NCBI GenBank assembly: GCA_016194985.1
Contig: JACQAK010000082.1
Span: 1-38,726, forward strand
DNA: 38,726 bases
Direction: 5' to 3'
Source of the DNA: Bacteroidota bacterium
Lineage (GTDB): Bacteria > Bacteroidota > Bacteroidia > B-17B0 > Aurantibacillaceae
Part shown: piece after piece, positions 1 through 38,726 of the stretch
Numbering within the stretch: the first letter of the stretch is position 1
Layout of the letters: each line of letters opens with the position of its first letter
Program-made: the position numbers and the translations under genes
The notes under the pieces: model-generated
Seen by the model: the letters and a program-made list of their open reading frames with translations, nothing else
Database searches by the model: none
Told to the model about the DNA's origin: nothing

Positions 1-7
1 TTTGCAG

Positions 8-1111
8 ATGGAGGATATAGTATTATTTAATAAGATGGGGAAAATCAAAAAAATACACTCCAGTATTCATGATTATGAAATACATTTTGAAAACGATATT
101 TCGTTTTTGAAAGATCTTTTATACATAAAAGAAGCTGTATTTATTATCGATAAACAAGTATTTGAACTTTATAAAACATCGTTTAGTATTATTGCAAATC
201 AAGAAAATGTTTTGATACTGGATGCTATTGAGGAAAATAAAACATTAACGGCTTCTGAAATAGTATTTGATAAGATCATTTCTTTAAAACCAACTAAGAA
301 AACAAAGATCATTTCGTTTGGTGGGGGTATTACACAGGATGTAAGTGGATTTGTAGCTTCAACGTTTTACAGGGGATTGAATTGGATTTATGTTCCAACA
401 ACGTTACTAGCTCAGGCTGATAGTTGCATGGGCAGTAAAACATCTTTAAACTATAAATCATATAAAAATATTTTAGGAACATTCTATCCCCCTCATCAGA
501 TTTATATTTGCCCTGAATTTACCAATACATTAACAGAAGAAGATTTTTATAGCGGTATGGGAGAAGTTGTAAAACTTCACACCATGGGAGGAAGTGAGGC
601 ATTGGATAAATTGATGATTCAATTACCAAAAATACATCAACGTGACATCCCTACTATTTTAGCCGCCACTCAATCGTCTCTGGATATTAAGTGGACTTAC
701 ATGGATGGGGATGAATTTGATCAGGGAAAACGTAATTTGTTGAATTACGGTCATGAATTTGGCCATGCTATTGAAACAGCTACTCAATACAAAATCCCTC
801 ATGGTCAGGCGATTATTATAGGAATGGTTATGGCAAATTATATTTCTTTTCAAAAGAATGCTATTTCCGAAATGACATTTGAAAAAACAGCCAATGTATT
901 CTTGGAATTATTAAAGAGTGATGTTTCTATTTTAAATAACGTTTCGGCTCAGGAAATTATAAATCCTATGAAGCAGGATAAGAAAAGAATAGGAAATCAC
1001 CTTCCGCTTATCATGATGGATGATAATTATCTCTTTACTAAGATCCTTGATTTAACAGAAGCTGAAGCAATATCAGCAATAGAATTCTTTAAAACTAATT
1101 ATTGCATATAA
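8..1111 (+). CDS. 3-dehydroquinate synthase-like sugar cyclase in a glycan cluster
   Basis: This belongs to the AroB/sugar-phosphate cyclase family, NAD- and metal-dependent enzymes that cyclise a heptulosonate or related sugar phosphate. From the ATG at 8 the protein has 367 residues, close to the family length; a TTG lies at 2 and the window edge hides anything further upstream. The NAD-binding GGG is at residues 105-107. Likely metal ligands are E186, H249 and H265, with the second histidine of GHEFGH at 253. Other residues matching the AroB catalytic set, as I recall it, are R122, D138, K144, K153, N154, K189, K228, R242 and N246. Its stop lies 1 nt before the glycosyltransferase start at 1113, so the two look co-transcribed. 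It could be true AroB or a DHQ-synthase-like enzyme for a glycan building block. The fold is certain, the substrate is not; location favours a glycan role and the residues favour DHQ-synthase chemistry. Confidence 0.8.
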   Translation: MEDIVLFNKMGKIKKIHSSIHDYEIHFENDISFLKDLLYIKEAVFIIDKQVFELYKTSFSIIANQENVLILDAIEENKTLTASEIVFDKIISLKPTKKTKIISFGGGITQDVSGFVASTFYRGLNWIYVPTTLLAQADSCMGSKTSLNYKSYKNILGTFYPPHQIYICPEFTNTLTEEDFYSGMGEVVKLHTMGGSEALDKLMIQLPKIHQRDIPTILAATQSSLDIKWTYMDGDEFDQGKRNLLNYGHEFGHAIETATQYKIPHGQAIIIGMVMANYISFQKNAISEMTFEKTANVFLELLKSDVSILNNVSAQEIINPMKQDKKRIGNHLPLIMMDDNYLFTKILDLTEAEAISAIEFFKTNYCI

Positions 1112-1112
1112 A

Positions 1113-1998
1113 TTGGAAACACAAAAAAAACATATATCTGTTTTAACAGCATGTTATAACGAAGAAGAAAATGTAGCAGCTTTAATAGAAGCTGTAGCTG
1201 CTGTTTTTAATAAAATGCCTCAATATACCTATGAGCATCTGTTTATTGATAATAGTTCTTCTGATAAAACCGTTACTATTTTAAGAGAAATTGCTAAAAC
1301 AAATAAGCATGTTAAAGTGATTGTCAATGCACGTAATTTTGGGCATATCCGCTCTCCATTTCATGGGTTGATTCAATGTAAAGGTGATGCAGTTATTTCT
1401 TTGGTAGCTGATTTTCAGGACCCGCCTGAAATGATTGAACAATTTTTAAATAAGTGGGAAGAGGGCTATAAGATAGTGATCGGGATAAAGAATAAAAGTA
1501 AAGAAAATCCTATCATGTTTGCAATTCGGAAAACGTTTTATAATCTTTTATCCAGTGTTTCGGGGAATGATGCAACGATTAAAAATTTTACCGGATTTGG
1601 ATTATATGATCAGAAATTCATTTCAGTGTTAAGAGATCTGGATGACCCATATCCTTATTTCCGGGGCCGGGGGAAAAACCAAAAATAATTTCTTTACCTT
1701 GTATGATATGGCAATGCTTGGTTTTACCAATCACTCTAAATTGCCGTTAAGATTATCAGCATTTATTGGGTTCTTCTCGGCATTAATTAGTTTGTTAATC
1801 GCGATAGGTTATTTTATTTATAAATTGATTTATTGGTATGAATTTCAGGTTGGTACTGCGCCAATGGTCATAGGAGTCTTTTTCTTTTCTTCTGTACAAT
1901 TGTTTTTTATTGGAATTATCGGTGAATATATTGGAGCCATTCATACTCAGGTTCGTAAGCGTCCACTGGTTGTTGAAAAAGAACGGATTAATTTCTAG
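1113..1998 (+). pseudogene. GtrB/DPM1-like family 2 glycosyltransferase, disrupted by a 59-nt internal deletion
   Basis: The intact paralogue at 7102-8043 shows what this gene should look like: a cytoplasmic GT-A domain (ADFQDPPE motif) and two C-terminal membrane helices, as in polyprenyl-phosphate glycosyltransferases (GtrB, ArnC, Dpm1). Here the first frame, from a TTG at 1113, stops at 1688 after DPYPYFRG. The second frame resumes at GKTKNNFF and runs to 1998 with the membrane helices. Compared with the paralogue, 59 nt between the R of YFRG and GKTKNN are missing, which changes the frame and removes about 20 residues. The junction near 1660-1675 holds two adjacent CCGGGG copies, unusual in this AT-rich DNA. 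The family would load a sugar from a nucleotide donor onto undecaprenyl phosphate. It could be real decay, tolerated because of the paralogue, or an assembly error between two similar genes. Confidence 0.85.
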
Positions 1999-2180
1999 GT
2001 GATTTGTTTTTTAGTTGTTATAACTTCTCTACGAGCAAACATCTTTGAATTTTAGCAAATAATACTTAATTTTAATATATACTCTCCCTTATTAATAATG
2101 TTTGTTCGGTATCTATTTGATTCTTTTGGAATCTATGAAATTAAATATAAATGTTTATTTTTGGGTATAGTAAATTACTT
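1999..2180. promoter_or_regulatory. Intergenic region with candidate Bacteroidota promoter
   Basis: This stretch separates the broken glycosyltransferase from the membrane glycosyltransferase. A TATTTTTG match to the Bacteroidota -7 box (TAnnTTTG) lies at 2156-2163, 17 nt before the ATG at 2181. The 13-nt string TTATTTTTGGGTA around it (2155-2167) recurs at 7071-7083 upstream of the second glycosyltransferase, which supports a promoter role. No convincing -33 TTG element was found. Such boxes also occur by chance in AT-rich DNA. Confidence 0.35.
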
Positions 2181-4125
2181 ATGTCAAAAGTGAAAACAAA
2201 AAATGCTAACGAGAATGCATTAGCAAATTATTCTAACCCTGAAAATCGAATTAAATTAATTTCTAAGATTATTTTGTATGGCTTTCTTGTTGCATCATTT
2301 TATCATTTTGTTTATCAGAGTATTCTGTTAAATAAGCCTTATCCGTTTAATACGTTTTTGTTCCTTCAATCAGATAGATTTAATGATTTTTTATCTATGC
2401 GTGATTGGTGTAAAGATTTGAATCCTTATTTTAGCCCAAATTATTTGGGTAATAGTAATTATCTTCCGATCGCAAATTTATTTTTTTTTCTTTTTCTCAT
2501 TTATTCCTCAAAAAGTATCTTTATTCCTTTTTGTAGTTTTATTTTCTGGATTGATTTATTTGTTTACTTATTTAAGTTTGGGATTTATTCGGGAGAAAAA
2601 TAATAGACATAAATTGACATTTATTATTACTTTTCTTAGTTATGCGTATTTGTATTGTCTAGATAGGGCTAATTTGGAACCAGTTGTAGCAATACTAATT
2701 ATGGCTTTTTTTTATTTTTATAAAAAAGAGAAGCATATTATTGCTATTTTATTTTTGGCACTTGCGGCTGCAACTAAAATTTATCCGATTCTATTTGTAT
2801 TAATTTATGTTTCTGATAAACGATATAAAGAAGCAGCTATGGTAATAATTGGTACATTTTTATTTATATTGTTCCCTTTAATCTTTCAGCAGGGTGGATT
2901 TGAGAAAAATTTATTTTTTATTTTAAATGGGTTTGAGTTAGATACAAATGTTTCTTCCTTTCAAGGAGCTTTCGAAGATAAAGGAAATTATATGCTTCAA
3001 GGTTCAAGTTTATTTTCAGTATATAAGATACTCAATATTAAGATGAATTTGCATTCACAAAATATGCTAACAAAGTATTTTATATTTGTTGGGTTATTGG
3101 CTTTAATTTCTGTTTTTTATACTGTGTTTATAGAGAAAATTTTGTGGAAAAAAGTTACGATACTCACATGTTTAATTATTGTATTGCCGCATATTTCTTT
3201 TGATTATAAACTTATTCATGTTTTATATTGCGTTTATTTATTTATTAATGAAACAAAGTCAGAATTTGACCAAAAATTGAATTATAAAGTAATATCTATA
3301 TTGTTTGGAGTGATTCTAATTCCAAAATCTTACGTGTATTTTAGTAAAATTTTAACAACTACAACTGCTCAAAATGATGTTCCTCTTGGAACATTCTTTA
3401 ATCCAATTTTAATGATTATTTTATGTACTATTATTATTGTAAATGGGCTAAAGGAGTATGGTTTTTCCAATATTAGATCAGAGATTTCGGATCATATACG
3501 AGCAATTAAAAAGTCAATTGTTTATATTGGATTTATTTTGGTATTGGTAATTCCATATTATAGTTATTCAAAAAAAGCAAAGGAAAATTATTTTGAGTTC
3601 AAACGAAACTATATGTTATCCCAAGAAAATTTTTCTAAGGGGGATAAAAAGCAGGGTTTAAAAAATCTAATTTCATCTTTTAATTGTAAACCGTATAAAT
3701 TTCAAATAGCACTTCAAATTGCTAATACTTATTCTGAATTTGGAAAATATGATTCAGCTATTGTCTTTTTTAATAAGGCACTGCAGATTTTCCCAGGATG
3801 CGATGCTGCGGTTTCAGGAATTTTATCTATTCAAGTAAATACAGGAAATGCAAATGCGATAGAAGCTCTTAATTTGAAAAAATATGAAGAAGCAGAGATT
3901 TTGTTCAATAATACAATTGAACGCTTTTATAAATTGCCCTCTAATCCAAATAATAACGCTTTTTTGATAGGTTTGTATTCTAATTTGACAGTAGCTTTAA
4001 TTAATGAGAAAAAATGGACTGAAGCTTATAAAATATTAAATAAAATTAGTGAATTGGATCCTAATAATGAATTTTTAAAATCAAATTTACCATATGTAAA
4101 TTCGATGCTTAAACTGAAAAATTAA
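2181..4125 (+). pseudogene. GT87-like (DUF2029) membrane glycosyltransferase with C-terminal TPR-like repeats, frameshifted at a T9 tract
   Basis: Two overlapping frames together encode one polytopic membrane protein of about 647 residues. The first frame (ATG at 2181; another in frame at 2151) ends at 2603. The second frame is open from before the poly-T tract to 4125. The switch falls naturally at the nine-T run 2481-2489; one base fewer would join the frames. Many hydrophobic helices, an Arg-Ala-Asn loop and a Lys-Ile-Tyr-Pro motif between helices resemble GT87 (DUF2029) polyprenyl-phosphate-dependent GT-C enzymes. The last 180 or so residues are soluble and TPR-like (for example FGKYDSAIVFFNKAL). 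A GT-C enzyme here could use the lipid-linked sugar made by the GtrB-like enzymes; that is inference. The frameshift may be a sequencing error, a mutation or a slippage switch. Family assignment is moderate. Confidence 0.65.
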
Positions 4126-4140
4126 AGAAACTATAATTAA

Positions 4141-5871
4141 TTATGTTCCTTCCATTTCAGTTGGTTTTGAGTGAGGTTCCATTTCTGTAATTGGTTTTCC
4201 GAATGCTATTTTAGGATATGTATTGGTTTTTGAATCAATCATAACCTGCAGGAGTACAGGATTATCTTTGTTTTCGGAATTCCACATCCATTTTATTGCA
4301 TTTTCAGCATCATCATAGTTTGAAATTGTTTTAGCTTTTATTTGATAAGCTAATGCTATAAATTCAAAATTTGGAGCTGAGTATCCCCAGCAAGTTGATT
4401 GATAGCGTGATTCAAAATATGAATCTTGAAATTGACGGATCATTCCTAAATTTTCATTATTTAGTACAACAATTTTAATTGGTAATTTATTTCTAACAAT
4501 TGTTTGTAATTCTTGAATATTTATTTGCATACATCCGTCACCAATTATAGCAACAACTGGTTTTTTATTCAAAGCAAAACATGCTCCAATTGCGGCAGGT
4601 AGGGCAAAACCCATTGCACCCATTCCTCCCGAAGTTAAAAAAGTTTGATTAGTGTTGATTTCTAAAGATTGTGCTGCCCACATTTGATGAGAACCTACAT
4701 CTGCCAAAAATGATAAAGAATCATGACTACAAGAAGATAAAAGATGAATGAATTTATTTGGATTGATTCCCACACAATCTAATTCTTTTGTATCAGGCCA
4801 TTTAGTTTTTAAATTGGAGATATATGTTATCCAATTTGCTTTAGCTTCAAATTCAATGTTCTTAGAAATGGAAATAAATTCTGAAAAAAATACTTTTGCA
4901 TCACAGACTATGGGAATACAATTTTTAATTCTATTGCTTATTTCATTTTCATTGCAATCAACATGATATATTTCCCTATTTTCAAAAAACACTGTATCGG
5001 CACCAGTTTGTCTAATATCTAGCCTGCTTCCAACTGCGATAATTAAATCAGATTCTCCAAAAGCAATATTTGCCCACCTATTGCCATAACTTCCAATAAA
5101 GCCAACTCTTTGGGGATGATTATAACTAATAGCATCTAAAGCTAATAATGAAGTTACAACGGGGATTTTTGTTTTAGTTAAAAACTCATTTAATTCTTTT
5201 GATGCAAAAGATGCTTTAACACCTCTGCCTACAATTATTATAGGCGATTTACTTACTCGTATGGAGTTAATTAAATTATTTATTTGTGTATCAATATTAA
5301 CTTTACATTTTGTAAAATCAATTTCTGTAGCGTCTTTATATGGGTCAGAATCAATTTGGGCACGTTGTATATCCATTGGTATGTCTATTAGAACAGGCCC
5401 GGGCCTATCCTGAGAGACAATATGAAATGCCTCTTTAAAAACAAGAGGAATTTCTTTTGCATCTTTTATCTGGTAACATTTTTTTGTTAAAGGTTTTGCA
5501 ATAGAAACTATATCCGTTTCTTGAAATCCTAATTGGCGAATTTGTTTCTCACCTTTTAATTCATGTCTGTTTACTTGTCCTGTTATAAAAATGCCAGGTA
5601 CGGAATCAAAATAACAGCTTCCTATACCTGTAATTAAGTTAGTGGCACCAGGACCGCTTGTAGCCAATGCAACACCTGGTTTACCGGTGATTCTACCATA
5701 AGCATCTGCTGCAAACGCTGCGCTTTGCTCATGGTGCATAGAAATTATATTTATTTTAGTTGTTTGATTTAATGAATCTAAAATATTAGTAATCATTCCT
5801 CCTGAGAGTTCAAAAACATAATCTATTTTTTTTGCTTCTAAAAATTTTGCAATATAATCCGAAACTTTCAT
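4141..5871 (-). CDS. ThDP-dependent acetolactate synthase-like enzyme, candidate YerE-type two-carbon transferase
   Basis: The 576-residue protein has the three-domain layout of acetohydroxyacid synthase-type ThDP enzymes. The N-terminal Pyr domain carries the activating glutamate E48 in MHHEQSAAFAADAYGR. The central domain spans roughly residues 195-335. The C-terminal PP domain has the metal/ThDP motif GDG at 444-446, followed 24 residues later by NN at 471-472. The start is ATG at 5871, 5 nt after the stop of the upstream SDR gene with an AAGGCG-like ribosome site, so the two form an operon. Ordinary IlvB would sit with ilvD/ilvN/ilvC; here the neighbours are rfbF, rfbG and rfbH. In yersiniose biosynthesis YerE, a ThDP flavoprotein of this family, adds a two-carbon unit from pyruvate to CDP-4-keto-3,6-dideoxyglucose. 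I infer the same kind of role. Family certain, substrate inferred. Confidence 0.85.
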   Translation of the reverse strand: MKVSDYIAKFLEAKKIDYVFELSGGMITNILDSLNQTTKINIISMHHEQSAAFAADAYGRITGKPGVALATSGPGATNLITGIGSCYFDSVPGIFITGQVNRHELKGEKQIRQLGFQETDIVSIAKPLTKKCYQIKDAKEIPLVFKEAFHIVSQDRPGPVLIDIPMDIQRAQIDSDPYKDATEIDFTKCKVNIDTQINNLINSIRVSKSPIIIVGRGVKASFASKELNEFLTKTKIPVVTSLLALDAISYNHPQRVGFIGSYGNRWANIAFGESDLIIAVGSRLDIRQTGADTVFFENREIYHVDCNENEISNRIKNCIPIVCDAKVFFSEFISISKNIEFEAKANWITYISNLKTKWPDTKELDCVGINPNKFIHLLSSCSHDSLSFLADVGSHQMWAAQSLEINTNQTFLTSGGMGAMGFALPAAIGACFALNKKPVVAIIGDGCMQINIQELQTIVRNKLPIKIVVLNNENLGMIRQFQDSYFESRYQSTCWGYSAPNFEFIALAYQIKAKTISNYDDAENAIKWMWNSENKDNPVLLQVMIDSKTNTYPKIAFGKPITEMEPHSKPTEMEGT

Positions 5872-5876
5872 ACGCC

Positions 5877-6920
5877 TTAATCTTTAATAATGGGTTCATA
5901 TTGGTAAAAATCGATAGTACGTTTAATCGAGGTAGTTAAATCATAGTTAACATTTAATTTTAATTCACTTTTAGCTTTTTGAATGTCTGGAATATATTTA
6001 TTGCCCTCTGTACAGGCCATTTTGCTTTTAATATCGATATTTAAATTCTTTTTAGTGATTTGAATTATTAAATCTGCTAAATTTTTAATGCTTATTTCTT
6101 CATCAGATCCAACATTGTATGGATCAGCATTTTTACCATTTAAAAGTATTTTTATTAACCATATTATCAAATCAGCAGTGTATAAATAAGATCTATAGGC
6201 GGTGCCGTCACCTGATATTTTTAAATCTTCGTTTCTAATTACATTTTTTATAAAATTACCAATGGCAAATTGCCCGTTTAGTGGAATAAAAGGCCCAACA
6301 AAGCAAAAACATCTAGCAATTTTAACGTTAACTAAATCTTTGGTGTTATAAATATAAGAAAGCATTTCAGAAATTTTTTTTCCTTCAGAATAACAAGCGC
6401 CAAGTGAATAAATGTTGGAACTGCCTCTAAAATCTTCAGAAAATGGGATTTTATTGTGAATGGGTTCTCCATAAATAGCTCCTGAGCTTATATTTAAAAT
6501 AGTTGCTTTTTTATATTTTGCTAATTCTAAGACATGTTTAGTGCCATTTACAATAGATTCGTAAATTGATAGAGGGTCACTTATAAATAAACTATAATTC
6601 ACGTCTGTGGCGGCATGAATAATATAATCAATGGAATCAGATGGGTAATTAAAATTTTTTACATCTCCTGTTATAAATTTAAAATTCTGATTATTAAATT
6701 GAGGGTATTCTTTTAAAAATACTTCAGGATTTCTGGAGAGTATAATTACTTTTATATTGAAATTTTCAAGTGTATTTAGGTAAAGAAAATAGTTTAAAAA
6801 GCATTTGCCAAAAAAACCAGTACCTCCAGTAATAAATATAGTTTTGAAATTTAATTGTTGGTTTTCAGAAATCAATCTTGTTGAAATAAAACTGCAATCT
6901 TGTTTTAGTATTTGATTCAT
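5877..6920 (-). CDS. Extended SDR NAD-dependent epimerase/dehydratase/reductase, candidate YerF-like step
   Basis: This is an extended short-chain dehydrogenase/reductase of the sugar-nucleotide epimerase/dehydratase class. From the ATG at 6920 it has 347 residues; a TTG at 6941 would add seven. The Rossmann motif TGGTGFFG is at residues 31-38. The catalytic pair is Y177 and K181 (YSEGK), preceded by an ISSGAIYGEP strand with the catalytic serine. The C-terminal substrate domain keeps RSYLYTADL and YNVGSDEEISIKNLA. It is the first gene of a two-gene minus-strand operon with the ThDP enzyme. In the yersiniose pathway the YerE product is reduced by YerF, so a 4-keto reductase or epimerase role is plausible. 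Overall it also resembles dTDP-glucose 4,6-dehydratases and UDP-glucuronate decarboxylases, so the exact reaction cannot be read from sequence. Confidence 0.8.
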   Translation of the reverse strand: MNQILKQDCSFISTRLISENQQLNFKTIFITGGTGFFGKCFLNYFLYLNTLENFNIKVIILSRNPEVFLKEYPQFNNQNFKFITGDVKNFNYPSDSIDYIIHAATDVNYSLFISDPLSIYESIVNGTKHVLELAKYKKATILNISSGAIYGEPIHNKIPFSEDFRGSSNIYSLGACYSEGKKISEMLSYIYNTKDLVNVKIARCFCFVGPFIPLNGQFAIGNFIKNVIRNEDLKISGDGTAYRSYLYTADLIIWLIKILLNGKNADPYNVGSDEEISIKNLADLIIQITKKNLNIDIKSKMACTEGNKYIPDIQKAKSELKLNVNYDLTTSIKRTIDFYQYEPIIKD

Positions 6921-7101
6921 TAAAATTGATGTTTTAAACAAAAAGTGAGGTTATTATTTACTAACGACAAAAGTTATAACAATATACCTCAAAAATATAA
7001 AATTATTTTGTTTTTATGTTATTGGTTAATAATATATTACTTGGTGAATATGTTTTTTAATATAATAATGTTATTTTTGGGTAAAATAAATAATAAAATT
7101 T
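6921..7101. promoter_or_regulatory. Divergent promoter region of the SDR-ThDP operon and the second glycosyltransferase
   Basis: This very AT-rich stretch separates oppositely transcribed units. A TATTTTTG box at 7072-7079 lies 22 nt before the GTG start of the glycosyltransferase and sits in the same TTATTTTTGGGTA context as at 2155-2167. A possible TTG element at 7041-7043 is farther upstream than usual. No clear box was found for the minus-strand operon. A 64-codon ORF across this region looks spurious. Confidence 0.35.
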
Positions 7102-8043
7102 GTGAAAAAGCTTATATCGGTTCTTACGCCATGCTATAACGAAAAAGATAATGTAGAACCACTATCTATTGAAGTATCTAAGGTTTTTGAAAAATATCCT
7201 CAATATGATTATGAACATATTTTTATTGATAATGATTCAACGGATGGGACTTTAGAAATTTTAATGAACATCGCAGAAAGAGATAAAAATGTGAAAATTA
7301 TTATGAATGCTCGTAATTTTGGTCATATTCGATCTCCATTCTATGGGATGCTTCAATGTCAGGGAGATGCGGTAATTTCTATGGTTGCAGATTTTCAAGA
7401 CCCCCCAGAATTGATTCATGAGTTTATAAAAAAATGGGAAGAGGGTTTTAAAATTGTTATTGGTGTGAAAGCCGAAAGCAAAGAAAATCCATTGATGTTT
7501 GCCGTAAGAAAATTTTTTTACAGTTTATTAAGCAAGGCTTCTGAAAGTTCAGGAGAATCGCCTGTTAAAAATTTTTCCGGATTTGGATTATATGACAAAC
7601 AATTTATTGCGGTTTTAAGAACCCTGGAGGACCCATACCCTTATTTTAGAGGTATGATTACAGAACTAGGATTTAATCGCTTTGAAGTGCCTTATATTCA
7701 GCCAGAGAGAGCATCTGGTAAAACTAAAAATAATTTTTTTACATTGTATGACATTGCAATGTTAGGATTTACTAATCATTCAAAACTACCTCTTCGATTA
7801 TCAGCATTTATCGGCTTTTTTTCTGCAATTATCAGCTTTATAGCTGCATTGGGATATTTCCTTTATAAATTGATTTTTTGGGATTTTTTTCAGGTAGGTA
7901 TGGCACCTTTGGTTATTGGCGTTTTTTTCTTTTCGTCGGTTCAATTATTTTTTATTGGGATTATTGGGGAATATATTGGAGCAATACACACTCAAATAAG
8001 AAAACGCCCTTTAGTTATAGAAAAGGGTAGGGTGAATTTTTAA
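7102..8043 (+). CDS. GtrB/DPM1-like family 2 polyprenyl-phosphate glycosyltransferase
   Basis: The 313-residue protein starts with GTG at 7102; the residues after it (KKLISVLTPCYNE) are the normal first strand of a GT-A fold. The FIDNDSTDGT loop and ADFQDPPE (residues 96-103) are the nucleotide-sugar and metal-binding motifs. The cytoplasmic domain is followed by two strongly hydrophobic helices at about 230-258 and 265-290 and a short basic tail, as in GtrB, ArnC and Dpm1-like enzymes. These transfer a sugar to undecaprenyl phosphate on the inner face of the cytoplasmic membrane. It is the intact paralogue of the gene at 1113-1998; the last 90 residues are almost the same in both. It sits 15 nt before rfbF and likely shares its transcript. 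The donor sugar is unknown. Confidence 0.88.
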   Translation: MKKLISVLTPCYNEKDNVEPLSIEVSKVFEKYPQYDYEHIFIDNDSTDGTLEILMNIAERDKNVKIIMNARNFGHIRSPFYGMLQCQGDAVISMVADFQDPPELIHEFIKKWEEGFKIVIGVKAESKENPLMFAVRKFFYSLLSKASESSGESPVKNFSGFGLYDKQFIAVLRTLEDPYPYFRGMITELGFNRFEVPYIQPERASGKTKNNFFTLYDIAMLGFTNHSKLPLRLSAFIGFFSAIISFIAALGYFLYKLIFWDFFQVGMAPLVIGVFFFSSVQLFFIGIIGEYIGAIHTQIRKRPLVIEKGRVNF

Positions 8044-8058
8044 ATATAATTTTGATAT

Positions 8059-8838
8059 ATGAAAGTAGTAATATTAGCAGGGGGCTTAGGTACTAGGTTA
8101 GCTGAAGAAACGGATGTTAGACCAAAACCAATGGTTGAAATTGGAGGAAGGCCTATTATATGGCATATCATGAAAATATATAGCCATTATGGTTATAACG
8201 ATTTTATTGTATGTTGTGGATATAAAGGGTATGTTATTAAGGAATATTTTGCTAATTATTTTTTGCACCAAACGGATGTTACAATTGATTTGGCAAATAA
8301 TAAAATGGAAGTGCACAAATCCGGTTCAGAAAACTGGAAGGTAACTCTAGTAGATACTGGGGTGAATACCAATACTGCAGGAAGGATTAAACGTATTCAA
8401 AAATATATTGGTGATGAAGCGTTTATGCTTACTTATGGAGATGGAGTTGCGAATGTTGATATTTCTGAGCTTATCAATTTTCATAAATCTCAGGGTAAAT
8501 TGGCGACATTGTCTTCCATTCAATTGCCTGGTAGGTTTGGTAATATTGAAACAAATACAGAAGGGGTTGTTACTTCTTTTCAGGAAAAACCTCAGGGGGA
8601 CGGTATGTGGATTAATGGGGGCTTTTTTGTGCTTGAGAATAAAATATTTGATTATTTAAAGGGAGATATGGACTCTATTCAATGGGAAAAAGTTCCGTTA
8701 ATTCAAATTGCAAATGATGGGCAACTTTCAGCATTTAAACATAATGGTTTTTGGAAATGTATGGATGCAATTCGAGATAAGATAGAATTAGAAGAACTTT
8801 GGGGATCTTCAAAAGCCGAATGGAAGATTTGGGAATAA
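8059..8838 (+). CDS. rfbF: Glucose-1-phosphate cytidylyltransferase
   Basis: RfbF (also DdhA/AscA) makes CDP-glucose and diphosphate from CTP and glucose 1-phosphate, the entry step to CDP-dideoxysugars. The 259-residue protein matches the usual family length. The nucleotidyltransferase signature starts at residue 8 (GGLGTRL) and is followed by RPKPM with K23. Later motifs include the metal-binding [10 protein letters not shown] segment and the [16 protein letters not shown] segment typical of cytidylyltransferases of this group. It follows the glycosyltransferase by 15 nt and precedes rfbG by an unusually long 189-nt gap. Together with rfbG and rfbH it defines a CDP-sugar pathway rather than a dTDP one. 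Confidence 0.93.
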
Positions 8839-9027
8839 TATTTAATGAGCTTCTATATTTAAAAGGCTAAATGTATTTTGTATTTTAAATTTTTTTGATG
8901 ATTTATAAAATAAATGCATTTTATCTTTTTTTATTTGAAGTTTATTAAAAATCAGAGCTTTTGTCTTTAGAAATAATCAAAATTTTTATATCAATGAATT
9001 AAAAGTTCAGCAAACAATTTATACAAA
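8839..9027 (+). other. Long AT-rich spacer between rfbF and rfbG
   Basis: These 189 nt interrupt an otherwise tightly packed gene set. They are very AT-rich, with several T tracts, and no ORF of interest, hairpin or clear TAnnTTTG box was found. It may hold an internal promoter that I cannot identify. Confidence 0.4.
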
Positions 9028-9908
9028 ATGCTAGATTTATTTAATAATACTTACCAAAACAAAAAGATACTGGTAACCGGAGATACCGGATTTAAGGGGT
9101 CTTGGATGTGTATTTGGTTAAAAGAATTAGGTGCTGATGTATACGGGTACGCGCTACCGCCATTAACAGAGAAAGATAACTTTAAAACAACAAAATTGTC
9201 GGATGTAATTAAACATAAGGATGGCGATGTGAGGGATAAAGATCAATTAATGGCATACTTTAATTTAGTAAAACCGGATATAGCATTTCATTTAGCGGCC
9301 CAGCCTCTCGTTATTGAATCATATAATAATCCTCATTATAACTTTGAAACCAATTTAATGGGAACGGTTAACTTTTTTGAGGCGGTTAGAAATTGCCCTT
9401 CTGTTAAAGTAGCCATCAATGTTACAACAGATAAGTGCTATCAGAATAATGAGTGGATGTGGGGTTACAGAGAGAATGATGCGATGGGAGGAGATGATCC
9501 ATATAGCGCATCAAAAGGTTGTTCGGAATTAATTACCAATTCATATATCAAATCTTTTTTCACGAAAGATAATACTGCTCATGTGGCTTCAGGACGAGCA
9601 GGAAATGTGATTGGTGGCGGCGATTGGGCAGACAAGAAAATTATAGTGTGGGGGATGTTGTAAATGAAGTAAAGAAAATAGTTCCTTCCATAAAAATTGA
9701 TGCACCAAAAGTAACCGAAAAATTACACGAAGCAGGTTTGTTAAAACTAGATATTACCAAAGCCGTTAATCTGTTGGGATGGAAGCCAAAGTTAAATTTT
9801 GAAGAAACTATACAATTTACAATAGATGGTTATTTGGAAGAACTGGAGGCTGATCAAAATATTTACAAGTGTAGAGTAAAACAAATAGAAGCGTATTGCA
9901 ATAAATAA
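9028..9908 (+). pseudogene. rfbG: CDP-glucose 4,6-dehydratase, interrupted by an internal deletion and frame change
   Basis: RfbG (DdhB/AscB) converts CDP-glucose to CDP-4-keto-6-deoxyglucose. The first frame (ATG 9028, 211 codons) carries the Rossmann motif TGDTGFKG (17-24), TDK at 134-136, the catalytic Y159 and K163 in YSASK, and the family hallmark GNVIGGGDWAD. It then reads through unrelated codons and stops at 9663. The second frame resumes near 9645 with NYSVGDVVNEV and ends normally at 9908 with HEAGLLKLDITKA and LLGWKP. Intact relatives are about 360 residues with roughly 63-65 residues between DWAD and this helix, including the RPWQHVLEP and WNFGP motifs; none are present here. The simplest reading is a deletion of about 190-200 nt that is not a multiple of three. 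If real, this gene cannot supply the pathway. Confidence 0.88.
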
Positions 9909-9962
9909 AGTCAACTATTCAAAACTGATTTTTTCAGTTTTAAAAATAAAAAACAACAGATT

Positions 9963-11270
9963 ATGTCAAAACTTTTAGATATTAAACACCAGATACATTC
10001 TTTAATTAAAGAATACCATGATGAAGCTTTTAAAACAAAAACGTTTATAGAAGGAGAATCAAATGTTCCTGTTAGTGGTAAAGTGTTTGATCATAGAGAG
10101 TTACAATATATCACAGATTCTGCTTTAGATGCGTGGTTTACTACCGGAAAATTTAACGCCGAATTTGAGAAGAAGTTAGCCAAGTATATTAACGTTAAAT
10201 CGGTGTTAACCGTAAATTCAGGCTCGTCTGCTAACCTGGTTGCATTTTCGGCATTAACTGCTAAAGAACTTGGAGAAGAAGCAATTAAACCGGGGGACGA
10301 GGTTATTACTGTAACAGCTTCTTTCCCCACAACCGTTAATCCTATTTTACAATATGGTGCTATTCCTGTTTTTTTGGATGTTACCATACCTCACTATGAA
10401 ATTGATGTGACCTATCTGGAAAAAGCGTTGTCGCATAAAACCAAAGCCGTTGTGATAGCTCATACCATGGGCAATGTGTTTAATTTAGATGCCATTACAG
10501 CATTTTGTGAAAAGCATGATCTGTGGTTAATGGAAGATTGCTGCGATGCCTTAGGGGCGACCTATAATGGTAAACATGTAGGCACCTTTGGAGATATTGC
10601 TACATTGAGTTTTTATCCGGCGCATCATATTACGATGGGGGAGGGTGGAGCCGTGTTTACATCCAATTCTAAACTGAAAAAAATTGCTGAATCATTCAGG
10701 GATTGGGGACGTGATTGCTGGTGTGAGCCAGGGAAAGATAACACCTGTGGTTTACGCTTTTGTCAGCAATTAGGCGATTTGCCAATGGGGTATGATCACA
10801 AATATATTTATTCGCGTCAGGGGTTTAATTTAAAAATTACTGATATGCAGGCTGCGCTTGGTTTGGCGCAACTTGAAAAATTAGATGAGTTTGTGAAAAT
10901 CAGAAGACATAATTTTGATTTATTAAAACAAACATTAGCAAAGCATACAAACAAATTAATATTACCTGAAGCTACTCCTAATTCTAATCCATCCTGGTTT
11001 GGTTTTTTAATTACTGTTAAAAAAGACGCCGGTATTACCCGTAATGATTTGGTACAGAAATTAAATGATAAAAAGGTAGCAACCCGTTTGTTATTTGCCG
11101 GAGATTTAAGAAAACAACCGTACTTTAAAGACTATGATTATCGTATTGTTGGAGATTTACCAAATACCGATATTATAGTGAGTGATACCTTTTGGATTGG
11201 TGTTACGCCAATGATTAATGACGACATGATTGCCTATATGGGCAAATGTTTTGATGAGATTTTGGGTTAA
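9963..11270 (+). CDS. rfbH: CDP-6-deoxy-L-threo-D-glycero-4-hexulose 3-dehydrase (E1), PLP and [2Fe-2S] enzyme
   Basis: RfbH (DdhC/AscC) removes the C-3 hydroxyl of CDP-4-keto-6-deoxyglucose using PMP and a [2Fe-2S] cluster, the key step to 3,6-dideoxysugars. The 435 residues match the family. The aminotransferase-fold lysine is replaced by histidine H221 in [14 protein letters not shown], which marks a dehydrase rather than a transaminase. Four cysteines, C194, C252, C254 and C262, give exactly C-X57-C-X-C-X7-C, the cluster-binding pattern of the Yersinia E1 enzyme. E1 needs electrons from the reductase E3 (AscD/DdhD); no such gene is visible nearby, so it may be elsewhere or replaced by general reductases. 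It lies 54 nt after the broken rfbG and appears intact. Confidence 0.95.
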
Positions 11271-11457
11271 TTATATGATAGCAAAAGTGTAAAATGTTGA
11301 ATGATTCTCTAGTATTTGTTAAAAATTCTAAACCATTATATAACTGCTTATTCATTTTGTGCTAAAAATCATTTTATCGGTATATAATTAAGCTAAAATT
11401 ATAGTACTTTTAATAAAGGTAATTTTGTCAAAGAGTTTACTCTTTATAATCAAATCT
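11271..11457 (+). promoter_or_regulatory. Upstream region of the T9SS type B protein with TAnnTTTG box
   Basis: A TAATTTTG match to the Bacteroidota -7 promoter box lies at 11420-11427, 30 nt before the ATG at 11458. No terminator hairpin for the sugar cluster is evident, and no good -33 element was seen. Support is modest because such boxes arise by chance in AT-rich sequence. Confidence 0.35.
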
Positions 11458-14400
11458 ATGCGTTTTATTATACTATTTCTGCTTTGTATTAAATTATCTC
11501 TATCTCAAAATTTAGTGGTGAATGGCGATTTCAGTGCTGGTAATACAGGCTTTTTTACAAATTATACATATTGCAATACTGGTAATTGTCTTTTCCCATT
11601 TGTTGATGATGCCTATTCTATAGGCACAAATCCAAATTTTTTCCATTCAGTTTTTCAAGGAATGGATCACACAACAGGTGCCGGGAATATGATGATCTTT
11701 AATGGAGGAATAGCTTCATATTCGGCATGGAGCCAAACAATCACAGTACTTCCTTCTCAGACATATTCATTATCTATTTGGGCTTGCTCTGTATATACAA
11801 ACAATATAGCTAAACTTAATTTTTCTATAAATGGAGTTAGTGTTGGAACATTAACGCCAAGTAGTTCTGTAAATATCTGGACCCAATTTTCTGCTACTTG
11901 GACTTCAAATTCTAATACAACGGCAGTTATTAGAATAAATACTTTAAATACGGTGGGATCTAATGCTGGTGTTGATTTTGGGTTGGATGACATTGAATTT
12001 AAATTATTGCCACCTATTACCCCTTTATGCTCTGGTAATTTAGGTTTGCCTGTTTTTTTGGAAGATTTCGGATCAGGAGCAGCATTATATGGTCCTGCTT
12101 TACCTGTCGGAGTTACTAATTATCCTTATTATACAGGCGTTCCTATTAACGGGGTTTATTGTATTTCTGGTACTGGAAACCCCGCTAATGTTATTGGGTA
12201 TGTTGATGGACCTGATCATACCGGAAATAGTAATGGGTATATGATGGTTGTAAATGCAGATTATGGCCCTAGTGAAGTATATCGAAAACATGTTACAGGA
12301 CTTTGTCCTAATACGACGTATGTTTTCTCTTCTTATCTGGCAAACAATAATACTCAAAATCCGGGTGTTACAAATTGTGGTGGGAGTTATATTTACGCTA
12401 ACGTTAAATTTCAAATTGAATACCCGTTAGGAACAGTTCAAAATTCAGTCGCTACAGGAAATTTAGCAGTTGCCTCAACACATACTGCATTTGTATGGGG
12501 ACAATATGGTTTTGTATTTACAACTCTGCCTTCTCAAACGAGTGTAGATATTGTTTTAATTAATAACGCTCCCGGTGGTTGTGGCAATGATTATGTAGTT
12601 GATGATATTACTTTGTCTCCCTGTGGCCCGGGAGTTGGTTTAACTTTATTGCCAAATAAAACAACTTTTTGTCCCGGAGAATCTATGATTTTGCAATCTA
12701 ATTTTACATCCGGTGGATACACAAATCCTGAATATCAATGGCAATACAGTAATGATGGGGGAAATACTTGGACAAATATTATAGGGGCTACCTCTCAAAA
12801 TTATAGCATTACTTCTGTTACTAATTCTCAATCAGGGACATATCGCTTGCTTGTTGCCGAAAATGGTAATGTAAATCTGACCTCTTGTCGAATTATTGCA
12901 GGACCTTTGAGTTTTACGGTTTCTAATAATTTTTTAACAGCAGCTTCTCCAACCATTTGTCCCAATGCAATTACGACATTAACTGTTACTGGAGCTGTAA
13001 CATATACCTGGAGTAATGGCTCTAATACCAGTTCAATAACGGTTAATCCTTCTATAACAACCACATATAGCGTTATTGGTACAATAGGAACTTGTAGTGC
13101 ACAAGCAACTTTAACTGTGAGTGTAATTCCTCTAACGCCAATAACGGTAACAGGCAACACTATCATTTGCAACGGTGGAAGTACTTTGTTAAATGCCAAT
13201 GGCGCTAATTCGTATTTATGGAGTACCGGAATAAATAATTCTAGCATCAGTCTTACGCCATCTGTAACAACTACTTACAGTGTTATAGGAACTTCTAATA
13301 CATGTACAAATACAGCAATTGTGACAGTGAGTGTTTTACCAAGCCCTTTACTTGTTGTGAGTCCAAATACAGGTATATGTGCAGGCTTATTGAGTCCGGT
13401 TACTTTAACTGTTAGCGGATCAGATTCTTATACATGGGCTAATTCAAATTCTCTTTCCTCTTCAACAGGTGCATCAGTTGTTGCATCTCCAACTACTACC
13501 ACCACATATACAGTCACCGGAACAACAGGATTGTGTACTAATACAGCCATTGTTACAGTTAGCATTATTCCTTCTCCGGTTATTTTGTCAACTATAGTAG
13601 ATAATACAAGCTGTGGATTAAACAATGGTTCTGCTACAGTTACTGCAACTCCAGCCAGTAATACGTATAGTTGGACAGGAGTAGTTTCAACTACAAATGT
13701 GGCAGGTAATTTACCCCCCGGTAATTATACAGTAACAGCTATAAATGGAATTTGTCAGACGTCTACAGTGCTCACCATTTCAGGATCAATTCCATTATTA
13801 ATAACATCAAGTTCAATTACCCCATCCAATTGCAATGCAAATAATGGATCAATATCCGTAACAGATAATTTAACAGGTAGCAATTATCATTGGAGCCCCG
13901 GGATTTCTTCCAATTCTAATACTATTTTTAATTTATCACCGGGTAATTATTCCTTAACAATTGTAAATGGAGCATGTACCACTTCAACTACAATATCTGT
14001 TGTCACAATAGGAGGCCCTACAGCGATGAGTGTAATAAGTAAAAATGCCAGTTGTAGAAATGATAGTGGACGTATTGATATTACGAATGTTATTAATGGG
14101 GTTTCTCCCTTTCTTTATAACTTAAATAATTCCGTTTTTTTATCTACATCGTCATTTACTAATCTTTCACAGGGGGTATATACCATAAGCGTAAAAGATG
14201 CTAATACATGTCTTCTAACTCAAACAATTTCTATTTCTCAAGCAACAGTTAATTTAACAACAGAAATCATAACAAACTCCCCCAATTGTTTAGATAATGA
14301 TGGTGCTTTTATTATTAATAAAATATCAGGAGGGAAACCACCCTATTTGCTAAGTTTTAATAATACTCCATATACCCAAAATACAACATTCGAGGCATTG

Positions 14401-14757
14401 AGCGTAGGAATCTATACTTTAGCAATTAAAGATTCTAATGCTTGTGTTAATCAATTAATTTTAAATATGCCGGGAAATAATGGAGATTATATTTTATATA
14501 TACCTAACACATTTACCCCAAATAATGATCATAAAAATGATGTGTGGTATGTACAAGGCGCTTGTTTAGGAGAGTTTCATTGCTATATCTATAACCGATG
14601 GGGTGAAAAACTACATGAAATAAAAGATATTACTGAAGGTTGGGATGGAAGATATAAAGGAGCAGCAGTTCCTGATGGAGTTTATGTATATGTCTTAGAA
14701 GTTGAGACAGCTACCGGAATTGTTAATAAAGCAGGACATATAGTTTTGTTAAGATAA
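11458..14757 (+). CDS. Large exported adhesin-like protein with Ig-like and SprB-like repeats and a T9SS type B sorting domain
   Basis: The protein has 1099 residues from the ATG at 11458; an in-frame TTG at 11425 is less likely because the ATG begins a clean signal peptide (MRFIILFLLCIKLSLSQ). Two jelly-roll, carbohydrate-binding-like modules (about 18-185 and 195-395, each ending in a VDD/LDDI motif) come first. An Ig-like domain follows (about 400-490, ending SGTYRLLV). Then come three repeats of about 70 residues with the pattern TYTWSN...TTTYSVIGT, and several SprB-like repeats (GNYTVTA, GVYTISVKD). The last 90 residues contain IPNTFTPNNDHKND, YNRWGEK and GWDGRYKG, the hallmark of the gliding-motility-associated type B C-terminal domain. 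It is therefore predicted to cross the outer membrane by T9SS and stay at the surface. No catalytic domain is recognised. Confidence 0.85.
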   Translation: MRFIILFLLCIKLSLSQNLVVNGDFSAGNTGFFTNYTYCNTGNCLFPFVDDAYSIGTNPNFFHSVFQGMDHTTGAGNMMIFNGGIASYSAWSQTITVLPSQTYSLSIWACSVYTNNIAKLNFSINGVSVGTLTPSSSVNIWTQFSATWTSNSNTTAVIRINTLNTVGSNAGVDFGLDDIEFKLLPPITPLCSGNLGLPVFLEDFGSGAALYGPALPVGVTNYPYYTGVPINGVYCISGTGNPANVIGYVDGPDHTGNSNGYMMVVNADYGPSEVYRKHVTGLCPNTTYVFSSYLANNNTQNPGVTNCGGSYIYANVKFQIEYPLGTVQNSVATGNLAVASTHTAFVWGQYGFVFTTLPSQTSVDIVLINNAPGGCGNDYVVDDITLSPCGPGVGLTLLPNKTTFCPGESMILQSNFTSGGYTNPEYQWQYSNDGGNTWTNIIGATSQNYSITSVTNSQSGTYRLLVAENGNVNLTSCRIIAGPLSFTVSNNFLTAASPTICPNAITTLTVTGAVTYTWSNGSNTSSITVNPSITTTYSVIGTIGTCSAQATLTVSVIPLTPITVTGNTIICNGGSTLLNANGANSYLWSTGINNSSISLTPSVTTTYSVIGTSNTCTNTAIVTVSVLPSPLLVVSPNTGICAGLLSPVTLTVSGSDSYTWANSNSLSSSTGASVVASPTTTTTYTVTGTTGLCTNTAIVTVSIIPSPVILSTIVDNTSCGLNNGSATVTATPASNTYSWTGVVSTTNVAGNLPPGNYTVTAINGICQTSTVLTISGSIPLLITSSSITPSNCNANNGSISVTDNLTGSNYHWSPGISSNSNTIFNLSPGNYSLTIVNGACTTSTTISVVTIGGPTAMSVISKNASCRNDSGRIDITNVINGVSPFLYNLNNSVFLSTSSFTNLSQGVYTISVKDANTCLLTQTISISQATVNLTTEIITNSPNCLDNDGAFIINKISGGKPPYLLSFNNTPYTQNTTFEALSVGIYTLAIKDSNACVNQLILNMPGNNGDYILYIPNTFTPNNDHKNDVWYVQGACLGEFHCYIYNRWGEKLHEIKDITEGWDGRYKGAAVPDGVYVYVLEVETATGIVNKAGHIVLLR

Positions 14758-14861
14758 TAATTAAACATATTTGACGACTGATTTGTGCTAAAAATACTTT
14801 TTACGGTAGGTAGTTATATTTTATTAATACTAAATTTGATAAATATAAAACTCTGTATACT
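14758..14861 (+). promoter_or_regulatory. Upstream region of the LamG-like T9SS protein with TAnnTTTG box
   Basis: A TAAATTTG match to the Bacteroidota -7 box is at 14831-14838, 23 nt before the ATG at 14862. This suggests the second secreted protein has its own promoter. No strong terminator for the preceding gene was found. Confidence 0.38.
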
Positions 14862-15839
14862 ATGAAATGTAAATTAGTAAGCTGTTTCTTATTGCTAAAT
14901 ATCGTTTTGTTGGCGCAGGTACCTACAAATTCATTATCGGCTTATTATCCCTTTAATAATAATACCTTAGATTATATAGGTACAAGACATGGTGTTTCAG
15001 CAGGAGTTGCCCAATATGGAACAGATCGTTGGGGTACCCCTAACGCTTGCTATGATGTAGTGGATAATACTAATTATATTAATTTACCTTCCGACAATTG
15101 GATTCATGGAGATTATAGTATAAGTGCCTGGGTAAATGTTAAACAAGTAATGTCTTATCCACGATTATATGATTTTTCTAATGGTTATATGATTAATGAT
15201 GCAGTTGGAGAATTGTCACATTCCGGGTCAGGGCATGTTGGTCCGGCTATGGGATATTGCGTAAATTCATCTACAGAATCTCATTATTTTAGTATGAATG
15301 CTTTGAGTTTGAATGATTGGCATCATGTTGTATATATATCATCAGGAACTCAAATGCAAATTTATGTAGATAATGTTTTGGATGGTTCAATTATAGGAAA
15401 TTGTACCCCCGAAAATGTTTATAGAGTTCATAATAAAATAGGTGGTAGTAATGCCCCTTTAAATGATGCTACTAAGGCATACATAGATGATTTTAGGTTA
15501 TATGACAGAGCCATTACTCCCGAAGAAGTTGGTCAGTTGTTTTATGAACCTCAAAGCTCGGTTGGCGTTCATGAATATAAAACTTTAATAGAACATTTAA
15601 CAATTTCTCCAAATCCGTCCTCAGATTTCTTAAATGTCGATTTTTTATCTGATTCGGATAAAGAGACTGTTATTGAACTATTTGATAATATAGGAAAGTC
15701 ATTATCTGTTCACAAATATCCCACTGTAGTTGGTCAAAATAAAATGGTAGTTGCGCTCGATAATTTAGCGGCAGGCTTCTACCATTTAACTATTTCTACC
15801 AATAGTAAAAGTCAGAATATGAAATTTGTTAAAAATTAA
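14862..15839 (+). CDS. Exported LamG/concanavalin-like domain protein with T9SS type A sorting domain
   Basis: The 325-residue protein starts with a signal peptide (MKCKLVSCFLLLNIVLLAQ). Residues about 20-215 form a LamG/concanavalin A-like module, shown by LSAYYPFNNNTLDYIG near the start, NDWHHVVYISSG in the middle and YIDDFRLYDRAITPEEV at the end. The final 85 residues (ISPNPSSDFLNVDF, then LAAGFYHLTISTNSKSQNMKFVKN) match the T9SS type A C-terminal domain, so the protein is probably secreted through T9SS and anchored on the surface. It follows the type B cargo in the same direction. A glycan- or protein-binding role is likely for LamG; the ligand is unknown. Confidence 0.85.
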   Translation: MKCKLVSCFLLLNIVLLAQVPTNSLSAYYPFNNNTLDYIGTRHGVSAGVAQYGTDRWGTPNACYDVVDNTNYINLPSDNWIHGDYSISAWVNVKQVMSYPRLYDFSNGYMINDAVGELSHSGSGHVGPAMGYCVNSSTESHYFSMNALSLNDWHHVVYISSGTQMQIYVDNVLDGSIIGNCTPENVYRVHNKIGGSNAPLNDATKAYIDDFRLYDRAITPEEVGQLFYEPQSSVGVHEYKTLIEHLTISPNPSSDFLNVDFLSDSDKETVIELFDNIGKSLSVHKYPTVVGQNKMVVALDNLAAGFYHLTISTNSKSQNMKFVKN

Positions 15840-15867
15840 GAATGTGTAGTTGTGTTTAGTTATGACG

Positions 15868-15889
15868 AAGGATAGCATTAGCTATCCTT
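15868..15889. terminator. Bidirectional terminator between the LamG-like gene and aroQ
   Basis: A perfect 9-bp stem (AAGGATAGC paired with GCTATCCTT) with a four-base ATTA loop lies between two convergent genes. It has a partly T-rich downstream side on the plus strand, so it can serve both transcripts. Confidence 0.7.
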
Positions 15890-15894
15890 TTCGT

Positions 15895-16311
15895 TTATTT
15901 TAAACTCTCAAGAGCCATTTCGTAACCTTTTAGCCCAAAACCACTGATACTGCCCTTGCAATGTTTTCCCAGATAGGAAACATGTCTGTAATCTTCCCTG
16001 GTAAAAATATTGCTGATATGAACTTCAATAACTGGTGTTTTTATTCCGGCTACAGCATCGGCAATTGCAATAGAGGTATGTGTATAGGCTCCTGCATTTA
16101 AAATAATGCCATCGGTACTAAATCCAATTTCATGAAGTTTATTGATAAGTTCGCCCTCTACGTTACTTTGAAAATAACTAAGTTCAATGCTTGGATACTT
16201 AGCCTGAAGCGTTTTAAAGTACTCTTCAAAAGATTGAGTCCCATATATTTCCACTTCTCTTTTTCCTAAAAGATTCAAATTTGGGCCGTTGATTATTGCT
16301 ATCTTTAACAC
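15895..16311 (-). CDS. aroQ: Type II 3-dehydroquinate dehydratase
   Basis: AroQ dehydrates 3-dehydroquinate to 3-dehydroshikimate, step three of the shikimate pathway, as a dodecameric cytoplasmic enzyme. The 138 residues match the type II family. Visible motifs are NGPNLNLLGKRE (N11, R18), the catalytic tyrosine Y23 in YGTQ, LNAGAYTHTS (N72, H78) and EVHISN (H98). The chosen start is GTG at 16311, which places the first strand (LKIAIINGPN) correctly. Its 5' end overlaps, on the opposite strand, the 5' end of the longest XerD frame, so the two genes diverge from a very short shared region. Confidence 0.95.
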   Translation of the reverse strand: MLKIAIINGPNLNLLGKREVEIYGTQSFEEYFKTLQAKYPSIELSYFQSNVEGELINKLHEIGFSTDGIILNAGAYTHTSIAIADAVAGIKTPVIEVHISNIFTREDYRHVSYLGKHCKGSISGFGLKGYEMALESLK

Positions 16312-17257
16312 GTTATTTATTTTTAATCATTCAAATTTACTCATTACTCTGCAACTTTGGAAAACAAATATTCAGGATTTTAAGTACTACTTACAGGTAG
16401 AAAAATCGCTTTCAGAAAACTCCGTTGTTTCTTATGAAAGTGATATTCATAAACTGATGGTGTTTATAGAATTATATCACCCCTCCAAAAAGCCCGCAGA
16501 TGTTACGTTGCAGGATTTGCAGGAATTTTTAAAATATATTTCAGAGTTCCATTTTACAGAAACAACCCAATCCCGGATCATTTCCGGTATCAAGCATTTC
16601 TTTAAGTTTTTAATTCTTGAGAACTATATTCAGGTCAATCCTGCCGAATTATTGGAAACGCCCCGTATTAATCGAAAACTACCGGTGTTTTTAAGTGTGG
16701 AAGAAATAGATACCATGTTATCGCTTATCGACAGAAGTACTCCGGAAGGTGAGCGTAATCTGGCTATGCTCGAAACCATGTATAGCTGTGGGTTGCGTGT
16801 GTCGGAATTAATTAGTTTAAAATTAAGTGATTTGCATATAAACGATGGCTTTATCAGTGTGATTGGCAAAGGAGATAAGCAACGTCTGGTGCCTATTGGC
16901 AAATCGGCATTGAAACTGATTGATAATTATACAACGCATCATCGTCATCATATCAATATTAAGAAAAACAGCGAGGATATGATCTTTTTGAGCAGACGCG
17001 GAACACCTATTACCCGTCAGATGGTATTTTACGTGATCAAAGATCTGGCTGAAAAAGCAGGTATTAAAAAGAAACTGAGTCCTCATACATTTCGGCATTC
17101 CTTTGCCACCCATTTAGTGGAAGGAGGGGCCGATTTGCGTGCTGTGCAGGAAATGTTAGGCCATGAAAGTATTACCACCACCGAGATTTACACACATTTA
17201 GATCAGTATTTTCTTCGCGAAAATATTTTAAGTTATCATCCGCGAAATAAACAATAG
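16289..17257 (+). CDS. xerD: XerD-type site-specific tyrosine recombinase
   Basis: This recombinase resolves chromosome dimers at dif together with XerC. The N-terminal SAM-like core-binding domain is followed by the catalytic domain with the full set of residues: R170, K194, H266, R269, H292 and the nucleophile Y301, numbered from the TTG at 16289. Each is exactly 22 higher than the corresponding residue of E. coli XerD as I recall it (R148, K172, H244, R247, H270, Y279). The real start should therefore be near residue 21-23 (16349-16355), where only CTG or CTT codons occur. The TTG at 16289 is the only standard start in frame, but it adds an unlikely leader that overlaps the start of aroQ. 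The 3' end and function are secure; the start is not. Confidence 0.88.
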   Translation: MIIAIFNTLFIFNHSNLLITLQLWKTNIQDFKYYLQVEKSLSENSVVSYESDIHKLMVFIELYHPSKKPADVTLQDLQEFLKYISEFHFTETTQSRIISGIKHFFKFLILENYIQVNPAELLETPRINRKLPVFLSVEEIDTMLSLIDRSTPEGERNLAMLETMYSCGLRVSELISLKLSDLHINDGFISVIGKGDKQRLVPIGKSALKLIDNYTTHHRHHINIKKNSEDMIFLSRRGTPITRQMVFYVIKDLAEKAGIKKKLSPHTFRHSFATHLVEGGADLRAVQEMLGHESITTTEIYTHLDQYFLRENILSYHPRNKQ

Positions 17258-17351
17258 GCAGCTTTTTTTTAACAAAATGTAATAATAATTTTATATAATA
17301 AGTTAACTTACTATATTTGTACATATTATATAATTATTTACTATTAAGGTT
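17258..17351 (+). promoter_or_regulatory. Promoter region of the SRPBCC-EVE-MarR operon
   Basis: A TATATTTG match to the TAnnTTTG box is at 17312-17319, 32 nt before the ATG at 17352. The palindrome AGTTAACT just upstream (17301-17308) could be an operator for the MarR protein of this operon, which is speculation. No terminator for xerD is obvious. Confidence 0.4.
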
Positions 17352-17771
17352 ATGTGGACAAGAACTCATTCAATTATTACCAAAGACGCAACAGCGCAGC
17401 AATTATGGAAGTTATTTTCAAATGTTAATCAATGGCATACCTGGGATACGGGGATAGAATATGCAAAAATGGAAGGCGCATTTGTTAAAGGCAATCGCTT
17501 TATATTAAAACCGAAAGGAGGCCCTAAAGTAAGCATTGAGCTGGTAGAAACTACACCTGATAAATCATTTACAGATTTTACCAGATTTCCTTTAGCTAAA
17601 ATGTATGGAACGCATCTGTTTGAAGAAACTGCCGAAGGACTAAAAGTAACTACGACTATGAAGGTGGAAGGACTCTTGAGCTTTTTATGGATAAAACTGG
17701 TCGCTCAGGGTATTGTTGATTCCCTGCCGGTTGAAATGGAAGCGCAGGTTAAACATGCCGGAAAATTGTAA
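17352..17771 (+). CDS. SRPBCC (START/Bet v1-like) family protein
   Basis: The 139-residue protein begins WTRTHSIITKDATAQQLWKLFSNVNQWHTWDTGIEYAKMEG, the usual first strand and helix of the SRPBCC/polyketide-cyclase-like fold. This fold forms a hydrophobic ligand pocket. No catalytic residues can be named, and the ligand is unknown. It is the first gene of a three-gene run: the EVE protein starts 3 nt after its stop and the MarR gene overlaps the EVE gene. This suggests a small stress- or ligand-responsive unit. Confidence 0.75.
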   Translation: MWTRTHSIITKDATAQQLWKLFSNVNQWHTWDTGIEYAKMEGAFVKGNRFILKPKGGPKVSIELVETTPDKSFTDFTRFPLAKMYGTHLFEETAEGLKVTTTMKVEGLLSFLWIKLVAQGIVDSLPVEMEAQVKHAGKL

Positions 17772-17773
17772 GC

Positions 17774-18208
17774 ATGAATACAAAGTATTGGATAGTTGTA
17801 GTGTCAAAAGATCATTGTACCCGAGGTGTTTCCGGAGGATTTATTCAGGCCTGTCACGGTAAGCAGGCGCCATTAAAGCGAATGAAGCAAGGAGATTGGG
17901 TTATTATTTATTCTTCAAAAATGACAATGAATGGCACTGAAAAATGTCAGGCTTTTACCGCTATTGGCCAAGTAATGGATGAGGATGTCTATCAGTTCAG
18001 AATGACGGAAAATTTTGTGCCTTTCAGGAGAAATATAAAGTTTTATGATTGCCATGAAATTTCTATCTTGCCTTTGATTAATGAATTGGAATTTGTGATC
18101 AATAAACAATCATGGGGATATCCTTTTCGTTATGGGTTTCTGGAAATAAAAGAAAAAGATTTTGAATTGATTCGTTCTAAACTATTGGATTATGAAGTCG
18201 GAAGATAA
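17774..18208 (+). CDS. EVE domain protein (UPF0310-like)
   Basis: The 144 residues form one EVE domain, a PUA-like fold. Typical features are the opening KYWIVVVSKDHCTRGVSGGFIQACHGK, the GDWVIIYSSK segment, an AIGQV strand and the YPFRYGFLEIKEKDFELI end. EVE domains are linked to recognition of modified nucleic-acid bases, but the biological role of stand-alone family members is largely unclear. It starts 3 nt after the SRPBCC gene and its last 17 nt overlap the MarR start, so all three are probably co-translated. Confidence 0.85.
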   Translation: MNTKYWIVVVSKDHCTRGVSGGFIQACHGKQAPLKRMKQGDWVIIYSSKMTMNGTEKCQAFTAIGQVMDEDVYQFRMTENFVPFRRNIKFYDCHEISILPLINELEFVINKQSWGYPFRYGFLEIKEKDFELIRSKLLDYEVGR

Positions 18209-18650
18209 TACATTCGGGTTTGACAAAGCAGAAGACAGCTCCGGTTTTTTGTTATGGCAGGTAACCAATCTTTGGCAACGTGAAATAAAAAAAGCATTGG
18301 AGAAATTTGATCTGACGCATTCGCAGTTTGTACTATTAGCCAGTATCCATTGGCTGAGTCTTAAAAATCAGGAAGTTACCCAGGTAGTGTTGTCGTCACA
18401 TACTAAAATAGATCCAATGACCACTTCTACTGTTTTAAGGACCCTGCAAACCAAAGGACTTTTAAAACGACAAGAGCACTCCACGGATACAAGAGCCAAA
18501 TCGGTAGCATTAACGGATGAAGGCAAAAAAATAATTAAGCAAGCGGTAGTTGCGGTTGAAAAATTTGATGATGCTTTTTTTAGCTCTTTAGGGGCTAAAA
18601 CCAAGGATTTCAATAAAAAGCTGATGACATTGCTGAACTATTCAAAATAG
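18192..18650 (+). CDS. MarR-family transcriptional regulator
   Basis: The 152-residue protein is a MarR winged-helix dimeric repressor. It shows an N-terminal dimerisation helix (LLWQVTNLWQREIKKALEKF), the helix-turn-helix around residues 60-90 (VTQVVLSSHTKIDPMTTSTVLRTLQTKGLL), the wing with RQEHSTDTRAKSVALTDEGKK, and a C-terminal dimerisation helix. The start at 18192 overlaps the EVE gene by 17 nt in another frame, indicating translational coupling. It probably controls its own operon, possibly through the AT-rich palindromic promoter region upstream of 17352; this is inference. Confidence 0.88.
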   Translation: MKSEDNTFGFDKAEDSSGFLLWQVTNLWQREIKKALEKFDLTHSQFVLLASIHWLSLKNQEVTQVVLSSHTKIDPMTTSTVLRTLQTKGLLKRQEHSTDTRAKSVALTDEGKKIIKQAVVAVEKFDDAFFSSLGAKTKDFNKKLMTLLNYSK

Positions 18651-18661
18651 AGGAGGAGGCA

Positions 18662-19567
18662 TTAAAACAATTTCTGTTCTTCTGTATGCGGAGATATAAT
18701 TTTTGGTACTCTCACATGAAACCCTGTTTGTTTATTGAACTCAGTAATGAAATAAATGGCTATTTCGGGCATGAGTTCATGCGTTGGTGTATGTAGAAAA
18801 AAGTACACTTCTTCCAATCCCTGATCAATCCACTGTTTTAAACGACTGATCCATTCCTGCATCCTGATGTAATCGGTTGTATGAAGATCATTAGCTACAA
18901 AACGGATAAATGCGGTTTTGGTAGTTAAGCGTTGGTGTAATACATCCCTTCTTCCGGCAGTATCTGTTTGAAGAAGAGTAATATTATTTTTATAAAAATA
19001 ATTGCATAAGTGTTTCATTACCGTTTCATCCGTGAACCAGGAGCTATGCCTTAATTCAATAGCACATCGGCTTAAGGCTACTTCATCACAAAAATCCAAT
19101 AGGTCATTTAGTTTAGTACTATCATAATTAGGAGGAAGCTGCAGAAATGGCATTCCTAATTTTTGTTTAAAACACTGATTGGTTGCCATAAGCTCTCTCA
19201 TGTAGCTTGCATTTCCTTTGATTAAGGGCGTATGGCTGACTATTTGATTGACTTTGGGACAAAATTTAAAATCGCTGGCCGTCAGATCTACCCAATGCTC
19301 AATGGTATCTTTATCCAGGGATTTATAGTGGGAGATATTTAACTCAATACTGTTAAATTGCTGGCTGTAATACTTCGAAAAATCTTTTGATTTTGCTTTT
19401 CTGGGATAAATTTTTCCTATGAAACCCGGTTCCGACCAAATAGGACAGCCTACATATACAGCACATGTACGGGCTTTAATCCCTCCCAACACTTTTGCAG
19501 TACCGCTATGATCAGCAGGTAAACTAAAATTAATACGTTCTATATCTGATACACGCCCAAATTCCAT
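18662..19567 (-). CDS. DUF72 (YecE-like) family protein
   Basis: The 301 residues match DUF72: CAVYVGCPIWSEPGFIGKIYP near the start, FNSIELNISHY, the FKFCPKVNQIVSHTP strand, FLQLPPNY and CAIELRHSSWF. The family has a TIM-barrel fold and no firmly established biochemical role. Its start codon overlaps the stop of the Y-family polymerase gene by one base (19567), so the two are one transcription unit. A DNA-damage or nucleotide-related role would be a guess from context only. Confidence 0.85.
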   Translation of the reverse strand: MEFGRVSDIERINFSLPADHSGTAKVLGGIKARTCAVYVGCPIWSEPGFIGKIYPRKAKSKDFSKYYSQQFNSIELNISHYKSLDKDTIEHWVDLTASDFKFCPKVNQIVSHTPLIKGNASYMRELMATNQCFKQKLGMPFLQLPPNYDSTKLNDLLDFCDEVALSRCAIELRHSSWFTDETVMKHLCNYFYKNNITLLQTDTAGRRDVLHQRLTTKTAFIRFVANDLHTTDYIRMQEWISRLKQWIDQGLEEVYFFLHTPTHELMPEIAIYFITEFNKQTGFHVRVPKIISPHTEEQKLF

Positions 19568-20865
19568 TACACGATCAATTCTGTTTGTTCATCATTATAT
19601 AAATCTTTTACAGAGCCAAAACCGATAACGTCTTGTATGATTTCACCCTCTTTTAACTCAACCGCCCGCATCAGTTTTTGTTTACCAAATTTATCTTTTA
19701 AATTGTAAACCACCTTTCGCAAATGATCTTTTTTACTGTGATCTTCAAACAGATTATATTGCACCATGGTGTGATCCATAAACCTTGATACGGATAAAGA
19801 AATGCTGATAATGCCCCTGTGGATCACTACACCCCGGGTTTGTTTTTCAAATTCCTGAATACGGGAAATAACGGCTGTGTAAATATCGGCACCATCCTGT
19901 ATAGGCGAGCTTAGATTCAGGTGGTCATCCCAATACTCGCCATTGGCATAACGAAAATAAAAGGATAGTGTATTAGCAAAAATGCGCCGTTTTACCATCC
20001 TTCGCTCCAGCGTTAAACACAGTGCTACTAATAATTCATGGATGCTTTCATTGGATGCCCGCTGCTCTTTATTAAGATGTCGCATCGCTTGCATGGTTTT
20101 ATAGTCGTGTTCATTGTCCAGATCAGCTTCAATAAAATTGAGTCTGCAGTACCAGTGAAAACCAAGGATGCTTTTAAAAATTGCCCGTAAGTTCTCGGCA
20201 GATGTATGCCGCATTTGAAGTGGCGAGTGAACGCCTCCCAATTTTAAGCGTTCAGCCGTATTTTTAGCGATCCCGGCTAAGTCTGTCAGCTTTAATTTAC
20301 TGAAAATATCATCAATATTTTCGGGTGTAATAATGGTTAACCCATCCGGTTTATGTATATCGGAAGCTACTTTGGCCAAAAACGAATTGGGGGCAATACC
20401 TATGGAACATTTTAACCAATCACCTACTTTTTCAGTAATATCCTGTTTTATAGCTTTAGCCACCAGAACAGGATCTTTGTGGATTAACTCATAATTGGTG
20501 AGATCAACAACGGCTTCATCAATACTTTTTGGATATACATGTTCACTATAGGTACGTAGCACATCCATGATCTTTATATGATAGCTACGGTATCTGTCGG
20601 GATGTGTTTCCACAGGAACAAGATCTTTACAGAGTAACATCGCCTCGTTAAGTCTCATGCCCGTTTTGATGCCAAAACGTTTGGCTTCGATAGAAGGAGC
20701 GATCACACAGCCAAACTGCCCGGTGTAAACACAAACAGCGACCGGTCTTTCGCGTAGATAGTAATTGTCCTGTTGCTCACAACTGGCAAAAAAACTGTTC
20801 ATGTCTACAAATAATACACGTGCTTTACTACGGGGCAATAGCTTGTTTTTATCTTTTTCCACCAT
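19567..20865 (-). CDS. Y-family translesion DNA polymerase (DinB/UmuC-like)
   Basis: The 432-residue protein is a Y-family polymerase for lesion bypass. Palm-domain motifs are VDMNSFFASCE (metal ligand D21), the fingers segment VCVYTGQFGCVIAPSIEAKRFGI, and SIDEAVVD with D116 and E117 as the remaining carboxylates. A thumb helix-hairpin-helix-like region follows (LTDLAGIAKNTAERL) and a little-finger domain lies in the C-terminal third. The FGCV segment and length resemble the UmuC side of the family, but I do not separate UmuC from DinB by eye. It is the first gene of the operon with the DUF72 protein. A palindrome at 20901-20913 upstream may regulate it. Confidence 0.9.
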   Translation of the reverse strand: MVEKDKNKLLPRSKARVLFVDMNSFFASCEQQDNYYLRERPVAVCVYTGQFGCVIAPSIEAKRFGIKTGMRLNEAMLLCKDLVPVETHPDRYRSYHIKIMDVLRTYSEHVYPKSIDEAVVDLTNYELIHKDPVLVAKAIKQDITEKVGDWLKCSIGIAPNSFLAKVASDIHKPDGLTIITPENIDDIFSKLKLTDLAGIAKNTAERLKLGGVHSPLQMRHTSAENLRAIFKSILGFHWYCRLNFIEADLDNEHDYKTMQAMRHLNKEQRASNESIHELLVALCLTLERRMVKRRIFANTLSFYFRYANGEYWDDHLNLSSPIQDGADIYTAVISRIQEFEKQTRGVVIHRGIISISLSVSRFMDHTMVQYNLFEDHSKKDHLRKVVYNLKDKFGKQKLMRAVELKEGEIIQDVIGFGSVKDLYNDEQTELIV

Positions 20866-20900
20866 GCAACAATATTACTATGTTTTTGAACATTGTTTTG

Positions 20901-20913
20901 CTACAAAATGTAG
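20901..20913. promoter_or_regulatory. 13-bp palindrome upstream of the Y-family polymerase gene
   Basis: CTACA-AAA-TGTAG is a perfect inverted repeat centred 42 nt upstream of the polymerase start codon, in the only upstream space of that operon. The position fits a repressor operator such as a damage-response site. No sequence match to a known operator is claimed. Confidence 0.35.
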
Positions 20914-20958
20914 TAAATTGAAAATGGTTGATAAATCAGAAATGGAATACAATGGTTG

Positions 20959-22290
20959 CTACATCAATTCCTCAAAAGAGCGAATAATGCTTTGGCGTTG
21001 ATTTCTTAAATCCTCAAAAACAGATGGTTGTTGGGATTTTAAGCGAAGAGTTCTTAAAATACCCCAGGTTTTTTTTCGGAAGGGAGACAGCCATAAACAA
21101 AATAATCCGGTCACAACCGTTACAATCAGTACAAATAATCCCCACCATGCGTTTGGTGCAATGGCTTTTGCTACAAAAAACTGAAGCAGTCCAAAAAGAA
21201 GGAACATAAAAGCACCGATTCCCATTAAAAAAGAGGCTTTAAATTCAATCACTTTTACTTTTTTATTGGTAATGAATTCTGTTAGGGCATACGGAATATA
21301 GCTGCCTAATAAACCTCTGAGGTATAGCGGGAAGCTCACAACAAGCAACAGGAAGCGTAAATAGAATACACCATAATGTAATGATGATTCTTTGGCAGGA
21401 TTAATGAGCCAGTCGCGGAGGCGATATTTTTTCAGCGTGTTTTGGTAAGCGGTTGTTTTTTCAAGAAGTATTTTCAGTTTTTCGGGATGAGTGTCTTCTG
21501 TTTGGTTAACACTATTTACTACAGCTGTTGAGAACATAAAGTCATGTTCTACATTGTTTAACTGAAGCTGGTGTTGTTTAAAATAGGTGTGTTTATAGAT
21601 TTCTTCAATATGTTCAATAAGTAGTTCGTTGTGCGGGTGATTGATATGGATGATCAATTCTTTCATTTTCGGAGCCAGATCGGCTAAGAATTGATTCATG
21701 GTTTTTGCCGGCGCGTCTTTATAGGCGGCTGTGTAGTCCGACATTTTAATAGGCTCGCCCAGGTTAAAAAATAAATTACTTCTGAACTGAGAAGGTTTTG
21801 AATAATTTACGCCAACAGGTACTACGGTTAAGTTTTCTAATCCATAGGCATCCATGGCTCCAAATACCATTCGTGGCACACCTTTCTTTAAGGGTCGTAA
21901 ACGACGTTCCTGTATGCAAAGTCCTTCTGCAAAAATGATGATCTTTTGATTGCGTTTTAACAGGGTATTGACTCTATCGTAAGTTTCATCATTTTTTTTC
22001 AAACCTTCTTTTCCTCCGTCCTGAATTCTGAAAATTGGAATGATGCCAAAGCTTTCCAGAATAATCGACACGATTCCTTTTTTAAAGGCATCGCCGCGGG
22101 CCAGATACCTGACTCTGGGAGGAAAAACATTGGTGGTAAAGGCAATAGGATCCATAAATGCATTGGGGTGATTCATGGCAATAACCACAGGCCCTTTTAC
22201 TTTGATAGATTTTGCATTTTTAATCTTGATGCGTCTGAAAAAGACAGCAATTACAAAGCATAAATAATATTTGGTAATGTGCCAAAGCAT
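20959..22290 (-). CDS. PlsC-like 1-acyl-glycerol-phosphate acyltransferase family membrane protein
   Basis: The 443-residue protein begins with a hydrophobic segment and carries the acyltransferase motif NHPNAFMD (H41, D47). The spacing is five residues, rather than the four of the classic HX4D motif. The later FAEGLCIQERRLRPLKKG block matches the phosphate-binding motif III, and VVPVGVNY is motif IV. After about residue 300 there are hydrophobic segments (LRFLLLVVSFPLYLRGLLG and two around 355-400), so the enzyme is integral to the membrane and longer than minimal PlsC. It likely transfers acyl chains to a glycerophospholipid precursor or similar lipid. The exact acceptor cannot be told. Confidence 0.82.
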   Translation of the reverse strand: MLWHITKYYLCFVIAVFFRRIKIKNAKSIKVKGPVVIAMNHPNAFMDPIAFTTNVFPPRVRYLARGDAFKKGIVSIILESFGIIPIFRIQDGGKEGLKKNDETYDRVNTLLKRNQKIIIFAEGLCIQERRLRPLKKGVPRMVFGAMDAYGLENLTVVPVGVNYSKPSQFRSNLFFNLGEPIKMSDYTAAYKDAPAKTMNQFLADLAPKMKELIIHINHPHNELLIEHIEEIYKHTYFKQHQLQLNNVEHDFMFSTAVVNSVNQTEDTHPEKLKILLEKTTAYQNTLKKYRLRDWLINPAKESSLHYGVFYLRFLLLVVSFPLYLRGLLGSYIPYALTEFITNKKVKVIEFKASFLMGIGAFMFLLFGLLQFFVAKAIAPNAWWGLFVLIVTVVTGLFCLWLSPFRKKTWGILRTLRLKSQQPSVFEDLRNQRQSIIRSFEELM

Positions 22291-22324
22291 AGGGTTGCAA
22301 ACTTACTAAAAAAGAAGGCAAAAA

Positions 22325-22358
22325 AAAATCCCCTTTGATGTTAATAAAAGGGGATTTT
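22325..22358 (-). terminator. Terminator of the SPFH gene
   Basis: A perfect 12-bp stem (AAAATCCCCTTT with AAAGGGGATTTT) and a 10-nt loop end in a long T run when read on the minus strand, as expected for the end of the SPFH transcript. The plus-strand side is also T-rich. Confidence 0.8.
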
Positions 22359-22402
22359 TAATAAGTAGTGTTATTGAATTATATAGATTTATTTTATTAT
22401 CA

Positions 22403-22452
22403 GAGCGTTTCCGTCAGCCGACGGGCCTACCCACCAATTGACGGGATATGCC
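22403..22452 (-). repeat. GC-rich interspersed repeat, copy A
   Basis: This block of about 50 bp is much richer in G and C than its surroundings and contains the inverted pair CCGTCA (22411-22416) and TGACGG (22439-22444). On the minus strand its core aligns with the block at 27399-27445 (16 of 25 positions, including TCA..TGG.GGGT.GG). Both lie just downstream of minus-strand genes. It looks like a member of a small palindromic repeat family. Confidence 0.5.
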
Positions 22453-22516
22453 AAAAAAAATAATAAAAAATGAATGAAATAAACCTCATTATTTTTTACA
22501 TCAGGTTTATAACAAA

Positions 22517-23626
22517 TTAACCAATCGGTGGTGGTGGCGGAACAGCACTAAATAAAGATACTAAATCAGGTTGTGTTTCGGCAGCTAACCAGCCTGCCAT
22601 ACCTTGTTTCCAAACCAAACTTTGTCGGTTAAATTGACCAGATACGGCCATAGCTTGTAGTTGCTGAATGGTAAAAGGACCTGTTTGTGTTCCGTTTACG
22701 GCAACAAAGAACTGAATAACAGGAGGTGGTGGAGGTGTATTTTGCCCGGTACCACCATTAAATTGCTGGTTTTGAAAGGCATTTCCCATTTGATTCATCA
22801 TACCAAATCCCATTCCGGCGCCCATTCCGGCGCCCATTATTCCTCCGTTGGGATTTTTCGCGGCATCTTCCATCGCGTTAGCCGCCTGAAACTGTGTATA
22901 GGCTCCTAAATTGCCAATAATACCCATGCTGCTGCGTTTATCCAGGGCAGCTTCCACTTCGGGCGGTAAGGATATGTTTTCGATTAAAAATTTGGTTAGG
23001 TTTAAACCAATTTCTGCAAATTCAGGTTTAATTTTATCGGTAATGAGTTTTGATACTTCATCGGTATTGGAAGACAGATCTAATACCGGAATTTTACTTT
23101 CGGCCATGGCATCCATCCCTCGGGAAACAGCAATGTTACGTAGTTGTTCATTCACTTCATCTACCGTAAATTCAGAATCGGTACCGGCAATTTCTTTTAA
23201 AAATAAAGCGGCATCCGCTACTTTAAAAGCATAAGAACCAAAAGCACGCAGGCGCACTGGTCCAAACTCAGCATCACGCAGCATGATCGGGTTTTTAGTA
23301 CCCCATTTTTGATTGGTGAATTGTTTAGTGCTTACAAAGAATACATCTGCTTTAAAAGGGCTATTGAAGCCGAATTTCCAACCTTTTAAAGTGGATAAGA
23401 TCGGCATATTTTGAGTACTAAGTGTATACATGCCAGGTTGAAATACATCGGCAATTTTTCCTTCATTCATAAATACAGCTACCTGACTCTCGCGAACAGT
23501 AAGTTGTGCACCCATTTTAATTTCGTTTTGGAAACGAGGGAATTTATAAATAATCGTATCGTTGGAACTGTCTGTCCAATCAATGATATCAATAAACTCG
23601 CCTTTTAATTTATCCCATAATCCCAT
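22517..23626 (-). CDS. SPFH-domain protein with C-terminal GYF_2 (DUF4339) domain
   Basis: The 369-residue protein starts MGLWDKLKGEFIDIIDWTD. Residues to about 255 form an SPFH/band-7-like domain (VFQPGMYTLSTQNMPILSTLKGW, GSYAFKVADAALFLKEIAGT and a long helical stretch ending PPEVEAALDKRSSMGIIGN). A Gly/Met-rich linker follows (about 258-290). The end (about 303-365, FFVAVNGTQTGPFTIQQL and WKQGMAGWLAA) is a GYF_2/DUF4339 domain, a presumed peptide-binding module. No signal peptide or clear transmembrane helix is visible, so it is likely cytoplasmic or membrane-associated. A scaffold role is known for SPFH proteins; the partner here is unknown. It is a single gene with its own terminator. Confidence 0.85.
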   Translation of the reverse strand: MGLWDKLKGEFIDIIDWTDSSNDTIIYKFPRFQNEIKMGAQLTVRESQVAVFMNEGKIADVFQPGMYTLSTQNMPILSTLKGWKFGFNSPFKADVFFVSTKQFTNQKWGTKNPIMLRDAEFGPVRLRAFGSYAFKVADAALFLKEIAGTDSEFTVDEVNEQLRNIAVSRGMDAMAESKIPVLDLSSNTDEVSKLITDKIKPEFAEIGLNLTKFLIENISLPPEVEAALDKRSSMGIIGNLGAYTQFQAANAMEDAAKNPNGGIMGAGMGAGMGFGMMNQMGNAFQNQQFNGGTGQNTPPPPPVIQFFVAVNGTQTGPFTIQQLQAMAVSGQFNRQSLVWKQGMAGWLAAETQPDLVSLFSAVPPPPPIG

Positions 23627-23760
23627 AGTGTGATTTTTTTAATGTTTATACTAAAGTAATTAATTTTAAAATCACTTGTATTGAAATTTGTTTAAATAGT
23701 TGCTAAATTATTATAAGAAAAGAAATAAAACCGTATTATTGTTTAACAAAAAAAACAATT

Positions 23761-25204
23761 ATGAAAAAAATCATTTTAGTATTGATGAGTGTAATGGCAC
23801 TACGATCATTTTCTCAGAAACAAGATAAAAGCCCTGCTTTTGAAGAGCCGCAGGGGTGGTCAAAAGTTATTCAGTTAAAAAATGGTAATACAGCGGTTGT
23901 TGAAGTAACAAAAAAAGAAGGCATCAATGTAGCAATGTTTGATGCCACCAGAAAGAAAATATCTTCAGGCAAACTGACATTAACAATGGTAGAGGATAAA
24001 TTGGGTCAATCTACTATTGGCGGAATATTTGATATAGGTGGTGATTTGGTAATATTTGACCAAACCTTTGCAGATAAAACGCCTGTGCTTATTCGTATTA
24101 TTGTTGATGGAAAATCGGGCAAATTAAAAAGCGAAGATAAGGTGGCAGAGGTAAATGAAATGACAAGAGGCGATGCATATGCTATTTTTTTTGGAGATGT
24201 TGATATGCCGGTTGTTAATGTGAAAAAAGATCCAGATAGCGACTATTATGCATTAATACGTTATAATACAATGGCACCCGAAACAAAAGATAGAATAGAA
24301 ATTCTGCATTATGGACCGGATCATAAATTAATAAATAAAGCTAACTATACCTCGCCTGATAATAAATTTAAGTTTACCAAATATCTTAATGCTTATGTAT
24401 ACAAGGATGAATACGTATTAATATCAACCTATGCATTTAATACTAAAAAATCAGGAGGAGAAGAAGGAAAATTTTATGTTTCTAAATTGGCTAAAGGAAA
24501 AAATATTTTTCAGCAAAAAGAATTGTCATATAATACCTTTTATAAAGGAGTGAAATGCGATTTTACATATAATAAAGCAAAAAACCTTATTCATATGGCT
24601 TTAATTACAGATGTGGAATCGAAAAGTAATTTTTATAAATTCAATACCAGTTATCAAAATGTGAACCCTGCTACATTAGAAATTGGTAAGCCATATGAGC
24701 CTGATTTTACAAAAGTGAATGAGTATTATAAAAATACAATGAAGCGTAAAAAAGATTTTTCGGGGATAATTCAGGGTACATTTATTGATAATACAGGAAA
24801 TTATACTGTGTTTTATCAGGTAACAGCTTTAAAACTTGGAAATGGTACAGGTATAGCAGGTACTTTTTTTGGTGATGTAGCATTAGTAACAATGTCACCA
24901 GAAGGAAAAACGATTAATTCGGCAGTCTTTCCGGCCGATATCTATTCCAGTGGAAACCATCCTTTCTGATGGAGAAGAGGCAAGAACTGTAAAGGCTATT
25001 TCTTTAGCCACAGCAGTGAAGTATGTCTATAAGAATGGAACTATAAAAAAAGACTATCTTTTAAAAACTCCAACAGATAGAAAAGATAATGAGTTTTGTA
25101 ATTTTAATAGCTCAGATTACAACTCAACAACAAAAACATATGCAACATTAGTAACAGATCCTAAAACAAAAAAAACATCTGTTATCTGGCTTAAATTAGA
25201 TTAG
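23761..25204 (+). pseudogene. Exported protein of unknown function, reading frame broken near 24930-24950
   Basis: I do not recognise the family. The first frame (23761-24969) begins with a signal peptide (MKKIILVLMSVMALRSFSQ) and encodes about 380 residues of beta-rich soluble protein, with YALIRYNT and DEYVLISTYAFNTK strands suggesting a repetitive beta fold. It stops at 24969. The second frame, open through 24950, continues in similar composition (AISLATAVKYVYKNGTIKKDYLL) to 25204 and looks like the true C-terminus. No homopolymer explains the switch; the overlap holds CCGGCCGATATC, so a small indel or deletion at this spot is likely. A repaired protein would have about 480 residues, probably periplasmic or surface-exposed. 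The gene is followed at once by the flavoprotein gene. Confidence 0.6.
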
Positions 25205-25205
25205 A

Positions 25206-26426
25206 ATTAGTACTAAAAAAATAGTAATTGTTATAGGAGGCGGTGCTTCCGGATTTTTTTCAGCGATTAATGCTGCTATTAATTTCCCGGAGGCAAAAGT
25301 CATTATTTTGGAAAAATCAAATAAGGTTTTATCTAAGGTTAAGGTGTCGGGTGGGGGGCGTTGTAATGTTACCCATCATTGTTTCGAAAATGGAGAATTA
25401 ATAAAAAATTATCCTCGTGGCGAAAAAGAATTGCGTCAGGTGTTCTCACAATTCTCTGTTCAGGATACAATTGACTGGTTTGACAAACGAGGCGTGAAGC
25501 TAAAGGTAGAAGCCGATGGAAGAATGTTTCCGGAGAGTAATTCGAGTGAAACGATTATTAACTGTTTTTTAACCGAAACACAAAAATATAACATTGATGT
25601 CAATTTCAATGAAGAAGTATCGTTGATTGAAAAGATAGCAGGAGACAAGTTAGCAGTTAAAACGAATAAACAAACATATTCGGCAGATGCCGTTATTTGT
25701 AGCATTGGCGGACATCATCAGGAAAAGAATTATGCGTTTTTAAAACAATGCGGACATACCGTTGATAATCTCATTCCCAGTTTATTTACATTGAACTTGC
25801 CGCAAAGTCCGATAAAAGAGCTAATGGGACTGAGTGTGAAACAGGGCACCGTTAAAGTAACAGGAACCAAACATCAATACACAGGTCCTGTTTTAATCAC
25901 GCACTGGGGCTTAAGCGGGCCGGCTGTTTTGAAGCTTTCTGCATTTGCTGCATATGATTTTTTTAAATTGAATTATCAGGCAGGAATCTCTGTTAACTGG
26001 ACTGGAGCATTGAATGAAGAAGAGCTGAAGGAAGAATTAAGTGTGCAGTTAGGATCTAAAGCTTTGATCGTTAATACCCCGTTGTTTGAAATCCCTAAAC
26101 GTTTATGGGAATATCTGGTGCTAAGAGCAGATATTTCATCTTCTAAACCATGGACTGAGCTTGGCAAAAAGCAATTGAATAAACTGGCTCAGGTATTGTG
26201 TAACGATGTATATGAGATGCAGGGTAAAACCACTTTTAAAGAAGAGTTTGTGACGGCTGGTGGGATTAATTTGAAAGAAGTGAATTTTAAAACCATGGAA
26301 AGTAAAAAAGTGCCTCACTTGTTTTTTTGTGGTGAAGTTCTGAATATTGACGGTATTACCGGAGGATTTAATTTCCAGAATGCCTGGAGTACAGCTTGGA
26401 TAGCTGCTAAGAATTCTCTGATGTGA
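25206..26426 (+). CDS. HI0933/BaiN-family FAD-dependent oxidoreductase, non-standard start
   Basis: The frame encodes about 406 residues, the usual length of the HI0933 (BaiN-like) flavoprotein family. The N-terminal FAD-binding Rossmann segment VIVIGGGASGFFSAINAA lies upstream of the first TTG (25308), so starting at 25308 would delete it. The only candidate starts before the Rossmann strand are ATT at 25206 and ATA at 25221. I place the start at 25206, 1 nt after the preceding stop. The family motif SGGGRCNVTH follows, and the C-terminus has GEVLNIDGITGGFNFQNAWSTAWIA, the second FAD contact. The family binds FAD and is thought to reduce unsaturated substrates; the physiological substrate is unknown here. 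A point mutation of the original start or an ATT start are both possible. Confidence 0.82.
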   Translation: MSTKKIVIVIGGGASGFFSAINAAINFPEAKVIILEKSNKVLSKVKVSGGGRCNVTHHCFENGELIKNYPRGEKELRQVFSQFSVQDTIDWFDKRGVKLKVEADGRMFPESNSSETIINCFLTETQKYNIDVNFNEEVSLIEKIAGDKLAVKTNKQTYSADAVICSIGGHHQEKNYAFLKQCGHTVDNLIPSLFTLNLPQSPIKELMGLSVKQGTVKVTGTKHQYTGPVLITHWGLSGPAVLKLSAFAAYDFFKLNYQAGISVNWTGALNEEELKEELSVQLGSKALIVNTPLFEIPKRLWEYLVLRADISSSKPWTELGKKQLNKLAQVLCNDVYEMQGKTTFKEEFVTAGGINLKEVNFKTMESKKVPHLFFCGEVLNIDGITGGFNFQNAWSTAWIAAKNSLM

Positions 26427-26508
26427 TTTTTAATTTGCTTAGTGATGACCTTAAATACTCTGGTAGTGCTATGCGGAATATGGAGTTGTATGATTGATGA
26501 AAAACAAA

Positions 26509-26532
26509 AAAGCAAGCCAATTGGCTTGCTTT
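26509..26532. terminator. Bidirectional terminator between the flavoprotein and cold-shock genes
   Basis: A 24-bp perfect palindrome, AAAGCAAGCCAA followed by its complement, is flanked by A and T runs. It sits between converging genes and can fold on both strands, serving the flavoprotein transcript and the cold-shock transcript. Confidence 0.8.
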
Positions 26533-26553
26533 TATTTATGTATTAACTATGTA

Positions 26554-26742
26554 TTAAATACGAGTAACATTTATAGCATTAAGGCCTTTTTTACCTTCTT
26601 GTGTATCAAATGTAACTTCATCATTTTCCTGAATTTCGTGTATTAATCCTGTTGCGTGAACAAATAACTCTTGTCCGTTTTCGCCTTTAATAAATCCGAA
26701 GCCTTTGGCATCGTTAAAAAATTTTACTGTTCCTTTATTCAT
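26554..26742 (-). CDS. Cold-shock domain protein (CspA family), copy 1
   Basis: The 62-residue protein is a single OB-fold cold-shock domain that binds single-stranded RNA or DNA. RNP1 is KGFGFI (residues 13-18) and RNP2 is LFVH (residues 26-29). It differs from the neighbour at 26820-27008 mainly in residues 34-41. Both copies follow near-identical leaders, so they arose by tandem duplication. Such proteins act as RNA chaperones during cold or growth transitions. Confidence 0.95.
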   Translation of the reverse strand: MNKGTVKFFNDAKGFGFIKGENGQELFVHATGLIHEIQENDEVTFDTQEGKKGLNAINVTRI

Positions 26743-26812
26743 GTTGTTGTTTTTTTTGTTTTTGTGCTCACCAATATAGTAAGCGGTTTATTATTTATGT
26801 TATTATAAGTAG
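26743..26812 (-). promoter_or_regulatory. Conserved leader of cold-shock gene copy 1
   Basis: About 70 nt upstream of the start are nearly identical to the leader of copy 2. A weak hairpin (on the minus strand GCTTAC 26779-26784 with GTGAGC 26766-26771) is kept although one pair has changed to a T-G wobble. An A-rich tract with CAAAAA repeats follows before the ATG. Long structured leaders are known to control csp mRNAs in other bacteria, so a regulatory leader is plausible. Confidence 0.5.
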
Positions 26813-26819
26813 TCTGCTA

Positions 26820-27008
26820 TTATACTAAACTTACATTTATAGCGTTAAGACCTTTTTTGCCTTCTTGTGTATCAAATGTAACTTCGTCATTCTCGTGTAC
26901 ATCGTCTCTTAAACCTGTTGCGTGAACAAATACTTCTTGTCCGTTTTCTCCTGTGATAAATCCAAAGCCTTTGGCATCGTTAAAAAATTTTACTGTTCCT
27001 TTATTCAT
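26820..27008 (-). CDS. Cold-shock domain protein (CspA family), copy 2
   Basis: The 62-residue cold-shock domain protein shares most residues with copy 1, including RNP1 KGFGFI and RNP2 VFVH. The variable stretch here is RDDVHEND versus IHEIQEND. It lies upstream of copy 1 on the same strand, 77 nt away, and each has its own leader. No terminator was noticed between them, so read-through is possible. Confidence 0.95.
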   Translation of the reverse strand: MNKGTVKFFNDAKGFGFITGENGQEVFVHATGLRDDVHENDEVTFDTQEGKKGLNAINVSLV

Positions 27009-27078
27009 GTTATTGTTTTTTTGTTTTTGTGCTTACCTGTTTGGTAAGCGGTTTATTATTTATGTTATTATTGTTTTT
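27009..27078 (-). promoter_or_regulatory. Conserved leader of cold-shock gene copy 2
   Basis: The minus-strand leader contains a perfect 7-bp hairpin, GCTTACC (27043-27049 on the complement) with GGTAAGC (27031-27037), 23 nt upstream of the start codon. The surrounding 70 nt match the leader of copy 1. An A-rich unstructured tract links it to the ATG. Confidence 0.5.
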
Positions 27079-27550
27079 GTGAGGGAAATAATCGGCACAT
27101 TTCATTTATTAAAGCACAATAGCTTAATAAGATTTTAAATTGAAATGGCATTCATTAGTTTTTAAATTATACAATCCATACTAGCTCTAAAAAAGAGATA
27201 TGTCTTCGTTATTGCCAGAAAAGATGTAAAATTATTGAATTGCAATTGAGACGTTACAAACCAGATTGAGATACAATCTTCATAAGAAGTTATTCAAATG
27301 TAATCATTATTTTCTAATAACCAAATAATAATAACTTATTTCATACCTGGTGTATTAGAATAATGTGGATTTATTTTAATCATTCTATTGAAATTAGTGG
27401 GCGTGTTCGCGGAAAGCCCGACCCGCCAGCTGATGGTCACGCCCCAAAAAAAACTTACATGATTCTGATACAATATTTTTCATAATTACTGTCAGATTAA
27501 TTCACCTTCAAATTAAAGCATAATTTTCTTCAAGGCTCACTAGCATTCGT
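27079..27550. other. Gene-poor stretch between csp and the permease gene
   Basis: About 470 nt with no convincing ORF on either strand. The only notable content is the GC-rich repeat at 27399-27445. It lies downstream of the minus-strand permease gene and upstream of the csp pair, so it may hold the csp promoter, but no box stands out. Confidence 0.6.
27399..27445 (-). repeat. GC-rich interspersed repeat, copy B, with inverted ends
   Basis: A 47-bp block of high G+C in AT-rich surroundings has the terminal inverted repeats GGGCGTG (27399-27405) and CACGCCC (27438-27444). On the minus strand its core is related to copy A at 22403-22452. Both are oriented the same way and lie in the 3' region of a minus-strand gene. 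It resembles REP-type palindromic elements; no transposase is nearby. Confidence 0.6.
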
Positions 27551-28822
27551 TTAACTAAACCGGATCGCTTTGATTGGTGTAATTTTATTCAGGATTAATG
27601 TCGGTAAAAACATCATCAATAAACAGGTGATGATCGTTCCCAGATTAATAAGAAGTATATGGGTTAAGGATAAATTGATGGGAACATATTCTAAATAATA
27701 CGTTTCCGGATTTAATGTAGCAAACTGAAATTGTAGTTGTAGCCAGCAAAAACCAATACCTATAAGGTTTCCAAAAAATAAGCCTTTTGCCAGTAATTGA
27801 ATGGACACATGAAAAAATATACGTCTTACATTTGCATTGGCTAATCCCAGTGCTTTTAAAATCCCTACTAAATTGGTACGTTCTAAAATTAAAATTAGTA
27901 AAGCGGAGATCATATTAATGGCGGCTACCAACACCATTAGTGTGATAATGATAACGGCATTCACGTCAATCATTTCCAGCCAGCTAAAAATGGCACTCTG
28001 AAGTTCTTTTACAGAAGAAACTGTATAGTTATAACCAATGACATCATTTAGTGTTTCTACCGAAGGTTCCAGTAAATTAAAATCATTTAAATACACTTCA
28101 TAGCCTGCAACTTCATCGTTGTTCCAATAGTTTAGTTTTTGAATTTGTTTTAAATCAACAAACACAAGGTTTCTGTCGAAGTCGGAAAAGCCTGTGTTAA
28201 AGATTCCTTTCACATAAAAGTCTTTCACCCGGGGTTCATAGTCAATATAGTTTTTACCGTTAAACGTTGTATCTTCCAGCTTTTTTTTGGTCATAAAATA
28301 CACCAATAGCTTTTGGTTGAGTTTTAAATGAAGCTTATTAGCCAGTGTTTTGGATATGAAAATGTCTTTGCTGATGGAATCATTATTCACAGACAATACA
28401 TTGCCTTCTACTACATAGGGTTTTAAATAGCTCCAGTCATAATCGGTAGAAACACCTTTTAAGATGATACCTTCATTTTCGGTCTTTGTTTTTAAGATTC
28501 CGTTTTTAGTAGCAAAAGACTGAATATGTTTAACGTTAGGCGTTGATTTTATTTGATTTAATAATCCCTTATCAAACGTGATGGGATTAGGCTCAAATGA
28601 TTGATTGGGATCGTAATCGTTAATTTGAAGGTGAGCAGTAAAGGTGGTAATTTTATGAATGATCTGTTGTTGAAAGCCTGTTACAACAGCCATCGTGATG
28701 ATCATAACGGCTACCCCTAGTGCAATGCCGGTAATACCTATTTTTACTATCGGACTGGAGATCGTGTTTTTTTCTTGTCCTTTATGAAGGATACGACTGG
28801 CTATGTATCGTGAAAAATTCAT
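27551..28822 (-). CDS. LolC/E-like lipoprotein-releasing ABC permease (FtsX-fold)
   Basis: The 423-residue protein has the LolC/E layout: a short N-terminal amphipathic segment (MNFSRYIASRIL), a first membrane helix at about 28-50 (IGITGIALGVAVMIITMAVV), a long periplasmic MacB-like domain, and three C-terminal helices at about 270-300, 320-350 and 385-410 with the FtsX loop LKALGLANANVRRIF. The family extracts outer-membrane lipoproteins from the inner membrane with the LolD ATPase. No lolD is visible here, as is common where one permease gene stands alone. Divergent from namZ. Confidence 0.9.
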   Translation of the reverse strand: MNFSRYIASRILHKGQEKNTISSPIVKIGITGIALGVAVMIITMAVVTGFQQQIIHKITTFTAHLQINDYDPNQSFEPNPITFDKGLLNQIKSTPNVKHIQSFATKNGILKTKTENEGIILKGVSTDYDWSYLKPYVVEGNVLSVNNDSISKDIFISKTLANKLHLKLNQKLLVYFMTKKKLEDTTFNGKNYIDYEPRVKDFYVKGIFNTGFSDFDRNLVFVDLKQIQKLNYWNNDEVAGYEVYLNDFNLLEPSVETLNDVIGYNYTVSSVKELQSAIFSWLEMIDVNAVIIITLMVLVAAINMISALLILILERTNLVGILKALGLANANVRRIFFHVSIQLLAKGLFFGNLIGIGFCWLQLQFQFATLNPETYYLEYVPINLSLTHILLINLGTIITCLLMMFLPTLILNKITPIKAIRFS

Positions 28823-28929
28823 CCGAGATAAAGATAATCAATTTTATGAAGCTTAGTGTTTTTTGTGTTTTGTAATCACGCTATACGTGATGTATTTGCT
28901 ATATTTACATTGTAAATCTAAAGTAGTAT
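28823..28929. promoter_or_regulatory. Divergent promoter region of the permease and namZ with a palindrome
   Basis: This 107-nt divergent region holds the inverted repeat ATCACG-CTATA-CGTGAT (28875-28891), which could be an operator, and a TATATTTA sequence at 28900-28907 close to the TAnnTTTG box. Either gene could use it. Function is inferred only from position. Confidence 0.35.
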
Positions 28930-30123
28930 ATGCGGTTTTTTTTTAGTTTAGTTATCCTCAGTTTCAATATGCCTTTTTTGGTTTCTCAGGTTGGTATACA
29001 GTCCTATACGTCTATCACAACCGGCGCACAGCAGATAGATGTCTATTTACCAAAGTTAAAAAACAAAAAAGTGGCTATTGTTACCAATGCTTCGGGTATA
29101 ATTGGAAATAAACATTTAGTAGATACCTTATTAAAACATAAAGTAAAAATCGTTAAAATATTTGGGCCGGAACACGGGTTTAGAGGTACTGCAGATGCCG
29201 GCGAAAAAGTAAAAGGCGGAAAAGATGCTCTCACAAACATTACAGTTATATCATTATATGGCTCTCACAAAAAGCCTACAAAAGAGGATTTGAAAGGGGT
29301 GGACATAGTGATATATGATATTCAGGATGTAGGTGTTCGCTTTTATACCTATATCTCTACTATGACCTACGTGATGGAAGCCTGCGCCGAAAACAACAAA
29401 GAATTGCTTGTGTTTGACAGACCAAACCCTAATGGTTTTTATATAGATGGACCGGTAATGACGGATAAGTACACCTCATTTTTAGGCATGCATCATATTC
29501 CTATCGTATATGCGATGACTTGTGGAGAATATGCACAAATGGTAAATGGTGAAGGGTGGTTGAAAAACAAGCTGAAGTGTAATTTATCGGTGATCCCTTT
29601 AAAGAATTATGACCGGTCGAAGTTCGTATCAGGTTTGCCCGTAAAACCCTCCCCGAATTTACCTAATGACACGGCTGTATTATTATATCCCGGTTTGGGC
29701 TTATTTGAAGGAACAATCGTGAGTTTGGGCCGTGGAACACCTTCTCCGTTTCAGCTTATAGGGAGTCCTTATTCTGATAAACACACATTTCAATTTTCAT
29801 TTACACCTAAACCAACGGCTATTACCAAAAAGCCAAAGTATCAGGATACAGTGTGCTATGGAATGGATCTGAGGCCATTATTCAATGACCAGCTTCAAAA
29901 AAAGTCGTTGAATGTGAGTTGGGTGTCGCAATTTTATAAAGAAACACCGGAAAAGCAATCCGTGTTTTTTGATAAAAACTTTAATTATCATGCAGGAAAT
30001 GAGGAGCTTCAAGAGCAATTAATTGGTAAAGTTCCCGAAAAAGACATTCGGGCTTCCTGGCAACCTGCTATTGAAGTATTTAAACAAATACGCCAAAAGT
30101 ATTTGATCTATAAGGATTTTTAA
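28930..30123 (+). CDS. namZ: Exo-beta-N-acetylmuramidase NamZ-like (DUF1343, GH171)
   Basis: The 397-residue protein has an N-terminal signal peptide (MRFFFSLVILSFNMPFLVSQ) and a DUF1343 fold. Key blocks are KKVAIVTNASGI, the putative active-site motif GPEHGFRG with E81 and H82, DIVIYDIQDVGVRFYTYISTM, FDRPNPNG and the C-terminal YNFNYHAGNEEL region. The family founder NamZ releases terminal MurNAc from peptidoglycan fragments, feeding cell-wall recycling. Export suggests action in the periplasm or outside. No murQ or transporter gene is adjacent, so the recycling genes must lie elsewhere. It runs toward the RDD gene, with 35 nt between stops. Confidence 0.9.
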   Translation: MRFFFSLVILSFNMPFLVSQVGIQSYTSITTGAQQIDVYLPKLKNKKVAIVTNASGIIGNKHLVDTLLKHKVKIVKIFGPEHGFRGTADAGEKVKGGKDALTNITVISLYGSHKKPTKEDLKGVDIVIYDIQDVGVRFYTYISTMTYVMEACAENNKELLVFDRPNPNGFYIDGPVMTDKYTSFLGMHHIPIVYAMTCGEYAQMVNGEGWLKNKLKCNLSVIPLKNYDRSKFVSGLPVKPSPNLPNDTAVLLYPGLGLFEGTIVSLGRGTPSPFQLIGSPYSDKHTFQFSFTPKPTAITKKPKYQDTVCYGMDLRPLFNDQLQKKSLNVSWVSQFYKETPEKQSVFFDKNFNYHAGNEELQEQLIGKVPEKDIRASWQPAIEVFKQIRQKYLIYKDF

Positions 30124-30158
30124 ATCCACATATTATCATGACTCGAAATGGATGTTGA

Positions 30159-30881
30159 TTATCTTGTTAACAGGATATAATCTTTGAGTAATGTTTTTAA
30201 AAAATCAACTTTGTTTTTAGGTACTTTTATTTCCAATTCGGAGGCTATTTTATCTACTAGTAGATCGAATGCTTTTTTGTGAGCAGCGTTTGGATATTTT
30301 AATTGCTTTTTAAGCGTTTCTTTCACAATTAACATGGTGTCTTCATCAAATCTAAGCACCTCCGGGTATACAGGAATGTATTTGTCTTGTTTGTTTAATT
30401 TTAAAAGATTCTCCAGCTTCATTCGGTTGTCTTTCTTTAAACTTACAACAACGGTATTGGCCAATAAATCTCCGGTTCGTTGGTTGTTTGTTGAGGAGAT
30501 AATGCCTAAAAAGGCCACTCCTCCAAAAGACCCATAAATATCCATAAGCCTGAACATCCAGCGCATCAGGTAGTCTGTAAAGGTTGTTTTTTCTCCATCA
30601 ATTCTTATTACACGGGTTTTCAAGGCCATTTTACCAATGGATTGTCCATTGTTGAATAATTCAAAGAATAAACTATAAAATACGATGATCGGCAGAACGA
30701 TCAAATACACTAATATCTCTGAAGAATCGGATAGTATAGCATTAACAATACCATAAAGAATTAATGACGAAAGACTGAGGATAATCAAGTCGAGAATAAA
30801 TGCCATGATGCGCTCTCCAACACCTGCCAATTCATAATGAATGGTAATATTTTGTGTGGTGGTTATTTCTATCTCATTCAT
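30159..30881 (-). CDS. RDD family membrane protein
   Basis: The 240-residue protein carries the RDD domain: GERIMAFILDLIILSLSSLILYG (first helix with the conserved Arg/Asp), a second helix pair, and GQSIGKMALKTRVIRIDG with the typical WMFRLMD segment. The C-terminal 90 residues are soluble and helical. RDD proteins are integral membrane proteins of uncertain function, sometimes linked to ion transport. It is divergent from the SpoIIM gene, a layout repeated in many Bacteroidota where RDD, SpoIIM, DUF4129, DUF4350, MoxR and DUF58 lie together. Confidence 0.9.
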   Translation of the reverse strand: MNEIEITTTQNITIHYELAGVGERIMAFILDLIILSLSSLILYGIVNAILSDSSEILVYLIVLPIIVFYSLFFELFNNGQSIGKMALKTRVIRIDGEKTTFTDYLMRWMFRLMDIYGSFGGVAFLGIISSTNNQRTGDLLANTVVVSLKKDNRMKLENLLKLNKQDKYIPVYPEVLRFDEDTMLIVKETLKKQLKYPNAAHKKAFDLLVDKIASELEIKVPKNKVDFLKTLLKDYILLTR

Positions 30882-30960
30882 TTAACTAATGCTTGTGATA
30901 AAATTAATCAAAAAAATATCAAATTTTTGATTAATTTGGTTTTTTAAGAAAACAGTACGA

Positions 30961-32769
30961 ATGAAAGAATCCGATTTTATTAACCAAAATAAAATTAAGT
31001 GGGTAGAGGTTGAAAAAAATCTTACGAATAACGAATTAAGTCCATCTGATACAAGTAAGCTATTTGTTCAGGTAACGGATGATTTGTCTTACGCCCGTAC
31101 TTTTTATAAAAATCGCTCGGTTAAGATATACTTAAATGAAATTGCAAAATTTTTGTTTAATGATATCAATAAATCTAAGCAACATTATCTAAAATCCTTT
31201 CTCGGATTTTGGAAAACCGACCTGCCATTGGTAATGTATGTTTCCAGGCGAAGTATGCTGATATCCTTTATTGTTTTTGTCAGTTGTTTTACATTAGGTG
31301 TCATCACCAGCCGATATGACCCGAATTTTTGTAGGAGTATATTGAGCTCGAATTATATTGATATGACAAATGAAAATATAGCCAAAGGAGATCCGATGGC
31401 GGTGTATAAGTCGAGGGGAGAGTTGGAAACATTCCTGCCAATTTTTGTCAACAATATAAAAATCGATTTTATTACTTTCTTTTCAGGAATATTTATGGCT
31501 ATTGGTTCCTTGTTCATTATGGTTGTAAATGGGGTGATGGTGGGTGTATTTCAATATTTTTTCATTACAAAAGGATTATTCTGGGAATCTTTTTTAGCCA
31601 TATGGACACATGGTACTTTAGAAATTTCGGCTATTATTTTAAGCGGTGGAGCTGGATTAACCCTTGGCAAAGGATTATTGTTTCCTGGTACATATTCCAG
31701 ATTTCATGCACTGAAAGAGAGTGGCATGAACGGGCTAAAAATTATTATGGGTGTAGCGCCCGTGACTTTGCTGGCTGCATTTATCGAAGGGTTTTTAACC
31801 CGACATACAAATATCCCGGATGTTATCCGTTTTTTATTTATCTTATTATCTCTTGCTTTTGTGTTGATTTATTTTTTTTGGTATCCCCGCCGGGTTGCTA
31901 AAAATATGCCTAATCCAACTGAATTAGTAGAGATAAACCCGGTTTTCAAAAATCATAAAACATTTGAGCCTAGCGAAATATTGAGCGGAGGAGAATTAAT
32001 GACACAAACTTTTAGGGTATTTCTAAAGAATTTCAGGTATCTGGGAGGGCTAATCTTTGGTACATCTTTCATTTTAGCAATTCTAATATCCATAGATACT
32101 ATAAATCTATTTTCAGATAGTGCCGTTCAATGGTTGGCGCCGGTAGATTTCTTCAATTATTTGACTTATCCTTTGCTGGCTATTATAAGTTTGATTTGTT
32201 TCGTTTTTATAGAATATAAAAATCTTTTATTTTTAAGAGTGGAACTTCATACAAGTGACCAGATTTATCAAAAGCAACAATTGTTTTACAGTGTATTGAC
32301 CTTTAGTTTGGTTTTTGTTGGTTTTATGGCAGTTGTGGAGGATGGATTTAAATTGTTTGCATTTATATTGTTGCCTGTTTTTAGCCTGATATCCTCTATT
32401 GTTGTTAATCAAAATGTTTCCTTTTTGAAAGGAATTAATTTAATGAGTAGTTTACTTAATAAGCAATGGGGTACTTTTATCCTGGGCACTTTTTTTAGTT
32501 TTATCATTACATGGATCGTATTTTTAACATTGGCTTATGGAACAAAGTATTTGTTTCTGGAAAATGCGTTATTATGGATGTTAACGGATGATGATGTTAT
32601 GGCAGGAAAAATACGATTGGCAACATCTGTTTTTCAGATCTCGGTTAGTTTCTTTTTTTATATCACATTAAATTCAATATTTAATAGTTTGTTTTTTTAT
32701 ACACTGAAAGAAATTAATACAGCAGAAAATCTGATTACAAGAATTTCTCAAATAAAGGCAGCAAAATAA
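30961..32769 (+). CDS. SpoIIM-domain membrane protein with an extra C-terminal membrane region
   Basis: The first half of this 602-residue protein matches the stage II sporulation protein M family: a soluble helical N-terminus, SRRSMLISFIVFVSCFTLGV, NNIKIDFITFFSGIFMAIGS and HGTLEISAIILSGGAGLTLGKGLLFPG. The second half (about 340-602) adds several more membrane helices, which the basic SpoIIM domain does not have. The name is historical and no sporulation is implied. It begins an operon with DUF4129, DUF4350, MoxR and DUF58 genes; the DUF4129 start overlaps its stop by one base. The complex may assemble a membrane protein with the MoxR ATPase, which is inference. Confidence 0.85.
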   Translation: MKESDFINQNKIKWVEVEKNLTNNELSPSDTSKLFVQVTDDLSYARTFYKNRSVKIYLNEIAKFLFNDINKSKQHYLKSFLGFWKTDLPLVMYVSRRSMLISFIVFVSCFTLGVITSRYDPNFCRSILSSNYIDMTNENIAKGDPMAVYKSRGELETFLPIFVNNIKIDFITFFSGIFMAIGSLFIMVVNGVMVGVFQYFFITKGLFWESFLAIWTHGTLEISAIILSGGAGLTLGKGLLFPGTYSRFHALKESGMNGLKIIMGVAPVTLLAAFIEGFLTRHTNIPDVIRFLFILLSLAFVLIYFFWYPRRVAKNMPNPTELVEINPVFKNHKTFEPSEILSGGELMTQTFRVFLKNFRYLGGLIFGTSFILAILISIDTINLFSDSAVQWLAPVDFFNYLTYPLLAIISLICFVFIEYKNLLFLRVELHTSDQIYQKQQLFYSVLTFSLVFVGFMAVVEDGFKLFAFILLPVFSLISSIVVNQNVSFLKGINLMSSLLNKQWGTFILGTFFSFIITWIVFLTLAYGTKYLFLENALLWMLTDDDVMAGKIRLATSVFQISVSFFFYITLNSIFNSLFFYTLKEINTAENLITRISQIKAAK

Positions 32770-33424
32770 TGGGTCGTTATATACATATGTTTTTTTTGAT
32801 AATGATCTTGCTTGGTAAGTTGAGTGCCTCGGGAGATTCATGTTTAAAAATCAATGAAAACCAGTGGCATAAAATTTCAAAAAACAAAAATTATATAGAA
32901 ACATATACGGATACAGACTCTGAGAAAAAAAAATCGGATCAAGCACACATGAAATGCCTACAATGGACTTGGGTGGCTTTAAATATGTATTCTATATTTT
33001 AGTAGCAGGCGCAATCCTTTTTCTTGTGGTAAAAATTTTACAAAATATAAACGCTTCACCGGCTATAGATATTGATAAGGGGAGAGTTTATACTTTGTCA
33101 GAAGTAGAAGAGAAAATTCTTGAAATAGATTTGGATAAAATATTTAATGAGGCTTTGTTGGCAGGAGATTATCGATTAGCACTGAGAATCAATTTTTTGA
33201 TTATTATAAAAATACTCACGCTAAGTGGCAAAATTAGTTGGACAAAAGAAAAAACCAATTGGGAATATTATCATGAAATTAAAGATCATGTCATAGCCCT
33301 TAAGTTTAAAGAGATTGTTGAACCCTTCGAAACAATTTGGTATGGAGAACATGCCATAAACGAAAATCAATTTAATAGACTTCTACCCTCATACGAATCA
33401 TTTAAAAAGCAATTAGTACAATGA
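32769..33424 (+). pseudogene. DUF4129-type small membrane protein, frameshifted at an A9 tract
   Basis: The first frame (32769-33002) begins with a signal-like helix and a lysine-rich linker, then stops. The second frame is open from the A9 tract through 32954 and ends at 33424. It has a membrane helix (YVFYILVAGAILFLVVKIL) and the C-terminal DUF4129-like helical region (SEVEEKILEIDLDKIFNEALLAGDYRLALRINFL). Joining the frames at the nine-A run 32925-32933, with one base more or two fewer, gives one protein of about 218 residues with an unbroken linker, which matches the usual order of this operon. The overlaps with both neighbours (stop/start overlap at 32769; stop next to start at 33421) support one transcript. 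A sequencing error is the simplest reading; a real mutation or slippage switch is possible. Confidence 0.75.
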
Positions 33425-34659
33425 ACCGTAGAGGGATAATAACTATTATTCTTGTGGCATTTATAGGAGCTTGTATAGCGGCTTTTGTGATGTATATCCA
33501 GGCACGAACTCCAAAATATAAATGGGAACCTGAATATTCGAAAAAAAGCGAACAGCCCTATGGATTGAAATATTTTTATGAGATGCTAAAGGATCAAAAA
33601 AAAGAAATCACATCCATCGATGGAGAGTCGTTTGATTTGTTGGACACAACTAAAACAAACAGTAATTTAATAGCGATAGATTCTTATATAGAATATGATT
33701 CGTTGAATATTTCTTTTTTGCTGGATTATATTCGTAGAGGAAACAAGGCATTCATTTCTTCGGAGGAGGCTCCTACCTATTTATTGGAAAGGATTTTATC
33801 TTCTTCTGTAACCATTTATGGGTATGACAAATTTTCCGGTAAAACTATTACTGTGAATTATACATCATCTCAATTACCGTATCCCGGAAAAATAAGGTTT
33901 CAAAATCAATACTTAAAAGCAGTTGTATCCAGAGACTGGCCGGGATATGATCAATCGTATTTCAACCAATCTATTAAAAACCAAAATGTTGTTCCAATCT
34001 CCTATATTAACGATACCATAATTAATTGTTTTTATATTTCTTATGGTAAAGGAGCGCTAATTATTCATTCCAATCCTATTCTTTTAACAAACTATCATCT
34101 TATTCAAAAAGAGGGGTTTAAGAATACAAATAATTTATTTTCATATTTGAATAATGGTTCTATTTATTGGAGTGAATACCAGGTTTTTCAGAACAATAAT
34201 GAAGAAGGTGCTGAAAAAAATCCATTGAAGTTTCTATTTTCCCATTATACATTAAAAACGGCCTGGTATGTATTCCTGTTTAGTGTTTTTTTGTTCATCG
34301 TTTTTAGATCTAAAAGAGAACAAAGGATTATTCCTGTGATTTATAAAAACAAAAATACATCCATTGAATACGCTAAAGCGATAGGCTCTCTCTATTATCA
34401 AAAAAAATCTCATCATAACATAGCTACTGAATTGTATCTTATCTTTTTGTCGGACATCCGAACAAGATATAATATCGCCACTTCTGTTAAAGAATCCGAG
34501 TTAATTGACAAAATCTCAGATAGGGCAGAAATTAAGAAAGAGGTGGTACTGGATTTGTTTAAATTATTCAGTGATGTTAAAAATGATGTTAACGCCACAT
34601 CTAAAGAACTCATAAAACTATATCAGGCATTAGAAAATTTTAATCACTTAAAAAAATAA
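33421..34659 (+). CDS. DUF4350-type membrane protein of the MoxR operon
   Basis: The 412-residue protein starts with a hydrophobic helix (GIITIILVAFIGACIAAFVMY), followed by a large extracytoplasmic domain. Features include YGLKYFYEMLKDQKKEI near the start, a TKTNSNLIAIDSY strand, a FISSEEAPTYLL strand and a KGALIIHSNPILLTNYHL block, as in DUF4350 proteins. A second membrane helix lies near residue 290 (WYVFLFSVFLFIVF), and a C-terminal cytoplasmic helical tail ends the protein. The start overlaps the stop of the DUF4129 gene by 4 nt and is 1 nt before the MoxR gene downstream. The molecular role is unknown. Confidence 0.82.
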   Translation: MNRRGIITIILVAFIGACIAAFVMYIQARTPKYKWEPEYSKKSEQPYGLKYFYEMLKDQKKEITSIDGESFDLLDTTKTNSNLIAIDSYIEYDSLNISFLLDYIRRGNKAFISSEEAPTYLLERILSSSVTIYGYDKFSGKTITVNYTSSQLPYPGKIRFQNQYLKAVVSRDWPGYDQSYFNQSIKNQNVVPISYINDTIINCFYISYGKGALIIHSNPILLTNYHLIQKEGFKNTNNLFSYLNNGSIYWSEYQVFQNNNEEGAEKNPLKFLFSHYTLKTAWYVFLFSVFLFIVFRSKREQRIIPVIYKNKNTSIEYAKAIGSLYYQKKSHHNIATELYLIFLSDIRTRYNIATSVKESELIDKISDRAEIKKEVVLDLFKLFSDVKNDVNATSKELIKLYQALENFNHLKK

Positions 34660-34660
34660 T

Positions 34661-35737
34661 ATGGAAAATAATCTTAATAACGGAGAAGAATTAACTTCAA
34701 ACCCAATTAGCAATAACCCTGTGGTGACGGAATCGGTAAACCCTGAGATTCTTCGGGAGAGTGTATTAAAAGACTTTGAAGTGAATCAGGAGGTTAACTA
34801 TATAAAAGACATTTATGAAAAGACTAAAAACGAAATCCAGAAAGTCATCGTAGGAAACGATGATGTTATTAAATTACTTCTGGCAGGAATGTTCACAGGT
34901 GGACATGTTTTAATGGAAGGGGCTCCGGGGGTGGCAAAAACATTAATAGCCAAGTTGATATCCCAGTGCTTTCATATTGATTTTAAGCGCATTCAATTTA
35001 CACCCGATTTGATGCCTTCTGATCTCATAGGCGTTACTGTTTTTAATTTACAAAAGTCGGAGTTTACCTTTAAAAAAGGGCCGGTTTTTTCTAATTTGAT
35101 TTTAATTGATGAGATCAATAGATCTCCTGCAAAAACACAGGCGGCATTGTTTGAGGCCATGGAGGAAAAGCAGGTAACTGTTGATGGAATATCGTATGAA
35201 TTGGGAACACCGTTTTTTGTTATTGCAACGCAAAATCCAATAGATCAGGAAGGAACCTATAAATTGCCGGAAGCACAGTTAGACCGTTTTTTATTTAAGC
35301 TAAAAGTAAATTATCCGGATTTGAAAAATGAAATTGATATTTTAAAGCGTTTTCAAAACGATTTTAATCAAAAAGACACGCAAAAGATCAATCATGTAAT
35401 GACACCAGATGCTATAGGTAAGAGTTTAAAAATTATTGAAAAAATTCATATTAAGGACGAATTATTGAATTACATAGCTACGATTGTATATAAGACCAGA
35501 AATAATGGTAATTTATATATGGGAGCCTCGCCACGAGCATCTATGGCTATTATGAAAACAGCTAAAGCAATGGCTGCTATTCACGGGCGAGATTTCGTTT
35601 CGCCCGACGATATCCAAAGTGTTTGTTATCCTGTATTAAATCACCGTATTATATTGTCGCCCGAAAAGGAGATGGAGGGTGTTACAGTAGAACATGTCAT
35701 AAAAGAAATTATTCAAAACATAGAGGTGCCCAGATAA
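34661..35737 (+). CDS. MoxR-family AAA+ ATPase
   Basis: MoxR ATPases act as chaperones that help assemble or activate proteins, usually with a partner carrying a VWA-like domain. The 358 residues contain Walker A GAPGVAKT (87-94), Walker B LILIDEIN (D150, E151), sensor 1 ATQNPIDQEGTYKLPEAQLDRF and the C-terminal ASPRASMAIMKTAKAMAAI with the sensor 2 arginine. It starts 1 nt after the DUF4350 gene, and its stop codon overlaps the start of the DUF58 gene. The neighbouring DUF58 protein is the probable partner. Confidence 0.93.
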   Translation: MENNLNNGEELTSNPISNNPVVTESVNPEILRESVLKDFEVNQEVNYIKDIYEKTKNEIQKVIVGNDDVIKLLLAGMFTGGHVLMEGAPGVAKTLIAKLISQCFHIDFKRIQFTPDLMPSDLIGVTVFNLQKSEFTFKKGPVFSNLILIDEINRSPAKTQAALFEAMEEKQVTVDGISYELGTPFFVIATQNPIDQEGTYKLPEAQLDRFLFKLKVNYPDLKNEIDILKRFQNDFNQKDTQKINHVMTPDAIGKSLKIIEKIHIKDELLNYIATIVYKTRNNGNLYMGASPRASMAIMKTAKAMAAIHGRDFVSPDDIQSVCYPVLNHRIILSPEKEMEGVTVEHVIKEIIQNIEVPR

Positions 35738-37065
35738 TGCCGCTTTTTAAAAAATTATATTTAACAGATCGTATTTTCTATTGCCTGGGAGGGATTATCT
35801 TTTTATTCTTTTTGTCGTTTCTAATCCATCCGGTATACTATCTGGCAGTTGTATTACTTCTGTCTTGCGCCATTATTCTTTGCGTCGATATTTTTATATT
35901 ATTTAAAACTACGAATATGAGAATTCAACGAGAGATGGCATCTGTTTTTTCTTTAGGAGATCAAAACAAAGTTAGCTTAACCCTTGAGAATATTAGTAAT
36001 TTGAAATTATTTATCAAGATCATAGATGAAATTCCCTATCAGTTTGATGAAAGAGATTTTTCTATTCCTATGAACATCAGTAAGGCACAGTCGGAAATTG
36101 TTACGTATCATATGTCTCCTAAAATCAGGGGTGAATATTTTTTTGGCGATATTCATGTCTTTATTCAAACTAAACTAGGATTGGCTGTAAAAAAAGAAAC
36201 GACACCGGCTGAAAAAAGTGTGGCAGTATATCCATCTGTTATATTGATGAAACAACAGGAACTGGCAGCTCTTAAACATCCTTCTTTTACTCAGGGAGAT
36301 AAAACTAATAAGAAAATAGGGCGTAGCTACGAGTTTGATCAGATCAAGCATTATGTGGATGGTGATGATACCAGGAATATCAATTGGAAGGCTACAAGTA
36401 CGTTGAATAAACTCATGGTCAATCACTATGAAGATGAGCGCTCTCAACAAATTTATTCGATTATTGACAAGAGTAGAGTCATGAAAATGCCATTTAATGG
36501 CTTAACATTAGTGGATTACGCCATTAATTCGACCCTGGCATTTTCTAATATTGTTTTAAAAAAACAGGATAAAGCCGGTTTGATTTCTTTTTCAAAAAAA
36601 GTCGATACCACATTAAAAGCAGATAGGGGAGGGCTTCATCTGAAAAAAATCATGTACTCATTATATAAAGAAAGATATGATTATTCGGAAGCCAATTACG
36701 AAGCCTTATATTCTTCAGTCAGAAAAACAATCAGTAACCGGAGTCTTATTTTTTTATATACTAATTTTGATAGTATTTATGCTTTGGAACGAAATATCAA
36801 GGTCTTGAAAATGATTAATAAATATCATGTTTTGATTGTTGTGTTTTTTGAGAATACCGAACTGGACGCATATTCTAAAGCACCTGCGTCATCGGTATTG
36901 GAAATTTATCAGAAGACCATGGCGAAGAAAAATGCCTTAGAAAAATCGCAAATAGTTAAAGAACTACGAATGCATGGTATTCATGCTATCAAATCAGCAC
37001 CGGAACATTTGTCCACAAAAACCATTAATAAATATTTAGAATTAAAAAGTAGTGGGTTTTTGTAA
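35737..37065 (+). CDS. DUF58 membrane-anchored protein, likely MoxR partner
   Basis: From the ATG at 35737, which overlaps the MoxR stop (TAATG), the protein has 442 residues; an upstream in-frame start at 35623 would run inside the MoxR gene and is rejected. Two N-terminal helices (CLGGIIFLFFLSFL and YYLAVVLLLSCAIILCV) anchor it. The DUF58 core is YEFDQIKHYVDGDDTRNINWKAT, followed by a VWA-like fold in the C-terminal half where the metal-site strand reads IYSIIDKSR rather than the classic DxSxS. Proteins of this type pair with MoxR ATPases. Confidence 0.88.
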   Translation: MPLFKKLYLTDRIFYCLGGIIFLFFLSFLIHPVYYLAVVLLLSCAIILCVDIFILFKTTNMRIQREMASVFSLGDQNKVSLTLENISNLKLFIKIIDEIPYQFDERDFSIPMNISKAQSEIVTYHMSPKIRGEYFFGDIHVFIQTKLGLAVKKETTPAEKSVAVYPSVILMKQQELAALKHPSFTQGDKTNKKIGRSYEFDQIKHYVDGDDTRNINWKATSTLNKLMVNHYEDERSQQIYSIIDKSRVMKMPFNGLTLVDYAINSTLAFSNIVLKKQDKAGLISFSKKVDTTLKADRGGLHLKKIMYSLYKERYDYSEANYEALYSSVRKTISNRSLIFLYTNFDSIYALERNIKVLKMINKYHVLIVVFFENTELDAYSKAPASSVLEIYQKTMAKKNALEKSQIVKELRMHGIHAIKSAPEHLSTKTINKYLELKSSGFL

Positions 37066-37114
37066 AATCATATTTTTTTTTATCTTTATATCTTAACCCT
37101 TTAAAAAATAATTT

Positions 37115-37480
37115 ATGAATTGGTATTTAAAAGTATTGCAGAATTATGCAACATTTAGCGGTAGAGCTAGACGTAAAGAGTATTGGATGTTCTTTTTATT
37201 TAACATGATCGTTTCTTTTATTTTAGGAATGGTAGGAGCTCTGATTAAGTTTGAATTAATTGGTTCGCTTTATAGCCTTGCAGTTTTATTACCTTCTATT
37301 GCAGTGGGCGTGAGAAGAATGCACGATGTTGGAAAAAGCGGGTGGTTTATTTTAATACCAATTTACAATTTAATTTTAGCTTGTACAGACGGGGAGCAAG
37401 GCGAGAACGCATATGGTCCGGATCCTAAAAACCAAAGCTCGATGAATGATGATGCTTTGGATAGTCATTTAACAAACTAA
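37115..37480 (+). CDS. DUF805 small membrane protein
   Basis: The 121-residue protein begins MNWYLKVLQNYATFSGRARRKEYWMFFLFN, the family hallmark, and has three or four hydrophobic helices. The basic RRMHDVGKSGWF loop and the NPYGPDP-like tail (NAYGPDPKNQSS) are typical. Function is unknown. It follows the MoxR operon by 49 nt and may be on its transcript or have its own promoter; the strong terminator at 37497-37527 ends it. Confidence 0.88.
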   Translation: MNWYLKVLQNYATFSGRARRKEYWMFFLFNMIVSFILGMVGALIKFELIGSLYSLAVLLPSIAVGVRRMHDVGKSGWFILIPIYNLILACTDGEQGENAYGPDPKNQSSMNDDALDSHLTN

Positions 37481-37496
37481 TAAAGTAGTTTTATTG

Positions 37497-37527
37497 AACA
37501 GCTTTGGTAATGACAAAGCTGTTTTTT
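37497..37527 (+). terminator. Terminator after the DUF805 gene
   Basis: A 10-bp perfect stem (AACAGCTTTG with CAAAGCTGTT), a 7-nt loop and a six-T tail lie 16 nt after the DUF805 stop. This is a good intrinsic terminator. Confidence 0.85.
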
Positions 37528-37545
37528 AAGATACTGTTCATTATT

Positions 37546-37581
37546 AAAAAAGTCATTTAGATTTATCTAAATGACTTTTTT
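37546..37581. terminator. Very strong bidirectional hairpin terminator
   Basis: Two 17-base arms pair perfectly around a 2-base gap, with A6 at one end and T6 at the other. It lies 18 nt after the previous terminator, so read-through from the DUF805 side is blocked twice and any transcript from the right is also stopped. Confidence 0.8.
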
Positions 37582-37638
37582 AATTTTAAATAGTTTGCGG
37601 GCTCTCGTTTACATCTTTCGAACCGAAAACCCAAAAAT

Positions 37639-37776
37639 ATGGTTAACAAAAAAGAACTATCAATTACAGGTGCGAAGGTAGAAAAATCAGCTCAGTTTGC
37701 AAGCGATTTATTGAAAATTCACGAATTTTACAGTTCTTTCCATAAAGAAATTAATAAGATAACTGGTTTTCAATGA
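37639..37776 (+). CDS. Small 45-residue protein of unknown function, its own transcription unit
   Basis: The ORF encodes 45 residues (MVNKKELSITGAKVEKSAQF then ASDLLKIHEFYSSFHKEINK and a short tail), mainly amphipathic helix and with no recognised domain. It lies between a double terminator on its left (37497-37581) and a terminator on its right (37824-37850), so a discrete transcript of about 250 nt would carry it. An inverted repeat TTTCG-AAC-CGAAA (37616-37628) sits just before the start. It could be a small protein or a non-coding RNA with a chance ORF; codon choice looks normal. Confidence 0.35.
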   Translation: MVNKKELSITGAKVEKSAQFASDLLKIHEFYSSFHKEINKITGFQ

Positions 37777-37823
37777 TTTAAAAAGGGTAATATTCAAAAT
37801 GCTTGTCATTTGTGATGGTCTTA

Positions 37824-37850
37824 AAAAAGGTCGGAATTTCCGACCTTTTT
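37824..37850. terminator. Bidirectional terminator between the small ORFs
   Basis: A 13-bp stem (AAAAAGGTCGGAA with TTCCGACCTTTTT) and a one-base gap with flanking A and T runs lie between convergent units. It ends the 45-residue ORF transcript from the left and the rhodanese transcript from the right. Confidence 0.85.
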
Positions 37851-37856
37851 GTTTTA

Positions 37857-37970
37857 TCAGAGTTCGCAACCTTTTTCACTATCCACAACACCGTTAGTGA
37901 GTTCTTCCAATGGGTTAATTTCAACTAGAATAAGATTTTTATGCCATTTATTTAAAAGATTAATTTTCAT
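37857..37970 (-). CDS. Small 37-residue ORF after the rhodanese gene
   Basis: This ORF starts with ATG overlapping the rhodanese stop region by 11 nt (ATG at 37970, rhodanese stop at 37960) and ends at the terminator. It reads MKINLLNKWHKNLILVEINP followed by LEELTNGVVDSEKGCEL, with a cysteine near the end. Translational coupling and the exact fit before the terminator support it, but 37 codons can be chance. No homologue is recognised. A thiol role would fit a rhodanese neighbour, which is speculation. Confidence 0.3.
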   Translation of the reverse strand: MKINLLNKWHKNLILVEINPLEELTNGVVDSEKGCEL

Positions 37971-38262
37971 TTTCTACCCACCCAAAAGTACCCGCTTCTA
38001 AAAAGTACACTTCATTGTTACAGTTCTCTCTCAAGTATTTTGCAGCTCTTTCAGAACGACCACCACCTTTACCACATGCTGTAATAATTATTTTGCTCGG
38101 TTCAGGTATAAAATTTCCTGCCTCAATAATTTCTATGGGCAAGTTTCCTGCAAAGGGAATGTGTTTTTCATTGTATTCATCCTTACTTCTTACATCAATA
38201 ACCATGATGTTGTTTTTGTCAAGCAGTTGCTTCAATTCTGCACGAGTTATAGTTGTTTTCAT
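37960..38262 (-). CDS. Single-domain rhodanese-like sulfurtransferase
   Basis: The 100-residue protein is one rhodanese domain. IDVRSKDEYNEKHIPFAGNLP is the classic N-terminal CH2A-like motif, and the active-site loop is CGKGGGR with the catalytic cysteine C63. The family transfers sulfane sulfur; the donor and acceptor are unknown. Its start lies inside the end of the MFS transporter gene (44-nt overlap in another frame), so the two are probably translationally coupled. Confidence 0.9.
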   Translation of the reverse strand: MKTTITRAELKQLLDKNNIMVIDVRSKDEYNEKHIPFAGNLPIEIIEAGNFIPEPSKIIITACGKGGGRSERAAKYLRENCNNEVYFLEAGTFGWVENEN

Positions 38263-38726
38263 GTTTTTCGCTTTTTTTATTTCCTTTAAATATCCAATCT
38301 GTAAGTTTAGGAGAAGAAGTTTTGCATCGCATTCTGTTTTGTATTATCAATGAAGAAGCCACAGTTAAAATGCCAATGACAACAACAGATGCGTTTATGC
38401 CAAAGGCATCTGCAATAATTCCTGTAAGGATTGCTCCAATGGCATAACCCATATCACGCCATAAACGGAATACGCCTAAACTTTTTGGTCGGTCGTGTGG
38501 ATTTGTATTTTCTGCAATTGTAGCGAGGAATGTTGGATATACCATTGCTGTTCCCCATCCGAGAATGGAAGCCAGTATAATGTAGTGCGTGAAGGAAGAT
38601 GCAAATACAAACAATAATAGTGCTATACCTTGTAAAAACATTCCCCAAAACAACATACTTTTTTTGCAGAAATAATCCGACATCTTTCCTGTAAACAATT
38701 GACCAATCCCCCAAACAGCAGGATAA
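38219..38726 (-). CDS. MFS transporter, C-terminal part (runs off the window)
   Basis: The frame is open to the window edge and starts outside it. The visible part begins YPAVWGIGQLFTGKMSDYFCKKSML, the loop between helices 8 and 9 with the MFS-type TGKMSD motif, then membrane helices ALLLFVFASS, ILASILGWGTAMVYPTF and IGAILTGIIADAFGI, ending at 38219. Substrate cannot be read. Neighbouring rhodanese suggests, weakly, a sulfur-related or metal-related substrate. The 44-nt overlap with the rhodanese start is unusual for unrelated genes. Confidence 0.85.
   Translation of the reverse strand, partial: YPAVWGIGQLFTGKMSDYFCKKSMLFWGMFLQGIALLLFVFASSFTHYIILASILGWGTAMVYPTFLATIAENTNPHDRPKSLGVFRLWRDMGYAIGAILTGIIADAFGINASVVVIGILTVASSLIIQNRMRCKTSSPKLTDWIFKGNKKSEKHENNYNSCRIEATA

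Follow-up and report, generated by a model that had tools for sequence, protein, structure and literature searches.

The window analysed here, the whole 38,726-nucleotide stretch of the Bacteroidota contig JACQAK010000082.1, carries a locus that probably encodes a pathway for a CDP-activated 3,6-dideoxysugar branched at C4, with a final product that we infer to be a yersiniose-like octose. RfbF, RfbG and RfbH lead from glucose-1-phosphate to CDP-4-keto-3,6-dideoxyglucose by established family chemistry, and in the proposed pathway they would supply this intermediate. The YerE-type ThDP enzyme would decarboxylate pyruvate and place the acetyl unit on C4, and the adjoining SDR would reduce the new branch ketone to give the CDP-octose. 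From their families, the GtrB-like enzyme could load the sugar onto polyprenyl phosphate, from which a GT-C membrane protein of GT87 or YfhO type could pass it to an acceptor outside the cytoplasm. Related genomes appear to keep the rfbFGH trunk and to exchange the ThDP enzyme that makes the branch; here, whether in the strain itself or only in its assembly, the trunk is interrupted at rfbG. The features are listed in Table 1.

Table 1. Features of the locus and its left flank (window positions).
Feature	Position	Strand	Basis
AroB-related cyclase, neighbouring cassette	2..1111	+	TIGR04425 402.8 bits, cut-off 400
Second GtrB-like GT, broken	1113..1998	+	~59 bp missing versus G079
Membrane GT87-like protein with TPR tail, frame-broken	2151..4125	+	PF09594 + TPR on 2551-4125
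YerE-type ThDP enzyme (putative)	4141..5871	-	576 aa; Pfam TPP_enzyme N/M/C
Extended SDR, called sdrB1	5877..6914	-	345 aa; Pfam Epimerase; proposed branch-ketone reductase
SDR/GT divergent intergenic region, 160 bp	6942..7101	.	divergent pair in 9/9
GtrB/PgfS-like polyprenyl-phosphate glycosyltransferase (GTB, predicted)	7102..8043	+	PF00535; 5ekp 164 bits
rfbF, glucose-1-phosphate cytidylyltransferase	8059..8838	+	TIGR02623 414 bits, cut-off 300
rfbG 5' piece, CDP-glucose 4,6-dehydratase (broken)	9028..9663	+	TIGR02622 299 bits, cut-off 278
rfbG 3' piece, another frame	9636..9908	+	sister-gene comparison
rfbH, CDP-4-keto-6-deoxyglucose 3-dehydrase (E1 type)	9963..11270	+	NF011936 707 bits, cut-off 423

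The rfbFGH trunk

A sequence-only reading had placed rfbF, rfbG and rfbH beside minus-strand SDR and ThDP genes; all five are found there, with rfbG broken. The TIGR02622 match of rfbG covers profile positions 2–204 of 352 only. Its first 206 codons end at 9645, and the final ~90 codons are read in a different frame, from 9636 on. The 5' piece matches sister genes only up to codon ~208, and the loss amounts to 59 codons against every one of six measured sister genes. No second rfbG copy was found in the assembly.

RfbH scores 586 bits against 3bcx and 195 bits against the ColD-type 2gms. Its SFYPAHH and Cys stretches align to 3bcx and are presumably the His that replaces the PLP lysine and the Cys cluster of E1. 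Judged by sequence, RfbH is of the E1 type and not ColD. No match to a PF00175 reductase (E3) was found in the genome's own assembly, where a comparison with E3 returned only a 100-aa ferredoxin-like match, and the E3 proteins of two clusters lie near none of the 11 sdrB1-type loci.

The window rfbFGH correspond to ddhABC of the yersiniose pathway of Yersinia pseudotuberculosis O:VI (ddhABCD, yerE and yerF, with homologues in Pseudomonas WCS417), and a YerE-type ThDP enzyme and an SDR lie beside them here too. Unlike that pathway, the window has no ddhD/E3 that we could find, its rfbG is broken, its SDR is only putatively YerF-like and the locus includes a GtrB-like polyprenyl-phosphate GT. 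The yersiniose-type gene logic put forward earlier is thus borne out by the YerE-type enzyme and its linkage to rfbFGH (see below) but not by an intact trunk. The strain may make no such sugar, or the assembly may be wrong.

It is a serious if doubtful possibility that the cluster is decaying, with rfbG, the second GT and the GT87-like gene as true pseudogenes, in which case the strain would make no such sugar or would do so only via a CDP-sugar from outside. Three broken genes lie within 9 kb, and six sister-matched genes at 15.9 to 23.6 kb are whole (the match covers 97–100% of the sister protein); moreover, a 7-bp stretch of the sister rfbG is common to both edges of the part missing from the window. 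However, the YerE, SDR, GTB, rfbF and rfbH genes are whole, which would be odd for a dead pathway, and the draft genome is in 236 contigs (94% complete), in which variable glycan loci are likely to be prone to misassembly.

The ThDP enzyme and its relatives

The best solved relative of the window ThDP enzyme is 5ahk (445 bits, compared with 329 bits for E. coli IlvB), which we take to be YerE of P. protegens (PpYerE). The two fall into one clade (support 96/85; SH-aLRT 91 in a wider tree), apart from an AHAS clade (100/99). They share a Phe at the AHAS Trp site and the same insert. All 41 YerE-group rows of the alignment carry Phe481, whereas the aligned position holds Trp in 3e9y and in six of seven AHAS rows. 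Arg112-Gln113 is likewise present in all 41 YerE-group rows and is a gap in all seven AHAS rows. Chiral tertiary alcohols are the products of YerE-like enzymes. The window enzyme shares 41% identity with 5ahk and belongs to a sister subgroup (100/98 versus 100/100, the 5ahk branch being long), so its substrate use is putative. Its assignment as a YerE-type enzyme predicted to act on CDP-4-keto-3,6-dideoxyglucose is well supported. Val 479 in the numbering of a review of these enzymes falls on chain residue 499 of 5ahk, as expected if 5ahk begins with a 20-residue tag. The review counts more than 200 YerE-like candidates, the sugar structure being lacking for the vast majority. Our literature searches returned nothing joining yersiniose with Flavobacterium and, for yersiniose with Bacteroidetes, a match on Vibrio fischeri only.

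The window enzyme falls outside the clade (100/100) of 8rph, which we take to be JanthE, carries GDG and not CDG and is without an aldolase of its own. According to the review, JanthE and ErwE are YerE-like ThDP enzymes that accept ketones, ErwE acting on 4-hydroxy-2-oxo acids and not on pyruvate. That the window enzyme might similarly use a longer hydroxylated 2-oxo acid and build a longer, aldolase-fed branch is unlikely. An HpcH/HpaI-like aldolase is encoded on the genome's own contig C155, which by synteny with the related locus G079 is the left neighbour of the window locus, but this aldolase lies beside a JanthE-type ThDP gene of its own. Five of 13 loci with a JanthE-type gene have an aldolase homologue (own C155, G079, L150, L161 and L183), compared with none of the 81 YerE-type loci, where homologues of the two queried aldolases were absent from the ORFs; this fits pyruvate as the donor.

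The same 81 loci, which leave out L026 and L074 (copies of L022 and L023), span many phyla, and rfbF, rfbG and rfbH are all nearby in 62 (singly, rfbH in 70, rfbG in 67 and rfbF in 64). In L104 the YerE-type gene was located by tblastn and is absent from the ORF clusters. Within the genus, rfbH occurs in 17 of 20 members and the YerE type in two of 20, so nearness alone is weak evidence here, and the cyclase gene lies on the same contig; the SDR and the ThDP enzyme could then lie next to rfbFGH by chance and have as their substrate a cyclitol of the cassette or a different keto-sugar. The recurrent linkage makes this quite improbable, as do the lack of a cyclase match in any of 80 loci at E 1e-10 and G065, where an rfbH-like gene (34% identical) directly precedes a YerE-type gene. 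G065 lies outside the 21 family loci considered below, has no sdrB and has a GTB match of only 30%. Among gammaproteobacteria, a search for YerE neighbours matched one of 369 genomes, a Legionella. Matches on plasmids (125 records) and in phages (37 records) are all below 60% identity, and the best 40 and best 20, respectively, are annotated as acetolactate synthase or are unannotated.

The top NCBIfam names for the window enzyme are AHAS models, but it scores under the cut-offs of all of the 25 best models of 55 (518.5 against 538.35 for the AHAS model TIGR00118), has Phe at the AHAS Trp site and adjoins no ilv genes, and the genome's own IlvB sits inside the AHAS clade and is encoded on contig C228, where its neighbours look by eye like ilvD and ilvE, so that an ordinary acetohydroxyacid synthase copy is already contradicted and we reject it. 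The expectation of the sequence-only reading that the enzyme is unlikely to be IlvB is upheld by this phylogeny.

The SDR and the apparent exchange of ThDP enzymes

The SDR and ThDP genes lie on the same strand, 5 bp apart; an alternative TTG start at 6941 would extend sdrB1 to 354 aa. Ser143/144, Tyr175 and Lys179 are invariant across 12 aligned relatives. The sdrB type occurs in nine of 21 family loci, every time with a ThDP C–C enzyme, compared with a ThDP enzyme in one of the 12 loci without it (G079, with a JanthE-type gene); these counts are uncorrected for kinship and cover fetched stretches, four of the 20 fetched loci, G079 among them, having been extended. An sdrB1 profile blind to ThDP genes recovered five further loci from Bacteroidota whose best match is at least 315 bits (as rounded), all of which contain rfbG, rfbH and a ThDP enzyme, whereas three weaker loci (259–275 bits) contain none of these. 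The window SDR is 46–50% identical to the SDRs of L148 and L149 and 28–32% identical to the six others counted with it, so one shared SDR function is an assumption. In YerE-like loci at large the sdrB1 type is not the commonest: another SDR family is present in 48 of 80 loci, and in 59 of 80 an SDR gene on the yerE strand immediately precedes yerE, with L058, L060 and L070 (three members of the SDR cluster that look by eye like distant UXS-type genes) set aside in this count.

The divergent SDR|GT–rfbFGH layout recurs in eight family loci with other enzymes in the ThDP slot, a JanthE-type gene in six and a split transketolase in two, so that related Bacteroidota seem to swap the branch-adding enzyme at one place. 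The N half of the split transketolase was found at E 1e-75 in only two of 87 genomes. In the ascarylose-type loci G084 and G078, rfbFGH again lie at this site, adjoining aroQ and xerD, and are accompanied by genes for an RmlC-like epimerase and an SDR; unlike in the window, no ThDP enzyme is present in the stretch fetched, and ascarylose is a product name suggested by the genes.

We tentatively propose, at somewhat short of even confidence for the proposal as a whole, that one CDP-4-keto-3,6-dideoxyglucose locus accepts, as a plug-in site, ThDP C–C bond-makers of three kinds and that branch swapping diversifies a surface sugar. The YerE type would add a two-carbon acetyl branch, the JanthE-type decarboxylase a longer one, potentially fed in some loci by an aldolase encoded with it, and the split transketolase a hydroxyacetyl branch; a related SDR and a close GtrB-like GT would be common to all three. 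Relatives with different ThDP enzymes on a constant rfbFGH trunk are matched cases for comparing branches, and swappable branch enzymes would let chemists test how branched sugars diversify.

Of the leads from this analysis, the most interesting is the occurrence of a split transketolase next to a CDP-dideoxysugar operon. Section 2.3 of the review describes the proposal that a keto sugar receives a hydroxyacetyl unit from the split transketolases encoded in the miharamycin and amipurimycin loci; gene clusters are the sole basis there for branch-making transketolases (13 sequences, every one from Streptomycetes, function pending). In contrast to those candidates, the genes found here belong to Bacteroidota glycan loci with rfbFGH, in sister loci and not in the window, and if the proposal is true they encode a branch-making transketolase outside Streptomycetes.

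Glycosyltransferases and divergent layout

The GTB gene, absent from the reasoning of the sequence-only reading, lies between the minus-strand SDR/ThDP half and the plus-strand rfbFGH half of the locus. Its product aligns over residues 5–306 of 313 to 5ekp (sll0501, presumably the protein known as GtrB) and is predicted to be a GtrB-type polyprenyl-phosphate GT. It also matches PgfS (NF047588, 174 bits, under the cut-off of 500), and a YfhO protein of G069 matches PgfM2; every PgfS/PgfM match is below cut-off, which sets these genes apart from the Pgf systems. A close GTB (at least 68% identical) is present in all ten family loci with a ThDP enzyme and in none of the 11 without. This suggests that such branched sugars can perhaps ride on polyprenyl phosphate and be added outside the cytoplasm.

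The orientation does differ from that in Yersinia, as had been remarked, but this does not weaken the reading: all nine family loci that have both genes carry SDR and GT as a divergent pair, and we reject the minus-strand orientation as an argument against a joint pathway. To the left, the cyclase has the same gene order in G079, where the sister of the GT87-like protein is 654 aa long. A Bacteroidota-type promoter pattern matched once in the window, at 27295 and not in the locus (0.55 expected). Promoter-like sites number 22 (22.1 expected) and terminator-like sites five (1.4 expected).

Identity of the ThDP enzyme

The closest solved relative of the window ThDP enzyme is 5ahk, which we take to be PpYerE, with a score of 445 bits compared with 329 bits for Escherichia coli IlvB and 311 bits for a plant acetohydroxyacid synthase (AHAS); 8rph is likewise assumed to be JanthE. 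These labels fit PMC12247030, since Val479, named there, corresponds to chain residue 499 of 5ahk, in agreement if 20 residues of 5ahk are a tag, and since the CDG motif named there for JanthE is present in 8rph. In a tree of 39 rows chosen from the 57 of a wider tree, the window enzyme falls in the YerE group that includes 5ahk (support 96/85), with the JanthE group (100/100) and AHAS (100/99) apart. The 5ahk branch is long; in a tree of 28 rows, 5ahk and a Bacteroidota gene (L180) pair together (100/100) as the sister of the window's group (100/98). In the alignment, all 41 YerE-group rows carry Phe at a site occupied by Trp in six of seven AHAS rows, and all 41 carry Arg-Gln within a stretch that is missing from all seven AHAS rows. 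The genome's own IlvB, encoded on contig C228 next to genes that by eye look like ilvD and ilvE, falls in the AHAS group. The sequence-only reading had considered the ThDP enzyme unlikely to be IlvB and had proposed a phylogeny against YerE and IlvB; the best solved relative, the tree and the separate IlvB all bear this out and, as judged from sequence, the enzyme is of the YerE type.

Gene content of the locus and its left neighbour

The window is one entire contig of a draft assembly (4.23 Mb, 236 contigs, 94% complete). RfbF, RfbH and RfbG pass the cut-offs of curated models, with the RfbG match stopping at profile position 204 of 352, and sequence comparison assigns RfbH to the E1 dehydrase type and not to ColD. 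The arrangement first described at 4141–11270, rfbF, rfbG and rfbH beside a minus-strand pair of SDR and ThDP genes, stands in that all genes are in place, but rfbG is broken. Matches to sister RfbG proteins run to 9645 and resume in another frame at 9633 or beyond, and 59 codons are absent compared with each of six sister genes. No second rfbG copy was found in the assembly, in which two further matches are partial and 33–34% identical. The second GtrB-like gene and the GT87/TPR gene are also broken; all six genes with a sister match between 15.9 and 23.6 kb are whole. The three breaks could represent either decay or misassembly. The G+C content is 26–34% per kb in the first 10 kb and 30–40%, i.e. 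equal or higher, in most of the remaining window. The large repetitive secreted protein on the right has a C-terminal domain that by eye resembles the gliding-motility type, and its relatives occupy the equivalent place in two family loci (L151 and L153).

Features of the window locus, its left neighbour and related loci
Feature	Location	Strand	Remarks
JanthE-type gene	C155 (L025 1–3324, also holding the aldolase and SDR genes), placed by synteny to the left of window base 1		8rph, 398 bits
HpcH/HpaI-like aldolase	C155 (L025)		PF03328
SDR	C155 (L025)		By eye
Putative sugar phosphate cyclase	Window 2–1111		AroB-related; TIGR04425, just over cut-off; within glycan locus
Second GtrB-like gene	Window 1113–1998		Broken
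GT87/TPR gene	Window 2151–4125		Broken
ThDP enzyme	Window 4141–5871	−	YerE-type; adjoins SDR gene (5 bp)
SDR	Window 5877–6914	−	Same strand as ThDP enzyme gene
GtrB-like glycosyltransferase	Window 7102–8043	+	Ahead of rfbF, rfbG, rfbH (also +)
Large repetitive secreted protein	Window 11425–14757
JanthE-type gene	L149, L150, L155, L161, L162, L163		Adjoins SDR
Split transketolase	L148 83–1006, 1009–1812	−	Adjoins SDR; beside GTB–rfbFGH
Split transketolase	L151 13835–14638, 14641–15564	+	Adjoins SDR; beside GTB–rfbFGH

A single stretch (L187) of the related genome G079 aligns with contig C155 of the window's genome as well as with the window's first part: C155 1–3859 matches L187 13556–9690, and window 1–1660 matches L187 13554–15216. 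Because the two meet there within 3 bp, the locus most likely extends leftward into the JanthE-type, aldolase and SDR genes of C155, ahead of the cyclase gene. If C155 joins the window, this would be one locus with two branch-making ThDP enzymes. A Prolixibacteraceae locus (L105), with JanthE-type and YerE-type genes at 5668–7470 and 10001–11704, is a second case of two adjoining branch-makers.

Linkage of YerE-type genes and the exchanged slot

Genome contigs were scanned, yielding 200 relatives; the best 80 of these, plus the window and two family loci but less two duplicates, make up 81 annotated loci. Of these, 70 contain rfbH, 67 rfbG, 64 rfbF and 62 all three; the record titles include Bacteroidota alongside Legionellaceae, Verrucomicrobia, Chloroflexi, Acidobacteria and Planctomycetota, among others. 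In 59 of 80 loci yerE has a co-oriented SDR gene immediately upstream, and SDRs from two clusters occur near yerE singly in 70 of 80, in none of the remaining ten and never as two. Over the whole locus (n = 80), the SDR types are sdrA (48), sdrB1, the window type (11), sdrB2 (nine), unclassified sdrB (four) and none (eight). Cultured strains with this kind of cassette include Niastella sp. OAS944 (L030), which has the window-type SDR, and Mucilaginibacter L028 (M. psychrotolerans) and L029, which have the other SDR. A GtrB-like gene is present in eight of 11 sdrB1 loci versus seven of 69 others (p = 3e-5, uncorrected for kinship), and Legionellaceae account for five of the eight.

Among 87 genomes of the family, rfbH is found in 31 (E 1e-55; the G065 copy is 34% identical) and the YerE type in three; within the genus the figures are 17 and two of 20. 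We took 20 rfb loci from the 30 other family genomes with rfbH, giving 21 with the window. A divergent sdrB–GTB pair with rfbFGH (GTB being the GtrB-like glycosyltransferase) is present in eight of the 20 as well as in the window, although six of the eight sdrB proteins counted alongside the window SDR share just 28–32% identity with it. The gene adjoining the SDR differs (see table). The L161 and L162 JanthE-type proteins are identical, and L155 comes from a different genus; a cupin, a PfpI-like protein and a second nucleotidyltransferase accompany the JanthE-type gene in five of six loci, and L150 and L161 encode an HpaI-like aldolase. The split transketolase occurs in two of the 87 genomes, its closest solved relative being 6yak, a split-chain transketolase. 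Downstream of rfbH in L149, genes that start at 12406 and 14830 encode a further, more distantly related pair of such halves (32–33% identity).

Since aroQ and xerD flank the window, L148 (transketolase), L150 (JanthE-type), L147 and L153 (both with an RmlC-like epimerase) and L154 alike, the slot is one chromosomal place in these six; in the remaining loci these flanks are outside the fetched stretch or absent. In G069, the source of L148, another contig (L022) carries at its start an extra, intact YerE-type gene. The stretch ahead of it (L022 1–642) holds what by eye look like end fragments of transketolase, YfhO and SDR genes, possibly scars of cassette exchange.

No ThDP enzyme was found in the fetched stretch of 11 of the 12 loci without sdrB; in the remaining one, from G079, a JanthE-type gene lies farther to the left. 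An RmlC-like epimerase is present in seven of the 12, six of which also have an SDR from one cluster, a combination that may recall ascarylose. A closely similar GTB (68% or more) is present in all ten family loci with a ThDP enzyme versus none of the 11 without (21 loci, uncorrected for kinship). A counter-case outside the 21 is G065, with a YerE-type gene, a fused SDR that is not sdrB and a glycosyltransferase 30% identical.

Proposed role of the SDR, the reductase partner and a possible lipid carrier

A profile built from 12 sdrB proteins, with no ThDP information, was run against 395 Bacteroidota genomes with up to five candidates scored per genome. At E 1e-75, five loci besides the window had a best match of 315–481 bits, and all five contain rfbG, rfbH and a ThDP enzyme (four of the JanthE clade and one of the YerE clade); no rfbG, rfbH or ThDP enzyme was seen in three weaker loci (259–275 bits). 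The sdrB family may therefore be read as serving branch-making ThDP enzymes. Its active-site Ser, Tyr and Lys are invariant among the 12 proteins. In our reading sdrB would be the branch-ketone reductase, because the three kinds of ThDP enzyme would all leave a ketone on the new branch. PMC4753412 (2016) gives the ketoreduction step of yersiniose as uncharacterized, and PMC4509608 mentions homologues of yersiniose genes in Pseudomonas WCS417.

Genes of two clusters for E3, the reductase partner of the E1 dehydrase, lie nearby in 29 of 48 sdrA loci and in none of the 11 sdrB1-type YerE loci. Whole-genome E3 queries of eight genomes gave a near full-length match in six (30–53%) and partial weak matches only in two. 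The window's own assembly (94% complete) yielded no PF00175 reductase, and the sole E3 match there is a ferredoxin-like piece. For SpnQ, a related dehydrase, general ferredoxin or flavodoxin reductases can serve as partners.

The GTB matches 5ekp, presumably GtrB, with 164 bits and ArnC with 97 bits. In G065, an SDR fused to a GtrB/PgfS-like glycosyltransferase (L023 7022–8971) lies directly 3′ of the YerE-type gene and a YfhO-type protein gene lies upstream of the rfbH-like gene; a YfhO protein of G069 matches PgfM2 under the cut-off. The GTB matches, the fusion and the YfhO-type proteins suggest that the sugar may be carried by polyprenyl phosphate.
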